A stretch of 64,000 nucleotides of DNA. Origin: Dichotomicrobium thermohalophilum (GTDB lineage Bacteria; Pseudomonadota; Alphaproteobacteria; Rhizobiales; Rhodomicrobiaceae). Numbering within the stretch: the first letter of the stretch is position 1; every line of letters starts with the position of its first letter. The notes beneath the pieces are model-generated. The model did not search any database. It saw only the letters and a program-made list of their open reading frames with translations, and was not told the DNA's origin. Position numbers and translations under genes: made by a program. Positions 1 through 64,000 of this stretch are shown one piece after another. The stretch is from contig NZ_QXDF01000003.1 in the NCBI RefSeq assembly GCF_003550175.1, forward strand, positions 62,001 through 126,000, in the 5' to 3' direction.

Positions 1-557
1 CGATGGCCGCGCGCGCGACCCCCTATCGTGGCGTGCTCTACGCCGGGTTGATGATCACGGCGGACGGGCCCAGGCTGATCGAATACAATGTCCGTTTCGG
101 CGACCCGGAGGCGCAGGTGCTGATGATGCGCCTGCAATCCGACCTGCTGCCGGTCCTGCTCGCGGCGTGCGACGGCAGGCTGCACGAGGCGGATATCGCC
201 TGGCGCGCCGAGACGGCCTTGACCGTCGTGATGGCGACGCGCGGCTACCCCGGCGCCTATGAGAAAGGCAGCGAAATTCGCGGGGTCGAGGACGCTGCCG
301 GGATGGCTGACGTCGAGGTGTTCCATGCCGGAACGAAACGCGAAGGCGGAAAGTTGATCGCTTCAGGGGGACGTGTCCTGAGCGTCACCGCGCTCGGCAA
401 AACGGTGCGCGAAGCGCATGCCCGCGCCTATGAGGCGGTCAGCCGCATCGACTGGCCGGCAGGCTTTTACCGGCAGGATATCGGCTGGCGCGATGTAGTA
501 CGGGAAACCGCCGGAGAACCGGCCAATGGAAAGGAACGCGTTGATGGCCAAGGATAG
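1..557 (+). CDS. purD: Phosphoribosylamine-glycine ligase (GARS), C-terminal part, cut by the window edge
   Basis: About 184 C-terminal residues are visible; the N-terminal half lies before the window. PurD is the ATP-dependent ligase that joins glycine to phosphoribosylamine in de novo purine synthesis. The visible part contains the ATP-grasp signature GVLYAGLM...[12 protein letters not shown], including the Mg-binding E and N residues, followed by the usual C-terminal domain with [11 protein letters not shown] and FHAGT. The stop at 555-557 overlaps the start region of the downstream patatin gene, so the two genes are probably co-transcribed. No internal disruption is seen. Confidence 0.95.
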
Positions 558-1458
558 CGAGCCGGCCGCCGGCAACGGCGGAGATGTCGCGGCGCACGGC
601 GGGGCACAGCACGCCGTGGAGACCGGCGCGCCGTCTGGCATCGGCCTTGCTCTCGGCGGCGGCGGCGCGCGCGGACTGGCCCACATCATCGTGCTCGAAG
701 CCTTCGACGAACTAGGCGTGCGCCCGGGCATCATTGCCGGGACCAGCATCGGCGCGATTTTCGGCGCGGCCTATTCAGCCGGCATGAGCGGAAAGGACAT
801 CCGCGACTACTGCGTCGCGCTGTTCTCCAACCGGACGGCGGTCATCCGCCGGGTGATGAACGGCAAGACCGGCAAGCTGTTCGCGCTCTGGACACCGCGC
901 AGGCCGGCGATGTTCGATCCCGTCGTGCTGCTGCGCGCCCTCGTGCCGGAAGAACTCGACTGCAAGTTCTCCGATCTCAAGATCCCCCTGAAGGTGATGA
1001 CATCGGACTTCTACACCCAGAGCGAGTTCGTCATCGAAGCCGGGGATGTGCTGCCCGCGATTGCGGCGAGTTCCGCGTTGCCCGGCCTGCTCAAGCCGGT
1101 GCGCATCGAGGAGCGCATCCTGATTGACGGCGGCTTCGTCAATCCGCTGCCCTTCGACATCCTGCGTGACGACTGTGACTACACCGTCGCGGTCGATGTC
1201 AGCGCCGGTCCGGAGTACGGCCGCACGGACATGCCCTCCGCTCTGGAAGCGATCATCGGGAGCACGCAGATCACGCTGAACTCGATCCAGGCGGAGAAGT
1301 TGCGTGCCGGCGCGCCGGATGCACTCATCCGGCCCGACGTCTGTCAGTACAACGTCCTCGACTTCTTCAAGATCGCAACGATCCTGGAGGAATCCGAGCC
1401 GATCCGCGACGAGGTCAAGCACGCGCTTGATACCTATCTCAATCGCGTAGGAGCTTGA
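544..1458 (+). CDS. Patatin-like phospholipase (RssA/YchK type)
   Basis: A 304-residue protein with the three patatin motifs: glycine-rich oxyanion loop GGGGARG (about residues 38-44), nucleophile elbow GTSIG (Ser68) and DGG (Asp195), which together form the Ser-Asp dyad. It is expected to be a cytoplasmic or membrane-associated lipid acyl hydrolase; the substrate cannot be read from sequence. An ATG at 526 is in frame, but AAGGA at 531-535 sits about 8 bases before ATG 544 (TTG 541 is also possible), so 544 is preferred. The gene overlaps the purD end. Its own 3' end overlaps convergent tadA by 20 bases. Confidence 0.88.
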
Positions 1459-1900
1459 AGAAGCGCTGAAGCAGCGCGCGCGCGCGGGTTTCGGCGATCC
1501 CGCCATACACGTCCGGCGCATGGTGGCAGGTTGGCTGCGCGTAAAAGCACACACCGTTTTCGACCGCGCCCGCCTTCGGGTCATAGGCCGCAAAATAGAG
1601 TCGCCGCAACCGCGCGAAGGAGATCGCCGCGGCGCACATCGTGCAGGGTTCCAGCGTAACGTAGATATCGCAGGCGGGCAGACGCTCGCTGGCCATCACG
1701 CGGCACGCTTCCCGGATCGCAATGATCTCGGCATGGGCAGTGGGATCGCGCCACTCCAGCGTGCGGTTGCCTGCACTAGCGATGATGCCGCGCTCGTTGC
1801 AGACGATCGCCGCGCCAACCGGCACTTCGCCGCGTGCGGCAGCGGCTTGTGCCTCGGCGAAGGCGCGGTCCATAGGGCTGTCCTGGCACGGCTCGGGCAT
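1439..1900 (-). CDS. tadA: tRNA-specific adenosine deaminase (A34 to inosine)
   Basis: A 153-residue cytidine/deoxycytidylate deaminase-fold protein. The zinc and catalytic motif HAE is at residues 56-58 and PCTMC at 85-89 supplies the two zinc cysteines; both are intact. TadA converts the wobble adenosine of tRNA-Arg(ACG) to inosine and acts as a homodimer in the cytoplasm. Length is normal. The 3' end overlaps the convergent patatin gene by 20 bases, leaving no room for a separate terminator. Guanine deaminase is a possible relative, but the GEVPVGA start and PCTMCAAAI core favour TadA. Confidence 0.93.
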   Translation of the reverse strand: MPEPCQDSPMDRAFAEAQAAAARGEVPVGAAIVCNERGIIASAGNRTLEWRDPTAHAEIIAIREACRVMASERLPACDIYVTLEPCTMCAAAISFARLRRLYFAAYDPKAGAVENGVCFYAQPTCHHAPDVYGGIAETRARALLQRFFKLLRD

Positions 1901-1931
1901 GACGACTGCTGGGCGACCCGCGCCGCCCGGC

Positions 1932-3065
1932 TCACTTCAGCGGCTGGCCCTTGCTGGCGTCGCCATTGGTGATCGCAGCAGCAGGCGCGGGCTTCTCCTC
2001 GGCGCGCGATTTCGATGCGGCCGACTCTTCCGGTTTGACCTTATCGCCGCCCAGCTCGCGTAACAACGCATCATGGCCGCGCAGCATCGGCTCGATCTTT
2101 TCCGGTGACAGATCCTCGCCGCGGCGCTCATCAGCCGGATCGCTGGGACGCTCTTCCGCCTTGTATTCGAGCATCTCCCGCTTCGGCGCAAGCACGTCGC
2201 TGGCCCGCACCTCGCGCGGCTCGTCCATTTCCGGCGTATAAGCTCCGGCCTTGAACAGCGCTTCGATCGCCTTGGCCACGCGCCGCGTGATACGCTGGCC
2301 CTCTTCCTCGCTGATACCCTCGGCTGTGCGCGATTCGTTCACCGCACCGACAAAACCGGCAGCCATCAGCGCCACCTCGATCTGGTAACGATAGTTCTCC
2401 TGCGTGCTGTATTTCAGCCGGTCCCAGACATCGAGGATCAGCCTCTGAAGCTCTTCGACGATCGTGCTCGACCCGAAGAAGTCGATCGACTTGGAGTCAC
2501 CCGCGTCCATCGCCCCGATCACCAGCGGCGTGTTTTCGCTCCGCCGCAGCGTGCTCAACGCCTCGTAGACCTCCTCAACCGAGCGAATCACGCCGACAAG
2601 GACCTGTGGATCCGTGAGTGCCCGAGGCCGCTCGGCGAGCATGATTCGCAGGCGGCGCATCTGCGTTTCTGCCCCAGCACTGTCCGCGATGGTCAACTCA
2701 TCTGATTCGGTTTCGCGAATCAGCAGGTCACGCAGCCGCGGCATGACATAGATGACATTGTACGCGCCGACATCCAGATCGGCGAGCACCTTGCGCGAAA
2801 CGCCCTGGTCGCTTTCCAGCAATCCTGACCAGAAATTGATGTCGAGCAGCGGCGACAGGCCGAAATAGGCCATCAGCTCCTTTTCCTGCTCTCCGAAAGC
2901 CTGATAATGTCGGGTGAAAACACTATATGCGAGCAGAACTTTCTGGGTCCGATTGACGCCTTCGGACTCTCCGTTTCGATTAATGCGCAGCAATTCGCGG
3001 ATACGCGCAGCCTGTAAGGCATCGCGCAGGGTATCCACGGCCTTCACAATATCATCGCGCCGCAT
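1932..3065 (-). CDS. Unrecognised protein with a helical body and charged, disordered tail
   Basis: I do not recognise this 377-residue protein. The frame stays open upstream to 3335, but that extension runs antisense through rluB and has shadow-like composition, so the start is placed at ATG 3065 (MRRDDIVKAV). Residues 1-280 look mainly alpha-helical, with RIRELLRINRNG and long amphipathic stretches; there are no membrane segments and no signal peptide. From about residue 290 the chain becomes rich in E, K, P and A and is probably disordered. No nucleotide-binding or metal motif is evident. It lies between tadA (same strand, 31 bases downstream) and divergent rluB. Confidence 0.8.
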   Translation of the reverse strand: MRRDDIVKAVDTLRDALQAARIRELLRINRNGESEGVNRTQKVLLAYSVFTRHYQAFGEQEKELMAYFGLSPLLDINFWSGLLESDQGVSRKVLADLDVGAYNVIYVMPRLRDLLIRETESDELTIADSAGAETQMRRLRIMLAERPRALTDPQVLVGVIRSVEEVYEALSTLRRSENTPLVIGAMDAGDSKSIDFFGSSTIVEELQRLILDVWDRLKYSTQENYRYQIEVALMAAGFVGAVNESRTAEGISEEEGQRITRRVAKAIEALFKAGAYTPEMDEPREVRASDVLAPKREMLEYKAEERPSDPADERRGEDLSPEKIEPMLRGHDALLRELGGDKVKPEESAASKSRAEEKPAPAAAITNGDASKGQPLK

Positions 3066-3156
3066 GGCTGGCCCCCATCTGGCGTTTCTTTTCAGGTAGA
3101 CTTGTGCCCGTACAAGCCTACAACCAGAGACCGTGGCGGTAATATGGGTCGAATTC

Positions 3157-4008
3157 ATGGCAGGCAAGAAATCAATAAAGCCTGAGGAGGGGATGCGCGT
3201 CGCCAAGCGAATCGCACATGCGGGGCTGTGCTCCCGACGGGAGGCCGAGCGGCTGATCGCTGAAGGCCGTGTGGCCGTGAACGGTCGCGTGCTTGAAAGC
3301 GCGGCGCTGGACGTGATGCCGGACGCGCGAATCACCGTGGATGGAAAACCGCTGCCCGAACCGCAGCCAACGCGCGCCTGGCGCCATCACAAGCCGCGCG
3401 GACGCGTGACCACCCATCGTGACCCGGAAGGCCGGCCGACCGTGTTCGAGGCGCTACCCGAGGACATGCCGCGCGTGGTCTCTGTCGGTCGGCTCGACAT
3501 GAACACCGAAGGGCTGCTGCTGCTGACGACCAACGGCGAACTGGCGCGGCATCTGGAGTTGCCAGCCACCGGCTGGCTGCGCCGCTATCGCGTGCGGGCG
3601 CGCGGCAAGGTTGATCAGGCCGCCCTCGACAAGCTCAAGGACGGCGTGACCATCGAAGGCGTGCGCTACGGCGCGATCGAGGCGCGTATCGACAAGGTGC
3701 AGGGCGCGAACATCTGGCTGACGGTCGGTCTGCGTGAGGGGAAAAACCGTGAAATCCGCCGACTGATGGAGCATCTCGGGCTGTCGGTGAACCGGCTGAT
3801 TCGCGTGTCCTTCGGGCCATTCATGCTGGGCGATCTGCCGGTCGGCGCGGTGGAAGAGATCAAGCCGCGCGTGCTGGCCGATCAACTCGGGCCCGAGTTG
3901 GCACGGCAATTCGCTCTGGGCGGGCGGACCGGCCATGCCAAGGCAAAGCCGCCGGAGCGCGGCAAGCCGCCGCGGCGCAAGGCAGCGGCGCGGGGCGCGC
4001 GGCGATGA
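3157..4008 (+). CDS. rluB: Large-subunit rRNA pseudouridine synthase, RluB/RsuA family
   Basis: A 283-residue enzyme. An S4 RNA-binding domain (about residues 12-60, RIAHAGLCSRREAE) precedes the RsuA-type catalytic domain with GRLDMNTEG, where Asp114 is the catalytic aspartate. The tail is very basic (KPPRRKAAARGARR), as is common in alphaproteobacterial members. Start choice: GTG 3133 and ATG 3193 are in frame; the AGGAGG at 3185-3190 is only 2 bases from ATG 3193, too close to serve it, so ATG 3157 is preferred. The last codons overlap rsmD in an ATGA arrangement at 4005-4008, so the two rRNA modifiers are translationally coupled. RluB versus RluE/RluF specificity is inferred from architecture. 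Confidence 0.9.
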   Translation: MAGKKSIKPEEGMRVAKRIAHAGLCSRREAERLIAEGRVAVNGRVLESAALDVMPDARITVDGKPLPEPQPTRAWRHHKPRGRVTTHRDPEGRPTVFEALPEDMPRVVSVGRLDMNTEGLLLLTTNGELARHLELPATGWLRRYRVRARGKVDQAALDKLKDGVTIEGVRYGAIEARIDKVQGANIWLTVGLREGKNREIRRLMEHLGLSVNRLIRVSFGPFMLGDLPVGAVEEIKPRVLADQLGPELARQFALGGRTGHAKAKPPERGKPPRRKAAARGARR

Positions 4009-4565
4009 GGATCGTCGGCGGCCGCCTGCGCGGCGCGAAGCTGGCCACGCCGCAGGACCAGCGCCTGCGCCCGACGAGCGACAAGGTGCGCGAAGCGATC
4101 TTCAACATCTTGGCGCACGGCATCGAGGACTTCGAGATCGACGGCGTGCGGGTCATCGACCTGTTCGCGGGCACGGGCGCGCTGGGCTGCGAAGCGCTGT
4201 CGCGCGGCGCGGCTTTCTGCCTGTTCGTTGACAACGCGCCCTCATCACGCGGACTGATCCGACAGAACATCGAGAATCTGGAACTCACGGGCGTCACGCG
4301 CCTGTTTCGGCGCGATGCCACGCGGCTAGGGCCGGCGGGGTCAATGAAGCCGTTCGATCTGCTGTTCGCGGACCCGCCTTATGGGCAGGGGCTGGCGGAA
4401 CGGGCGCTCACCGCGGCAGCCCAAGGCGACTGGCTTAAGCCCGGGGCCGTCTGCGTGATCGAGGAGCGCGCGGATGCCGGGTTCGCCGCGCCGGAAGGCT
4501 TCACGACACTGGACGCGCGCCGCTATGGGGATACCGCCGTTCACTTCCTGCGGTTCGAGGGCTAA
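4005..4565 (+). CDS. rsmD: 16S rRNA (guanine966-N2)-methyltransferase
   Basis: A 186-residue Rossmann-fold SAM methyltransferase. It begins MRIVGGRLRG with the RPTSDKVREAIFN signature, then DLFAGTGALG (SAM-binding motif I, residues 52-61) and the catalytic DPPYG motif near residue 125. It methylates G966 of 16S rRNA in the assembling small subunit. It overlaps rluB by 4 bases (ATGA). Downstream is a short gap holding palindromic elements, then the convergent mutL end. Confidence 0.95.
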   Translation: MRIVGGRLRGAKLATPQDQRLRPTSDKVREAIFNILAHGIEDFEIDGVRVIDLFAGTGALGCEALSRGAAFCLFVDNAPSSRGLIRQNIENLELTGVTRLFRRDATRLGPAGSMKPFDLLFADPPYGQGLAERALTAAAQGDWLKPGAVCVIEERADAGFAAPEGFTTLDARRYGDTAVHFLRFEG

Positions 4566-4573
4566 CGGGCGAA

Positions 4574-4659
4574 TTGCGTCATTGCGAGCGAAGCGACGCA
4601 ATCAAGCTTTAAGCGCCAGGCACGACGCTGGATTACTTCGGCCCTTCGGGCCTCGTAAT
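4574..4659. repeat. Two palindromic intergenic elements between convergent rsmD and mutL
   Basis: TTGCGTC (4574-4580) and GACGCAA (4595-4601) flank a short core. A second inverted repeat has ATTAC (4632-4636) and GTAAT (4655-4659) around the hairpin GGCCCTTCGGGCC. The first resembles the GTCATTGCGAGCGAAGCGA-type palindromes common between genes in alphaproteobacteria. Placement between two convergent gene ends suggests use as a bidirectional transcription end signal; that role is inferred. Confidence 0.6.
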
Positions 4660-4679
4660 GACGGTCCAATACGCCCGAG

Positions 4680-6434
4680 TCACCGCCGGCCGAACAGCCG
4701 CTCGATATCGTGCAGCTTGAGTTCGATATAGGTCGGCCGCCCGTGGTTGCACTGGCCGGAATGCGGCGTCGCTTCCATCTCGCGCAGGAGCGCATCCATC
4801 TCGGCAGGCTTAAGCCGCCGCCCGGCCCGCACGCTGCCATAACAGGCGATCTTCGCGCAGATGTCATACAGATGCTGCTCAAGGCTGAAGGCCGCGCCGT
4901 GGCCGCGCAGTTCGTCCGCCAGATCGCGGATCAGCCCCTTGATGTCACCGTCGCCGAAAAGGGCCGGCACACCGTGAACCGCCAGCGCGCCGGGACCGAA
5001 CCGCTCGATCATCAGGCCGAGCCGGGCGAAATCCTCCCCCTGCGCCATCATCAGGTCGATGTCGCTCTCGTCCATCTCGACGATCTCGGGGATCAGCAGG
5101 CCCTGACTTTTCACGCCGCCATTCGACAGGGCGGCTTTCAGCTTTTCATAGACGAGGCGCTCATGCGCGGCGTGCTGATCGACGATGACGAGCGAATCCT
5201 CGGTCTGCGAGATGATGTAGGCGGAATGGACCTGTGCCCGAGCCGCGCCGAGCGGATGGTTCGCCGGTTCGCCGGTCGGCTCGGCGGCATCGGCGCTGGG
5301 ACGGTCGAGTTCGGCGATGGGCCTCTGCCAGTCGGCGGCAGCGTAGGCTGGCTGGCGGGGAGCTGAAAAGCCGTTGGGCCTCACGCGCTCAAGCGTCTCC
5401 GCCGCGATCGTCTGCGTCGTCCGCTGGCCGGCTTCGGCCCCCAGCGCGCGGCGCAAGGCGCCATGCACGAAGGCGCGGACCAGCCCGGCGTCGCGGAAAC
5501 GCACCTCCGCCTTGGCCGGATGCACGTTCACATCCACGCGCTCCGGCGCGACCTCCAGAAACAGCACAAGCTGTGGGAAGCGTCCGCGCGGCAGGAAATC
5601 GGCATAGGCCGCGCGCACCGCGCCGAGCAGCAGCTTGTCGCGCACGGGCCGCCCGTTCACGTAGAGATACTGCGCCTGCCCGGTCGCGCGGTGGAGCGTC
5701 GGCGGCGCGGCATACCCGGCGAGCCGCAGACCCTCGCGCTCGGCCTCCAGCGCCGTTGCGTCGGCCGCGAATTCCGCGCCCACAATGCGCTCCAGCCGAT
5801 GACGGATGGCATCATCATCGCCCGCGGCGGGCAGCTTCAGGCCGGTGCGCTCGCCGGTCGTCAGCGTAAAGCCGATTTCCGGGTGCGCCAGCGCGATGCG
5901 CTTGACCACATCCGCGATCGCGGCGTTTTCCGCGCGCTCGGATTTCATGAATTTCAGCCGCGCGGGCGTGGCGTGGAAGAGCTCGCGGACCTCGACGACC
6001 GTGCCGGCGTTCAGCGCGGCGGGCCGCATCTCGCCCTTAGCCCCAGCGGTGACCGCGATCTCATGCGCGCTGTCCGCCCCCGCGCGCCGGCTGGTAATCC
6101 GCAGGTCTGCGACCGCGCCGATGGATGGCAGCGCCTCACCCCGAAAGCCGAGCGTGTCGATATGCGCGAGATCATCGCCCGGCAGCTTCGATGTCGCGTG
6201 GCGCTCGACGCATAGCGCGAGATCGTTCGCGTCCATGCCCACACCATCGTCCGCCACGCGGATCAGAGACGAGCCGCCGCCCGCCGTCACCACGTCGATC
6301 TGGCGCGCGTCCGCATCAATCGCGTTTTCGACGAGTTCCTTGACCACGCTGGCGGGCCGCTCGATGACCTCGCCCGCCGCGATGCGATTAATCAGCCCCG
6401 CGTCGAGCTGGCGAATGTGCTGAGTCGCGCTCAT
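4680..6434 (-). CDS. mutL: DNA mismatch repair protein MutL with endonuclease motif
   Basis: A 584-residue GHKL ATPase. The N-terminal half carries NAIDADA (motif I), DDGVGMD (motif II) and GFRGEALPSIG (motif III); the C-terminal half is the dimerisation/endonuclease domain with DQHAAHERLVYE, matching DQHA(X)2E(X)4E, and CNHGRPT near the end. The enzyme is therefore expected to nick the daughter strand itself, as in MutH-lacking bacteria. Between the domains is a Pro/Ala-rich linker. The MutL start (ATG 6434) lies inside the 3' end of pgi, overlapping by 47 bases, which implies coupled expression. Confidence 0.96.
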   Translation of the reverse strand: MSATQHIRQLDAGLINRIAAGEVIERPASVVKELVENAIDADARQIDVVTAGGGSSLIRVADDGVGMDANDLALCVERHATSKLPGDDLAHIDTLGFRGEALPSIGAVADLRITSRRAGADSAHEIAVTAGAKGEMRPAALNAGTVVEVRELFHATPARLKFMKSERAENAAIADVVKRIALAHPEIGFTLTTGERTGLKLPAAGDDDAIRHRLERIVGAEFAADATALEAEREGLRLAGYAAPPTLHRATGQAQYLYVNGRPVRDKLLLGAVRAAYADFLPRGRFPQLVLFLEVAPERVDVNVHPAKAEVRFRDAGLVRAFVHGALRRALGAEAGQRTTQTIAAETLERVRPNGFSAPRQPAYAAADWQRPIAELDRPSADAAEPTGEPANHPLGAARAQVHSAYIISQTEDSLVIVDQHAAHERLVYEKLKAALSNGGVKSQGLLIPEIVEMDESDIDLMMAQGEDFARLGLMIERFGPGALAVHGVPALFGDGDIKGLIRDLADELRGHGAAFSLEQHLYDICAKIACYGSVRAGRRLKPAEMDALLREMEATPHSGQCNHGRPTYIELKLHDIERLFGRR

Positions 6435-7776
6435 CGGATGCGGCCAGGTATTCCCGTGTCAGCTTCTTGCCAAGCTCCACACCGGGCTGGCCGAACGGGT
6501 CGACCCCGAGCAGGTGCCCGGCGAGAATCGTCTCGACCATCATATGCATGAGCAGGTGGCCAAGCGTCGTTTCGTCGGGATTGTCCACATCAATGACGCG
6601 GACCGGACGCCCCGCCTGCATCAGCGCATCGCCAATGGCCTGCTGCTGCGCGGACACCAGCTCGCTGACGCGCCGGCCGGCGAGGTTCTCGGCCCCGGCC
6701 ATTTCCGCGAGATCGGCGGGCATGGGCGGGTCGTCGCGGCCATGCGCGGGCCGGATCAGTGTGATCATGTGGTCGGGCGGGCCGTCCATGAAAAGCTGGA
6801 GCTGGCTGTGCTGGTCCACGGGTCCCAGCGCGGCAAGCGGCGTCGTGCCCTTGCCGTCCTTGCCGAGGCTTTCCGCCCAGAGCTGCACATACCAGCGCGC
6901 AAGGTGCGACAGCCGGTCGGCGTAGGGCATCATCACATTGACGCGCACGCCCTTGTCCTCGGCCAGGGCAACGGCCGTGGCCGCGCCGACTGCCGGGGCG
7001 AAGTCCGCGGCCGACTGGCTTTCAAGCTCGTCCAGCACCTGCCGACCGCCATCGCGGATCGCGTGCGCATCGAGCCCGCGCGCGAGCGCCACGATCATGC
7101 CGACATTGCTGAACACCGAGAATCGCCCACCGATTTCCGGGTCATGGTCGAGCAGCGGGACGCCCAAGCCCTCAAAGAGCTGGCGCAGCGGGTTTTTCGT
7201 GCCCTCGCGCGCAGGCTCGCTCAGCCCGAGGAAGGCGCGCGGGATCATGTGTCCCATGTCAGCGCGGCGCATCCAGTCGAGCGCGCTCAGCGCCTGCATC
7301 AGCGTTTCCGCCGTACCGCCGGACTTGGAGATCACGAGAAAGCGCGTGGTTTCCGGGTCGAGCAGGTTCAGCCCGTGCTGCAGCGACAAGGGGTCGAGGT
7401 TGTCGTAAAAGCGCACGCGCGGCAGCGTGTTGGCCGCAGGCCGCTGATCGCCGGGGATGCACCAGCCCGCAAGCCGTGCGAGCGTCTGCCCGCCCAGACT
7501 TGAGCCGCCGGTCCCGAACACCACCAGCGTCTTCGCGCCGTCGAACAGGCGCTCAAGCGCGGCGCGCGTCGTCTCGATGTCCTGGTTTTCGCGCGCGATC
7601 CCGAGCATGCGGTAGCCGCCCTGGCCCAGGCTCTCGCGCAACTCCGCCAATTTCGGCTCCAGAGCGTGCAGCCGCGCATCCAGCGCAGCGTGCGCCAGCC
7701 CTCGCGCGCCGATACGCTCGTCCAGACAACCGGTGATGTCGTGGTGAAAGGTCATGGTGCCCGCCATCTCGCGCAT
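6388..7776 (-). CDS. pgi: Glucose-6-phosphate isomerase (short form)
   Basis: A 462-residue phosphoglucose isomerase with two SIS subdomains: VVFGTGGSSLGGQ near residue 90 binds the sugar phosphate, and FLVISKSGGTAET lies in the first domain. It interconverts glucose-6-P and fructose-6-P. It is shorter than the roughly 550-residue E. coli enzyme, in keeping with compact alphaproteobacterial forms. ATG codons at 7776, 7767 and 7755 are in frame; the GAGGA before 7776 at about 9 bases supports the first. The coding end overlaps mutL by 47 bases. Upstream on the same strand is the M16 peptidase pair, 67 bases away. Confidence 0.92.
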   Translation of the reverse strand: MREMAGTMTFHHDITGCLDERIGARGLAHAALDARLHALEPKLAELRESLGQGGYRMLGIARENQDIETTRAALERLFDGAKTLVVFGTGGSSLGGQTLARLAGWCIPGDQRPAANTLPRVRFYDNLDPLSLQHGLNLLDPETTRFLVISKSGGTAETLMQALSALDWMRRADMGHMIPRAFLGLSEPAREGTKNPLRQLFEGLGVPLLDHDPEIGGRFSVFSNVGMIVALARGLDAHAIRDGGRQVLDELESQSAADFAPAVGAATAVALAEDKGVRVNVMMPYADRLSHLARWYVQLWAESLGKDGKGTTPLAALGPVDQHSQLQLFMDGPPDHMITLIRPAHGRDDPPMPADLAEMAGAENLAGRRVSELVSAQQQAIGDALMQAGRPVRVIDVDNPDETTLGHLLMHMMVETILAGHLLGVDPFGQPGVELGKKLTREYLAASDERDSAHSPARRGAD

Positions 7777-7843
7777 TGCTGCGCGTCCTCTGTGAATGAC
7801 GCGCTTTTAGCAAAGCCGCTCGGGGAAATAAACGGCCACGGCG

Positions 7844-9202
7844 TCAGCCCCGGGGAGCGGCCTCCATCCGGGGCTGGCCAACGATAACCGTGATGAGCTG
7901 CTCTGGCTTGAGCAGGTCGGCGGCCACCCGCTTGATGTCTTCCTGCGTCACCGCCTCGATATAGCTGTTGCGACTGTCGAAATAGTCGATGCCAAGCTCA
8001 TCGAGCTGCACGCCGAGGAGTTGCTGCGCGATCTTGCCGCTGGTATCGAAACGCAACGCGTAGGAACCGACAAGATACTGTTTCGCGTATTTCAGCGTTT
8101 CGTCGCTGACCCCATTCTCGGCAATATCAGACAGCACCTCGCGGATAACCTCGATGCTCTGCCCCACGGCCTCGTTCTTGGTAGCGACGCCGCCGATCAT
8201 CATGCCGGCATGATCCAGGGGATAGAGATAGGTGAACACGGAATAGGCCAGCCCGCGCTTCTCGCGCACCTCTTCCATCAGCCTGGAGGCGAAGCCGCCA
8301 CCGCCGATGATGTAATTGAGGACATAGGCCGCGTAGAAATCCTCGTGGTGGCGTTTATAGCCCGGCAGGCCAAAGCGCACCGTGGACTGCGGCACATCCA
8401 TCGTGACGATTTCCGGCTCGGGCTTGCTCGCAAGCTTGGCATCGGCGACCTCCCGCAGCGTCGCTTTGGCCGGCAGCCCGCCGAACATCTCATCCAGCAT
8501 CGGCGCCAGTTCTTCGGCCGTGATGTCGCCGACGACCGCAACCTTCAGGTTGCTGCGCGCGAAGGTGTCACCCATCGCGTCCCGCAAATCCTGGGCGGTA
8601 ATCCCCTCGACTGTTTCCAGCGTGCCCTTGGTCGGGCGGGCGTAAGGGTGGTCGGTGAAGGCCAACTCGAACCATTCGCGGGTAGAGACCTTGCCCGGGT
8701 CTTCCTGCGCAAATTTCAGATCGGTCTGAATGGAGCCGCGAATGCGTTCCATGGCATCCGCATCGAAGCGCGGCTCGCTCAGCGCCAGGCTCAGCAGGCG
8801 CGCGGCCTCGTCCTTGTTCGCGGTCAGGGTCTGCAGGCGCCCGGTAAAGTTATCACGCCCGGCATCAAAGCTGAGGCGGATCGCCAGGTCCTCGAGCCGC
8901 TGCTGGAAAGCTTGCGCGTCCATCTCGCCCGCGCCTTCGTCCAGCATCCCGGAAAGGAAATGCGCGCGACCCGCCTTGTCGTCCGGGTCCTGCTTGGCGC
9001 CCGCGCCGTCAAAGCCGAACTCCATCGTGATCAGCGGGATCCGGTGCTCCTCGATAAGCCAGGCTTCGATACCGGAGGGGCTGACGACTTTCTGAATGCG
9101 CATGGCGTTGGCCGCGTGGCTTGTGGCGAAAAGGACGGCGACGAAGGTTAGGACGCTAAAGGCTTTGACGCAAAGCGCCGCAATCGCTCGCGATCGGAGC
9201 AT
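7844..9202 (-). CDS. M16 family peptidase-like protein, non-catalytic partner
   Basis: A 452-residue protein starting with a signal peptide that ends near SHAANA (residues 25-33). It has the M16 (pitrilysin/processing-peptidase) fold, but the zinc motif HxxEH is replaced by HFLSGMLDEG at residues 81-90, so it should not bind catalytic zinc. It resembles the substrate-recognition subunit of two-part M16 enzymes. The gene begins 41 bases after the end of the catalytic M16 gene on the same strand, so the two are probably one transcription unit and a periplasmic heterodimer. The substrate is unknown. Confidence 0.9.
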   Translation of the reverse strand: MLRSRAIAALCVKAFSVLTFVAVLFATSHAANAMRIQKVVSPSGIEAWLIEEHRIPLITMEFGFDGAGAKQDPDDKAGRAHFLSGMLDEGAGEMDAQAFQQRLEDLAIRLSFDAGRDNFTGRLQTLTANKDEAARLLSLALSEPRFDADAMERIRGSIQTDLKFAQEDPGKVSTREWFELAFTDHPYARPTKGTLETVEGITAQDLRDAMGDTFARSNLKVAVVGDITAEELAPMLDEMFGGLPAKATLREVADAKLASKPEPEIVTMDVPQSTVRFGLPGYKRHHEDFYAAYVLNYIIGGGGFASRLMEEVREKRGLAYSVFTYLYPLDHAGMMIGGVATKNEAVGQSIEVIREVLSDIAENGVSDETLKYAKQYLVGSYALRFDTSGKIAQQLLGVQLDELGIDYFDSRNSYIEAVTQEDIKRVAADLLKPEQLITVIVGQPRMEAAPRG

Positions 9203-9243
9203 GGTTCAACCTCGCTGGGAATGAGACGCGCCGCTGCGCCGCC

Positions 9244-10758
9244 TCACTGGATTGTTGTTGTCGGTCCGGCAGGCGGCTGGGCCGTCTGCTGCCTGTCTTC
9301 GGCCACCGCCTGTGGGTCAGGGATCAGCTTCGCGGTGACGGAGCGCTCGGCCTGCAGATATTTTTCGGCCGCCGCGGCAACATCCTCCATCGTCACCTGC
9401 GCGAGGCGCTGCGGATGCTTGGCAATGTCCTCAACGCTGCGGCCTGTCGCGAGCGCGTAACCGTAGATGCGGGCCATGCTGGTCTGGCTGTCATAGTCGT
9501 AGACCAGCTCGGCGATCGCCGCGCGGCGCGCCCGCTCCAGCTCGTCCTCTGTCACGCCGTTTTCAGCGACGTCGCTGATGACCCGATCCAGCGCGGCCTC
9601 GACATCCACGATATCGGTCTGCGGTGTGGCGACCGCATAAATACCCAACGAGCCATAATCGCGCGTGATGCCGGAGAACCAACCGCCGGCGGTCGTGGCC
9701 AGCTTCTGCTTCACGACCAGTTCCTGGTAGAGCCGACCGGTCGGGTTTTCGCCGACGATACGCATGAGCAGCTCCAGCGCCTCGGCCTCAAGCCCCTCAT
9801 CCTGCGCATAGCTCGGCGCGAGATAATAACGGTAGAGCGTCGGCTTGGCCGCACGCGGGTCCTTCAGCATCACCTCGCGCGGCGCGCGCGGCTCTGGCTC
9901 GGCCGGCCGGCTGCCGCGGCTGACCTCGTCGCGGCGCGCGATGTCGCCGTAATGCTTACGGGCAAGCTCCAGCACCTCTTCGGGCGCGACATCGCCCGAG
10001 ACGACAAGAACGGCGTTGTTCGGCGCATAGAACCGCTCATAGAAAGAAAGTGCGTCCCGGCGGTCAAGCTGACGGATTTCGGTGTCCCAGCCGATGATCG
10101 GCGTGCCGTAGGGGTGTGCCAAGTACAGCGCGGCCTTTGCCTGCTCCATCAGGATGTTTGCGGGGTCGTTGTCGACGCGCATGCGCCGCTCTTCCAGGAT
10201 CACGTCGCGCTCCGTCACGACATTTTCCTCGGCGAGACGAAGATTGACCATCCGGTCTGCCTCCATCTTCATGACGTCGCCGAGCCGATCCTTCGGGATG
10301 CGCTGAAAGTAGGCGGTCACGTCCTGTGATGTGAAGGCGTTGTCCTGCCCGCCCCAGCGCGCGACCATCTTCGAAAATTCGCCCGGGTCGAGCTTTTCCG
10401 TGCCCTTGAACATCAGGTGTTCAAGGAAGTGCGCGATGCCGGAATGTCCGGGCGGTTCATCCGCCGCCCCGACCTTGTACCAGACCATGTGCGTGACGAC
10501 CGGCGCACGATTGTCCGGGATGACGACGACGTTCATGCCGTTGTCCAGCGTGTAGCTGGCGACTTGCGGTGCGCTGCCGGCGAGTTCGAGGGCGCTGGCG
10601 CCGGGCTGGTCCTCTGCGTGAGCGTTGGAGATTGTCATAATCGCGATCCCCATGGCGATAAGGGTGGCGAAGCCGGAAACGCCGATACGGTCAAGAAGGG
10701 AATTGCGCGTCGCGCGGGCGGCGAACGCGCGTGGCATGCGACTGCCGGTGCGGTCCAT
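9244..10758 (-). CDS. M16 family zinc metallopeptidase, catalytic subunit
   Basis: A 504-residue secreted peptidase. HxxEH is intact as HFLEH (His110, Glu113, His114), followed by LMFKGTEKL, typical of M16B processing-peptidase relatives. The start is set at ATG 10758 because AGAGGAG sits 5 bases upstream; an in-frame ATG at 10797 lacks such support. The N-terminus has a hydrophobic segment ending in SNAHAED (about residues 30-50), a likely signal peptide. It is paired with the non-catalytic homologue immediately downstream. Both are driven by a promoter-like sequence at 10811-10838 and insulated from the lspA operon by a terminator. Confidence 0.93.
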   Translation of the reverse strand: MDRTGSRMPRAFAARATRNSLLDRIGVSGFATLIAMGIAIMTISNAHAEDQPGASALELAGSAPQVASYTLDNGMNVVVIPDNRAPVVTHMVWYKVGAADEPPGHSGIAHFLEHLMFKGTEKLDPGEFSKMVARWGGQDNAFTSQDVTAYFQRIPKDRLGDVMKMEADRMVNLRLAEENVVTERDVILEERRMRVDNDPANILMEQAKAALYLAHPYGTPIIGWDTEIRQLDRRDALSFYERFYAPNNAVLVVSGDVAPEEVLELARKHYGDIARRDEVSRGSRPAEPEPRAPREVMLKDPRAAKPTLYRYYLAPSYAQDEGLEAEALELLMRIVGENPTGRLYQELVVKQKLATTAGGWFSGITRDYGSLGIYAVATPQTDIVDVEAALDRVISDVAENGVTEDELERARRAAIAELVYDYDSQTSMARIYGYALATGRSVEDIAKHPQRLAQVTMEDVAAAAEKYLQAERSVTAKLIPDPQAVAEDRQQTAQPPAGPTTTIQ

Positions 10759-10810
10759 GATGGCTCCTCTGCTGCGGTGTGCAGCGCGTGATTGCATCAG
10801 GTCTGGAAAA

Positions 10811-10838
10811 AATGTAGCGCGCCGGCGACAAGGTGCAA
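10811..10838 (-). promoter_or_regulatory. Sigma70-type promoter candidate for the M16 pair
   Basis: On the minus strand TTGCAC (10838-10833) and TACATT (10816-10811) are separated by 16 bases. It lies about 53 bases upstream of the preferred M16 start and just after the terminator of the upstream operon, which is where a new promoter is needed. Confidence 0.5.
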
Positions 10839-10885
10839 GTTAACAGCACGTCATCAAGAAGAACGATTCAGCGCGTCAGCCGGCG

Positions 10886-10929
10886 AAAAGAAGGAAGGCG
10901 CGCCAAACGCGACGATCTGGCACGCCTTC
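10886..10929 (-). terminator. Rho-independent terminator of the ileS-lspA-lipoprotein operon
   Basis: On the minus strand a 12-bp stem (arms 10929-10918 and 10905-10894, one G-T wobble) with a 12-base loop is followed by CTTCTTTTC. It starts 16 bases after the stop of the lipoprotein gene. Confidence 0.82.
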
Positions 10930-10944
10930 TTGAGCGTCGGAGAG

Positions 10945-11412
10945 TTACTCTGTCTGCCCGTCGGATGCGGAGCCGCCACCAAGGGCTTCGCTAAGGGCCT
11001 TGCCGAGCTGGCTGCGGCAGCGCTGCTCTTGGCCCATATTCTTCCGGAATTCCTCGATGCCCGCATCATCAGACCAGTCGCCCTCGCGGCAGTAGCGTTC
11101 ACGCTCTTTCTCGGCCTGTTCGGCCTTGCGCTTGGCGATCAGGTCAGGGTCTTCCGGCCACTGCTCTTCCGCCGTGGCCACCTGGCGCTCGCCCGGCTCG
11201 GGCAGCTTCTCGGTGGTCGGCGGCACCACGAGCGGCGGTTTTTCCTCCAGATCCGGCTCGGGCGGCGGCTTCGAGGTTAGGTTGACGCCAGCCGCCTCAA
11301 GGATCGGCGCGTCAATCTGCACGTCGGTGCCCGCGCAGCCGGACAGCAGCATGGCGAGTCCGCCCACCGCTCCAATGCGCGCCAGCCTGATGCTTGTGCG
11401 CCGTCGTGCCAT
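10945..11412 (-). CDS. Small outer-membrane-type lipoprotein beside lspA
   Basis: A 155-residue protein whose signal sequence ends in the lipobox LSGC with Cys26, so it is predicted to be lipidated and cleaved by LspA. The mature part is rich in Pro, Glu and Lys, with PPLVVPP and a C-terminal region holding a Cys pair (RYCREG, QRCRS). It occupies the position where many alphaproteobacteria carry a DUF3035 lipoprotein between lspA and the M16 genes; the PPLVVPP stretch agrees with that family, but I cannot confirm membership. It is last in the ileS-lspA operon and followed by a terminator. Confidence 0.8.
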   Translation of the reverse strand: MARRRTSIRLARIGAVGGLAMLLSGCAGTDVQIDAPILEAAGVNLTSKPPPEPDLEEKPPLVVPPTTEKLPEPGERQVATAEEQWPEDPDLIAKRKAEQAEKERERYCREGDWSDDAGIEEFRKNMGQEQRCRSQLGKALSEALGGGSASDGQTE

Positions 11413-11447
11413 GAAATACGCCCCCGAGCGTCCTGCGAATCAAATCG

Positions 11448-11960
11448 TTAGTTACTTGAGGAATCGGAACGCTTTGCGTCGATTTTATGGCCCGGCGCCA
11501 CCGTGTCGTAAAGGAGGCCGATGACGCCGACCGCGATCGCTGCGTCCGCGATGTTGAATACGTACCAATAGTAGCCATAGGCGTGCAGCGAGATGAAGTC
11601 AGCAACCGCGCCATAAACCGCCCGGTCGACAGCGTTGCCGATCGCCCCGCCCACGATCAGGCCCAGGGAGATCGCGAGCAGCCGGTTATGCGTCCGCGCA
11701 ATCCAGACGGTGAGCACGACCGCCGCGACGACCGCCAGAGCGATCAGCACGTTGCGACCGAAATCGGTGTTCTGCGCGAGCAGTCCGTAAGAAATGCCTG
11801 GGTTCCAGAGCATGACCAGGTCGAAGAACGGCGTAACAGCGACACGCCCGCGCTCCGGCAGCTCGTAGACATGGACGATCCACCACTTCGTGACCTGATC
11901 GAGCACGAGCGCGACGAGCGCCACGCCCAGCCCCAGCCGAAACCACGGGCCCAGGGACAT
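11448..11960 (-). CDS. lspA: Lipoprotein signal peptidase (signal peptidase II)
   Basis: A 170-residue inner-membrane aspartyl protease with four predicted membrane helices. It shows DQVTKWW near residue 21, NPGISYGL near 53, GGAIGNAVDR and VADFI with Asp121, and FNIADA with Asp139; Asp121 and Asp139 are the expected catalytic pair. It removes the signal peptide from diacylglyceryl prolipoproteins. The gene follows ileS by 10 bases, the classic ileS-lspA pairing, and precedes a lipoprotein gene that is a likely substrate. Confidence 0.96.
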   Translation of the reverse strand: MSLGPWFRLGLGVALVALVLDQVTKWWIVHVYELPERGRVAVTPFFDLVMLWNPGISYGLLAQNTDFGRNVLIALAVVAAVVLTVWIARTHNRLLAISLGLIVGGAIGNAVDRAVYGAVADFISLHAYGYYWYVFNIADAAIAVGVIGLLYDTVAPGHKIDAKRSDSSSN

Positions 11961-11970
11961 CGCCGCCCCC

Positions 11971-14946
11971 TCAGGCGCCGAAGCGCGCGTCGTACTGGCG
12001 CACAGCCTCCGCGTCGCGCGGCGTCAGGTTCGGGAATTCCGGGTCGCTCCCGACGTCCGGCGATATCTTCCACGAGCGCGCGCATTTGCGCCCCTGCGCC
12101 AGTTCGGGCACGACCGCAACGCCCTCGACCTCCTCGAAGCGATAGGCGTCCGCCGGACCTTCGCCATGCTTGAGTGTTGCATCGCTGGTGATCGCGATTT
12201 CCGCCCAGTCCATGCCCTTCGCGGCCTCATAGAGCGCATCATCGCTGATATAGATCACCGGCGCGGCCTCCAGGCTGGCGCCGATGCGCTTCTCGCGCCG
12301 CTCGATCTCCAATGCCCCGGTGACAACGCGGCGAACCTTGCGAATTTTCGACCAGCGTTCCGCCAGTGCCTCGTCGCGCCAGTCCGCCGGCACCTCCGGG
12401 AACAGGCGCAGATGAACCGACCCATCCTTTGACGGGAAGCGCGAGAGCCAAACCTCTTCCATCGTGAAGCACAGGATCGGCGCGAGCCACGCCGTCAGGC
12501 AGGAGAACAGCTCATCCAGCACGGTCAGCGCGGCGCGCCGCTTCACGCTGTAATACGGCTCGCAATAGAGCGTGTCCTTGCGGATGTCGAAGTAGAACGC
12601 GGACAGGTCGATGGTCGCGAAGTTGTAGAGCGCGTGGAACACCCTCTTGAAGTCGAAGGCGTCGTAAGCCGTGCGCACCAGCTCGTCCAGTTCGGCCAGC
12701 CGGTGCAGAATATAACGCTCCAGTTCCGGCATCTCCTCCGGCGCCACGCGCAGATCATCCTCGTAATGCGCCAGGTTGCCCAGCATGAAGCGCAGCGTGT
12801 TGCGCAGCTTGCGGTAGGCATCCACGCTTGACTTGATGATCTCCTGCCCGACCCGGACGTCCTCCGCATAGTCCGCGCTGAGGGCCCAGATGCGAAGGAT
12901 TTCCGCGCCGTTCTGCTTGATCACATCCTGCGGCGCGACGACGTTGCCAAGCGATTTCGACATCTTGCGCCCGTCCTCAGCCATGACGAAACCGTGGGTC
13001 AGCACGGTCTCGTACGGCGCGCGGCCGCGGGTGCCGCAGCTTTCCAGCAGGGAGGACTGGAACCAGCCACGGTGCTGGTCCGAGCCTTCGAGATAGAGCG
13101 AGGCGGGCCATTGCAGGTCGCGGCGCTTTTCGAGCGTGAAGACATGGGTCGAGCCGGAGTCGAACCAGACGTCCAGGATGTCCGTCACCGGCTCCCACTC
13201 CGCCGGGTTCTTGACCAGCCCGTCGAGGAACCGCTCGCGCATGCCATCGGCGAACCAGGCGTCCGCGCCCTCCTGCTTGAAGGCATCGGTGATGCGCTTG
13301 ACCAGCTCCGTCGAGCCGTCGAAATCGCCGCGCGGGATGTATTCGCCCGTCTCGCGATGCACGAAGATCGTCAGCGGCACGCCCCAGGCGCGCTGGCGCG
13401 AGATCACCCAGTCCGGACGGTGCTCGATCATCGAGCGCAGGCGGCGCTGACCGGCGGCGGGCACGAAGCGCGTCTCGTCGATCGCCTCCAGCGCCATCTC
13501 GCGCAGCGTCGACTGCTTGCGGCGGCCCTTCACCTTGATCTTCTGGTCCATGGGGATGAACCACTGCGGCGTGTTGCGGAAGATCACCGGTGCCTTCGAC
13601 CGCCACGAATGCGGGTACTGGTGCCGCAGCTTGCCGCGCGCGGCGAGCATCCCGGCCTCTATCAACGCGGTGATGACCGCGTCATTGGCGTCGCCGAACT
13701 TGCCCTTGTCCGTGATGACGCGCTTCGGCTCGTCGCCGCCGAAAAGCGGGACATCCTCAAAGTAATAACCGTCCTCGCGCACCGTGTGCGGCACTTCGGG
13801 GATGCCGGCTTCGGCAAAACTCTTCCTGTTGGCGACGAACAGGTTGTAGTCGTCCGCACCGTGGCCGGGCGCGACATGGACAAAACCCGTGCCTGCTTCC
13901 TCGGTCACGAAATCGGCCGGATAGAGCCGGACCTCGAAATCGTAGCCGCTCTCGTGGAACGGATGGCGGCAGACGAAACCTGCCGGGTTGACATCGCGCA
14001 CGCGCTCCCACGCTTCAACCCGCGCAGCGTTTTTCAGGCTCTCCGCGAGGCTGTCGGCCACGATCAGTTTCTCGCCGACGGCAGCCCAGTTGCCCTCTGG
14101 CGCTTCAGTGATTTCGTACAAGCCGTAGGAAATGTCCGGCGAATAGGCGATGGCGCGGTTGCCGGGGATCGTCCACGGCGTCGTCGTCCAGATAACGATC
14201 TTCGCGTCCGCCAGCCCCTTGGACGCCGCATTTTCCTGCAGCGGAAACTTCACGAAGATCGTCGGGCTCTCGTGCTCGTAGTACTCGATTTCCGCCTCGG
14301 CCAGCGCGGTGCGTTCCACCACCGACCACATCACCGGCTTCGACCCCTGATAAAGGGCGCCCGCCATTGCGAACTTCATCAACTCGTGGGCGATGACGCT
14401 CTCGGCCTCGTAGCTCATGGTGAGGTAGGGCTTCTCCCAGTCGCCCTCGACGCCGAGGCGCTTGAATTCCTCGCGCTGGACCTCGATCCAGTGATCGGCG
14501 AACTCACGGCACTCGCGGCGAAAGTCGACGATCGGCACCTCGTCCTTGTTCTTGCCCTTCTTGCGGTACTGCTCCTCGATCTTCCATTCGATCGGCAGGC
14601 CGTGACAATCCCAGCCGGGCACATAATTCGCGTCCCGCCCCATCATTTGCTGCGAGCGCACGACTGCATCCTTGAGGATCTTGTTCATCCCCGTGCCGAT
14701 ATGGATGTGGCCGTTGGCATAGGGCGGGCCGTCATGCAGCGTGAACGGCGGGCGGCCCTTCGCCTCCTTGCGCAAACGCTTGTAGAGGTCGAGCTTTTCC
14801 CAGCGCGCCAGAAATTCGGGTTCGCGTTTTGGCAACCCGGCCTTCATCGGGAAGTCGGTCTTCGGCAGAAACAGGGTCTCGCGCCAGTCGCGCTCGGACG
14901 GCGCTTCGGCCTCGGCTGCGCCTGTTGGGGTCTTGACGTGTTCCAT
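11971..14946 (-). CDS. ileS: Isoleucyl-tRNA synthetase
   Basis: A 991-residue class Ia synthetase. [13 protein letters not shown] (HIGH-type motif at 80-84) and KMSKS near residue 661 form the active site, with the editing CP1 domain between them and the anticodon-binding helical domain after. The C-terminal segment reads [13 protein letters not shown]...[11 protein letters not shown]; where typical bacterial IleS has a zinc site built from CxxC pairs, only the first cysteine remains. It leads the ileS-lspA-lipoprotein operon. Confidence 0.97.
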
Positions 14947-15068
14947 CGTCCTGGTGGCTCTTTACATGCGAGTTTTTGCGAAAGTAGCGCGGCGTTTGCG
15001 CGCGTTGTATCAGCCGCGCGGGCAACAATCCAGCCGCTTACCCAAGGTTTTCCGCTGCGCGTGCTGCG

Positions 15069-16097
15069 CTATTGACCGACGACGCCAGCGAGCATGCGGT
15101 GCATCCGGCCCTCGCTGTCCGCATCCAGCACCAGCCGGACAGGCAGGATATGTGATGCCAACTTGAGCGCGCCAACCGGGGTCCGGCCCTCGGGCATCCG
15201 CACCCAGTCCTTTTGCGTGGTCACCAGACGCGCTTCCGCCTGCTGCGCGTGAGTCAGGAGCTTTGCGGCGTCCTCGGGCGTGTAGTCGTGATGGTCGGGG
15301 AAGGCATACCGCCCCGTGATCCGCGCGCCGAGTCGCTCCAGCGTTTCAAAGAACTTTGCGGGCCGCCCGATTCCCGAATAGGCGATCACCGGGCCGGCTT
15401 CGAGCCAGCGCGTGTCGGCATCCGCCACGAGCCGGCCGCGCAGCACCGGCAGTTCCAGCCGCCGCGCCAGCTCTTCGCCCGCGCCCCCCTCGCCGATGAG
15501 CAGCAGCGCATCCGCGCGCCGCGCCTGAAAGCCGAGCGGCGCACGCAGCGGCCCCGCCGGGATCACCGCGCCGTTGCCCACCCCGACGGCGGCATCGACA
15601 ACGACCAGCGAGAAATCCTTTGCGAGCTGCGGATTCTGGAAGCCGTCATCCATGATGATTGCGCCGGCGTGCTGGCGCTCGATCAGCGCCGCGCCGGCCT
15701 TACGGTTCCGCGAAATCACCGTTGGCGCATGGCGCGCCAGCAGCAGCGGCTCATCGCCCACCGCGCCCGCGTGGTCGCGATCCGGGTTGACGAGGTGCGA
15801 GCCTGCGCGCGCGCCGCCGTAGCCGCGGCTGAGGAAGGTCGGGTACACCTCCATGTCCTGCAGCATTTCCGCGACTGCGATGGCCGTCGGCGTCTTGCCC
15901 GCGCCGCCGGCCGTGAAGTTGCCGATGCAAATCACGGGGACATTCGCGCGGTAGGGGCGGGCGAGCGCGAACCGCAGCGGCGTTATCGCGCCGTAGAGCC
16001 AGGCCAGCGGCGTCAGCGCGGCCTTCGTGAGCCAATCCCGCGTGGACGTGCGGCGGTCAGGCGCGTCCGACCACCACCCCGGTGCATCACGAGGCAT
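15069..16097 (-). CDS. lpxK: Tetraacyldisaccharide 4'-kinase
   Basis: A 342-residue enzyme that phosphorylates the 4' position of the lipid A disaccharide, giving lipid IV-A. The P-loop region GNFTAGGAGKTPTA lies at residues 59-72, then LSRGYGG, GDEPLLLA and DDGFQN follow as in the family. The N-terminal 50 residues include a membrane-associating helix. ATG 16097 is preferred; a longer open frame to 16355 is antisense-like. It overlaps the upstream waaA fusion gene by 11 bases, so both lipid A genes form one operon. Confidence 0.95.
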   Translation of the reverse strand: MPRDAPGWWSDAPDRRTSTRDWLTKAALTPLAWLYGAITPLRFALARPYRANVPVICIGNFTAGGAGKTPTAIAVAEMLQDMEVYPTFLSRGYGGARAGSHLVNPDRDHAGAVGDEPLLLARHAPTVISRNRKAGAALIERQHAGAIIMDDGFQNPQLAKDFSLVVVDAAVGVGNGAVIPAGPLRAPLGFQARRADALLLIGEGGAGEELARRLELPVLRGRLVADADTRWLEAGPVIAYSGIGRPAKFFETLERLGARITGRYAFPDHHDYTPEDAAKLLTHAQQAEARLVTTQKDWVRMPEGRTPVGALKLASHILPVRLVLDADSEGRMHRMLAGVVGQ

Positions 16098-18198
16098 GGC
16101 GCGTATCCGCGCGGGCTTCCGACGCCGCGGCCTCGCCCGACGCCAGCCCGGACGCAGCAGCGACGGCCCCGCTGGGCAGGATGCGCTGCGTCGGGCGGAC
16201 GGCGTCGTCTTCGGCGTAGGGCGCCAGCGCGGCCAGCGTACGCTCCAGCGCGCCTTGAAGCTCGGCGGCGGCCGCGCGGGCGGAAGCACGCATATCCTCA
16301 AGCGCCTGCGGGTCGGCCAAAAGCTCCGCGACCGTGTCCGCAAGGTCCTGAGCACTCGCCACCTCGCGGCAGCCGCCGGCCTTCATAAGCGCCTCGAAGC
16401 TCTGGGCGAAATTCTCGTGGTGCGGTCCAGTGATGACCCCGGTCTCAAGCTTAACCGCCTCGATCGGGTTTTGTCCGCCATGCGGCACGAGCGAGCCGCC
16501 GATCAGCGCCAGCGGCGAGACGGCATACCAGGTGCCCAGTTCGCCAAGTGTGTCAGCGATGAACAGCTCGGTGTCCGCGCCGGGCAGCGGCGTGCGTGAG
16601 CGCCGCGCCGCCGAGACGCCCCGCTGTTTCGCCATCTCCAGGATCGTCGCGCCACGCTCGGGATGGCGCGGGACGATCACCGTAAGCAGGTCGGGAATAC
16701 GCGCGCGCAGCCGCTCGGCGGCCTCCGTGACGATCTCGTCCTCGCCCGGATGCGTGCTTGCCGCCAGCAAAATTGGCCGGGCCGCCAGCGCCGCAGCAAG
16801 TTCGCCTTGCAGTGCCTCATCAACGGGCGGCGCGGGTGCATCGGCCTTCAGGTTGCCCAGAGTGTGAACCGTATGGGCGCCAGATTTCATGAAGCGACGT
16901 GCCAGTGTCTGGTCCTGCGCCAGCACCATGTCGAAGCGCGAAAACAGCGGTCGGCTCATCCCCGGCTGCTTGCGCCACCGCTTGAACGAGCGTGGCGACA
17001 TGCGCGCATTGACCAGCACCATCGGGACACCGCGCGCGTGGGTTTCCATGATGAGGTTCGGCCAGATTTCCGACTCGGTGAAAGCCGCCAGCTCCGGCTT
17101 CCAGTAATCCAGAAAACGACGGACGAACTGCGGCGAATCCAGCGGGGCGAACTGGTGCACCGCGCCTTCGGGCAGACGGTTGCTCGCGATGCGCGCGGAG
17201 GTCACGGTGAAGGTAGTCAGCACGAAACGGATATCGGGGTAACGCTCCCGCAGCGCGTGCATGAGCGGCAGGATCGCGTTCGTCTCGCCCACGCTCGCCG
17301 CGTGGAACCACCACAGCCGCCCCGGTGGGCGCGTGCGCCCCGGCCTTCCGAAGCGCTCACCGAGCCGCTCACCGATCTCCTTGCCCCGTGCCACGCGCCG
17401 ACGCAGGAGCGAGCCGGCGGCCGGGCGCGCCACCCGCGTCAGCAGCCGATACGTCTTCAGTGCAAGGCCGGGCCGTTCGGGGTTCGCGGCGCTGACCGGC
17501 TCGGCCAGATGTGCGCTGCCGCCCGCCAGGGCGTAGGCTCGCCGCGTGACGGCATTGACCCGCTGCTCCAGATCGCGCCGGCTCGCCTCAAGCTCCTCGT
17601 CATCCGCATCCTCGGGCACGCGCAGCGGGTCGCCCATCACCATCGCGAATTTCGAGAAGGGCAGATTGAGCGTGAAGCGGCTCCAGCTCCTGAAGGCGAT
17701 GGTATGCCGGGTGGCGAAACCCATCGGGATGATCGGTCGGCCAGACGCGCTCGCAAGCGCCACCACGCCGGTACCGGCCTTGCGCGCTGGGCCGGGCGGC
17801 ACATCGGCGGTCATCGCCACGTTGACGCCATCCTGAAGGCTGCCCAGCGCGGACCTGAAGGCAGTCGCTCCGCCACGATCCTTCCGGCGTCCGGCAGCGC
17901 CGGCGCCGCGGATCAGCTCGATATCGAAATGGCGCACGGCCTGTGCGATCACCTCCGCGTCACCATGGCGCGCGATCATCATCTTCGCCGGTTGATGCGC
18001 CGGCTTCATTGTCGCCGACATCAGGAACTGGCCGTGCCAGGTCGTAAAGATCGCGGGCGCCAGCTCATCAATGCGCCGGTCCATGTCTTCCGGCACACGG
18101 ATTACCTTCGAGGTGTCGCGCACGAGCGCAATGTACCGCGCGGCAAACCAGCCAAGAGCCTTCTTCAGAGCCTGTGGTGTGGAACGGCGTTGCGCCAT
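16087..18198 (-). CDS. waaA: Fused DUF374 acyltransferase and Kdo transferase
   Basis: One uninterrupted 703-residue frame holds two proteins that are usually encoded separately. Residues 1-230 are a DUF374 lysophospholipid acyltransferase-like domain with FTTWHGQF, IARHGDAEVI, RGAGAAGRRKDRGG and ADVPPGPARK. After a short linker, residues 246-680 are WaaA (KdtA), which adds Kdo from CMP-Kdo to lipid IV-A: WFHAASVGE with Glu305, ASTHPGEDE and GGSLVPHGGQNP are intact. The tail is Ala-rich. ATG 18198 is chosen over an upstream in-frame ATG at 18252, which would run into DUF4170. No stop or frameshift lies between the domains. Confidence 0.92.
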   Translation of the reverse strand: MAQRRSTPQALKKALGWFAARYIALVRDTSKVIRVPEDMDRRIDELAPAIFTTWHGQFLMSATMKPAHQPAKMMIARHGDAEVIAQAVRHFDIELIRGAGAAGRRKDRGGATAFRSALGSLQDGVNVAMTADVPPGPARKAGTGVVALASASGRPIIPMGFATRHTIAFRSWSRFTLNLPFSKFAMVMGDPLRVPEDADDEELEASRRDLEQRVNAVTRRAYALAGGSAHLAEPVSAANPERPGLALKTYRLLTRVARPAAGSLLRRRVARGKEIGERLGERFGRPGRTRPPGRLWWFHAASVGETNAILPLMHALRERYPDIRFVLTTFTVTSARIASNRLPEGAVHQFAPLDSPQFVRRFLDYWKPELAAFTESEIWPNLIMETHARGVPMVLVNARMSPRSFKRWRKQPGMSRPLFSRFDMVLAQDQTLARRFMKSGAHTVHTLGNLKADAPAPPVDEALQGELAAALAARPILLAASTHPGEDEIVTEAAERLRARIPDLLTVIVPRHPERGATILEMAKQRGVSAARRSRTPLPGADTELFIADTLGELGTWYAVSPLALIGGSLVPHGGQNPIEAVKLETGVITGPHHENFAQSFEALMKAGGCREVASAQDLADTVAELLADPQALEDMRASARAAAAELQGALERTLAALAPYAEDDAVRPTQRILPSGAVAAASGLASGEAAASEARADTRHAS

Positions 18199-18248
18199 GA
18201 AACACTCACGATGATCGCGGCATTGCCGACGCGGCGGGCGCGTTTTTC

Positions 18249-18512
18249 TCAATCGGTTTCCGAAACCGTCCCGCTTTCGGGGTCGAGAAGCCGATGAATA
18301 TGCACGATGAAGTAGCGCATATGGGCATCATCGACCGTCCGCTGGGCGGCGTCCTTCCACGCATCATAAGCCTGTGCGTAGTTCGGATACATCCCGACAA
18401 TATCGAGTTTTGAAACATCCTTGAACTCGAGACTGTCCAGCGATTTCAACTCGCCGCCAAAAACGAGGTGAAGAAGCTGCTTCTTCGGTTGCTCTCTCTC
18501 CTGCTCCGGCAT
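18249..18512 (-). CDS. DUF4170 domain protein
   Basis: An 87-residue soluble protein matching the alphaproteobacterial DUF4170 family: LHLVFGGELKSLD, IVGMYPNYAQAYDAWK and MRYFIVHIHRLLDPE. Function is unknown. It sits 33 bases after the CysQ-like gene and 50 bases before the DUF374-waaA fusion. The DUF4170-DUF374-waaA-lpxK order recurs in Rhizobiales, which suggests a link to envelope lipid assembly. No signal peptide or membrane segment. Confidence 0.85.
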   Translation of the reverse strand: MPEQEREQPKKQLLHLVFGGELKSLDSLEFKDVSKLDIVGMYPNYAQAYDAWKDAAQRTVDDAHMRYFIVHIHRLLDPESGTVSETD

Positions 18513-18545
18513 GGCGTCTCTCGCTCCGCATTTTCGTCTCGCCGG

Positions 18546-19358
18546 CTACCGAACGGCGGCCAACAGGCGCTCGTGGAGGCCGGGCGGCGCGGCAATAGTT
18601 CCGTCCAGAAGGGGTTTGCTCTGGTTGAAGCGATACCGCGCGCCGTCAGTCGATGTCACCCGTCCGCCTGCTTCTTGCACGATCAAGGTTCCCGCCGCAA
18701 CGTCCCACTCGCTCTTTCGGCCCTTTGCGATAAGACCGTCGGCGCGCCCCGCCGCGACGAGACACATCCGGTATGCAATCGAGTAGACGAACGTCGTCCT
18801 GACGTCGGGCTCCCCCGGCTCATGCCAGCCCGCGCGCTTCGCGACCCCTTTCGGCGCAAGGATGAGGGCGCCGTGCAGGTCGTGCCGCGGCGACACCTGC
18901 GCAGGCTTGCCGTTCAGCTCCGCGCCGTGTCCGCTGAAGGCGGCGAACAACTCATCCCGCGCCGGATTATAGACCGCCGCTGCAACCGGTTCGCCATCCT
19001 CGACAAGTGCCGCGGAAATTACCCACTGATCCCGGTCCTGAATGAACGCCCTCGTCCCGTCGATAGGGTCCACGATCCAAACGCGCCTGGCGTCAAGCCG
19101 TTCCGTCTCATCTATGGTTTCTTCCGAGAGCCAGCCATAAGCGGGGCGCGGCGTGCGCAATTCAGCGTGAAGCTGTGCATCGACGGCGAGGTCGGCGTCC
19201 GTCACCTCGCTTCCGTCGCCCTTGTGGTAGACAGGTGTGTCGCGTCGAAAATACGTGAGCGCGGTCGCGCCGGCGTCGCGGACCGCCCGGCGCAAGAGAT
19301 CATAGTCTTCGGAAAGCTCCGGCAGGCGATCATCGCGCGCGTCTTTCGAAGAGGTCAT
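18546..19358 (-). CDS. cysQ: 3'(2'),5'-bisphosphate nucleotidase / inositol-monophosphatase family
   Basis: A 270-residue Mg-dependent phosphatase. WIVDPIDGTRAFI (about residues 94-106) is the metal-binding signature, with EE at 79-80 upstream and WDVAAGTLIVQEAGG near the C-terminus. The family hydrolyses PAP to AMP or inositol phosphates; CysQ-like PAP phosphatase is the likelier call because of the neighbourhood, but the substrate is not certain. It probably heads the DUF4170-waaA-lpxK transcription unit. Confidence 0.85.
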   Translation of the reverse strand: MTSSKDARDDRLPELSEDYDLLRRAVRDAGATALTYFRRDTPVYHKGDGSEVTDADLAVDAQLHAELRTPRPAYGWLSEETIDETERLDARRVWIVDPIDGTRAFIQDRDQWVISAALVEDGEPVAAAVYNPARDELFAAFSGHGAELNGKPAQVSPRHDLHGALILAPKGVAKRAGWHEPGEPDVRTTFVYSIAYRMCLVAAGRADGLIAKGRKSEWDVAAGTLIVQEAGGRVTSTDGARYRFNQSKPLLDGTIAAPPGLHERLLAAVR

Positions 19359-19399
19359 CGCTTAAAAGCTCGTCCTTCGCGCTGGGGCGCTGCACGTTC

Positions 19400-20335
19400 T
19401 CAGACGCTCAACGCAGCCTCGGCCACCAGCGCAATGAAGATGATCGCGCCGAAATCCCGGTTCGACCGGAATCGTTTCAGGCAATTGTCGCCATCGTTCA
19501 CGTCCAGCGTCATGATCTGCCAACCCAGATGCGCCGCGCCGAGCGCCAAGCCGACGAGGAACACGGGCCCGCTACCGGCCAGCAGCCCCGCCGCCGCGAT
19601 GCCGGCAATCGCCAGCCCATAGAACAGCACCATCCACGGCTTCGTCCGTTCGCCGAACTTCAAGGCCGTCGATTTCAGGCCGATCAGCGCATCGTCTTCC
19701 TTGTCCTGGTGCGCGTAGATGGTGTCATAGCCGATCGTCCACGCCATGCAGGCAGCGTAGAGCAGCACCGGCGCGAGATCGAGCCGGCCGAACACCGCCG
19801 CCCAGCCCATCAGCGCACCCCACGAGAATGCCAGCCCCAGAACCGCCTGCGGCCAGTGGGTGATGCGTTTCATGAACGGATAGACCGCGACGATGCCGAG
19901 TGAGGCGATGCCAAGCACGATCGTGAATGGATTGAACTGGATCAGAACCAGAAAACCGGTGAAAGCCAGCGCGAGCATGAAGATCTTGGCGGCTGTCTCG
20001 CTCACCTGGCCGCTCGGCAACGGGCGCGAGCGCGTCCTTGCCACGGCGGCATCGACATCCTGATCCACAATGTCGTTGTAGACGCAACCAGCCCCGCGCA
20101 TCACGAACGCGCCGATCGCGAACAGCGCCAGATACCACAAATTCGGCAGCCGGTCGCCCGCGGCGACCGCCGCCAGCGCGGTCGACCACCAGCACGGCCA
20201 CAGCAGAAGCCATGTTCCAATAGGCCGGTCCGCCCGGATCATGCGCAGATAGGGGCGCGTCGGCGCGGGCGCCCAGCTATCGACCCAGTTGCCGCGCGGG
20301 GCATCAGCGACGGATTCGGTATCCGCTTGCGTCAT
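19400..20335 (-). CDS. ubiA: 4-hydroxybenzoate polyprenyltransferase
   Basis: A 311-residue membrane prenyltransferase with about eight helices. Both prenyl-diphosphate motifs are present: NDIVDQDVD with the nearby RPLPSG, and DTIYAHQDKEDD. It attaches the polyprenyl tail to 4-hydroxybenzoate in ubiquinone synthesis. ATG 20335 is the start; the frame stays open further upstream only because it is antisense to rsmE. The gene is divergent from rsmE across 135 bases. Confidence 0.94.
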   Translation of the reverse strand: MTQADTESVADAPRGNWVDSWAPAPTRPYLRMIRADRPIGTWLLLWPCWWSTALAAVAAGDRLPNLWYLALFAIGAFVMRGAGCVYNDIVDQDVDAAVARTRSRPLPSGQVSETAAKIFMLALAFTGFLVLIQFNPFTIVLGIASLGIVAVYPFMKRITHWPQAVLGLAFSWGALMGWAAVFGRLDLAPVLLYAACMAWTIGYDTIYAHQDKEDDALIGLKSTALKFGERTKPWMVLFYGLAIAGIAAAGLLAGSGPVFLVGLALGAAHLGWQIMTLDVNDGDNCLKRFRSNRDFGAIIFIALVAEAALSV

Positions 20336-20470
20336 CAGCCTGGCTCGGTCAGAGGTTGGACATTCAGCGGCCGGAACGGCACGCTTTTCTGAGCCGGATA
20401 GTGGCCTCGCGGGCGCGATTGAGCAAGCCCTAGCGGCCGCGACCCATGAACAACCGCAAAACGAGCGACC

Positions 20471-21226
20471 GTGACGCAAACGCACAAAGAAAACCGCATT
20501 GCCAAGGCGCCGCGCCTGTTCGTTGCGGCCGATCTCGCAGCAGGCGCGGAAGTCACCTGCGAGCCGGGCCAGGCGAATTATCTGGTGAATGTTCTCCGGC
20601 TGCGGGCCGGTGCGGCCGTGCGCCTGTTCAATGGCCGCGATGGCGAGTGGCTGGCGGAGATCACGACGGCCAAGCGGGGCAAATGCACGCTCCAAATCCG
20701 CGAAACGCTGCGCGCGCAGGAAACGCCGCCGGACATAGACTACCTGTTCGCGCCGCTGAAGAAGGCCCGGCTGGACTACATGGTTCAGAAGGCAACCGAG
20801 ATGGGCGTCGCGGCGCTGCGCCCGGTGATGACGGCCTATACCGTCGCCGATCGAGTCAACCTGGAGCGGATGCGCGCAAATGCGATCGAGGCGGCCGAAC
20901 AGTGCAATATCCTCTGGGTGCCGGAGGTTTCGGAGCCGCAGCCACTTCGCGCCGTGCTGGCCCACTGGCCGGAGGAGCGGCGATTAATTTTTTGTGATGA
21001 GGCCGCGCCGATCGCCAGCCCGGTCGAGGCTCTGGGAGCGGTCGCACCCGGCCCCCTGGGGGTTCTCGTCGGGCCGGAAGGCGGCTTCAACGCCGAGGAA
21101 CGCGCCGTTTTACGCAACGCCTCGTTCGCTGTCCCGATCTCGCTCGGCCCGCGCGTCATGCGCGCCGATACCGCCGCCGTGGCCGCGCTGGCGCTGGTGA
21201 ATGCCGTGCTCGGCGACTGGCGATGA
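20471..21226 (+). CDS. rsmE: 16S rRNA (uracil1498-N3)-methyltransferase
   Basis: A 251-residue SPOUT-class methyltransferase. It has the PUA-like N-terminus (RLFVAADLAAGAEV without the leading residues, then NYLVNVLRLRAGA), the core YMVQKATEMGV and the knot motifs VGPEGGFNAEE and SLGPRVMRADTA. It methylates U1498 in assembled 30S subunits. GTG 20471 is the start. gshA follows 155 bases downstream, a pairing common in Rhizobiales. Confidence 0.95.
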   Translation: MTQTHKENRIAKAPRLFVAADLAAGAEVTCEPGQANYLVNVLRLRAGAAVRLFNGRDGEWLAEITTAKRGKCTLQIRETLRAQETPPDIDYLFAPLKKARLDYMVQKATEMGVAALRPVMTAYTVADRVNLERMRANAIEAAEQCNILWVPEVSEPQPLRAVLAHWPEERRLIFCDEAAPIASPVEALGAVAPGPLGVLVGPEGGFNAEERAVLRNASFAVPISLGPRVMRADTAAVAALALVNAVLGDWR

Positions 21227-21381
21227 GGTGATGCCATCTTGTATACTGTTTCACTGAGCGCCAAAACGGCAGGGTGCGTCATGCGCGCAGCTTTCGCGTC
21301 ACTGAGGCCGTCGGCCGGGCTGACGAAACACAATAATGGCGGTCGCCGCATCGCCCGCAGATAACCTGGAGAACAGCACCC

Positions 21382-22764
21382 ATGTTGGCTCAAGACGAGG
21401 ACGCCATCGCGCGGCCCATCGAAAGCCGCGATGAGCTGGTGGCGTATCTGGAAGCCGGCTGCAAGCCTCGCACGGACTGGCGCATCGGCACCGAGCACGA
21501 GAAGATCGGCTTTCGCCGCGACGATCTGCGCCCCGTCCCCTACGAGAACGACCGCAGCATCCAGGCGCTGCTGGAAGGCGTTGCCGAGCGCTTCGGCTGG
21601 GAGCAGGTGATGGAGGCGGGCAATGTCGTCGCGCTGAAGGACCCCTGCTGCGAGCATGGCGGCAATATCACGCTGGAGCCGGGCGGGCAGTTCGAGTTAT
21701 CCGGCGCGCCGCTGACGAACATTCACGAGACCGCAACGGAGGTAAGCACCCACTTGCGGCAGGTGCGTGAAGTGGCCGAGGCGCTCAACATCGGCTTTCT
21801 GGCCATCGGCTTTTCACCGAAATGGACGCTGGCTGAGACGCCGGTCATGCCGAAGCAGCGCTACAAGATCATGCGGCGCTACATGCCGAAGGTTGGCCGC
21901 CTTGGGCGCGACATGATGTTCCGCTCGGCGACCGTGCAGGTCAATCTCGACTTCTCCAGCGAAGCCGACATGGTCAAGAAGCTGCGGGTCGGCCTGGCGC
22001 TGCAGCCGCTCGCGACGGCGATGTTTGCCAACTCGCCCTTCACCGACGGCAAGCCCAACGGTTTCCTGTCATACCGCAGTGAACTGTGGCGCGATACGGA
22101 CCCGGACCGGACCGGGATGCTGCCCTTTGCCTTCGAGGACGGCATGGGCTTCGAGCGTTACGTGGATTACGCCCTCGACGTTCCGATGTATTTCATCAAG
22201 CGTGGCGGCGAGCAGCTCGATGTCGCCGGCGAGTCCTTCCGCGACTTCATGGAAGGGCGCCTGCCCGCGCTGCCCGGTGAGCGCCCGGCGATGGCGGACT
22301 GGTCCGACCACCTCACGACGCTGTTCCCGGAGGTCCGGCTCAAGCATTTCCTGGAGATGCGCGGCGCCGACAGCGGCCCGCAGCCGCGCCTGTGCGCCCT
22401 GCCGGCTCTGTGGGTCGGACTTATGTATGACCAGACCAGCCTCGACGCCGCCTGGGACATGGTCAAGAAATGGACGCATGAGCAGCGCGAGACGCTGCGC
22501 GACGAGGTGCCGCGCCACGGGCTGAACGCCCGGGTCGGCCGGCATAAGGTCGGCACACTGTCACGCGAGATGCTGGCGATCGCCCGCCACGGCCTGCAGG
22601 CGCGCGACTTCCGCGACGCCGACGGCAACGACGAGTCCAGCTATCTGGAACCGCTCGAGACCATCGTCGCGGAGAACCGCACGCCCGCGGAGTGGCTGCT
22701 GGAGAAGTATCACGGCGAGTGGGACGGCGACATCGACCACCTGTTCGAAGAAATCGCCTACTGA
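21382..22764 (+). CDS. gshA: Glutamate-cysteine ligase, plant/alphaproteobacterial type
   Basis: A 460-residue enzyme for the first step of glutathione synthesis, ATP-dependent gamma-glutamylcysteine formation. Features typical of the plant-type class include GTEHEKIGF near the N-terminus, EPGGQFELSGAPL, MPKQRYKIMRRYMPK and LDFSSEADMVKK. Start ATG 21382 is preceded by GGAG about 10 bases away. It ends 12 bases from the convergent DUF937-like gene. gshB is not in the window. Confidence 0.94.
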   Translation: MLAQDEDAIARPIESRDELVAYLEAGCKPRTDWRIGTEHEKIGFRRDDLRPVPYENDRSIQALLEGVAERFGWEQVMEAGNVVALKDPCCEHGGNITLEPGGQFELSGAPLTNIHETATEVSTHLRQVREVAEALNIGFLAIGFSPKWTLAETPVMPKQRYKIMRRYMPKVGRLGRDMMFRSATVQVNLDFSSEADMVKKLRVGLALQPLATAMFANSPFTDGKPNGFLSYRSELWRDTDPDRTGMLPFAFEDGMGFERYVDYALDVPMYFIKRGGEQLDVAGESFRDFMEGRLPALPGERPAMADWSDHLTTLFPEVRLKHFLEMRGADSGPQPRLCALPALWVGLMYDQTSLDAAWDMVKKWTHEQRETLRDEVPRHGLNARVGRHKVGTLSREMLAIARHGLQARDFRDADGNDESSYLEPLETIVAENRTPAEWLLEKYHGEWDGDIDHLFEEIAY

Positions 22765-22776
22765 ACGCCCCGCGGG

Positions 22777-23430
22777 TCAGGCCGCGTGCTGCGACCCGCC
22801 CTCCGAGACCAGCTTGTCGATCAGATCGCCCGGCTCGCTGGTGCGCTGCAGGCTGACCTCGCTGGCCTCGCCTTGGGCGTCCGCCTCGACCGGTTCCTCC
22901 CGGCTGGTGCCGAGACGTGCGCGAAGCAGCTCGGCCAGCGTGACGAACGGATTGCGCTCGGCCTGCTTGACGAGCTCCGGGTCGTCCAGCTTCTTGACGA
23001 TCTCGAAGAACGGCTCGCGCAGGCGGTGTTCCATCGCACCCATCACCATGATGGCGACATAGGGCAAGAGCGCCTCGACCGTGGTGCGCTCCAGTTCGAA
23101 CTTTTCCTGCTGGGTGCGGATGATGTGCTCCAGTGTCTCGCGATCTCCGATAAGGAAATCAAGGATCCGCTGACCTTCCGATGCCGAGCGCGGATGACCG
23201 AAGATCTGCGTCGTCGTCAGAAACCGGTCATAGCGGCGCGCCGAGAACAGATCGAGCAGGTCGATCACGCCCTGCCGGTCGCTCGTCCGCCGGCCCAGAG
23301 CGTCAACAAGCGGCTGCCCAAGGCATTCAACACATTTGGCGGTCGCCTCTTCCGAAAGGCCGACCAAGGCGCCCAGATTCGCGAAGACACGCCCATTCTG
23401 AGCGCCGGCTATAATTCGAAACAGCTTCAT
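22777..23430 (-). CDS. DUF937-like protein
   Basis: A 217-residue soluble protein. The first 45 residues (IIAGAQNGRVFANLGALVGLSEE) and a later stretch (GQRILDFLIGDRE ... VEALLPYVAIMVMGAM) resemble the paired halves of DUF937/YidB-type proteins, in which the LLP-x-MG segment is characteristic. The last 60 residues are acidic and probably flexible. No enzyme motif is visible, and the family's role is poorly known. It is a single gene between convergent gshA and a MATE gene on the same strand 239 bases upstream. Confidence 0.7.
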   Translation of the reverse strand: MKLFRIIAGAQNGRVFANLGALVGLSEEATAKCVECLGQPLVDALGRRTSDRQGVIDLLDLFSARRYDRFLTTTQIFGHPRSASEGQRILDFLIGDRETLEHIIRTQQEKFELERTTVEALLPYVAIMVMGAMEHRLREPFFEIVKKLDDPELVKQAERNPFVTLAELLRARLGTSREEPVEADAQGEASEVSLQRTSEPGDLIDKLVSEGGSQHAA

Positions 23431-23669
23431 GGGTTCGCTTCCCGTTCTGTCGAAATTGGTTCGAGTGCCCGCGCTCGCTCGGCGCGGCGTTTGCTAACGC
23501 GCACGCAGGACCAACCGCATCGACGCAGGGAACTTGGGGAGATGCGAATCACACTTTGACGTAGAATGGTAATGGTTCGCGGCAGGGTTGTGTTGAAACT
23601 GAGCCCATCATGAACAGGCATTGTCGGAAAGTCTTTCCGACTGTTGCGCAAACGCAACGACAAGCCGGA

Positions 23670-25097
23670 CTATTCCGCCGGTGCCGGCTCCGGAGCGGGC
23701 GCGCTGTGCGCGGCGCGTTCGAGGCTGCAGATATAAAGATAACACGCTGTGGCAGCGATGATGCCGAAGCTCATGCCCCCCAGCACCTGCCCGGCGAGGA
23801 CGCCATAGGGCCCGAAATACTGGCTGGCGATCGACACCGGGAGCATCGTGCCGAGCGTCGCCCGGCCCCAGTTGAGAATCGTTGCGTAATGCGGCCGGCC
23901 GAGATTGTTGAACGCGGCGTTCGACATGAACAGCAGCCCCAGCACGCCAAAGCCGGGACTGAGCCAGACGCAAAAGAACGCGATCACCCGGACGGCATCG
24001 CCACGGGCATTGAAGGCGTGTGCGATGTACTCGTGAAAGCTCGCAAGAATCGCCCAGACCGCGAGCGCGTAGATCAGCACGACGATGACGCCGTTCAGGA
24101 ACGCGTGCCGTAGCCGGGCATACTCCCGCGCGCCCAGATTTTGGCCGAGCACTGGTCCAATCGCGCCTGAGAGTGCGAAAATGCCCGCAAAGGACACAGG
24201 TATCAGCCGGCTCAGCACGGCCCAGCCCGCAACCGCGCTCACCCCGAAAGGCGCCATAGAGGAGGTCACGTAGGCATTGGCAATGGGTGTCGCGAGATTG
24301 GTGAGCGCGACCGGCGCGGCCACGCCCGCGATCGTCAGCGCATCCGGCCAGAACCGGCTGGGCTTGGGATAGGCAAGCAGCCCGTGCACAAGCACAACGC
24401 CATAGAGCCCGACCAACGCCATCGTTGTGCGCGCCAGCGCCGAGGCGATCGCCGCGCCGTCCACGCCAAGCCCCAGCGCGAAGATGAACAGCGGATCGAG
24501 CAGCCCGTTGATGATGGCGCCCGACAGCGTGACGTACATCGCCCGTTTGGCATCGCCCACCGAGCGCAAGAGCGCCGCGCAGTTCATGCCCACGACGAGC
24601 AGCGGCGTGGCAACAAGAACAATGCGCAGATAGGAAGACGCAAGCTCAAACGCCCGATCTTCCGCACCAAGCCAGCCGAGCAGCACTGGCACGCTGAGCC
24701 ACAAGACCAGCGACAGGACCGACGCAGCGCCGACTGCGAAAATGAGCGCATTGATCGCCCGGCGCCGCGCCCGCGGCTTCTTGCCTGCTCCGAGAGCTGG
24801 CGAGACGAGCGCGGTTGCCGCGATGGACAGAGCCACGCCCAACGCCACGGTGAAGAACAGCACCGAGCCGGCATAGCCGATGGCCGCGGCGACCTCGATC
24901 TCGCCCAGCAGCCCGAGGAAATAAAGATCGGCGAAGTCGACGAGAAACACCGCCATCAAGCCGATGCCCGACGACCCGCTCATCACCAGGATATGGCGCA
25001 TCGTGGAGCCGCGCGTGAACTTGCCGCGTTCGGGCCGCGGCGGCCCGGATGCGGGCGGCGGCGTGCGCGTTGGCTCGAACGAGCTGTGATTGGACAT
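23670..25097 (-). CDS. MATE family multidrug/toxin efflux transporter
   Basis: A 475-residue membrane protein with about twelve helices and an extended Pro/Arg-rich cytoplasmic N-terminus before the first helix (about residue 30). It has two MatE half-domains (ILVMSGSSGIGLMAVFLVDFADLYFLG in the first; IGPVLGQNLGA in the second). It is expected to export cations or organic compounds using Na or H gradients; the substrate is unknown. A leaderless-looking gap upstream contains a terminator for the CARDB-like remnant, so this gene must have its own promoter. Confidence 0.9.
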   Translation of the reverse strand: MSNHSSFEPTRTPPPASGPPRPERGKFTRGSTMRHILVMSGSSGIGLMAVFLVDFADLYFLGLLGEIEVAAAIGYAGSVLFFTVALGVALSIAATALVSPALGAGKKPRARRRAINALIFAVGAASVLSLVLWLSVPVLLGWLGAEDRAFELASSYLRIVLVATPLLVVGMNCAALLRSVGDAKRAMYVTLSGAIINGLLDPLFIFALGLGVDGAAIASALARTTMALVGLYGVVLVHGLLAYPKPSRFWPDALTIAGVAAPVALTNLATPIANAYVTSSMAPFGVSAVAGWAVLSRLIPVSFAGIFALSGAIGPVLGQNLGAREYARLRHAFLNGVIVVLIYALAVWAILASFHEYIAHAFNARGDAVRVIAFFCVWLSPGFGVLGLLFMSNAAFNNLGRPHYATILNWGRATLGTMLPVSIASQYFGPYGVLAGQVLGGMSFGIIAATACYLYICSLERAAHSAPAPEPAPAE

Positions 25098-25198
25098 CCG
25101 GTCGACAACCTTGCGGGGTAAGCGGAGCGACAGATCGCGCTCCCCGCAGTACGTGAGGCTGCGCGATGCGTCTCACAAGCCAGCGGCAAAAATCGCTG

Positions 25199-25230
25199 AA
25201 AAGAAAACGCCGGAGCCCACGGCCCCGGCG
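25199..25230 (-). terminator. Rho-independent terminator after the CARDB-like remnant
   Basis: On the minus strand a 9-bp stem with one G-T wobble (arms GCCGGGGCC and GGCTCCGGC, loop GTG) is followed by GTTTTCTTTTC. It begins 26 bases after the remnant's stop codon at 25256-25258. Confidence 0.85.
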
Positions 25231-25255
25231 CAGTGCGCCCCGAGAAAACACCGCT

Positions 25256-25728
25256 TTAGGGGCCGTTCACGCGAACGCGCATGAAATAGGAATTGTTCCG
25301 CTCATTGCTTTCTTCGGTCCGGTCTTCCGGGTCGGCGACCGCGACGAAGCGGCGTACGCCCTCACGCCATCCTTGTTGCAAAACGCCCCCACCCGCACGC
25401 ATGCGGTCGCGGTCTCGTCCGGCGCGAGCGATTCCAGCGGGCGGAAATCCTTGTCGAAAAAGCTCCGGTCATCGACGTCCGAACGCCTCGAACAGGGGCG
25501 CATCCACCACCAGCGGCGCGCGAACATCCGAAATGTTCTTGATAACCAGCGTCCCCGTCACGATCGGCTGGAACGCGTTGCATGTGCCGCTGGCTTTCAG
25601 CTCGACCGAGCGGATCACGAGATCGGGCAGATTGTGGGAGGCCTTTGCCGGATCCGGCTGCACGACGGCGATAACGGCCAACGGCCTGGCCGGCAGGTAA
25701 ACCCAACGCGTAAATGGAATCCTTTCAT
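25256..25728 (-). pseudogene. CARDB-like exported protein broken by compensating frameshifts
   Basis: Read on the minus strand, ATG 25728 has a strong Shine-Dalgarno (GAGGA, 7 bases before). The coherent product needs three frame changes. MKGFHLRV starts in one frame; signal-like LAVIAVV and then LPDLVIRSVELKASGTC to VDAPLFEAF run in a second; VDDRSFFDKDF to ACVRVGAF returns to the first after an apparent extra base near 25475; and FVAVADPEDRTEESNERNNS to the stop is again in the second. PDLV at the start and DP-ESNE-NN at the end are CARDB-domain hallmarks. A good terminator follows, so it was once a real gene. Sequence errors could also explain it. Confidence 0.72.
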
Positions 25729-25863
25729 AAAATTTCCTCGGCGGGGATTGCCTATCTAAGGCGCATCGGGCGCGGTCGCCACATGAATTCCCAGATCGCG
25801 AACGCATATGCCTTGGCGGCGCTCGACGAGCTGCACACATACCGCGAAATTCGCCGACCATGC

Positions 25864-25892
25864 TTGCATGGCAGCGCAGATGCGAGTATCTC
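25864..25892 (+). promoter_or_regulatory. Promoter of tRNA-Thr
   Basis: TTGCAT (25864-25869), a 17-base spacer and TATCTC (25887-25892) place a transcription start about 5 bases before the mature tRNA end at 25904. Confidence 0.6.
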
Positions 25893-25903
25893 AAGAGCAG
25901 GCG

Positions 25904-25979
<76 letters not shown>

Positions 25980-26163
25980 TCCATGCCCCAAGAGACATCC
26001 GTTAATGCTCTCGCCGCTTGCGGGAGACGTGTGCCTCGGAATGCGCGATCCGCGACGAGCGCTTAACGGCTATGCATCAGGCTGGACGCAGCACGGCCAA
26101 GAGCGTGCTACACCACCGGCAATCGACATCCGGACATCCCACTGCGTCTGAAGGGAGGCAAGC

Positions 26164-27528
26164 GTAACCCCGCTCAGCACCGATCAGCCGGCAGCCCGCT
26201 TGCGCCACCGCGACGTGCTGGCGATCGCCGGGCCGATGATCTTCTCCAACGTCACAACACCGCTCATCGGCGCGGTGGACACCGCCGTGATCGGACAACT
26301 CGGAGCGGCGCATCTCATCGGCGCGGTGGCCGTCGGCGCGACCATCTTCACGTTTTTCTACTGGGCCTTCGGCTTCCTGCGCATGGGCACGACCGGCCTG
26401 ACCGCGCAGGCCAGCGGCGCGGAGCGCAACCGCGAAGTACTGGCCACGCTCTATCGCGCGCTGCTGGTTGCCGGTACCGCGGGCGTCGCGATCATCATGC
26501 TGCAATGGCCGATCGCCGAAGCGGCCTTCGCGCTCATGGGTGCCTCGCCCGATGTCGACGAGGCCGCCCGTACCTATTTCGCCATCCGCATCTGGAGCGC
26601 GCCTGCGGCACTGGCAAACTACGCGTTGGTCGGCTGGTTCATCGGTCTGGGGCGCGCGGGCATGGCGTTCCGGCTCCAGCTTCTGCTCAACCTGACGAAT
26701 ATCGCGCTGGACGCGCTGTTCGTGCTCGCCTTCGGCTGGGGCGTGGCCGGTGTCGCAGCGGGCACGCTGATCGCGGAGACGGGCGCCGCGCTCGTGGGGC
26801 TGGCGGTGGCGCTGCGGGCATCCGCCGGGCTGCAGATACGGCTCTGGCGCGTGTTCAACGCTGCCAAGCTGCGGCGCATGATCGCCGTCAACGGCGACAT
26901 CATGATCCGTACGCTCAGCCTGCTCTTTGCCTTCTCCTTCTTCACGGCGCAGGGCGCGCGGGCCGGCGACCTCATCCTGGCAGCAAACGCGATCCTGATG
27001 CACTTCCTCTCGGTCTCGGCGTATTTCCTTGACGGGATAGCCTATGCGACCGAGGCGCTGACCGGGAAGGCCATAGGCGCGCGCAATCTGGCCCGCTTTC
27101 ATGATGCGGTGCGGCTATCGTCGATCTGGGCTGCGGGGTTGAGCCTGGCCGTCGGCGCGGTGTTCTGGCTGGGCGGCGACACTGTCATCGACGCGATGAC
27201 CGTTAACGAAGCCGTGCGCTCTTTGGCGCGGGACTACCTCGTCTGGGCCGCCCTGGCGCCCGTTATCGGCGTTGCCTGCTTTCAGCTCGACGGGATTTTC
27301 ATCGGCGCGACACGGACTCGGGACATGCGCAACATGATGCTGGTCAGTCTGGCAGTTTACTTGCTGGCCTGGGCCGCGTTAACGCCGCCATTCGGCAACC
27401 ACGGGCTGTGGGCCGCACTGATGGTGCTGTTCATCACGCGCGCCTTGACGCTTGCCATCCGTCTTCCCGCGCTCAAGCGCGATGCCTTTGCGCGTGTTTT
27501 GGCCGGCGCGGCTACGCCGCAGGCCTGA
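26164..27528 (+). CDS. MATE family efflux transporter, DinF-like; start codon problem
   Basis: A membrane transporter of about 450 residues with twelve predicted helices; VLAIAGPMIFSN and TTPLIGAVDTAVIG begin it, as in the DinF branch of MATE proteins. The start is unusual. GGGAGG (26153-26158) is ideally placed 5 bases before GTA 26164, but GTA is not a normal start codon. The first standard start in frame is TTG 26200, which has no ribosome site and leaves only five residues before helix 1. The coordinates assume GTA replaced GTG by mutation or sequence error; from TTG the product is 442 residues. The 3' end overlaps convergent yraN by 17 bases. Confidence 0.83.
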   Translation, partial: VTPLSTDQPAARLRHRDVLAIAGPMIFSNVTTPLIGAVDTAVIGQLGAAHLIGAVAVGATIFTFFYWAFGFLRMGTTGLTAQASGAERNREVLATLYRALLVAGTAGVAIIMLQWPIAEAAFALMGASPDVDEAARTYFAIRIWSAPAALANYALVGWFIGLGRAGMAFRLQLLLNLTNIALDALFVLAFGWGVAGVAAGTLIAETGAALVGLAVALRASAGLQIRLWRVFNAAKLRRMIAVNGDIMIRTLSLLFAFSFFTAQGARAGDLILAANAILMHFLSVSAYFLDGIAYATEALTGKAIGARNLARFHDAVRLSSIWAAGLSLAVGAVFWLGGDTVIDAMTVNEAVRSLARDYLVWAALAPVIGVACFQLDGIFIGATRTRDMRNMMLVSLAVYLLAWAALTPPFGNHGLWAALMVLFITRALTLAIRLPALKRDAFARVLAGAATPQA

Positions 27529-27961
27529 ATGCGTCGGGTATATGTTGCGGCGCAGATCGTGGACAGATCAGGACCGCATCAAAGGTGATGTCACGATCCG
27601 CGTATTCAGGGTGCTCCTGGAGCCAGATTTCCGCGGCGCCAGTCATGCGGATCTGCTGGCGGACAGTGATGGCCTCACCGGCTGTGGCGTGGGACGTTCG
27701 GCGCTTCACCTCCACGAATGCAAGGCTCTGTCCGTCGGCCACGACAAGATCGAGTTCGCCGGCCGCCGTTCGGTAACGGCGATCCAGCAGACGAAACCCC
27801 TTGCGCTGCAGAATCTGCGCTGCGATCGCTTCCGCGTCGATGCCCTTCAAGTAGGACGAAGGTGCTTTGCGGCGCTTGCGGGTTCGCAGGGCGCTCGACT
27901 GGTTGTTACCCGGGTTCACGGCGTTTGTTGATTCTTCGACTTCGAGCATCAATTGCCCCAT
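27512..27961 (-). CDS. yraN: YraN family endonuclease-like protein (UPF0102)
   Basis: A 149-residue protein with the UPF0102 nuclease-like core: GIDAEAIAAQILQRKGFRLLDRRYRTAAGELDLV then FVEVKRR, giving the E-D-ExK pattern of restriction-endonuclease-fold enzymes. Its role is not established; the family is predicted to act on nucleic acids. The first 35 residues are basic and likely flexible. It sits downstream of rsmI on the same strand, the usual pairing. It overlaps the convergent MATE gene by 17 bases. Confidence 0.92.
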   Translation of the reverse strand: MGQLMLEVEESTNAVNPGNNQSSALRTRKRRKAPSSYLKGIDAEAIAAQILQRKGFRLLDRRYRTAAGELDLVVADGQSLAFVEVKRRTSHATAGEAITVRQQIRMTGAAEIWLQEHPEYADRDITFDAVLICPRSAPQHIPDAFRPAA

Positions 27962-28098
27962 TCAAATCCAGGGACGCAAATCCGCGATCATGCGTTTTGC
28001 AAACCACCGCACGACGAGCGCCACCCGTGTATCGATGATCCGGGAATCGCCCGCCGCCCGCTGCTTTCTCATTAGGCCGAACGTGTCAGGCCCCCAAG

Positions 28099-29022
28099 CT
28101 AGTGGTCCTGATCCCGGCGCTGCGCCACCATCAAATCGTAAACACGTTTACGTTGAACGTTTAACACATCCGCAACCCATCGAACAGCGTCGCGCGGGGA
28201 CATCGTCCTCGTCGCCTGCTCCAACTGTTGCAAAATCAGCTCATCGCTAACCTCGCCTTGTGTCGTCGGCGGCTCTACGAGGACGACAATCTCACCCTTG
28301 AGGGCCGGTCCTTCGAGTTCCGCGAGAAGCGCCTCGGCCGTTCCACGATAATGCGTTTCGAAGCGCTTGGTGATCTCGCGGACGATCGTAACCTTGCGTT
28401 CGCCGAGCGTATCCGCGATGTCGCGAAGCACCGACATCAAACGGGCCGCGCTTTCATAGAAGATTAGCGTTGCCTCAACTCCGGCCAGTTCACTGAGCCG
28501 TTGCCGGCGCGCTGCCGCCCTCGGCGGCAGGAAGCCTGCGAAGAAAAAGCTGTCGGTTGGGAGCCCACTGACCGTCAGAGCGGCCACGGCCGCAACCGGG
28601 CCCGGCACCGTATGCACTGGCACACCAGCCTCAACCGCGTCTCGCACGAGCTTGTAACCGGGGTCGGAAATCAGCGGCGTGCCGGCATCGGAGATCAGCG
28701 CCACCGCCTCCCCCGCGCGCAGCCATTCGAGCACGTACGGCCGGATACGCTCGGCACTATGCTCCTCATAGACACGCAAGTCCCGGCTGATCCCATAATG
28801 CGAAAGCAGCTTGCGCGCACGCCGGGTGTCCTCGCACAAAAGCCTGTCCGCGCTGGCCAGCGCTGCAAGCGCCCGCAGGCTGATATCGCCGAGATTCCCG
28901 ATGGGCGTGGCGACGATATGCAGCCCGGGCGCCAATCCCTGGTTCAGCAGCGCTTCGAGCTGGCTGTCCGTGCGCCTGGAGATCCGCGCGCCGCGGTTTG
29001 TGCCGTGTTCGTTCTCGCTCAT
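28099..29022 (-). CDS. rsmI: 16S rRNA (cytidine1402-2'-O)-methyltransferase
   Basis: A 307-residue tetrapyrrole-methylase-fold enzyme. Motifs are LHIVATPIGNLGDISLRAL, LLCEDTRRARKLL, SDAGTPLISDPGY, VPGPVAAVAALTVSGLPTD and FFAGFLPPRAAAR. It places the 2'-O-methyl of m4Cm1402 in the ribosomal P site. It is divergent from the PBP-activator lipoprotein gene; yraN lies 137 bases downstream. Confidence 0.96.
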   Translation of the reverse strand: MSENEHGTNRGARISRRTDSQLEALLNQGLAPGLHIVATPIGNLGDISLRALAALASADRLLCEDTRRARKLLSHYGISRDLRVYEEHSAERIRPYVLEWLRAGEAVALISDAGTPLISDPGYKLVRDAVEAGVPVHTVPGPVAAVAALTVSGLPTDSFFFAGFLPPRAAARRQRLSELAGVEATLIFYESAARLMSVLRDIADTLGERKVTIVREITKRFETHYRGTAEALLAELEGPALKGEIVVLVEPPTTQGEVSDELILQQLEQATRTMSPRDAVRWVADVLNVQRKRVYDLMVAQRRDQDH

Positions 29023-29195
29023 GGAACAGCGGTATCACAACCGGATCGCGAAAGGGAACGGCCAGCCGCGCCCGCAGAGCCGTCGCCACAAAGGGGCCAT
29101 AGCTGTCTGCTGACATACGGCGCGAATCACAATCTGACGGTATGCGCCGTTCGCGCGGGCTAAAATCTCAAAACAGCTTATCCGCAAGGGACTTG

Positions 29196-30470
29196 ATGCC
29201 AGCCACTGCCCATCCAAGCCCCGGCCTTGCGCCTCGTCCCGAGGTCAACGCCAAGCCGCTGATTTCAAATCTTGCAAGCCGGTTGTCGACGCTGATGGGC
29301 CTTCTCATTGCGGCGCTGATGTTGACCGGCTGCACTGTCGGCGGGCCGAACTCCATGCCCGGCAGCCAGGTGACCGCGTCGAGCGACACAACCGGATCGC
29401 CCACGCGGAAGCGACCCTCGATCAAGGTGGCAGTCCTGCTGCCGCTCTCGGCCGAAGGGAACACCAAGAAGATTGCCGAGGCGATGAAGCGCGCCGGGGA
29501 ACTGGCGCTGTTCGACTTCAAGAACCCAGAACTCCAGTTGATGACGAAGGACACCCGAGGCACACCGGAGGGCGCGAAAGTCGCCGCGGAACAGGCCGTT
29601 CAGGAAGGCGCGGAACTGATCATCGGCCCGCTTTTTGCCGAGGCGGTGCAGGGTGCGGCACCCGTCGCGCGCAAGGCGGGCGTGCCGGTCATCGCTTTTT
29701 CCAGCAACCGCAAGGTTGCCGGCAATGGTGTCTACCTGCTGAGCTTCCTGGCCGGAAGCGAGGTGCGCCGGATCGTCTCCTACGCCATGACGCAGGGCCA
29801 TCGGCGCTTTGCGGCGCTGATCCCCGAAAACGCCTTCGGCAAGATCATGCAGGAGGCGTTCGAAACGGCTGTGCGCGACACGGGCGGGCAGATCGTGGCG
29901 CTGCAGACCTACAAGCCGGACGCCAACAGCATGCTCAAGCCGGTCGAACAGGTCGCCGCGCTGGCGAAGAAGGGTAGCGAGCAACCGCCCCAGTTCGATG
30001 CGCTGTTCATGCCCGGCAGTTCGGACACGCTGCCCGCGCTGGCCCCGCTTCTACCCTACTTCGAGGTGGACACCGCGTCGATCCAGATCCTCGGCTCAAA
30101 CGGCTGGGACTACACCGGCATCGGCCGCGAGAAGCCGCTACGCGGCGCCTGGTTCCCGGCAGCCGACCCGAGTGGCTGGCAGGACTTCACCAAGCGCTAC
30201 GTCGAGACCTACGGCGACCCGCCGCCACGCCTGGCGAGCCTTGCCTATGACGCGGTGAGCCTCGCGGCCACACTGTCGGAAGGGTCGAAAGGCAACCGCT
30301 ACACCGCCGACCGGCTGACACGGGATAGCGGCTTTTCGGGCGTGGATGGCTTGTTCCGGCTGCGGGACAACGGACTGTCCCAGCGCGGGCTGGCGATCCT
30401 TGAGGTGCAGCGGTTCGGTGCAAACGTGGTCGATCCGGCGCCGCGTACGTTTGCGGGCGCCCAGTTCTAG
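29196..30470 (+). CDS. Penicillin-binding protein activator (LpoA-like) lipoprotein
   Basis: A 424-residue lipoprotein. The signal sequence ends in LTGC with Cys46 as the lipidation site. The mature protein has the type I periplasmic-binding fold of the LpoA C-domain and Leu/Ile/Val-binding relatives: KVAVLLPLSAEGNTKKIAEAMKRAGELAL, IIGPLFAEAV and LASLAYDAVSLA. By analogy with LpoA it may activate a class A penicillin-binding protein from the outer membrane; the N-terminal TPR domain of enterobacterial LpoA is absent. ATG 29196 is favoured over 29142 because AAGGGA precedes it by 4 bases. The stop overlaps convergent hemW by 4 bases. Confidence 0.87.
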   Translation: MPATAHPSPGLAPRPEVNAKPLISNLASRLSTLMGLLIAALMLTGCTVGGPNSMPGSQVTASSDTTGSPTRKRPSIKVAVLLPLSAEGNTKKIAEAMKRAGELALFDFKNPELQLMTKDTRGTPEGAKVAAEQAVQEGAELIIGPLFAEAVQGAAPVARKAGVPVIAFSSNRKVAGNGVYLLSFLAGSEVRRIVSYAMTQGHRRFAALIPENAFGKIMQEAFETAVRDTGGQIVALQTYKPDANSMLKPVEQVAALAKKGSEQPPQFDALFMPGSSDTLPALAPLLPYFEVDTASIQILGSNGWDYTGIGREKPLRGAWFPAADPSGWQDFTKRYVETYGDPPPRLASLAYDAVSLAATLSEGSKGNRYTADRLTRDSGFSGVDGLFRLRDNGLSQRGLAILEVQRFGANVVDPAPRTFAGAQF

Positions 30471-31672
30471 CCGGTCGCAGCGGCCGGTGCGCTTTCCACC
30501 GGGTTCAGCGCGTCGGCAAGCTTGAGCGCGATCTGGTTCAGCAGCAGCCGGCCGTCATCCGTGACGCGAACGCGCTCATCCACAACAGCGATCAGGCCGA
30601 GTGCGCGCAAGTCCTCCAACGTCGTCGGCGCGATATCGTGCCCGCTAAGCCCGCGCAGCCGCGCACGGGAGACACCGTCGGCCAACCGCAGCCCCATCAG
30701 GAGCATCTCCTCAGCCTGCTCCAGCGAGGCGAGCGTGGTCTGCGTCTCGATACCGTGGCCGTCCCCTTCGACCTGTTCCAGCCATGCAGCCGGGTCGCGG
30801 ACCGTCTCCGTCGCCAAGCGCGCGCCATCCGCCAAAGCGATCCGGCCATGCGCGCCCGGTCCAACGCCGACGTAATCACCGTAGCGCCAATAGATCAGAT
30901 TGTGCCGGCTTTCCTCGCCCGGCGCGGCGTGGTTCGAGACCTCATAAGACGCAAGTCCGGCCTCGGCGCAAAGCTCCTGCGTCGCTTTGAACAGCGCGGT
31001 CGCGGTGTCGTCGGGTGGCGTGTCGAGCTTGCCCGCCGCGTGCAGGCGATAAAAAGCGGTGCCCGGCTCGATCGTGAGTTGGTAGGCTGACAGGTGCCGG
31101 ACGCCGAGCGCGAGCGCCTCGCGCAGTTCATCGCGCCAGGCCTCGACGGCATGGCCCGGCCGCGCGTAGATCAGGTCGATCGAGACGCGCTCGAAATGAG
31201 CATGCGCGACGTCCACAGCGTTGCGCGCCTGACCCGCGGAATGCAGCCGTCCAAGAAATTGCAGCGCGTCATCGCGCAGCGACTGCACGCCAAGCGAAAC
31301 GCGATTGACGCCAGCCGCGCGGTAGCCGGCGAAGCGCGCGGCCTCCACGCTCGACGGATTGGCTTCCAGCGTGACCTCGGCATCCGACGCGAGGGGCCAG
31401 AGCGCGGCGATCGCGTCGATCACTGAGGCAACCGTGTCGGGCTGCATGAGCGACGGCGTGCCGCCGCCGAAAAAGATCGTGTCGACTCGACGCCCCGGCG
31501 TCAGCGCCGCGTGATGCTCCAACTCGCGGATGACCGCCTTGGCATAGCGCTGCTCGTTCACCGCGCCGCGCGGCACATGCGAGTTGAAATCGCAATACGG
31601 GCACTTGGCCGCGCAGTACGGCCAGTGAACGTAAACACCGAAACCGGCGTCAGAGGGCTGGTCCATGCTCAT
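30467..31672 (-). CDS. hemW: Radical SAM heme chaperone HemW
   Basis: A 401-residue radical SAM protein. The cluster motif is CAAKCPYC (Cys20, Cys24, Cys27), followed by [10 protein letters not shown] and the HemW C-terminal domain ([16 protein letters not shown]). It resembles coproporphyrinogen dehydrogenase HemN, but HemW lacks HemN's extra N-terminal cysteine motif, as here, and is thought to deliver heme to respiratory enzymes. The start overlaps the rdgB stop by 4 bases, so both are translated from one message. A second ATG two codons later is possible. Confidence 0.93.
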
Positions 31673-32295
31673 AGCGTTGTTTCCGTGCGGCGCAGATGCG
31701 CCACCAGCTTCGCGAATGCCGCCGCGCGATGGGAAATCCGGTGCTTTTCCGCCGGGTCCATCTCGCCGAAGGTGATGTCATAACCGTCGGGCACAAAGAT
31801 CGGGTCGTAGCCAAAGCCGCGATCGCCGCGCGGCGGCCAGACCAGATGCCCGAAAACCCGGCCGATGAAGATATGATAGCAGTCGTCCGTGCCCGCCAGA
31901 GCAAGCGCGCAGGCGAAATTGGCGCGGCGGTCTTGCAGCGTTTTCGCGCCAGCTTGTTGCAGTTCGCGCTCGACGCGCTCCATGGCCACGCCGAAGTCCT
32001 TCTCCGGTCCGGCCCAGCGCGCCGCATAAATTCCCGGCGCCCCGCCCAGCGCGTCGACCTCAAGCCCGGAGTCGTCGGCAAGCGCCGGCAATCCCGTCGC
32101 GGTCATGCAGGCTTCCGCCTTGATGAGTGCGTTCTGCGCGAATGTGTGGCCGGTCTCCTCCGGCTCCGGTGCGCCGGCCTCGCCTGCGGAGATGATGTCG
32201 AAGCCAAGCGGGGCGAGCAAATCGCGGATTTCGCGCACCTTGCCGGGGTTGTGGCTGGCGATGACCAGCTTTCGGCTCGCAGGCGCCTCCGCCAT
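31669..32295 (-). CDS. rdgB: dITP/XTP pyrophosphatase (non-canonical purine NTPase)
   Basis: A 208-residue Ham1/RdgB enzyme that hydrolyses dITP, ITP and XTP to monophosphates, keeping deaminated purines out of DNA. Seen motifs are [34 protein letters not shown] and ISHRAAAF. It shares its first base with the rph stop codon (32295) and overlaps hemW by 4 bases, so rph-rdgB-hemW is a tight operon. Confidence 0.96.
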
Positions 32296-33008
32296 CAGGC
32301 CACCGCCATTTTCTGCAGCTCAGTCAGCTCGGCGATGCCTTTCTTCGCAAGGCTCATCAGCTTGGCGAAGTCATCCTCGCTGAAGGCGCTGGTCTCGGCC
32401 GTGCACTGGATTTCGACGATCCCGCCCGCGCCGGTCATGACGAAATTGGCGTCGGCGTCGGCCTCGGAATCTTCTTCATAGTCCAGATCAAGGACGGCCT
32501 CGCCGCCATACAGCCCGCAGGACACCGCCGCCACCTGGTCGCTCAGCGGGCTGGCATTCACCATGTCGCGCGCCTGCATCCAGTCAACGGCGTCCTTGAG
32601 CGCCACCCAGGCGCCGGTGATCGCCGCGGTGCGGGTGCCGCCATCGGCCTGCAGCACATCGCAATCCACGAGGATTTGGCGCTCGCCAAGCAGTTGAAGG
32701 TCCATCACCGCACGAAGCGACCGGCCAATGAGCCGCTGGATTTCCTGCGTGCGTCCGGACTGGCGGCCACTCGCGGCTTCGCGGCGCGTCCGCTCGGTTG
32801 TGGCGCGCGGCAGCATTCCATATTCCGCAGTGACCCAGCCCTTGCCCTGACCCTTCAGCCAGGGCGGCGTGCGCTCCTCGATGGTTGCGGTGCACAGCAC
32901 ATGCGTGTGCCCGAACTTAACCAGGCACGATCCTTCGGCATGGCGCGACACCGCGCGCTCGAAACTCACCCGCCGCAACGCATCGGCTTCACGCCCGGAC
33001 GGCCTCAT
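32295..33008 (-). CDS. rph: Ribonuclease PH
   Basis: A 237-residue phosphorolytic exoribonuclease that trims tRNA 3' ends. It has the RNase PH pattern [48 protein letters not shown] and [18 protein letters not shown]. Start ATG 33008 is followed at once by the usual MRPSGREAD. It is divergent from hrcA, as in many alphaproteobacteria, across about 275 bases that contain the hrcA promoter. Confidence 0.97.
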
Positions 33009-33184
33009 CGGTTAGCCCCCGTTTGATCCGTCATGTCGACCTCTTGCTGCTCGCTCGTCTTCGGGAATGGCGCGCACCCTAGCCGATCGCCGCGGCGGCG
33101 CAAACCGCTTTTGTGCGCGATCAAAACGCGAAAAACACCCGGTCTGGCAGGCGCCTGACATGCGGGGCTAGCGCCCGGGCCGAA

Positions 33185-33213
33185 TTGACGCTTTCACGGA
33201 CCACGCCTATGTT
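33185..33213 (+). promoter_or_regulatory. Promoter of hrcA-grpE, vegetative or heat-shock type
   Basis: TTGACG (33185-33190), a 17-base spacer and TATGTT (33208-33213) form a near-ideal sigma70 promoter. The -10 context CCTATGT also fits the CYTATNT element of alphaproteobacterial RpoH promoters. I saw no CIRCE operator (TTAGCACTC-N9-GAGTGCTAA) near it. Confidence 0.68.
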
Positions 33214-33237
33214 AAGGCCACTGTCAGGGGTTTTCTG

Positions 33238-33267
33238 CAGCAAGTAAACGAGGTGCTGGTTTTTTTT
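33238..33267 (+). other. Short hairpin and T8 tract in the hrcA leader
   Basis: CAGCA (33238-33242) can pair with TGCTG (33254-33258), followed by G and eight T (33260-33267). It lies between the promoter and the hrcA start. The stem is only 5 bp, so termination or attenuation is uncertain. Confidence 0.35.
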
Positions 33268-33283
33268 CCTTTCGGTGAAACAG

Positions 33284-34345
33284 ATGACCGAACCTCTGGG
33301 CGGCTTGAAAGAGCTCAACGAGCGCTCGCGCGAGATTTTCAGACAAATCGTCGAAACGTACCTTGAGACGGGCGCGCCCGTTGGCTCCCGCAACCTGAGC
33401 CGGCAACTGCCAATGACGCTGTCGCCGGCTTCGGTGCGCAACGTCATGGCGGACCTGGAGGCGATGGGCCTGATATACGCGCCGCATGCCAGCGCGGGCC
33501 GCATGCCGACGCATGCGGGGCTGCGCATGTTCGTCGACTGCCTGCTGGAGATCGGCGATCTCAGCACGCGCGAGCGCGAGCAGATCCAGCGCCAGATGAC
33601 CGCCGAGTACACCCGCCAGGGCGTCGACGAAGTCCTGTCCGAGGCCAGCGGAATGCTCTCCGGCCTGTCGCGATGCGCGGGCCTCGTGGTCGCGGAAAAG
33701 CAGATCAACCGCATCAAGCACATCGAATTCGTCAATCTGGACAACGGGCGCGCGCTGCTGGTTCTGGTGGGCGAGGACGGCGCGGTCGAAAACCGCGTCG
33801 TGAATCTGCCGGAAGGGCTGCCGCCCTCCGCGCTGATCGAGGCCGGCAACTATCTCAACGCGCGCATTCGCGGGCTGACGCTGCACGAAGCCAAGGAGCG
33901 CATCAATCAGGAGCTCAAAGAAAAGCGCGACCTGCTCGACGAGCTGACCAAGGGGCTGATTGAGGCAGGCCTGGCGGAATGGTCCGGCGGACGCGAGGAG
34001 ACCAAGAGCCTGATCGTGCGCGGCCGCGCGCATCTGCTTGAGGACCTAAAGGCGATCGAGGAGCTGGAGCGCATCCGGCTGCTGTTTGAGGACCTTGAGT
34101 CCAAGAAGGAACTGGTCCGGCTGCTGGACCTGGCCGACGAGGCCGAGGGCGTGCGCATCTTCATCGGCTCCGAGAATCAGCTCTTTTCGCTGTCCGGCTC
34201 TTCGGTGATCGTCGCGCCGTTCCGCGACAATGACAGGAACATTGTCGGCGTGCTCGGCGTTATCGGGCCGACGCGACTGAATTATGCGCGGGTCATTCCG
34301 GTGGTGGACTACACCGCCAAACTTGTCGGACGACTGTTGACTTGA
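33284..34345 (+). CDS. hrcA: Heat-inducible transcription repressor HrcA
   Basis: A 353-residue repressor. The N-terminal winged helix ([43 protein letters not shown]) is followed by the HrcA central and C-terminal domain, with [17 protein letters not shown] near the end. HrcA normally binds CIRCE operators and controls groESL; no such operator is seen in this window, so its targets are probably elsewhere. ATG 33284 is preferred over GTG 33275. grpE follows 85 bases downstream and is likely co-transcribed. Confidence 0.96.
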
Positions 34346-34430
34346 ACGCCGCGACCGGCCGAAAGAAGTCGCAAACATGCGATCGGCCGGCGCTGACGAA
34401 CCGACCATTTCCACGAGAGATCCGAAAGCG

Positions 34431-35342
34431 ATGAGCAACGAGAAGAAATCAGACACGACGGCGGAAACCGAGAAGGCGCGCCAAAACGACGATCCTTTCG
34501 CGCGCGACGACGCGGAAACGAAAGCCGAAGGCGCAGCCGCTTCGGGTGATGATCGAGCCAAGACCAACGAGGCCGGGGCGCAGGAAGGCGCTGGCGAAGC
34601 CGCAGCGGCGGAGGCTGCCAGCAAGGCCGGCACGCCGGAAGACCGCATCAAGGAACTGGAAGAACGCCTGAAGCGCGCCGTGGCCGAACAGGAGAACCTG
34701 CGCAAGCGCATGGAGCGCGAAAAGGCGGACACCGCGAAATATGCCATCGCCAACTTCGCCCGTGAGGTGCTCGGAATCGCCGACAACATTCAGCGTGCCA
34801 TCGACGCCGTGCCAAAGGACGCCGCGGCGAACGACCAGGCGCTCAAGACCTTCCTCGAAGGCATCGAGGTGACGGAACGCGAGTTGCACAAGGCCATGGA
34901 GCGGCATGGGATCGCCAAGCTGAACCCGGAAGGCGAGAAGTTCGATCCGAACTTTCACCAGGCGATGTTCGAGATCCCCACCGCCGACATGCCGAGCGGT
35001 ATGGTGATGCAGGTGGTTCAGCCGGGCTATCTGCTTGAGGACCGCGTGCTGCGTCCCGCGCTTGTCGGCGTGTCGAAGGCCGCGCCCGCCACGTCGGGCG
35101 GTCAGGACAGGCCGAACGACCAGCCTCAGAGCACCGGCGACAATCCGGCCTCGGAACAGCGCGCGGAGCAGACCCAGACCGGCAGCGCCAGTGCGTCCGC
35201 TGAGGACAACACCGAGAGCGACACCTCCAAGACCGACAGCGCATCAGCGCAACCGCGCGGCTCATCACGCCTCAACGAGCCGGTCATCAACGCCGAAACG
35301 GAAGAGAGCTACGGAGCCGACTCGGCGAGCCGGAAGGCATAA
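34431..35342 (+). CDS. grpE: Nucleotide exchange factor GrpE with an unusually long C-terminal tail
   Basis: A 303-residue co-chaperone that releases ADP from DnaK. An acidic, Ala-rich N-terminus (1-68) leads to the long dimerising coiled coil (69-130) and the beta domain with NPEGEKFDPNFHQAMFEIP and VVQPGYLLEDRVLRPALVGVSK (to about 217). The family normally ends there. This protein goes on for about 85 residues rich in S, T, Q, E and D. ATG 34431 is used in preference to 34377, which gives a poor N-terminus. The ribosome site is weak. Confidence 0.94.
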   Translation: MSNEKKSDTTAETEKARQNDDPFARDDAETKAEGAAASGDDRAKTNEAGAQEGAGEAAAAEAASKAGTPEDRIKELEERLKRAVAEQENLRKRMEREKADTAKYAIANFAREVLGIADNIQRAIDAVPKDAAANDQALKTFLEGIEVTERELHKAMERHGIAKLNPEGEKFDPNFHQAMFEIPTADMPSGMVMQVVQPGYLLEDRVLRPALVGVSKAAPATSGGQDRPNDQPQSTGDNPASEQRAEQTQTGSASASAEDNTESDTSKTDSASAQPRGSSRLNEPVINAETEESYGADSASRKA

Positions 35343-35392
35343 CGCCACCAGTGGGCCTGGCCACCCGCGAGCGGGTTTGGACGCAGCTTCTT

Positions 35393-35464
35393 GTCATCAC
35401 GGGGCCCAGCCCCGGCGATGCGAGTCCTATTGGGTGTCACGGAACCGAGCCCCGTAATGGCGAC
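35393..35464. repeat. Two related palindromic elements between convergent grpE and alkB
   Basis: GTCATCACGGGGC...GCCCCGGCGATG (35393-35420) and, on the other strand, GTCGCCATTACGGGGCTC...CGTGAC (35464-35436) look like one element in opposite orientations. A small hairpin ACCCGC-GA-GCGGGT lies at 35363-35376. The gap of 136 bases holds no gene. They may end both convergent transcripts. Confidence 0.55.
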
Positions 35465-35478
35465 GAAATTCCCATTCC

Positions 35479-36093
35479 CTAGATATCCGGCTTGTGCACG
35501 CGCCGCATGGTGATGTTGATGCGCCCGCCCTCGGGCAGCAGGTCGCTCGATCCGGGGACAATGCGGTCGATGCCGTGGTAGGCGAGCCGCGATTCGCCAC
35601 GCATCACCAGCACATCCCCGGACGCCAGCTCATAACGCTGCGTCGGCGCCTTGCGCGTTTTCCCGCCGACGCGGAACAGTCCGGTATCGCCAAGCGACAC
35701 CGATACGATCGGCGCGGAGAAGTCTTCCTCGTCCCGGTCCTGGTGCAGCCCCATCTTCGCGCCCTGCCCATAGTAGTTGATGAGGCACGCTTCCGGCGGC
35801 GCTCCGCCGCCGACATCTTCCCAGATGTCCAGCAACATCTGCGGGATAGGCGGCCACGGCTTGCCCGTCTCGGGATGCACCGGCTCATAGCGATAGCCAC
35901 CTTGCTTGTCCGCCAGCCATCCCAGCGGGCCGCAATTCGTCATCCGCACCGAAAACTGCCGGCCCGTACGTGGCATCCGCGGCACAAAAAGTGGCGCTTC
36001 GGCCACAACCGCTTGGATCGCCTGCAGCAGACGTGCTTGCGCGGCGGCGTCGAGGTACCCAACTCTGTGATCGATGGGCAAAGCCGTACTCAT
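35479..36093 (-). CDS. alkB: Alpha-ketoglutarate-dependent DNA repair dioxygenase AlkB
   Basis: A 204-residue Fe(II)/2-oxoglutarate oxygenase that reverses 1-methyladenine and 3-methylcytosine damage. The iron triad is HQD (His117, Asp119) with His173, and the 2-oxoglutarate motif RINITMR has Arg191 and Arg197. NYYGQGAKMGLHQDRDE is the family signature. It is convergent with grpE and divergent from dnaK, splitting the heat-shock block. Confidence 0.95.
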   Translation of the reverse strand: MSTALPIDHRVGYLDAAAQARLLQAIQAVVAEAPLFVPRMPRTGRQFSVRMTNCGPLGWLADKQGGYRYEPVHPETGKPWPPIPQMLLDIWEDVGGGAPPEACLINYYGQGAKMGLHQDRDEEDFSAPIVSVSLGDTGLFRVGGKTRKAPTQRYELASGDVLVMRGESRLAYHGIDRIVPGSSDLLPEGGRINITMRRVHKPDI

Positions 36094-36145
36094 CGGTCGT
36101 CACAAACTTCTCGACATTGAAGATTTAACTGGCGGCCGCGGAGTA

Positions 36146-36170
36146 TTGTCCCCAGGAACGCCCGGGACAA
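36146..36170. promoter_or_regulatory. Inverted repeat in the alkB-dnaK divergent region
   Basis: TTGTCCC (36146-36152) and GGGACAA (36164-36170) form a perfect 7-bp inverted repeat with an 11-base gap, midway between the divergent starts. It could bind a dimeric regulator or form a hairpin. No known operator consensus was recognised. Confidence 0.35.
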
Positions 36171-36184
36171 CAAAATCAGGCGGC

Positions 36185-36213
36185 TTGCAGCACAGTTTGG
36201 CCCGGCATATATA
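36185..36213 (+). promoter_or_regulatory. Promoter candidate for dnaK
   Basis: TTGCAG (preceded by C, giving the CTTG of heat-shock promoters) and TATATA are separated by 17 bases. A start near 36220 would give a leader of about 150 bases to dnaK. Confidence 0.5.
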
Positions 36214-36369
36214 ACGCGGCAAAGTCGGGCGCTGTGGAATCGTATTGGGTGACGCCGGGGTCGGCTGATGCAGCGGCTTCGGCGTCGAGTCGGGTGCCAC
36301 CAAACTTCCGCAATGGAGTATGGGCCCGGCGATTCGCTGGATCTCAGAGAACGATAAGGGTTGATGAGC

Positions 36370-38292
<1,923 letters not shown>

Positions 38293-38636
38293 CGCCTGAA
38301 GAACAGCGGCGCGGCCATCGGTCGCGCCGCTTTCGCGTTCTGACTAATCACGACGGGGCCGCTGAGCCGCCATGACGTCCAAACGGGCCACGATCTGTTC
38401 AGACGCGTTTGTTGGCTCCGGCAGCGGCGCGCGCTCAACTGGAAATACGCAACGTCACTTGACGGCGCGCTATCGCTGCGATGGCTCGTTGTTGATGCAG
38501 CAGACAGGCCGGCACCTCGGTGATCGACCTGCACGGGGGACACGGTTATCGTTCACAGGAGCGGACCAAGCTGAAGGTCAGCTTCCATAGCCCCTGCGCG
38601 GACGACGAAACGAGTTGACGAAAAGAGTGCGTCTTT
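38293..38636 (+). other. dnaK-dnaJ intergenic region
   Basis: This 344-base gap has no supported gene. It holds the hairpin after dnaK (38306-38330) and a perfect 7-bp inverted repeat AAGCTGA-AGG-TCAGCTT at 38568-38584, about 50 bases before dnaJ. I found no convincing promoter for dnaJ. Confidence 0.6.
38306..38340 (+). terminator. Hairpin after dnaK, probable partial terminator
   Basis: Arms GCGGCGCGGCC (38306-38316) and GGTCGCGCCGC (38320-38330) pair over 11 bp with one G-T wobble and a 3-base loop. Only TTT and then TTC follow, so it may stop or stabilise the dnaK message while allowing some read-through to dnaJ. Confidence 0.6.
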
Positions 38637-39779
38637 ATGGAAAAGCGCTGCTATTACAAGATTCTAGGCGTTTCGCGCGGAGCGAGTGACGACGAGATCA
38701 AGAAGGCGTTCCGTCGGCAGGCCAAGGCGCATCATCCGGATCGCAACCCGGACGACCCGGAGGCCGAGCGCCGCTTCGTCGAGGTCAACGAAGCCTATGA
38801 CGTCCTGAGCGACCCGCAGAAGCGCGCAGCCTATGACCGCTTCGGTCACGCCGCCTTCGACGGCAGCGCTGGCGGGCCGCACGGGTTCGGCAGCGACTTT
38901 TCTGCTTCCATGTCGGACATCTTCGATGACCTGTTCGGCGAGTTCATGGGCGGCGGACGCCAGACGCGCCGGCGGCGCGGCCGGGAGCGCGGCGGTGATC
39001 TGCGCTACAACATGGAGATCACTCTGGGCGACGCTTATTTCGGCAAGCGCGCTGAAATCCGCGTTCCGACGTCCATCGCCTGCGAAGGCTGCTCGGGCAC
39101 GGGCGCGGCCGGCGGCGCGCAACCCAGCGCCTGCGGGACCTGCGGCGGTATCGGGCGTGTGCGCGCCAGCCAGGGATTTTTCACGATCGAGCGCACCTGC
39201 CCGGCATGTCACGGGGCCGGCGAAGTGGTCGAGAACCCCTGCGCCGACTGCGGCGGCACCGGGCGCCAGACGCGCGAACGCACGCTGTCGGTGGAAATCC
39301 CACCCGGCGTAGAGGACGGCACGCGCATCCGCCTCGCCGGCGAAGGCGAAGCGGGGCTACGCGGCGGTCCGTCCGGCGATCTTTACATCTTTCTGTCGAT
39401 CGAGCCGCATGAGCTTTTCCAACGCGACGGCGCGGACCTGTTCTGCCGCGTGCCGATACAGATGACGACAGCGGCGCTCGGCGGCCAGATCGAGGTGCCG
39501 ACCATAAGCGGCGATAGTGCGCAAATCCGCATCCCTGAAGGCACGCAGTCTGGTCACGAGTTCCGCGTCCATGGCAAGGGGATGCCCGTGCTGCGCTCGA
39601 AGGCGACCGGCGATCTTTACGTCCAGGTCGAGGTCGAGACGCCCAAGAACCTGACTCGCAAGCAGAAGGAGTTGCTGCGCGAGTTCGCCAAGGGCTCCAC
39701 GCAGAAGACCAGCCCGGAGGCCACTGGCTTCCTGTCGCGGGTCAAGGCCTTCTGGGAGCGTGTCGGGGATACCGGCTAA
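38637..39779 (+). CDS. dnaJ: Hsp40 co-chaperone DnaJ
   Basis: A 380-residue type I J-protein. The J domain has HPD at 33-35; a Gly/Phe-rich linker follows. The zinc domain has four CxxCxGxG repeats ([32 protein letters not shown]), and the C-terminal beta domain completes it. It stimulates DnaK ATPase and hands over clients. pyrF begins 21 bases downstream and is probably co-transcribed. Confidence 0.97.
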
Positions 39780-39800
39780 CCCCTCAAGGGGGAACTGGAC

Positions 39801-40544
39801 ATGACCACCCCGGAAAACCTGGGACCAGGTGATGCGGCCCGCGCCGATGCCGCAGGGCGCCTTTTCGTGGCACTCGATCTGGCGTCCGTTGATGCGGCGC
39901 GGGCGCTGGTCGAGCAACTCAGCCCACCCATCACCAGCTTCAAGATCGGGCTTGAGCTGATTTATGCCGGCGGCATCGACCTTGCGCGCGAGTTGGCTGC
40001 GGGCGGGCATGAGGTCTTCCTCGATGCCAAGCTGCTCGACATTGGCAACACGGTCGAGCGCGCGACGGACCAGATTGCGGGACTTGGCGCGCGTTATCTC
40101 ACCATTCATGCGACCGACACCAAGACGCTGACGGCCGCCGTTCGCGGCCGCGGCGCCAGCCCGCTGCGCCTGCTCGGGGTGACAGTGATGACGAATCTCG
40201 ACTTCCGGGACCTGAGCGAGCAGGGCGTCACTCGCCCGCCGCGCGAGATGGTGCTGCATCGCGCGCGCCTCGCGCTGGACGCGGGGCTGGACGGCGTGAT
40301 CGCCTCGCCTCAGGAGGCTGGCGCGCTGCGCGAAACCTTCGGCACCAGTCTCGAAATCGTCACACCGGGCGTCCGGCCGGCGGGCACGCAGGCGGGCGAT
40401 CAGAGCCGCACCGCGACGCCAACCGACGCCATCGCCGCCGGCGCGGACAAGCTCGTCATCGGGCGGCCCATCACCGCCGCCGACGATCCGCCCGCCGCCG
40501 CAGGCAAGATCATCGACGAGATCGCGTTGGCGCTGGCCCGCTGA
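39801..40544 (+). CDS. pyrF: Orotidine 5'-phosphate decarboxylase
   Basis: A 247-residue TIM-barrel enzyme that makes UMP, the last step of pyrimidine synthesis. LFVALDLAS, the catalytic DAKLLDIGNT (Asp75, Lys77, Asp80) and the phosphate loop ending in KLVIGRPITAADDP are intact. AAGGGGGA lies 8 bases before ATG 39801. It follows dnaJ as in many Rhizobiales. It ends 2 bases from the convergent terC stop. Confidence 0.95.
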   Translation: MTTPENLGPGDAARADAAGRLFVALDLASVDAARALVEQLSPPITSFKIGLELIYAGGIDLARELAAGGHEVFLDAKLLDIGNTVERATDQIAGLGARYLTIHATDTKTLTAAVRGRGASPLRLLGVTVMTNLDFRDLSEQGVTRPPREMVLHRARLALDAGLDGVIASPQEAGALRETFGTSLEIVTPGVRPAGTQAGDQSRTATPTDAIAAGADKLVIGRPITAADDPPAAAGKIIDEIALALAR

Positions 40545-40546
40545 CC

Positions 40547-41269
40547 TCAGGCGGTGCCCCCGCGCCGCGCCCGCCGGGCCAGCACGTTGAACACCTCGAC
40601 CATGGCTGCAAAGCCCATCGCGAAGTAGACGTAGCCGCGCGGCACGTGGAAGCCCATCCCGTCGGCCACCAGCAGTACCCCGATCAGGATCAGGAAGCTC
40701 AGCGCCAGCATCTTGGTGGTGGGGTGCCGCTCGATGAAACGCGTCGCCGGCTCCGACGCGACAAACATCACCGCAATGGCGATCGTCACCGCGGCAATCA
40801 TCACGCCGATATACTCGGTCATGCCGATGGCGGTAATGATGGAGTCGACCGAGAAAACCATGTCGATCACGGCGATCTGCGCGATAACCATGTAGAAGCC
40901 GGAATAAGCCACTCCGCCGCCTTCGTCCTTGTGGCCCTCGATCTCGCCGTGGATTTCCAGTGTCGCCTTCGCCAGCAGGAACAGCCCGCCGCCGAGCAGG
41001 ATGATGTCGCGCCAGGAAATCTCGTGTCCGTAGACCACGAACTCCGGCTCGCGCAGCGCGATGAGATAGGTCAGCCCGAACAGCATTATGATGCGGAACA
41101 GGAGCGCGAGACCCAGCCCGATCGCTCGGGCCTTCGCCTGCTGATGCTCGGGGAGACGGGACGCCAGCACGGAGATGAAAACCAGGTTATCGATGCCGAG
41201 CACAACCTCCATCGCCGTCAGGGTCAGAAGGCTGGCCCACACATTCGTGTCGGCGAGAATTTCAATCAT
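40547..41269 (-). CDS. TerC family integral membrane protein
   Basis: A 240-residue membrane protein with about seven helices. The family signature is clear: EVVLGIDNLVFISVL with buried Glu and Asp in the first helix, and IDMVFSVDSIITAIG in the middle. TerC/Alx proteins are linked to metal-ion (manganese) export and protection of secreted metalloproteins; the older tellurite-resistance name does not prove that role here. GGGG 7 bases before ATG 41269 supports the start. Convergent with pyrF. Confidence 0.92.
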   Translation of the reverse strand: MIEILADTNVWASLLTLTAMEVVLGIDNLVFISVLASRLPEHQQAKARAIGLGLALLFRIIMLFGLTYLIALREPEFVVYGHEISWRDIILLGGGLFLLAKATLEIHGEIEGHKDEGGGVAYSGFYMVIAQIAVIDMVFSVDSIITAIGMTEYIGVMIAAVTIAIAVMFVASEPATRFIERHPTTKMLALSFLILIGVLLVADGMGFHVPRGYVYFAMGFAAMVEVFNVLARRARRGGTA

Positions 41270-41335
41270 TGTGTGCCCCTTTTTTTCCGGATCGGGCGAT
41301 GAAAAATCAATGGCGCGTTATCGGCTGCGCGCCGC

Positions 41336-42046
41336 TTAATGCGTTTCGTTGAGCGCTGCCAGGCCCGCCGTACGTGTCAGGCTCAGGGCGATGTAATAAA
41401 CCGCTGCGCCCGCAAAAATCACCTGCGTGACCAGATCGCCGGGGAAGCCGCGCAGGAGAACGGCGATCGCGGCGACCGACCATATCGCGGTGACGGTCAG
41501 TGTCACCCACCGGAAAGCCCGGACCCGCACCGGATGCCCCCATTTCAGCGGAACGAATGTCAGCACCGAAAACAGCGCCACCCCGGCGAGCACCAGTTCC
41601 GGCGCCGGCTGCAGCACAAAGGCATAGAGCAGGAAGAGGTTCCACAGCGCCGGGAAGCCAACGAAAAAGCCATCCGTCGTCTTGCTATGGTTATCAGCGA
41701 AATGAAACAACGAGGTGAGCATGATTGCGCCAGCCGCAATACCTGAAAAGCCCGCCGGCACAAGGTCTGCCTCATAGAGCATGAAGGCCGGCACGATGAC
41801 ATAGGTCATGTAATCGATGACGAGATCCAGGCTCTCGCCGGAGATGCGAGGCAGCGTCTGCTTGACGTAGAAATACCGGGCCAGCGGACCATCCAGCCCG
41901 TCGACAAGCAGAGCGGCGCCGAGCCAGAGGAACGCCGTTTCGAAAGCACCGCGCGCCGTGGCGGTCAGCGCAAAGAAACCGAGAACCGCCCCGGTCGCCG
42001 TAAAAATGTGAACCGCAGCGGCCGGCCAGATGCTGCGCTGTTTCAT
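41336..42046 (-). CDS. pcs: Phosphatidylcholine synthase
   Basis: A 236-residue CDP-alcohol phosphotransferase with about eight helices. The catalytic motif is DG-x2-AR-x12-G-x3-D-x3-D (Asp52 to Asp78). The 12-residue spacing between AR and G is characteristic of bacterial Pcs; most relatives have 8. It condenses CDP-diacylglycerol with choline to give phosphatidylcholine directly, a lipid typical of host-associated and other alphaproteobacteria. A GGAG site precedes ATG 42046. It stands between terC and chorismate mutase on the same strand. Confidence 0.9.
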   Translation of the reverse strand: MKQRSIWPAAAVHIFTATGAVLGFFALTATARGAFETAFLWLGAALLVDGLDGPLARYFYVKQTLPRISGESLDLVIDYMTYVIVPAFMLYEADLVPAGFSGIAAGAIMLTSLFHFADNHSKTTDGFFVGFPALWNLFLLYAFVLQPAPELVLAGVALFSVLTFVPLKWGHPVRVRAFRWVTLTVTAIWSVAAIAVLLRGFPGDLVTQVIFAGAAVYYIALSLTRTAGLAALNETH

Positions 42047-42082
42047 TCGCCCTGCTCCTCTTCAGCGGCCGGCGCTGGCCCA

Positions 42083-42397
42083 TCATGTGGGTTCGCCGCG
42101 CTCGCGCCTGAGGCGCTGCTCCTCGTACTGGATGAACCAGCCGATCATCTGACGCCACAGCGCCTCGGCCAGTTCCGGCGGCAGGCCGCGGTCACGGGCG
42201 CGTGCCTCGACTTTGTCGATCACCTCCTGGATGCGCCACGGCACCGTCGCTTCTTCCGGGCGGGATTTGAGCTGCCACGCGCGGTCGACATAGGTGAAGC
42301 GCTGGGCGATCAGGTCGACGAGCGCGTCGTCGATCCGGTCGATCTCGGCGCGCACCTGTTCCATATTCTGACAGTCTTCCGGCCGTTTGGTGCTCAT
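42083..42397 (-). CDS. Chorismate mutase, AroQ type
   Basis: A 104-residue all-helical chorismate mutase: VRAEIDRIDDALVDLIAQR is the first helix with the active-site Arg, WRIQEVIDKV and a C-terminal ALWRQMIGWFIQYEE follow. It converts chorismate to prephenate for Phe and Tyr synthesis. The domain stands alone and is not fused to prephenate dehydratase. PchB-like isochorismate lyase is a close relative, but no salicylate genes are nearby. The gene is 36 bases upstream of pcs on the same strand. Confidence 0.88.
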   Translation of the reverse strand: MSTKRPEDCQNMEQVRAEIDRIDDALVDLIAQRFTYVDRAWQLKSRPEEATVPWRIQEVIDKVEARARDRGLPPELAEALWRQMIGWFIQYEEQRLRRERGEPT

Positions 42398-42445
42398 CGC
42401 CGTCGCCCTCGTCCGCTCGTTTCCTACTTGCCTTGAAAGCGTGGC

Positions 42446-43948
42446 TCACGCTTTTGACTTGGCCCACCAGTTCCGCGGCGCCGGGAACATCCCTGCAGCA
42501 TCCTCGATCACCTGCCCCGCGCGCAGCATCGTCGCCTCGTCGTAGGGTCGGCCGATGAGCTGCAGCCCCAGCGGCAGCCCGCTCTCCGTCAGGCCGGCAG
42601 GCACCGACAAACCGGGCAGCCCCGCCATGTTGATCGGCACTGTGAAGATGTCATTCAGATACATCTCCACTGGGTCCTGCTTTTCATTAATGCCGAAGGC
42701 CGGGCCCGGCGTCGTCGGGGTGAGCATAACGTCGACATCCTCGAAGGCGGTGTCGAAATCCTGCTTGATCAGCGTGCGGACCTTCTGCGCCTTCAGGTAA
42801 TAGGCGTCATAATAGCCAGCCGAGAGCACGTAGGTGCCCATCAGGATCCGGCGCTTGACCTCCGCTCCGAAGCCTTCCGCGCGCGTGCGCTCGTACATGT
42901 CGATCAGGTCGTTGCCGTCGACGCGCAGGCCGTAGCGAACGCCATCGTAGCGGGCGAGATTCGAGGAGGCTTCGGCCGGGGCAATGATGTAGTAGGCCGG
43001 CAGCGCATAGCGCATGTGGGGGAGGCTGACTTCCTTGATCTCGGCGCCAGCATCGCGGAACCATTCGATCCCCTTCTCCCAAAGCGCGACCATCTCCGCC
43101 GACATGCCGTCGAGGCGGTATTCCTTCGGAACGCCGACCCTCAGCCCTTTGACCGTTTCGTCGAGCGCCGCCTCGAAGTCCGGCACATCGACCGGCGCGC
43201 TGGTCGAGTCCTTGGGATCATGCCCGCAGATCTCGCGCAGAAGGATGGCGCTGTCCTTGACCGTGCGGGTTATCACCCCCGCCTGGTCGAGAGAGGAAGC
43301 GAAGGCGACCATGCCCCAGCGTGAACAGCGGCCATAAGTCGGCTTCACGCCCACCGTGCCGGTGAGGGCCGCGGGTTGACGGATCGATCCGCCGGTGTCC
43401 GACGCCGTCGCGCCGAGGCAGAACCGCGCCGCAACCGCCGCCGCCGAGCCGCCGGACGAGCCGCCCGGCACCAGCTTCTTGCGCTTGCCCTTCGCCCGCC
43501 ACGGGTTCACGCAGGGGCCGCGCGCGCTGCTCTCGTTCGACGAGCCCATGGCGAACTCGTCCATGTTGAGTTTGCCGAGCATGACCGCGCCAGAGTCCCA
43601 CAGCTTTTGCGTGACAGTCGACTCGTAGGGCGGCTGGAAGCCTTTGAGAATGTTGGAGCAGGCGGTTGAGTGCACATCCCGCGTACAGAACAGGTCCTTG
43701 ATGCCGAGCGGAACGCCTTCCAGCGGACGGGCCTCGCCACGTCCGATCCGCGCGTCCGATTCCTCGGCCATCGCCAACGCCTTCTCCAGCGTCACCTCGA
43801 TGAAGGCGTTAAGCTGCTCGTTGCCTGCCGCGATGGCCTCCAGATGCGCGCGCGTCAGGTCAACCGAGCTCAGTGATTTGGACTGCAGCGCGTCGCGCGC
43901 CTCGGTCAGCGTCAGGTCGGTGGGATTGGTCGTCTTCGTTTTGGGCAT
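42446..43948 (-). CDS. gatA: Glutamyl-tRNA(Gln)/aspartyl-tRNA(Asn) amidotransferase subunit A
   Basis: A 500-residue amidase-signature protein. The Ser-cisSer-Lys triad is visible in PLGIKDLFC (Lys), [14 protein letters not shown] and [16 protein letters not shown] (Ser residues). GatA releases ammonia from glutamine for transamidation of misacylated tRNA by GatB, with GatC as scaffold. It starts 2 bases after the gatC stop, with the ribosome site inside gatC. gatB is not in this window. Confidence 0.97.
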
Positions 43949-43950
43949 GC

Positions 43951-44238
43951 CTACTCCACGACCTTGGGCACGACGAAGAAGCCGTCTTCCGTCATCGGGG
44001 CATTACGGAGGATGTCGTCCTGGCAGCCGCCCGCCGTGACCTCGTCAGTGCGCCATGGCAGCGTCAGGTCGCCGATGCGGGTCAGGGGGGCGACATTTTC
44101 CGTGTCGACCTCGCCGAGCTGGTCCACCCAGTCGAGGATCGCGGTGAGTTCGCGCTCCAGGTTCGCGGCTTCCTGTTTGCCAATCTTTATGCGCGCCAAC
44201 CGGGCGATATGGCGCACCGTGGCCTCATCGATCTGCAT
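43951..44238 (-). CDS. gatC: Glutamyl-tRNA(Gln)/aspartyl-tRNA(Asn) amidotransferase subunit C
   Basis: A 95-residue protein with the GatC pattern: [17 protein letters not shown] at the start, [20 protein letters not shown] in the middle and [19 protein letters not shown] at the end. It wraps around GatA and GatB in the amidotransferase complex. ATG 44238 is chosen because the longer frame upstream lacks family similarity. The gene is the first of gatC-gatA. Confidence 0.96.
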
Positions 44239-44381
44239 TGGCTGTCTGATCCGATTTGTGAAAAAGCGTTTCGCGCCCGCTGTCCGGGACGTTTCGCCTG
44301 TCTTAGCGTTCCCCGCGCCAAAGCGCAACACGGGCCGCGCGGTGCACGCCCGATACGGACAATACCGGGCCAGGGACAAGC

Positions 44382-45119
44382 TCACCGGCCGCCGGTGAGC
44401 GGAAGGGAATACCACAGGCGCATTGGCCAGTGCTCCTCTTCCGGGCTTTCCGGCGGCGATGGGGTCTTCGCGATGGTCGTCGTCTGCAGTGCACTGCCGG
44501 AGGGCGCGGCCGCCTTTTTCGGCTGCCCGAAAGGTCTTCGTGACGGCGCAGGCGGTATAACGGTCCGTGCAGTGGCGGATCCCGCCTGCTGAGGTTTCTT
44601 GTTCTCTGGGGTAGCGGCATCCGCCTTCGCCGTTACGGGCCTTATGGCGATATTGACGAAGCGCCAGCGCCCGCCGACGCGCTGATAGGTGAAATCGAAG
44701 GCGATGCGCCGGGGCTGCCCCGGGATGTAGCCCTTCAGGACGAGAAACTTGTTGCGGACGATGAGCGGCTTCTCCCGGAACTTCGGAAGGGCAAGGAGCG
44801 CGCGGCCAAGGTCTGCCTTCTGCTTGCGCAAGGGCGCGAAATAGTTGGCGAGGTCGAGAAGAGACATGGACGAGCGCAGCGACGGCGCGGCCAGATCGCG
44901 GAAGACCGCATAGTTGCCCGAAACATTCGCCTGATGAACCGCGGCGAAGGTTTCGCGGACGAGCCGGACGATGCGGCGCGCATCGGCGTCCGACCGTATA
45001 GCTGGCCTGCGCGCCTTTGCGTTTGCCTGCTGCTCTTGCGCGAAGGCGGGCGTCTCAGGCGTCAAAAACGCGTAAGACATGCAGACGAGCAGCGCCGCAA
45101 TGAAAGAACGAGATACCAT
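44382..45119 (-). CDS. Exported NTF2-like protein of unknown function
   Basis: A 245-residue protein with a signal peptide (MVSRSFIAALLVCMSYAF, cleavage near AFAQ). Residues 40-165 look like an NTF2-like cone fold: VNQAN-type segment VHQANVSGNYAVFRDLAAP, a core around FAPLRKQKADLG, and the strand pair IAFDFTYQRVGGRWRFVNIAI. The C-terminal 80 residues are rich in Pro, Ala and Lys and look disordered. ATG 45119 gives a good signal peptide; ATG 45161 does not. Its job is unknown. It is separated from gatC by 143 bases with no gene. Confidence 0.82.
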   Translation of the reverse strand: MVSRSFIAALLVCMSYAFLTPETPAFAQEQQANAKARRPAIRSDADARRIVRLVRETFAAVHQANVSGNYAVFRDLAAPSLRSSMSLLDLANYFAPLRKQKADLGRALLALPKFREKPLIVRNKFLVLKGYIPGQPRRIAFDFTYQRVGGRWRFVNIAIRPVTAKADAATPENKKPQQAGSATARTVIPPAPSRRPFGQPKKAAAPSGSALQTTTIAKTPSPPESPEEEHWPMRLWYSLPLTGGR

Positions 45120-45139
45120 CACAGGACCATAACAGCCGA

Positions 45140-45173
45140 GGAGAGCAAGAGGGGCCGCCACGGGGGCGGCCCC
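45140..45173 (-). terminator. Terminator of the adhesin gene
   Basis: On the minus strand the arms GGGGCCGCC and GGCGGCCCC pair perfectly over 9 bp with a 5-base loop, followed by TCTTGCTCT. It lies 26 bases after the adhesin stop. A matching hairpin is found at 46256-46291. Confidence 0.7.
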
Positions 45174-45198
45174 ATCCCTGGCAACACCCCGCTACCCG

Positions 45199-45900
45199 TT
45201 ACCAGGTGACTTGCGCGCCGACGCGGCCGCCGACAGTATCCTTGTCGAGACCGAAGCCGACGCCGCCAGCGATGGCGAGCCGGTCGCCACCGCCGAAGAG
45301 GTCATGTCCGAGGACGCCCGTCGCGGCGATGCCGAGCGCGTTGGAGCTTTCAAAGCCGCCCCAGTTGACGGACATGCCGAAGGTCTCGTTCCCGACGAGG
45401 TCCGGGTTCTGCAGGGCCAGCGCGATGGCCACGCCTTCCTGGTTTTCGTTGACCCGGTCACGGACGCCCGGAGACAGCTTGCCCCAGGTGACGGCGTCGT
45501 CGGCGATCTTGTCGGTGGTCACCGCGCCGTCCTGGATCGCGTCGGTGTCGACCGCGTTGTTTGCGAGCTCATTCGCTGTGACGGAATCGGTCCCGAGATC
45601 GTCGCTCGTGATCGTGCCGTCGGCGATTTCATTTGTTGTCACCGCATCCGTCTGGATGTCCCCGCTCGTGATCGAGTCCGTACAGTCGACTGCGACGTTG
45701 TCGCCATCCGGATTGGTTGTCGCATCCCTCAATTCACCGAAAGTCCCAACGGTTGTATCTGGATCATCCGACGTGTTGACAATCGCACATTGCGCCGCCG
45801 CTTCATTCGGCGTCGCGACCATCCCGACCCCGAGCGCCACCGCGCCAGCCGCTGCCAGCGCCATGGCCCTCTTGCTGCAAAGCCATTTGAATATTGTCAT
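45199..45900 (-). CDS. Small YadA-like trimeric autotransporter adhesin with decapeptide repeats
   Basis: A 233-residue surface protein. A signal peptide covers residues 1-37 (cleavage near EAAAQ). After a short segment with three cysteines (one at the cleavage junction, Cys38), residues 74-143 consist of seven 10-residue repeats of the form xDAVTTxEIA (for example TDAVTTNEIA, TDSVTANELA, DGAVTTDKIA), expected to form a trimeric beta/coiled stalk. Residues 149-233 resemble a YadA-like membrane anchor: NENQEGVAIALALQNPDL followed by four amphipathic strands ending in Trp. AGGAG 8 bases before ATG 45900 fixes the start. At 233 residues it is very small for the class; trimerisation is inferred, not shown. 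Confidence 0.78.
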   Translation of the reverse strand: MTIFKWLCSKRAMALAAAGAVALGVGMVATPNEAAAQCAIVNTSDDPDTTVGTFGELRDATTNPDGDNVAVDCTDSITSGDIQTDAVTTNEIADGTITSDDLGTDSVTANELANNAVDTDAIQDGAVTTDKIADDAVTWGKLSPGVRDRVNENQEGVAIALALQNPDLVGNETFGMSVNWGGFESSNALGIAATGVLGHDLFGGGDRLAIAGGVGFGLDKDTVGGRVGAQVTW

Positions 45901-46261
45901 CCTCACTTCTCCTGTTGTCCTGAACGCCTGTCAGGTGCGCCCGCATCAAGCACGGGCCAGTGAAAGGCGGGTTCAGGCTCCGCCCAGCCGGGCATTCGCC
46001 GAGTGGGCGAAGGGCGCCTGTCGCACCCGCATTGGTTGTGTTTTTATGAGAATGCTCGCTAAAAGGGAAGTGCAAAACGCCTGCAATCTGGGCGTGTAGG
46101 CGCCACACAAACTGATTAGGGGCGTTTTGGCGCGTATCGTGTTTTTCCTGCAACGCCGGACTGCCCGCGCCATCGGCTTCGCATTGATCACCGGTCTGCG
46201 CGCGCAACGATTGGCGGCGACCGCTGCCATCAGGCGACTCAACGCTGCTGCTCAGCAAAAA
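45901..46261. other. Upstream region of the adhesin gene
   Basis: The 361 bases contain no supported gene. They form the adhesin leader and promoter region. The segment 46057-46122 recurs in altered form at 46481-46550, which suggests that it carries the promoter or another conserved control element. Confidence 0.55.
46057..46122 (-). repeat. Upstream repeat, copy 1
   Basis: Minus-strand order: TAATC, TTTGTG, CTACAC, CC, AGATTG, CTTCCC, TTA, CG, each shared with copy 2 at 46481-46550 at matching distances. Both copies have TTGTG followed after 17-18 bases by ATTG, a possible weak promoter. Confidence 0.65.
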
Positions 46262-46291
46262 TGATAAAGGGGCCGCCGGAACGGCGACCCC
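46256..46291 (-). terminator. Terminator of the deleted adhesin copy
   Basis: On the minus strand GGGGTCGCC and GGCGGCCCC pair over 9 bp with one T-G wobble and a 5-base loop, then TTTATCATTTTT. The stem is kept despite a base change relative to the first copy, and the T-run is stronger. Confidence 0.75.
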
Positions 46292-46555
46292 TTCCCCCGG
46301 TAACACCCCGCTCGGAGTTGGTGGGATTCAACTCGGATCGAGGCGGCCGCCTTTTCGTGCTCCGGCCGAAGTCGAGAACCGCCGGCGAAAACGTAGCCCT
46401 CGACACATTGACCGAAAGCGCGACCGGAAGGGCAGTTCCGGCCCCGCAGCACCAGCGGCAGGTGTTGTTGTATAACGGATCGCGTAAAAAGGGAAGAAAA
46501 GAATTATTACAATCTAGGGGTGTAGTGCTCGCACAAATCGATTAGACGGCGAGCT
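46262..46555 (-). pseudogene. Deleted second copy of the adhesin locus
   Basis: This stretch repeats the outer parts of the adhesin locus in the same order and strand. The upstream repeat (46481-46550) is followed by about 170 bases, of which the end (AGGCGGCCGCCTCG near 46340) matches the last adhesin codons. Next come AGCGGGGTGTTACC (matching 45181-45193) and a terminator hairpin. Most coding sequence is missing and the 3' match is out of frame. It looks like a tandem duplicate that lost its centre. A short non-coding RNA between promoter and terminator is an alternative. Confidence 0.6.
46481..46550 (-). repeat. Upstream repeat, copy 2
   Basis: Counterpart of 46057-46122. It keeps the TAATC, TTTGTG, CTACAC, AGATTG and CTTCCC blocks but has become more AT-rich (TAATAATTC) in the middle. 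Confidence 0.65.
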
Positions 46556-46631
46556 GTGTCATTGTGGACACAGGTGCCTGGCCATCCCTGGCGGGCGCGG
46601 GCCGGACGCTTGCCGGCCCCCGCCGCGCAGC

Positions 46632-47321
46632 TTACAGCGCCACATCCCCGCCGATCTCCGGCACGACCACGTTCTGCCCTTCCATCTGCGCCTGAAACTT
46701 CGAGGGGTCGGGGTCGATGATCGGGAAGGTGCCGTAGTGGATCGGTACGACGGTGCGGAAGTTGAAATAGCGCTTGCAAGCCATCGCGGCGGTCTTCGCG
46801 CCCATCGTGAAGCGGTCGCCGATCGGGACGAGGCCGACGGTCGGCGCGAACACCTCGTTGATGAGCGCCATGTCGGAGAAGATCTCGGTGTCGCCCATGT
46901 GATAGATGCTCTCGCCCTCCGCGCGGATGACCACGCCGCAGGCTGCGCCGAGATAGACCGGCTTGCCGTCGATCATGGTCGCGGAGGAGTGGAACGCCTT
47001 GACGAAGGACACATCGAAGCCGTCCTGCGCCAGCGTTCCGCCAGGGTTGGCCGGGTCGATGTTCTCGATGCCCTTCGCGTTCATGTAGAGCGCCAGCTCA
47101 TAGACCGCGATCAGCTTCGCGCCCGTCTTCTGACAGATGTCAAAGGCGTCGCCGGTGTGGTCGTCATGGCCATGGGTCAGCACGACATGGGTGCAGCCCT
47201 GGGCAGCGTCGTCCACCGAGCCGGTGAATTTGTCGTTGCCGGAGAGGAAAGGATCGATGAGGATGACGTTGGAACCCGTTTCGAGTCTGAACGCGGAATG
47301 TCCGAGCCAGGTGAGTTTCAT
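46632..47321 (-). CDS. Metal-dependent hydrolase, UPF0173 family
   Basis: A 229-residue metallo-beta-lactamase-fold protein. MKLTWLGHSAF starts it, THGHDDHTGD (residues 49-58) is the metal-binding HxHxDH motif, and MGDTEIFSDM and VVPIHYGTFP provide further ligands. UPF0173 proteins (YtkL type) are cytoplasmic hydrolases of unknown substrate. No signal peptide. It is alone on its strand, divergent from ruvX. Confidence 0.92.
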   Translation of the reverse strand: MKLTWLGHSAFRLETGSNVILIDPFLSGNDKFTGSVDDAAQGCTHVVLTHGHDDHTGDAFDICQKTGAKLIAVYELALYMNAKGIENIDPANPGGTLAQDGFDVSFVKAFHSSATMIDGKPVYLGAACGVVIRAEGESIYHMGDTEIFSDMALINEVFAPTVGLVPIGDRFTMGAKTAAMACKRYFNFRTVVPIHYGTFPIIDPDPSKFQAQMEGQNVVVPEIGGDVAL

Positions 47322-47440
47322 GCTTGGCCTCCATTTTCAGTAATTGGCCGGTTGCGCGAGGGTCGATACGCGGCGCAGTATAAATCGCACAGGCGCCGCC
47401 TCAACACGAGAGCCTTGGCGCAAGAAACCAGCCAGAACCG

Positions 47441-47914
47441 ATGCCCAGCGCCAACGCCATGACCGTCGAGGAGTTCCAGGCCGCCCTGCCTGCTGGCGCG
47501 CGGCTGATCGGACTGGACCTCGGCACCAAGACCATCGGCGTGGCCGTGTCAGACGTGAACCGCAGCGTGGCCACGTCACTGGAAACGATAAAGCGCACAA
47601 GGTTCCGCGACGATCTCGCCCGGCTGAATGACATCGTCGCGCACTACGAAGTGGGCGGCGTCGTGATCGGCCTGCCGCTCAACATGGACGGCTCGGAAGG
47701 CCCGCGCGCGCAATCCGCCCGCGCCTATGCCCGCAATCTGGAGGCAGCAACGGGCTTGCCCGTCCTGCTGTGGGACGAGCGGCTGTCCACCGTCGCCGCC
47801 GAGCGCGCCCTGCTCGCCGCCGATGCCTCGCGCAAGCGCCGCGCCGAGATCATCGACAAGGTCGCGGCCGCATATATATTGCAGGGCGTGCTCGACAGGC
47901 TCCAGAACCTCTAA
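47441..47914 (+). CDS. ruvX: Holliday junction resolvase-like / pre-16S rRNA nuclease YqgF
   Basis: A 157-residue RNase H-fold protein. LIGLDLGTKTIGVAVSD supplies the first acidic residue, VIGLPLNMDGSEGPRA and WDERLSTVAAERAL the others. YqgF is implicated in maturing the 5' end of 16S rRNA; the Holliday-junction role is less certain. ruvX often lies just before pyrB in Rhizobiales; here two extra genes stand between them. Confidence 0.93.
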   Translation: MPSANAMTVEEFQAALPAGARLIGLDLGTKTIGVAVSDVNRSVATSLETIKRTRFRDDLARLNDIVAHYEVGGVVIGLPLNMDGSEGPRAQSARAYARNLEAATGLPVLLWDERLSTVAAERALLAADASRKRRAEIIDKVAAAYILQGVLDRLQNL

Positions 47915-47978
47915 GGGCGGAAGCAGCTATGCGCTCAAGGGGTTGGCCCCGCACGGCCGGCGCGGCATAAAGGCGCGC

Positions 47979-48908
47979 ATGCTCACCACCTTGAACGCCA
48001 TCGCGCCGATCTTCCTCATCATCATCACCGGCAACCTGCTCAAGCGAGTCCGGCTGGTGCCCGACGACATGTGGCCGGTCGTTGAGCATATCTGCTTCTA
48101 CATTCTCATGCCGTTCCTGATCATCCGCACTTTGGCGCGGGCTGATCTCGGAGCGATCCCGATCACGAATTTCGCCATCGCCATCACCGGCGGTGTCATC
48201 GGCATGGCGCTCCTGCTGCTGCTCCTGCAGCCGGTCACCGCGCGCCGCTTCGGCATTTCCGGGCCGACGTTCACGAGCATCTTCCAGGGCGCGACGCGCT
48301 TTCACGGCTTCATGGCGCTGGCGATCGTCGGCTCGCTCTATGGCGATGAAGGCGTCGCGCTCAGCGGCATCGCCATTGGCGTGATGGTGCCGCTCATCAA
48401 CATACTGAACGTTGCCGTTCTGACCATCTTCGGGGAAGCGGAAGCAAAGCCGGACTGGACCACGGTCATCCTGAAGATCGCCAGCAATCCGCTGATCGTT
48501 GCCTGCATCATCGGCTTCGCGCTGAACATTACCGGCGTCCCCGACTTCATCTATGGCGCGATCGACATCATCGGCGACGGCGGGCTGGGTCTGGCGCTGC
48601 TTGCGGTGGGCGCGGGTCTAAGCATCGGGCAGGCGATGGAAACCAAGATGCTGGTCGCGGTCGGCGTCTTGATGCGGCTGCTCGGAATGCCGCTGCTGGT
48701 GGTGCTGCTATGCTGGATCGTCGGGCTCGACGGGCTGGCCCGCACCATCGCGATCATCACCGGGGCTGTACCGACCGCCTCCTCGTCCTATGTCATGGCC
48801 CGGCAGATGGGCGGCGATGCCGCGCTGATGGCGAACATCATGACGGTGCAGGTGCTGTTCGCCGCCGTGACGCTGCCGCTGTTCGTCTTCATCGCGGAAA
48901 ACCTGTAG
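47979..48908 (+). CDS. AEC family (auxin-efflux-carrier-like) permease
   Basis: A 309-residue membrane protein with about ten helices: ITGNLLKRVRLVPDD in the first loop and TGAVPTASSSYVMARQMGGDA, the family signature, near the end. The family includes malonate and malate carriers; the substrate here is unknown. ATG 47979 is the start, since the upstream open frame only shadows ruvX. It is convergent with the acyl-CoA dehydrogenase across a gap of palindromic elements. Confidence 0.88.
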   Translation: MLTTLNAIAPIFLIIITGNLLKRVRLVPDDMWPVVEHICFYILMPFLIIRTLARADLGAIPITNFAIAITGGVIGMALLLLLLQPVTARRFGISGPTFTSIFQGATRFHGFMALAIVGSLYGDEGVALSGIAIGVMVPLINILNVAVLTIFGEAEAKPDWTTVILKIASNPLIVACIIGFALNITGVPDFIYGAIDIIGDGGLGLALLAVGAGLSIGQAMETKMLVAVGVLMRLLGMPLLVVLLCWIVGLDGLARTIAIITGAVPTASSSYVMARQMGGDAALMANIMTVQVLFAAVTLPLFVFIAENL

Positions 48909-48957
48909 ACACCGATGCGCCCTGCTCGCTAGCGCGTCGTCCGATCAGCTTGAGCCA

Positions 48958-49044
48958 CGTCATGCCCGTGCTTGACACGGGCATCCATCAACTGGAATCC
49001 GCTAATCCGTTGATTTGATTGCCAGATCAAGTCCGGCAATGACG
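48958..49044. repeat. Facing palindromic elements between convergent AEC and aidB-like genes
   Basis: Element 1 (48958-48986) begins CGTCATGCCCGTG and has the hairpin GCCCGTG-CTTGA-CACGGGC. Element 2 (49017-49044) is GATTGCCAGATCAAG...CAATGACG with its own hairpin. They face each other, each with CGTCAT or CATTGACG-like outer ends. They resemble intergenic palindromes frequent in Rhizobiales. The gap has no gene, and bidirectional termination is likely. Confidence 0.7.
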
Positions 49045-49057
49045 CCCGTTGTATATT

Positions 49058-50755
<1,698 letters not shown>

Positions 50756-50858
50756 GGTGTTCCTCCATTCGCGCAGGGCGGATTTGTTCATTCATTTGTG
50801 CGCGCGGGCTCACATCTCATTGCCGAGCCGGGCGGAGAGGCGTATAACTCGGGCTTTA

Positions 50859-51815
50859 ATGAAACACGCGCCGTCCGCCCCCTCACACACCTTTTCGCAC
50901 CGCCAGCTTCTGGGCATCGAAGGCCTTGCGGTCCCGGACATCCTCTACCTGCTCGACTGCGCCGAGCGGGAGTATAACGGCAGTCACGAGCTTGGCCGAA
51001 AGCGTGACACACTGCGCGGGCGCACTCAAATCAATCTGTTCTTCGAATCCTCCACGCGCACGCAAAGCTCGTTCGAGCTGGCCGGCAAGCGCCTTGGCGC
51101 GGACGTGATGAACATGTCAGTGCCGACCTCCTCGGTGCAGAAGGGTGAGACGCTGGTGGACACCGCCATCACCCTGAACGCCATGAAAACCGATCTGCTC
51201 GTCGTGCGCCACCGGGCGGCGGGCGCCGCGGCGCTGCTGGCGCAGAAGGTCGAATGCGCGGTCATCAACGCCGGCGACGGCGCGCATGAGCACCCGACAC
51301 AGGCGCTGCTTGATGCGCTCACGATCCGCCATCACAAGGGACGCATTGAAGGGCTGACGATCGCCATCTGCGGCGACATTCTGCACTCGCGTGTAGCGCG
51401 CTCTAACGTCACGCTGTTCAACAAGCTCGGCGCGCGCGTTCGGCTCGTCGCGCCCTCCACGCTGATGCCGCCAGCGGCGGACAAGCTCGGCGCGGAGCTC
51501 TACACGCGCATGGAGGACGGGCTGAAGGACTGCGACATCGTGATGATGCTGCGACTGCAACGCGAGCGAATGCGCCAGTCCTATGTGCCCTCGCGTCGCG
51601 AATATTTCCACTTCTTCGGCCTCGACCACGCCAAGCTGGCCTATGCCAAACCCGACGCGCTCATCATGCATCCCGGCCCCATGAACCGCGGTATCGAGAT
51701 CGACTCCGGCGTCGCCGACGATGCTCGCAGCGTCATCCAGGAGCAGGTCGAGATGGGCGTTGCGGTCCGCATGGCCGTGCTCCAGGCGCTCGCCGAAAAC
51801 CTTTCCCACCGATAA
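50859..51815 (+). CDS. pyrB: Aspartate carbamoyltransferase catalytic subunit
   Basis: A 318-residue transferase making carbamoyl-aspartate. [13 protein letters not shown] binds carbamoyl phosphate; [24 protein letters not shown] and [11 protein letters not shown] complete the site. No pyrI regulatory subunit is adjacent; instead the dihydroorotase-like gene starts 9 bases downstream. That arrangement matches bacteria in which an inactive dihydroorotase partners the catalytic chain. Confidence 0.96.
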
Positions 51816-51824
51816 AGGCCGCAC

Positions 51825-53162
51825 ATGAACGCGCCCGTCCTGCCCGCCCGCCGCGAACCGTCTCAGCCGCTTGCCCTCATCAATGCGCGCCTGCTGTGCC
51901 CGACCAGTGGGCGCGATGAACGCGGCGGCGTCTACGTCGAGAACGGTGTCATCGCGGATCTCGGCCCGCATCTGGCGGACGCAGGCCCGCCCGGCGTCGA
52001 AACGATCAACTGCGAGGGCAAGCTGCTCGCCCCGGGCCTGATCGATATGCGCGTTTTCGCCGGTGAGCCCGGGCTGGAGCACCGCGAGACGCTGGAGACG
52101 GCAAGCCTCGCGGCGGCGGCCGGCGGCGTGACCACGATCATCTGTATGCCGAACACCCAGCCGGTGATCGACGGCGTTGCGCTGGTCGACTTCATCGAGC
52201 GGCGCGCCCGGGATATCGCGATCGTGAACATCCACCCGATGGCCGCAGCGACCAAGGGCCTCGCCGGCGAGGTCATCTCCGAGATCGGGTTGCTGAAAAG
52301 CGCCGGTGCGGTAGCCTTCACGGAGGGACGCGCGAGCGTGCCCAGCGCCCAGCTCATGCGCCTGCTGCTGGCATATGCGCGCGACTTCGACGCCCTCGTC
52401 GTGCAGTTTCCGGACGAGCATACGCTCGCAGACGGCGGGGTGATGAACGAGGGCGAGGTGTCGTTACGCCTGGGACTGCCGGGCATTCCCGATGTTGCCG
52501 AGACGATCGTGCTCGCCCGCGATGTGCGCCTGGTCGGCTTGACGGGCGCGCGCTATCACGCCGCGCCCATCTCCTGTGCCGGCTCGCTCGACGTCCTGCG
52601 CCGGGCGCGCGCGGACGGGCTGCCGGTCTCGTGCGGCGTCTCGATCAACCATCTCGCGCTGAACGAGAACGACGTGGGCGCCTATCGCACCTACTTCAAG
52701 CTTCGCCCGCCGCTACGCACCGAGGAGGACAGGCAGGCGATGGTCCGCGGGCTGCGCGATGGCGAGATCGACGTCATCGTTTCCAGCCACGATCCGCAGG
52801 ACTTTGACGCCAAGCGCCGGCCGTTCGAGGAAGCGGCTGACGGAGCGATCGGCTTGGAGACCCTTCTGGCGGCCGCGCTTCGGCTGTATCACAATGGCGA
52901 GGTGCCGCTGCAGCGTCTGCTCCACGCACTGTCCGCGCGCCCGGCCGAATTGCTGGGCCTGCCCGGCGGACGGCTTGCAACCGGCGCGCCCGCTGACCTG
53001 ATCGTCGTGGACCTCAACGCACCGTGGGTTGTCGAGGAACGCGCCCTGCGCTCGAAGTCAAAGAACACGCCCTTCGAGGACCAGATGTTCCAGGGCCGCG
53101 TGATGATGACGCTTGTTGCCGGGCGCATCGTCTATCGCTACGCTGCCGCCGATCACGCCTGA
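51825..53162 (+). CDS. Dihydroorotase-like protein lacking the metal-binding HxH (PyrC'/PyrX type)
   Basis: A 445-residue amidohydrolase-fold protein with the class I dihydroorotase framework. The metal motif expected as DxHxHxR reads DMRVFAGEPG at residues 74-83, so both histidines are gone. The usual His in the NEG segment (VQFPDEHTLADGG) and the final TDHAP aspartate motif (here SSHDPQ) are also altered. It is probably non-catalytic and structural, holding PyrB as in Pseudomonas. A true pyrC should exist elsewhere. It overlaps no neighbour; plsY begins 23 bases downstream. Confidence 0.88.
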   Translation: MNAPVLPARREPSQPLALINARLLCPTSGRDERGGVYVENGVIADLGPHLADAGPPGVETINCEGKLLAPGLIDMRVFAGEPGLEHRETLETASLAAAAGGVTTIICMPNTQPVIDGVALVDFIERRARDIAIVNIHPMAAATKGLAGEVISEIGLLKSAGAVAFTEGRASVPSAQLMRLLLAYARDFDALVVQFPDEHTLADGGVMNEGEVSLRLGLPGIPDVAETIVLARDVRLVGLTGARYHAAPISCAGSLDVLRRARADGLPVSCGVSINHLALNENDVGAYRTYFKLRPPLRTEEDRQAMVRGLRDGEIDVIVSSHDPQDFDAKRRPFEEAADGAIGLETLLAAALRLYHNGEVPLQRLLHALSARPAELLGLPGGRLATGAPADLIVVDLNAPWVVEERALRSKSKNTPFEDQMFQGRVMMTLVAGRIVYRYAAADHA

Positions 53163-53185
53163 GGTAAGCCTGTCCGAGCGGAGCG

Positions 53186-53794
53186 ATGTTCAGTTACACC
53201 GCCTGGAGCGTCTCCTGGCCCTATTTCCTGGCCGCGCTGGCCTTCGGCTACGCGCTCGGGTCCATCCCGTTCGGCTATCTTTTTGCCCGGCTGGCTGGGG
53301 TCGGGGACATCCGCTCTATCGGTTCCGGCAATATCGGTGCGACCAACGTGCTGCGCACGGGGCGCAAGTCGCTGGCCGCCGCCACACTTATCGCCGATGC
53401 TGGCAAGGGCGTCGCCGCGGTTCTCTTAGCCGCGCGCTGGGGGCCGGACACCGCCGCGCTCGCTGGTCTGGGCGCGTTTCTTGGGCATCTGTTTCCGGTC
53501 TGGCTCGGCTTTCGCGGCGGCAAGGGCGTGGCGACCTTCCTCGGCGTCGTCGGCGCGACGGTCTGGCAGGTTGCGGCCGTGTTCGCCGTCGTCTGGCTGA
53601 CGGTCGCGGGGGTCACGCGCTATTCCTCGCTCGCGGCGCTGATCGGCGCGGCGGCCACGCCGCTGGCGGCCATCGCGTTTGACCGCTGGCTCGCCGCCGG
53701 GCTGTTCGCGCTGCTCGCTGTGCTCATCATCATCAAGCACATGGGCAACATCCGCCGGCTCGTACGCGGCGAAGAATCGCGGATCAAGCTGTGA
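53186..53794 (+). CDS. plsY: Acyl-phosphate glycerol-3-phosphate acyltransferase
   Basis: A 202-residue inner-membrane enzyme with about five helices. [23 protein letters not shown] and [10 protein letters not shown] are the three conserved motifs. It acylates glycerol-3-phosphate with acyl-phosphate from PlsX, starting phospholipid synthesis. The pyrC'-plsY-dprA order is common in alphaproteobacteria. Confidence 0.96.
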
Positions 53795-53805
53795 AAGGGT
53801 AAGCC

Positions 53806-54927
53806 GTGAACGCGGGGAAGCGGCTGAACGATCAGGAACGCGTGGATTGGCTGCGGCTGATCCGCAGCGAGAATGTCGGCCCGGTCACCTTCTTCGATCT
53901 GCTGGAGCGATACGGGACCGCCGCAAAGGCACTTGAGGCACTTCCCGAACTGGCCGAGCGCGGCGGCCGGCGCAATCCGCTGCGCATCTGCACGCCGCGC
54001 GAAGCCGAACGCGAGATCGCCACGGCCCAGAAGCGCAGCCGCGCGCGCCTCGTCGCCATCGGTGAACCGGACTACCCAGTGCGGCTCGGCCTGATCCCGA
54101 TGCCGCCGCCCCTGATCTACATGGCCGGGGAGCCGACGCTGGCGCAAAGGCAGGCCGTCGCCATCGTCGGATCGCGCAACGCCTCGGCCGCCGGGCGGAA
54201 GCTGACGCAGGACATCGCCCGCGGCCTGAGCGCGGAAGGCATTGCCGTCATCTCCGGTCTCGCGCGCGGCATCGACGCCAGCGCGCATGAGGGCGCACTT
54301 GAAGGCGGCACCATCGCCGTTCTGGCGGGCGGCATCGACATTCGTTATCCGCCCGAAAACGAGACGCTTTACGGCGCAATCGCCGAGCAGGGTCTGCTGA
54401 TCGCCGAGAGCGCGCCGGGCTTCAAGCCGCGCGGCGTCGACTTCCCCCGACGCAACCGCATTATCTCCGGGATGGCGTCGGGCGTGCTGGTCGTGGAGGC
54501 CGCGCGCCGCTCCGGCTCAATGGTCACGGCGCGACACGCCGGCGAGCAGGGGCGCGACGTGATGGCCGTACCCGGCCACCCGCTCGACCCGCGCGCGGAA
54601 GGGCCAAACGCGCTCCTGAAGGACGGCGCGGCGCTCATCCGAAATGCAGACGATGTTTTGGAAGCGCTGCGTGCCGCGGAAATCTTCCCCGAGCCGCAGC
54701 CCTCGCTGGCCGGCTTTTCCGAGCCGGACGCTGCCCCTTTCGACCTCGACGATCGCGCCCGCCAGCAGGTGACGGCGGCGCTCAGCCCCGTGCCGATCGA
54801 GATCGACGAGCTGATCCGCATGACCGGGCTCTCCGCCCGCGCGGTGGCGGTCGTCCTGATGGAGCTGGAACTGGCCGGGCGCATCACGCGCGAAGGGCGG
54901 CGCAGCGTCGCGCTGACCACCGACTGA
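53806..54927 (+). CDS. dprA: DNA processing protein DprA
   Basis: A 373-residue protein that loads RecA on incoming single-stranded DNA during transformation. The N-terminal SAM-like helices (DWLRLIRSENVGPVTFFDLL) precede the Rossmann core with AIVGSRNASAAG, ISGLARGIDASAHEGAL and VLAGGIDIRYPPEN; a C-terminal winged-helix domain follows. GTG 53806 is the start with AAGGG upstream. It ends 2 bases from the convergent DUF1287 gene; topA, often next, is absent. Confidence 0.94.
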   Translation: MNAGKRLNDQERVDWLRLIRSENVGPVTFFDLLERYGTAAKALEALPELAERGGRRNPLRICTPREAEREIATAQKRSRARLVAIGEPDYPVRLGLIPMPPPLIYMAGEPTLAQRQAVAIVGSRNASAAGRKLTQDIARGLSAEGIAVISGLARGIDASAHEGALEGGTIAVLAGGIDIRYPPENETLYGAIAEQGLLIAESAPGFKPRGVDFPRRNRIISGMASGVLVVEAARRSGSMVTARHAGEQGRDVMAVPGHPLDPRAEGPNALLKDGAALIRNADDVLEALRAAEIFPEPQPSLAGFSEPDAAPFDLDDRARQQVTAALSPVPIEIDELIRMTGLSARAVAVVLMELELAGRITREGRRSVALTTD

Positions 54928-54929
54928 GG

Positions 54930-55502
54930 CTAGGACTGCGGGATGTAGCGGTAATGACCAGTCACGCGATACTTGAACAGCGCGTCGTCCAGTTTCGGGC
55001 CGAAGCCCTCGTTATGAACCACCAGCGGGCGCTCTCCGTCCCATGAGCGCCGCCCGGTGACGATGACGATGTGCGTCACACCGTCGGGGCGCACCGACGT
55101 CACGAGATCGCCTGGCTTGTAGTTGTCCGGGTTCTTCGTTACAGGCAGGCTCTGACCGTAACGCGCGAAGAACTTGCGCAGTTCGCGCACGCGCCGATGC
55201 TTGATATTGGGATCGCCGCCGAGCGTGCGCTTCACACGCGTTTGCAGATCTATTCCCAGATCGCGATAGGCCCGCACCACGACATCCGTGCACACCCCGC
55301 GATTGGGCGCAACGTCACCCCATTCGTTGGGAATATCCCGGTAGGCCGGATCGTAGATGACAACGCTGCGCGTCCGCTCGATCGCAGCGGCCACCAGCCG
55401 GTCCTGGAATTTCCCGGTGTAAGCCGCGATGATCCGCTCCGGCGGGACCGCGACGGCTAAGACGATCACAGCGACAAGCGGGATCAGATAACGCAGACGC
55501 AT
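54930..55502 (-). CDS. DUF1287 exported protein (NlpC/P60-like amidase fold)
   Basis: A 190-residue protein with an N-terminal hydrophobic signal or anchor (LIPLVAVIVLAVAV). DUF1287 signatures are YDPAYRDIPNEWGD, GVCTDVVVRAYRDLGIDLQ with the likely nucleophile Cys71, and DGVTHIVIVTGRR with His144. The fold is that of papain-like cell-wall hydrolases. It probably acts in the periplasm; the substrate is unknown. Convergent with dprA. Confidence 0.88.
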   Translation of the reverse strand: MRLRYLIPLVAVIVLAVAVPPERIIAAYTGKFQDRLVAAAIERTRSVVIYDPAYRDIPNEWGDVAPNRGVCTDVVVRAYRDLGIDLQTRVKRTLGGDPNIKHRRVRELRKFFARYGQSLPVTKNPDNYKPGDLVTSVRPDGVTHIVIVTGRRSWDGERPLVVHNEGFGPKLDDALFKYRVTGHYRYIPQS

Positions 55503-55517
55503 TTCCCGTCCACCTCG

Positions 55518-55814
55518 CTATTCCTGAAGATTGACCGTGCCCAGCACCCACCGCCAGGGATAGACATTGATCTGATCGAACAGTCCGGCCTTCGCGTACG
55601 GGTCCGCGTCCATCATGGCCCGCGCCGCATCCAGCGATTCCGCCTCAACGATCAACAGGCTGCCAACAGGGGTGCTGCCATCCTCGCCCAGTAGCGGTCC
55701 AGCCGAGACGATCGCGCCGGCGTGCCCGCGCAGGTGCTCGAGATGTGCTTCGCGTGTTTGCTGGCGAAGCTCGCTCACATTCGGCTTGTCCTTGCAGATG
55801 CAGGCATAGAGCAT
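55518..55814 (-). CDS. YciI family protein
   Basis: A 98-residue ferredoxin-like alpha-beta protein: MLYACICKDKP, REAHLEHLRGH and SAGPLLGEDGS, then FDQINVYPWRWVLG. The His in REAHLEHL is the residue conserved in the YciI and YCII families. Its function is not established. ATG 55814 is the start; the longer upstream frame lacks family similarity. It lies 15 bases before the DUF1287 gene on the same strand. Confidence 0.9.
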   Translation of the reverse strand: MLYACICKDKPNVSELRQQTREAHLEHLRGHAGAIVSAGPLLGEDGSTPVGSLLIVEAESLDAARAMMDADPYAKAGLFDQINVYPWRWVLGTVNLQE

Positions 55815-55954
55815 GGACCACTCCCTGAAGGTGACACTGTGTTGCGCCGGGGCATCATGGCGCGGCACCATCGCCGGTTCCGGCCGACGCCGCCCTATTT
55901 TTCGTTCCCTCACTGTTTAATGATGAAGCCTCTCGGGACCAAGGCCGGTTTCCA

Positions 55955-57841
55955 ATGCGCAAGGCAATTTTTCGTGATGGCGAGCGCGACATGAGCGTCG
56001 AACAGACACTGGCGCGTTGGGGTGAAGGCAAGGAAAGCTGGAACGCGTGGGCGGAAGAGCTGCTGGCGCGCAAGGCCCGCCTGATCGAGGCGGATGAATG
56101 GGCGGCCAATCCGTTCGGCGAGGGCGAAAACGACGCCACGCGCGCGTGGCTCGAGGACGCGCGCGCCGATTTCTCGGATCAGGTGTTTCCGGAGAACGTG
56201 CATTTCGCGGGCTACATCTTTCCCGGCCCTGTCGTGTTCGCGAACTGCGCATTTTCAGGCGGGGCAACCTTCGATGATGTGCGCTTCGAGTCCGGCGCGG
56301 TATTCACCAAGGCGCGGTTCGAGGCGGCGGCCAGCTTCAAACGCGCGAATTTTGCCGGCATCGCGGATTTTGACGAGGCGATGTTCACAGCGGACGCGGC
56401 CTTCGAGCACGCGCAATTCGCTATGGACAGCGATGGTCCGCTGGTCATCGCCGCGCGGTTCAGCCGCTGCCAGTTCGCCGGGCGCACGGATTTCCGGGAA
56501 ACAGCCTTCGCGGGCAACGCCAAGTTCACGCGCTCCGGCTTTGACGAGGGAATGCGCTTTGATTCCGCGTCCTTCCAGGGCGCCGCGGACTTCGCCGGGG
56601 TCTGCGCCAAGGGTATCGCTGCCTTCGCTCAGGCACGATTCGCGGGCGACGCGAGCTTCGCCGATGCGGAACTGCAGGACGAGGCGCGGTTCGCCGAGGC
56701 CCGGTTCGAGGGCGAGGCTTCCTTCGAGCGCGCGGAATTTGAGGAAGGCGCGCTGTTTCGCGGCGCGGTGTTCGCCGACAATGCCTCGTTCAACCACGCG
56801 AAATTCGGTGGCCGGGCGGGCTTCGGTGCCTGCCGGTTCTTCGCGCCTGTGAGCTTTGCGGCGACCCGCTTCAAGGACCAGGCCGACTTCGCCACGGCGC
56901 ATTTCACTGACGCTCGCTTCCACAGTGCCCGGTTCCGCGCGCCCGCGGATTTCGAAGGGGCTGCTTTCGCCGGCGATGCGGATTTCTCCGGTCTGCGCAG
57001 TGACAGCGCGTTGACGCTGGCGGAAACGCGCTTCGACGGCGCACCGGATTTCCTGAACGCGCAGATCAAACAACCGCCCCGGTTGGAAAACATGGGCATC
57101 AAGGCACCCGTGCGCCGCTTCCGCCGGTGGGGCGATGGGCAACGCGATCCGCGGCCGTGGCTGTTCCGGCTGATGCCTGTGGCGCGGGATGGGCTGGAGG
57201 CCGCGCGGTTCCGCCAACTCCGCCATCTGGCACGCGCCGGGCTGGACCACGAGCGCGAGGGCGCCTTCTATGCCGACGAGTTGCGCGCGGCCCGATTCTG
57301 GCGGCACAAGCCGCTGGGGCGCGGCGCGGGGCGATTCTGGCTGGGCTGGCTGTATGGCGGGACCGCAAATTTCGGCCGATCGATCCTGCGGCCACTGGGG
57401 CTGTGGGTGGTGACCACCGTCCTGTTTGCCTTGGTCTACCTGGGTCTGCGGGACACACCCGCGCCAACGACGACCGAAGCGCCTTTTCCGGCCTGGCCCG
57501 ATACGCGGTCGTTCCAGAGCATGTTTGACTGGCTGGCCGGCGTTGGTGAGTGGTCATTCCACATGATCGCCAATCTCTACGCCTCCGGCGGCTGCGTGAC
57601 AGGCGACGGCAGCGCCTCAGGGGAGGCGCTGTACCTGTCCTTCAAGAACAGCCTGTTCTTCGTGCCGTGGGAAAGCCCGCTTGCAGCCCAACGGGTCTAT
57701 GGCTGCCTGTATGGACTGGAGGGCGGCGCAGCCGTGGTGCCGCTAGCGGCGTCGGTCGCAGCACTGATGCAAAACGTCATCGGCGTCGTGTTGCTGGTGC
57801 TGGCCGCGCTGGCACTGCGCAACATGCTCAAGCGCGGCTAG
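55955..57841 (+). CDS. Pentapeptide-repeat protein with C-terminal membrane domain
   Basis: A 628-residue protein. After a helical N-terminal 75 residues come about 300 residues (roughly 80-375) of AxFxxAxF pentapeptide repeats, expected to form a right-handed beta-helix. A basic linker (RRFRRWGDGQRDPRP) leads to helices near 410-460, a membrane segment near 475-500 (LGLWVVTTVLFALVYLGL), a short loop with paired Cys, SFKNSLFFVPWES, and a final helix (about 600-625). The last part resembles a channel-like two-helix module, which is speculative. ATG 55991 is an alternative start. The 3' end overlaps convergent cca by 14 bases. Confidence 0.85.
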   Translation: MRKAIFRDGERDMSVEQTLARWGEGKESWNAWAEELLARKARLIEADEWAANPFGEGENDATRAWLEDARADFSDQVFPENVHFAGYIFPGPVVFANCAFSGGATFDDVRFESGAVFTKARFEAAASFKRANFAGIADFDEAMFTADAAFEHAQFAMDSDGPLVIAARFSRCQFAGRTDFRETAFAGNAKFTRSGFDEGMRFDSASFQGAADFAGVCAKGIAAFAQARFAGDASFADAELQDEARFAEARFEGEASFERAEFEEGALFRGAVFADNASFNHAKFGGRAGFGACRFFAPVSFAATRFKDQADFATAHFTDARFHSARFRAPADFEGAAFAGDADFSGLRSDSALTLAETRFDGAPDFLNAQIKQPPRLENMGIKAPVRRFRRWGDGQRDPRPWLFRLMPVARDGLEAARFRQLRHLARAGLDHEREGAFYADELRAARFWRHKPLGRGAGRFWLGWLYGGTANFGRSILRPLGLWVVTTVLFALVYLGLRDTPAPTTTEAPFPAWPDTRSFQSMFDWLAGVGEWSFHMIANLYASGGCVTGDGSASGEALYLSFKNSLFFVPWESPLAAQRVYGCLYGLEGGAAVVPLAASVAALMQNVIGVVLLVLAALALRNMLKRG

Positions 57842-59114
57842 CGACCAACTCGCGCGCCCAGTCCATGAGCGTCTCGCGATCCGCCGCGAAGTCGCCTTCG
57901 ATCCAGCGCTGCTCCAGGGCGCGCAACGCCTCGCCGACCGCCGGGCCCGGCTGCATCCCGAGAGCAAGCAGGTCAGCCCCCTTGAGCGGGAAGACCGGGG
58001 TCTCCCACGCATCCGGCAGAGTAAACAGAGCGCCCCACGCAGTATCTTCCACCGCCGCGCGCGAGTCGCTCCAGGCCAGCAGCAAGCCGCCGCGGTAAAC
58101 CTTCGGCCCCAACCGATAGAGTGCCGCCTTCGCGTCGAGCTGCGCCATGCTCGCGTCCAGCCGCCGCGCCGCGCGAGGCAACGCGACCAATTCGTCCCGC
58201 TCGGCGTTCGACAGACGCAGGTTATCCGCCAGGCGTTCTGCCTCTTCCTCGACGCGCACGGCGAGCGCCGCAAGCCGCACCATCGGATCGGCGGTGAACC
58301 GCCGCGCCTGCTGGATCGCCTGAACCCGCGAAAACGCCGTCAACCGCGGCGCGCCGGCGAGCAGCCGCACCAGCACGCCGGTGTCCATCATCGCCTCCAG
58401 CGAGCGCGCGGCCCCGCGCGCCGCCAGCAGCCGGATCAGCTCGGTGTGCACGCGCTCGCCCGACAGCCGCTCCAGCCCCTCGCTCTCCTCCTCGATCGCG
58501 GCCAGCGCCTCTGAATCCATCGTCTCCCGCGGCGATTCCGGCGCGCCGTATTCCGCCTCGAAGCGGAAAAAGCGGAGGATCCGCAGATAATCCTCGCGGA
58601 TGCGTTCATGCGGATCCCCAATGAAGCGCACGCGCCGCGCCTGCAGGTCCGCATAGCCGCCGAGCGGGTCGTAGACCGTGCCGTCCGGACCGGCATACAG
58701 CGCATTCATCGTGAAATCGCGCCGGCGCGCATCACTCGCCCAGTCGCGGGTGAAGGTCACGCGGGCATGGCGGCCATAGGTCTCGACATCCTGGCGCAGC
58801 GTTGTGACCTCGATCGGCTCATGGTCGGGTACAAGCGTGACAGTGCCGTGCTCGGAGCCGGTATCAACCGCTTTCACGCCCGCCTCTCCGGCGAGCCGCA
58901 TGACCTCGTCGGGGGTCGCTGTCGTCGCGATGTCGACATCCGTCACGGGAATACCCATGAGCGCGTTGCGCACCGATCCGCCGACCGCACGCGCCTCGTG
59001 ACCATTGCGATTGAGCAGCTCCAGCACCCTTTGCGTAGAGGCGCGTTCCAGCCACTCCGCCCCCGCCAGCAGGCCTGGCTGGACATCTTCCCTCGTATTT
59101 GCGGGATCGCTCAT
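57828..59114 (-). CDS. cca: CCA tRNA nucleotidyltransferase (class II, no HD domain)
   Basis: A 428-residue enzyme that adds or repairs tRNA 3' CCA. VGGSVRNALMGIPVTDVDIATTA has the metal aspartates Asp59 and Asp61; RRDFTMNALY and the RIREDYLRILRFFRFEAEYG motif follow. ATG 59114 is the start. The tRNA-Thr in this window already encodes CCA, so the enzyme acts mainly in repair. It is co-oriented with DUF6111, CoA pyrophosphatase and DUF1285. Confidence 0.95.
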   Translation of the reverse strand: MSDPANTREDVQPGLLAGAEWLERASTQRVLELLNRNGHEARAVGGSVRNALMGIPVTDVDIATTATPDEVMRLAGEAGVKAVDTGSEHGTVTLVPDHEPIEVTTLRQDVETYGRHARVTFTRDWASDARRRDFTMNALYAGPDGTVYDPLGGYADLQARRVRFIGDPHERIREDYLRILRFFRFEAEYGAPESPRETMDSEALAAIEEESEGLERLSGERVHTELIRLLAARGAARSLEAMMDTGVLVRLLAGAPRLTAFSRVQAIQQARRFTADPMVRLAALAVRVEEEAERLADNLRLSNAERDELVALPRAARRLDASMAQLDAKAALYRLGPKVYRGGLLLAWSDSRAAVEDTAWGALFTLPDAWETPVFPLKGADLLALGMQPGPAVGEALRALEQRWIEGDFAADRETLMDWARELVASRA

Positions 59115-59149
59115 GAAATGGAGGCTCCTCCCTGCAAGCCCTTGAGGTG

Positions 59150-59413
59150 CTATTCCAGCCGCCCCGGCTTCAAGACGCCGTTCTCGACCTTTGGTGGAAT
59201 GTAACGCTGACCCGGCTTGCCGCTTTCGAACTGGATGAAATACGCGATCGCGCCCATCATCAAGATCAGCCCGATGCCCAAAAGGATGATAAGCGGCGTG
59301 AAATTGATCGGCTCGTTTTTGCCGCGCCCGCCTTTGACCAGATACACATACGCGAAATAGATGATGAAGGGCAGCAGCAGCAGGAAAAGGTTGATCAGGA
59401 TAACACGGATCAT
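59150..59413 (-). CDS. DUF6111 small membrane protein
   Basis: An 87-residue protein with two membrane helices (IRVILINLFLLLLPFIIYFAY and TPLIILLGIGLILMMGAIAYF) and a short soluble tail (GQRYIPPKVENGVLKPGRLE). It matches the alphaproteobacterial DUF6111 family that lies between CoA pyrophosphatase and cca. Function unknown. It overlaps the CoA pyrophosphatase stop by 4 bases, so the two are translationally coupled. Confidence 0.85.
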   Translation of the reverse strand: MIRVILINLFLLLLPFIIYFAYVYLVKGGRGKNEPINFTPLIILLGIGLILMMGAIAYFIQFESGKPGQRYIPPKVENGVLKPGRLE

Positions 59414-60063
59414 TCGCTGTAGAGCCTTTCATACATGCGCCGGAGAATTCCGGCGGTTGCCCCCCAGATATAGTGCTGCTTGTACGGCATCGCGTAGAAC
59501 CGCCGTGGCCGCCCGCGCCAGATGACCTCGCGGATCTGGTGGTTCGCCGGTTGCATCAGGAACGCCAGCGGCACCTGCAGGATCTGTGCGACCTCGTTAT
59601 GGTCCGGCACGAGCGTGAACCCCGCGCGGACAATACCGAGAAACGGCGCGATGTCGAAACCCGTCGCGGTGCGGTAATCCTCCAGCCGGCCGATGATGTC
59701 AACGAATTGCGGGTGCAGCCCGATTTCCTCGTAAGCCTCGCGCAAAGCCGCGTTCACGGGCGAGCGGTCCTCAGGACCGATCTTGCCGCCGGGGAAGGCA
59801 ATCTGGCCCGCGTGCTGCGGCAGATGATCCGCCCGACGCGTCATCAGCACCCAGGCGCCGGTCGGGTGAATCGTGACCGGGACGAGCACGGCGCAGGGGC
59901 GGCGCACGGGGCCGTGTTCCTCGGCCTCTGGCCACTCCGGGTTCAATTCGTGGTCCCCACCGGCCTGCGGCGTAGGCGCGGACGCAATGCCGCCGCCGAG
60001 CCGGCGCTGCACCCGTCTTCGCAGATCGTCTTCGCTGAATTTCGTCGGATGGGCGCTGGCCAC
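59410..60063 (-). CDS. CoA pyrophosphatase, Nudix family
   Basis: A 217-residue Nudix hydrolase. IAFPGGKIGPEDRSPVNAAL carries the lead-in and first half of the Nudix box, completed by REAYEEIG; the extra CoA-specific signature (LPQHAGQIAFPGGK) is present. It splits CoA or dephospho-CoA into phosphopantetheine and a nucleotide. The gene starts 41 bases after DUF1285 and overlaps DUF6111 by 4 bases. Confidence 0.93.
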   Translation of the reverse strand: MASAHPTKFSEDDLRRRVQRRLGGGIASAPTPQAGGDHELNPEWPEAEEHGPVRRPCAVLVPVTIHPTGAWVLMTRRADHLPQHAGQIAFPGGKIGPEDRSPVNAALREAYEEIGLHPQFVDIIGRLEDYRTATGFDIAPFLGIVRAGFTLVPDHNEVAQILQVPLAFLMQPANHQIREVIWRGRPRRFYAMPYKQHYIWGATAGILRRMYERLYSE

Positions 60064-60104
60064 CTGTCACCTTCTCGCTGCAGCGGACGGGCCAGCGGCG
60101 ACAC

Positions 60105-60707
60105 TCAGGCTGGCTGCGCCATCTGGGCAGCACAGATCGGAAAGAATACGCCGGCGCTCCACAAGCCCAGATGCGGCACGCCGCCATAAACCTCCTCGTT
60201 TGCGAGCGCGGCCAGTTCGAACGCCACAGACCGCGAGCAACGCGCTTCCAGCCCGTCCCGCAGCAGAACATAGGGAATGAGGCCGCCGGTTTCCGCATCC
60301 CGGTCAAAGCGAACCGGGTTTTCCCGGCCGATCGTCACTTCCTCGTCGAGATTGGTGCGCAGCCGGAGGTTGCGGTCCGGTCCTTCGCCCTCGCAGGTGA
60401 GCTGAACGCCGATGAATGGCGCATCCTCAACCTCCACGCGCACTTTGTCGCACGGCGCAGCCAGTGAATATTTGCGATAACCATCACGGCGAAGGGCCTT
60501 CGCGTAGAGTTTCAGCACGCGCTGGCGTGTGATCGGACCATAGCGCGAGTGCCATTGGCCGTCCTTGTCGATGCGGATGGGCGGTGCAGTGGAGGCGTCA
60601 GCCTGAAGGGCAACAACGACCGGCTTGCGCGCCGCACGAAGCTGGGGCCGGATGCGCCCGGTGCGCTTGACCCGTGCCGCCCTCTTGAAAGAAGCCCGAT
60701 TCGCCAT
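60105..60707 (-). CDS. DUF1285 domain protein
   Basis: A 200-residue soluble protein. After a basic N-terminus comes the DUF1285 pattern: IRIDKDGQWHSRYGPITRQRVLKLYAKALRRD without break, KYSLAAPCDKVRVEVEDAPFIG, NPVRFDRDAETGGLIPYVLLRDGLEA. The role is unknown. The moxR-DUF1285-CoA pyrophosphatase-cca neighbourhood is conserved in alphaproteobacteria. The basic first 30 residues are unusual for the family, and the true start may lie a little later. Confidence 0.87.
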   Translation of the reverse strand: MANRASFKRAARVKRTGRIRPQLRAARKPVVVALQADASTAPPIRIDKDGQWHSRYGPITRQRVLKLYAKALRRDGYRKYSLAAPCDKVRVEVEDAPFIGVQLTCEGEGPDRNLRLRTNLDEEVTIGRENPVRFDRDAETGGLIPYVLLRDGLEARCSRSVAFELAALANEEVYGGVPHLGLWSAGVFFPICAAQMAQPA

Positions 60708-60730
60708 GATCGCTGCCCCCTCGTGCGAAC

Positions 60731-60759
60731 TTGCGAAACACCCGACCGCACTTTATGTC
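60731..60759 (+). promoter_or_regulatory. Promoter candidate for the moxR operon
   Basis: TTGCGA (60731-60736), 17 bases, TATGTC (60754-60759), in the divergent gap between DUF1285 and moxR. A second TTGACG at 60772 lacks a matching -10. Confidence 0.4.
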
Positions 60760-60844
60760 TCGGAAATCGACTTGACGTTGTGATACCCTCAGACACGACG
60801 CAAGTAACTCATCGCGGCCATCAACAAGGTTTTGAAGTCCAAAA

Positions 60845-61846
60845 ATGGTGGATATACGACAGTCTGAAGATCGCATCATCCAGCAAATCGAAGAGGCCGC
60901 TGTCAAGATTCACAAGGCCCGAGAAGAAACCGAATCCGTCATTTTTGGACAGCAACGCGTGATCGAACAGTCGCTCATCACGCTCTTGTCGGGCGGTCAC
61001 GCACTGTTGATCGGCGTGCCGGGCCTCGCAAAAACCAGCCTTGTCGAGACTCTTGGCGCGGTGCTCGGGCTCGACGCCAAGCGCATCCAGTTCACGCCGG
61101 ACCTGATGCCGTCCGACATCGTCGGATCGGAGGTTCTTGAGGAGAGCGAGACCGGCGCGCGCAGCTTCCGCTTCATCCCCGGCCCCGTCTTCACGCAGCT
61201 GCTGATGGCCGACGAGGTCAACCGCGCCAGCCCGAAGACACAGTCGGCCCTGCTACAGGCGATGCAGGAGCATCACGTGACGGTCGCGGGCGAGAGCCAC
61301 GAGCTGCCCAGCCCGTTCCACGTCCTCGCCACGCAGAACCCGCTGGAACAGGAAGGCACCTACCCGCTGCCAGAGGCGCAGCTTGACCGGTTCCTGCTTG
61401 AGATCAATGTCGATTATCCGGACGAGGCGGCGGAGCGGCAGATGCTGCTGGCGACGACCGGCGCGGAGCGGCGCAAGCCCAGCCGGGTCATCACACCCGA
61501 CGAACTGATGACGACCCAGCGGCTCGTACGCGAGATGCCCGTGGGCGAGAAGGTCGTCGATGCCATCCTGCGCGTCGTCCGCGCTGCCCGGCCAGGCACG
61601 CCGGACGCTTTACCGCGCATCAACGATCTGGTCGTCTGGGGCCCCGGACCGCGCGCTACTCAGGCTATGATGCTGACGATCCGGGCGCGTGCACTGCTCG
61701 ACGGCCGGCTGTCACCGTCCATTGACGACGTGGCCGAGCTTGCCGGACCGGTTCTGCGTCACCGTATGGCGCTATCCTTCTCCGCCCGTGCGGAGGATGT
61801 CTCGATCGACGACGTGATCGGCGATCTCACAGAATTGTTGAATTAA
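60845..61846 (+). CDS. MoxR family AAA+ ATPase
   Basis: A 333-residue AAA+ ATPase. Walker A is GVPGLAKTS (57-65, Lys63), Walker B is LLMADE (119-124), and PEAQLDRFLLE contains the sensor/arginine-finger region typical of MoxR. These proteins act as chaperones that activate metalloenzymes or VWA-domain partners; the partner is inferred to be the adjacent DUF58 and BatA-like proteins. The DUF58 gene starts 5 bases downstream. Confidence 0.93.
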   Translation: MVDIRQSEDRIIQQIEEAAVKIHKAREETESVIFGQQRVIEQSLITLLSGGHALLIGVPGLAKTSLVETLGAVLGLDAKRIQFTPDLMPSDIVGSEVLEESETGARSFRFIPGPVFTQLLMADEVNRASPKTQSALLQAMQEHHVTVAGESHELPSPFHVLATQNPLEQEGTYPLPEAQLDRFLLEINVDYPDEAAERQMLLATTGAERRKPSRVITPDELMTTQRLVREMPVGEKVVDAILRVVRAARPGTPDALPRINDLVVWGPGPRATQAMMLTIRARALLDGRLSPSIDDVAELAGPVLRHRMALSFSARAEDVSIDDVIGDLTELLN

Positions 61847-61851
61847 GCAAG

Positions 61852-62829
61852 GTGCCACCACCAGCGATGCCGCAGCATTTCCCTGCGCCCGCGCCGCAAG
61901 ACCTGGAAAACACGGCACACGCGCTGGCGACCCGTCTGCCCGCCCTGCTGATCGAGGCGAACCGGGCAGCGCACACTGTTGCGCACGGCATTCACGGCCG
62001 CCGACGCGCCGGACCGGGCGAAACCTTCTGGCAGTTCCGTCATTATGAGTCGACCGATACCGCGACCAGCATCGACTGGCGGCGCTCGGCCGGCTCCGAT
62101 CACCTCTTCGTGCGCGAGCGCGAATGGGAGGCGGCGCATACCGTCTGGCTCTGGCTGGACCTGTCGGACTCGATGGGCTTTCGCTCGCATCTCGCGGCGC
62201 AGACCAAGGCCGAGCGCGCAATCGTCCTTGGCTTCGCAATGGCTGAGCTGTTGATCCAGGGGGGCGAGCGCGTCGGCCTGCTCGGCCTGACACCGCCCAG
62301 CACCAGCCGCCAGGGCGTCCATCGCATGGCGGTGGCGCTGACAAAGCAACTGCGAAGCGGCTCGACAATGCCAAGTCTGCCGCCGTCGGCGCGCATCAGT
62401 CGCTACGCCAACTGCATGGTATTCAGCGACTTTCTCGATCCGATAGAGGACATACAAAACAGCCTGCAGCGCATTGCCGACCAGAATGCACGCGGCCACC
62501 TGGTACAGGTGCTCGACCCTGCGGAAGAGACGTTGCCCTATGACGGTCGCGTCGAGTTCATTGCCAGCGAGACCGGAGAGCGCATTACTGCAGAGCGCGC
62601 CAGCGAACTGCGCGAGCAATACCAGACGCGGCTGCACGCCCACCGCGCCGAAGTCGAGAGCTTCGCGCGCAAGCTGCAGTGGCCATTCCTGTGTCATCAC
62701 ACCGACCGGCCGGCGGAGGAAACGCTGCTGGCACTGCACACACGCATGGCCGGGCTCGACAAGCATTACCGCGCCAAACCGGTCCGCCCCGCCACGGAGG
62801 CCGACCTCTCCGAAAACGCGGGAGGCTGA
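61852..62829 (+). CDS. DUF58 domain protein
   Basis: A 325-residue soluble protein of the MoxR-associated DUF58 family. The signature RRAGPGETFWQFRHYESTDTA is followed by IDWRRSA, and WLWLDLSDSMGF gives a VWA-like DxSxS metal site. The protein may be a MoxR client or adaptor that presents a bound metal. GTG 61852 is used; ATG 61867 is also possible. The BatA-like gene starts 3 bases after its stop. Confidence 0.9.
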   Translation: MPPPAMPQHFPAPAPQDLENTAHALATRLPALLIEANRAAHTVAHGIHGRRRAGPGETFWQFRHYESTDTATSIDWRRSAGSDHLFVREREWEAAHTVWLWLDLSDSMGFRSHLAAQTKAERAIVLGFAMAELLIQGGERVGLLGLTPPSTSRQGVHRMAVALTKQLRSGSTMPSLPPSARISRYANCMVFSDFLDPIEDIQNSLQRIADQNARGHLVQVLDPAEETLPYDGRVEFIASETGERITAERASELREQYQTRLHAHRAEVESFARKLQWPFLCHHTDRPAEETLLALHTRMAGLDKHYRAKPVRPATEADLSENAGG

Positions 62830-62832
62830 CGC

Positions 62833-64000
62833 ATGGGTCTGGGCGCGCTGACATTCCTCAACCCGTGGCTGCTGCTGGGCCTTGCCGCGATCCCGCTGAT
62901 CTGGTGGCTGCTGCGGTTCACGCCGCCAATGCCGAAGCGCATCATGTTCCCGGCGACCCGCTTGCTGGCCGGCCTGCAATCACGCGAGCGCACGCCTGCG
63001 CGCAGCCCGTGGTGGCTGACGGCGCTGCGCATTCTGCTGGTGACGCTGGCCGTGCTGGCGCTCTCCGGCCCGGTGCTCAACCCGCCGGGCGCCCAAACGG
63101 CGGGTGGAGCGCCGCTGCTGCTGGTCGTGGACAACGGCTGGAGCGCAGCAAGCCGCTGGGACGCGCGCAAGTCCGCGATGGACAATGCGCTGGATGCCGC
63201 GCAGCGCAACGGCCAGACGGTCGTCCTCGCACCGACCGCGGGCCTATCGCAGAGTTGGTCCGCCGCACCCGCCACACCTGCCGACGTGCGCGAACGTGCC
63301 GCAAGTCTGGAGCCGGTACCGTATGCGCCCGACCACGCACTGCTGGCGAGCCGGCTGGCTGACACGCTGCCGCCGGATCAGGTGTTCGACGTGCTCTGGC
63401 TGAGTGACGGCGTGGCCCATCCCGGTACCGACGCACTTGTCGCACGCCTGCGGGAAGCCGCCGACGGCGACGTCACGGTGGTTAGCGATCCCGGTGGGCA
63501 GACGCCGCTGGGCATGTACGGCTACACAGGCGAGGATCGCAGCCTGCGCGCACGCATCCTTCGCCCCGGTGGCGAGGCACTATCCGGTCAGATCCATGCG
63601 CTGTCGGCCCGGGGGGACCGGCTGGCCGAGGCAACTTACAGCTTTGAGGCCGGCGCGATCTCGACAGAAGCGACTTTCGAGCTGCCGCTGGAGCTTCGCA
63701 ACGACGTGGCGCAACTGCGCATTCCGGGCGAGAACTCCGCCGGGGCGGTGCATCTCATCGACGACCGGGCGCGCTGGCGGCGGGTGGGCATCATCACCGG
63801 CGAGGCGCGCGGGCAGGCGCAGCCGCTGCTCTCCCAATCCTATTACATCGAAAAGGCGCTCAATCCTTACGCCGAGGTCATCTCGGTCTCGGAGCGCAAC
63901 ATCGCGGCGGCTGTCGACGACGTGCTTAGCCGCTCGCCCTCCGTGCTGATTCTCTCGGATGTCGGGCAGCTCATCGGCCAGTCCGCCCAGCAGATCACTA
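62833..64000 (+). CDS. BatA-like / DUF4159-family membrane protein, 5' part, cut by the window edge
   Basis: At least 389 residues, open to the end of the window. The N-terminus has two close membrane helices: LTFLNPWLLLGLAAIPLIWW, the BatA (aerotolerance) N-terminal signature, and LRILLVTLAVLALSGPVL. The following domain resembles a degenerate VWA fold (LLLVVDNGWSAASRW, where the DxSxS metal motif reads DNGWS). In alphaproteobacteria such proteins commonly continue into a DUF4159 domain; that part would lie beyond 64000. It is the third gene of moxR-DUF58-BatA. Confidence 0.85.
   Translation, partial: MGLGALTFLNPWLLLGLAAIPLIWWLLRFTPPMPKRIMFPATRLLAGLQSRERTPARSPWWLTALRILLVTLAVLALSGPVLNPPGAQTAGGAPLLLVVDNGWSAASRWDARKSAMDNALDAAQRNGQTVVLAPTAGLSQSWSAAPATPADVRERAASLEPVPYAPDHALLASRLADTLPPDQVFDVLWLSDGVAHPGTDALVARLREAADGDVTVVSDPGGQTPLGMYGYTGEDRSLRARILRPGGEALSGQIHALSARGDRLAEATYSFEAGAISTEATFELPLELRNDVAQLRIPGENSAGAVHLIDDRARWRRVGIITGEARGQAQPLLSQSYYIEKALNPYAEVISVSERNIAAAVDDVLSRSPSVLILSDVGQLIGQSAQQIT

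Follow-up and report, generated by a model that had tools for sequence, protein, structure and literature searches.

Tandem duplication in bacteria is known to leave intergenic pseudogene relics in which the ends of the duplicated unit are retained, the middle is deleted and a marginal coding remnant persists. In Bartonella henselae isolates, a badA pseudogene is found beside an intact trimeric autotransporter gene (PMC8859334). The Brt genes of Bartonella, which were seen by RNA-seq, are multicopy and precede genes of HTH regulators rather than badA, and Brt1 is a structured RNA of ~200 nt with a reported effect on a trimeric autotransporter gene (PMC5387305).

The locus described here lies in a 64-kb window (the whole stretch of DNA that was analysed, to whose positions all coordinates refer) and comprises an intact adhesin gene with its flanking blocks (copy 1), preceded on the same strand by a shortened second set of these blocks (copy 2). 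Copy 2 is probably what is left of an adhesin transcription unit that was duplicated in tandem and then lost about 690 bp.

Layout of the locus and its two repeated blocks

In minus-strand order, the locus starts with a metallo-hydrolase gene (47321-46632) transcribed towards the adhesin gene, followed by the promoter-side (control) block of copy 2 (46483-46548), the copy 2 interior (46316-46482; about 167 bp, in place of about 860 bp) and the copy 2 3'UTR block with its intrinsic terminator (46268-46315; 13-bp stem, 3-nt loop and T-rich tail). A spacer (46127-46262, examined by local comparison) leads from this terminator to the putative copy 1 operator. Then come the copy 1 control block upstream of the adhesin (46057-46122), a leader, the intact adhesin ORF (45199-45900; ATG at 45900, stop codon at 45199-45201), the copy 1 3'UTR block with a hairpin (45150-45196), the gene of an accessory secreted protein (44382-45119), gatC and gatA, all the elements from the hydrolase gene to the accessory gene being read on the minus strand. 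Between the control block and the 3' block there are about 862 bp in copy 1 vs about 169 bp in copy 2.

The recurrence of the upstream block, which had been proposed in a first-pass annotation of this DNA, was recovered as an ungapped alignment of 46057-46122 with 46483-46548 (offset 426), the local alignment on this side scoring 56 where 2000 dinucleotide shuffles reached 38 at most. On the 3' side, 45150-45196 and 46268-46315 form a direct repeat (offset 1118-1119 bp) whose alignment scored 68 against a shuffle maximum of 47 (2000 dinucleotide shuffles). Against a background of 400-bp pieces of the 64-kb window taken on both strands, the control block (81-bp query) and the 3'UTR-plus-hairpin block both scored 47, for background maxima of 30 and 31, respectively; within the window, the top match of each block outside itself was its partner block. 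Being a dyad, the control block gives a match with its own complement as well. The segment 45151-45193, which recurs near 46269-46312, had been described as the 3' end of the adhesin: the repeat itself stands, and the label was abandoned because the segment lies wholly downstream of the stop codon and consists of 3'UTR and hairpin. Order and strand of the blocks agree in both copies, and their proposed collinearity was thus retained.

Homology stops sharply at the block edges, with none found beyond the blocks in the outward directions, and the spacer is homologous neither to the accessory gene nor to the sequence upstream of copy 2. The spacer was also considered as an interspersed repeat after matches in same-family genomes, and this candidate was dropped, the matches being short, GC-rich and at differing offsets.

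Two unrelated promoter/terminator regions of a GC-rich genome could resemble each other by chance, and hairpins of this GC-rich kind are indeed met with in unrelated genomes, one distant genome having a match of ~32 nt at 94% identity. Such a coincidence, already disfavoured by the background scores, would have to account for two independent significant blocks with their order kept, neither of them matched elsewhere in the genome, and is considered as very improbable. The 24-nt 3'UTR motif AGCGGGGTGTTRCCNGGGNANGGG was found at two sites only, both in the 3' blocks (2.99-Mb genome, at most 3 mismatches), and no further copy of the control or 3'UTR motif was found elsewhere in the genome.

The adhesin, its accessory gene and the insertion site

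From a reading of its sequence, the adhesin has a signal-like N-terminus, a short stalk with ~10-residue repeats and a YadA-type C-terminal anchor. The stalk repeats are encoded by imperfect 30-bp tandem repeats (45488-45657, minus strand). Its final 78 residues can be aligned with the corresponding part of seven relatives, and PF03895 (YadA_anchor) is matched by 8/8 aligned family members (best E 9.9e-9); taken alone, this adhesin stays under the gathering score (E 0.016). The profile built from the eight sequences matched AtaA weakly (E 0.07). The C-terminal YadA-type membrane anchor of type Vc adhesins is recognised here via the family members, and these PF03895 matches, together with the weak AtaA match, indicate that the protein is an autotransporter of the YadA-anchor type, probably a trimeric one.

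The adhesin is single-copy in this genome. Among seven same-family genomes, six contain 1-5 dispersed copies, and in none of the seven is an adhesin found at this place or beside the hydrolase gene. For the accessory gene (44382-45119), no Pfam or NCBIfam match was obtained; a relative with about 25-38% identity lies just downstream of the adhesin in most same-family loci, in two tandem copies in some of them. It seems to be a hitherto undescribed accessory gene of the adhesin, and is likened by analogy to SadB or TpgA (PMC8151025). The number of adhesins in the six genomes and the tandem accessory copies indicate that local copy-number change is normal in this setting.

In other Hyphomicrobiales, among those compared, the gene order is ruvX, hydrolase, gatC and gatA, and the gap between hydrolase and gatC is often about 55-110 bp, vs about 2.2 kb here, where it is occupied by the adhesin cassette (44382-46550) including the accessory gene and copy 2. 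From this difference, the cassette is probably a lineage-specific insertion inside which the duplication would have occurred. In the stretches read of the same-family genomes, gatC is not kept beside the hydrolase gene. Plasmid records gave no match.

Control dyad, hairpins and interior of copy 2

Both control blocks contain a 33-bp dyad, AATC-N5-GTG-N9-CAC-N5-GATT, located at 46085-46117 in copy 1, where it is a putative operator, and at 46511-46543 in copy 2, with identical spacing and all consensus bases kept. Genome-wide motif matching gave two exact matches, 426 bp apart and both at these control blocks, with none in 20 relatives and two matches in 0/100 shuffles of the window; as the consensus was drawn up after both copies were known, these counts express the isolation of the pair and not the significance of the symmetry (10 and 8 of 16 position pairs complementary). 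The identities between the control blocks cluster in five runs of at least 6 bases (CTAATC, TTTGTG, CTACAC, AGATTG and CTTCCCTTTT), forming discrete 6- and 10-base islands (permutation P 0.0002, for a statistic picked post hoc), which suggests continued selection over free decay and, to that extent, weighs against a relic. The runs are read as the footprint of a shared regulator site, and the dyad most likely binds a dimeric regulator common to both copies. No match to a sigma-70-type promoter was obtained by consensus, so that the promoter itself is one that we infer.

Two further observations concern copy 1. Outer arms CAAAACGCC/GGCGTTTTG (46073-46129; 25-nt arms, 72% complementary), which are absent from copy 2, prolong its dyad, and the adhesin 5' leader (45910-46050, minus strand) folds better than shuffles (z -2.8), so that control may also be exerted at the level of the leader.

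Both terminator stems, described earlier as intact despite a base change, do fold (-25.3 and -24.2 kcal/mol across the two copies, the latter value being listed for copy 1), the copy 2 hairpin containing a U.G wobble. The T-run had been judged better in copy 2, and the terminator scan bore this out, detecting a usable T-run in copy 2 only. An intrinsic-terminator-like hairpin is present just after the adhesin stop in 6/11 related loci examined; the copy 1 hairpin occupies the same position as in related loci, but with a poor T-run. Located between the adhesin stop and the accessory gene in those loci and here, such a hairpin may set the adhesin-to-accessory ratio.

The dyads and hairpins could also be regulatory pieces only, with a two-site operator, whose distal site 426 bp upstream would act e.g. 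through DNA looping, and an insulating second hairpin. In such an arrangement, which is judged improbable, the control region of the adhesin would have copy 2 as its upstream half, and the copy 2 hairpin would block transcription from the hydrolase gene, roles that are held to be just as doubtful. The elements do lie on the same strand, between the adhesin promoter and a hydrolase gene whose transcription runs in the direction of the adhesin; the only two dyads of the genome are the ones found here at that distance, and the copy 2 terminator faces hydrolase readthrough. This arrangement alone would not account for two further shared elements, the CTTCCCTTTT island and, before the hairpin, the 3'UTR sequence AGCGGGGTGTTRCC.

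Within the adhesin unit, the top match of the copy 2 interior is the C-terminal coding segment, in the correct order (score 36, a value reached or exceeded by 6.8% of the background). Compared unanchored with the 64-kb window, this segment alone also scored 36, below the background maximum of 47. The extension anchored at the 3'UTR block into the coding sequence scored 21 (P 0.018, i.e. 1.8% of 4000 random placements); what may be a decayed piece of the C-terminal coding sequence lies at about 46338-46406, on the minus strand. From these two results, a coding remnant is considered as likely but weakly supported. No credible ORF was found in the interior: of two small ORFs on the minus strand, the 66-aa one (GTG start) was rejected because it reads across the terminator, and the 26-aa one (ATG start) for want of an evident ribosome-binding site.

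With both blocks significant, order and strand preserved, and a marginal coding remnant located where it should be between the blocks, a decayed second copy is the simplest account of this region, the flanking non-coding segments being homologous as they would be around a relic. The adhesin unit (operator/promoter, YadA-anchor adhesin and 3'UTR hairpin) would have been duplicated head to tail within the lineage-specific cassette, between the metallo-hydrolase gene and gatC. The upstream copy would then have lost about 690 bp net, with the 5' leader and the greater part of the coding region gone, and would have decayed, its control region and terminator being what survives. Against this account, the coding remnant is not significant alone, in contrast to the good conservation of the 3'UTR next to it. 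The decayed duplicate of the first-pass annotation is supported in part; neither an intact second gene nor a duplicate was detected among relatives, in the seven same-family genomes or in 397 sampled genomes of the order. As a relic, copy 2 would be ordinary in kind and would testify that adhesin units have been duplicated and lost locally in Rhodomicrobiaceae; the comparison of paralogues within the locus would still point to a 33-bp dyad operator probably controlling the adhesin. This dyad and the unnamed accessory gene are useful by-products of the analysis.

Copy 2 could, on the other hand, be a working small-RNA gene, a short RNA having also been raised in the first-pass annotation. It would be made of an operator, a structured RNA of ~200 nt and a strong terminator, would answer to the regulator of the adhesin and may co-regulate the adhesin. 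The identical spacing of the two dyads with all their consensus bases, the conserved islands of the control block and a terminator better than that of copy 1 all argue for it, and so does folding: 46262-46475, with the terminator hairpin, has a z of -3.2 and 46300-46475, without it, a z of -2.6, vs a lowest z of -2.33 among 92 background tiles. The inner stretch alone (46314-46440) reaches a z of only -0.7. An Rfam scan gave nothing near the gathering score, and in 397 sampled genomes of the order (own genome included) no homologue of the copy 2 unit that would show conserved sequence or covarying structure was found beyond short pieces. Antisense pairing to the adhesin start is absent, 96.7% of random segments pairing equally or better, and of the two signals expected of an autonomous RNA gene, its own promoter and an intrinsic terminator, only the terminator was found, the sigma-70-type match being absent. 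On balance, such a gene, with its predicted RNA (~200 nt, minus strand, ending near 46266), appears unlikely.

A small-RNA gene may be co-regulated with the adhesin and may have originated from an adhesin duplicate. In the combined form of these two proposals, which we regard as distinctly doubtful, a dead adhesin duplicate, with the regulator site of the adhesin retained and the better of the two terminators, would have turned into a small-RNA gene whose ~200-nt product, made whenever the adhesin is and sharing its 3'UTR sequence, would serve as a co-regulated RNA or as a sponge. If copy 2 is still transcribed, it would be a case in which the control region of a pseudogene outlives the gene and becomes an RNA gene.

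Comparison with known systems

The arrangement is alike to the badA pair of Bartonella henselae in that a degenerate copy (here a probable one) lies upstream of an intact gene in a member of the Hyphomicrobiales, and in that the intact copy is closely followed by another gene (PMC8859334). The badA pseudogene still spans about 5 kb with its domain order complete (PMC8859334), whereas here almost no coding sequence has survived, and what is left is mainly the control and terminator blocks.

The RNA predicted for copy 2 would share with the Brt RNAs of Bartonella a size of ~200 nt, a structured fold, a terminator-like 3' end and a tie to the control of a trimeric autotransporter (PMC5387305). 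Copy 2 differs from the Brt genes by the gene that follows it, which is the adhesin and not an HTH (Trp) gene, by being single-copy, by being known here from sequence alone and by its lack of an Rfam match, and the Brt RNAs are considered as a functional analogy only. Compared with the intergenic relics of bacteria, copy 2 is distinguished by operator-like islands that are better conserved than free decay predicts (post hoc test).
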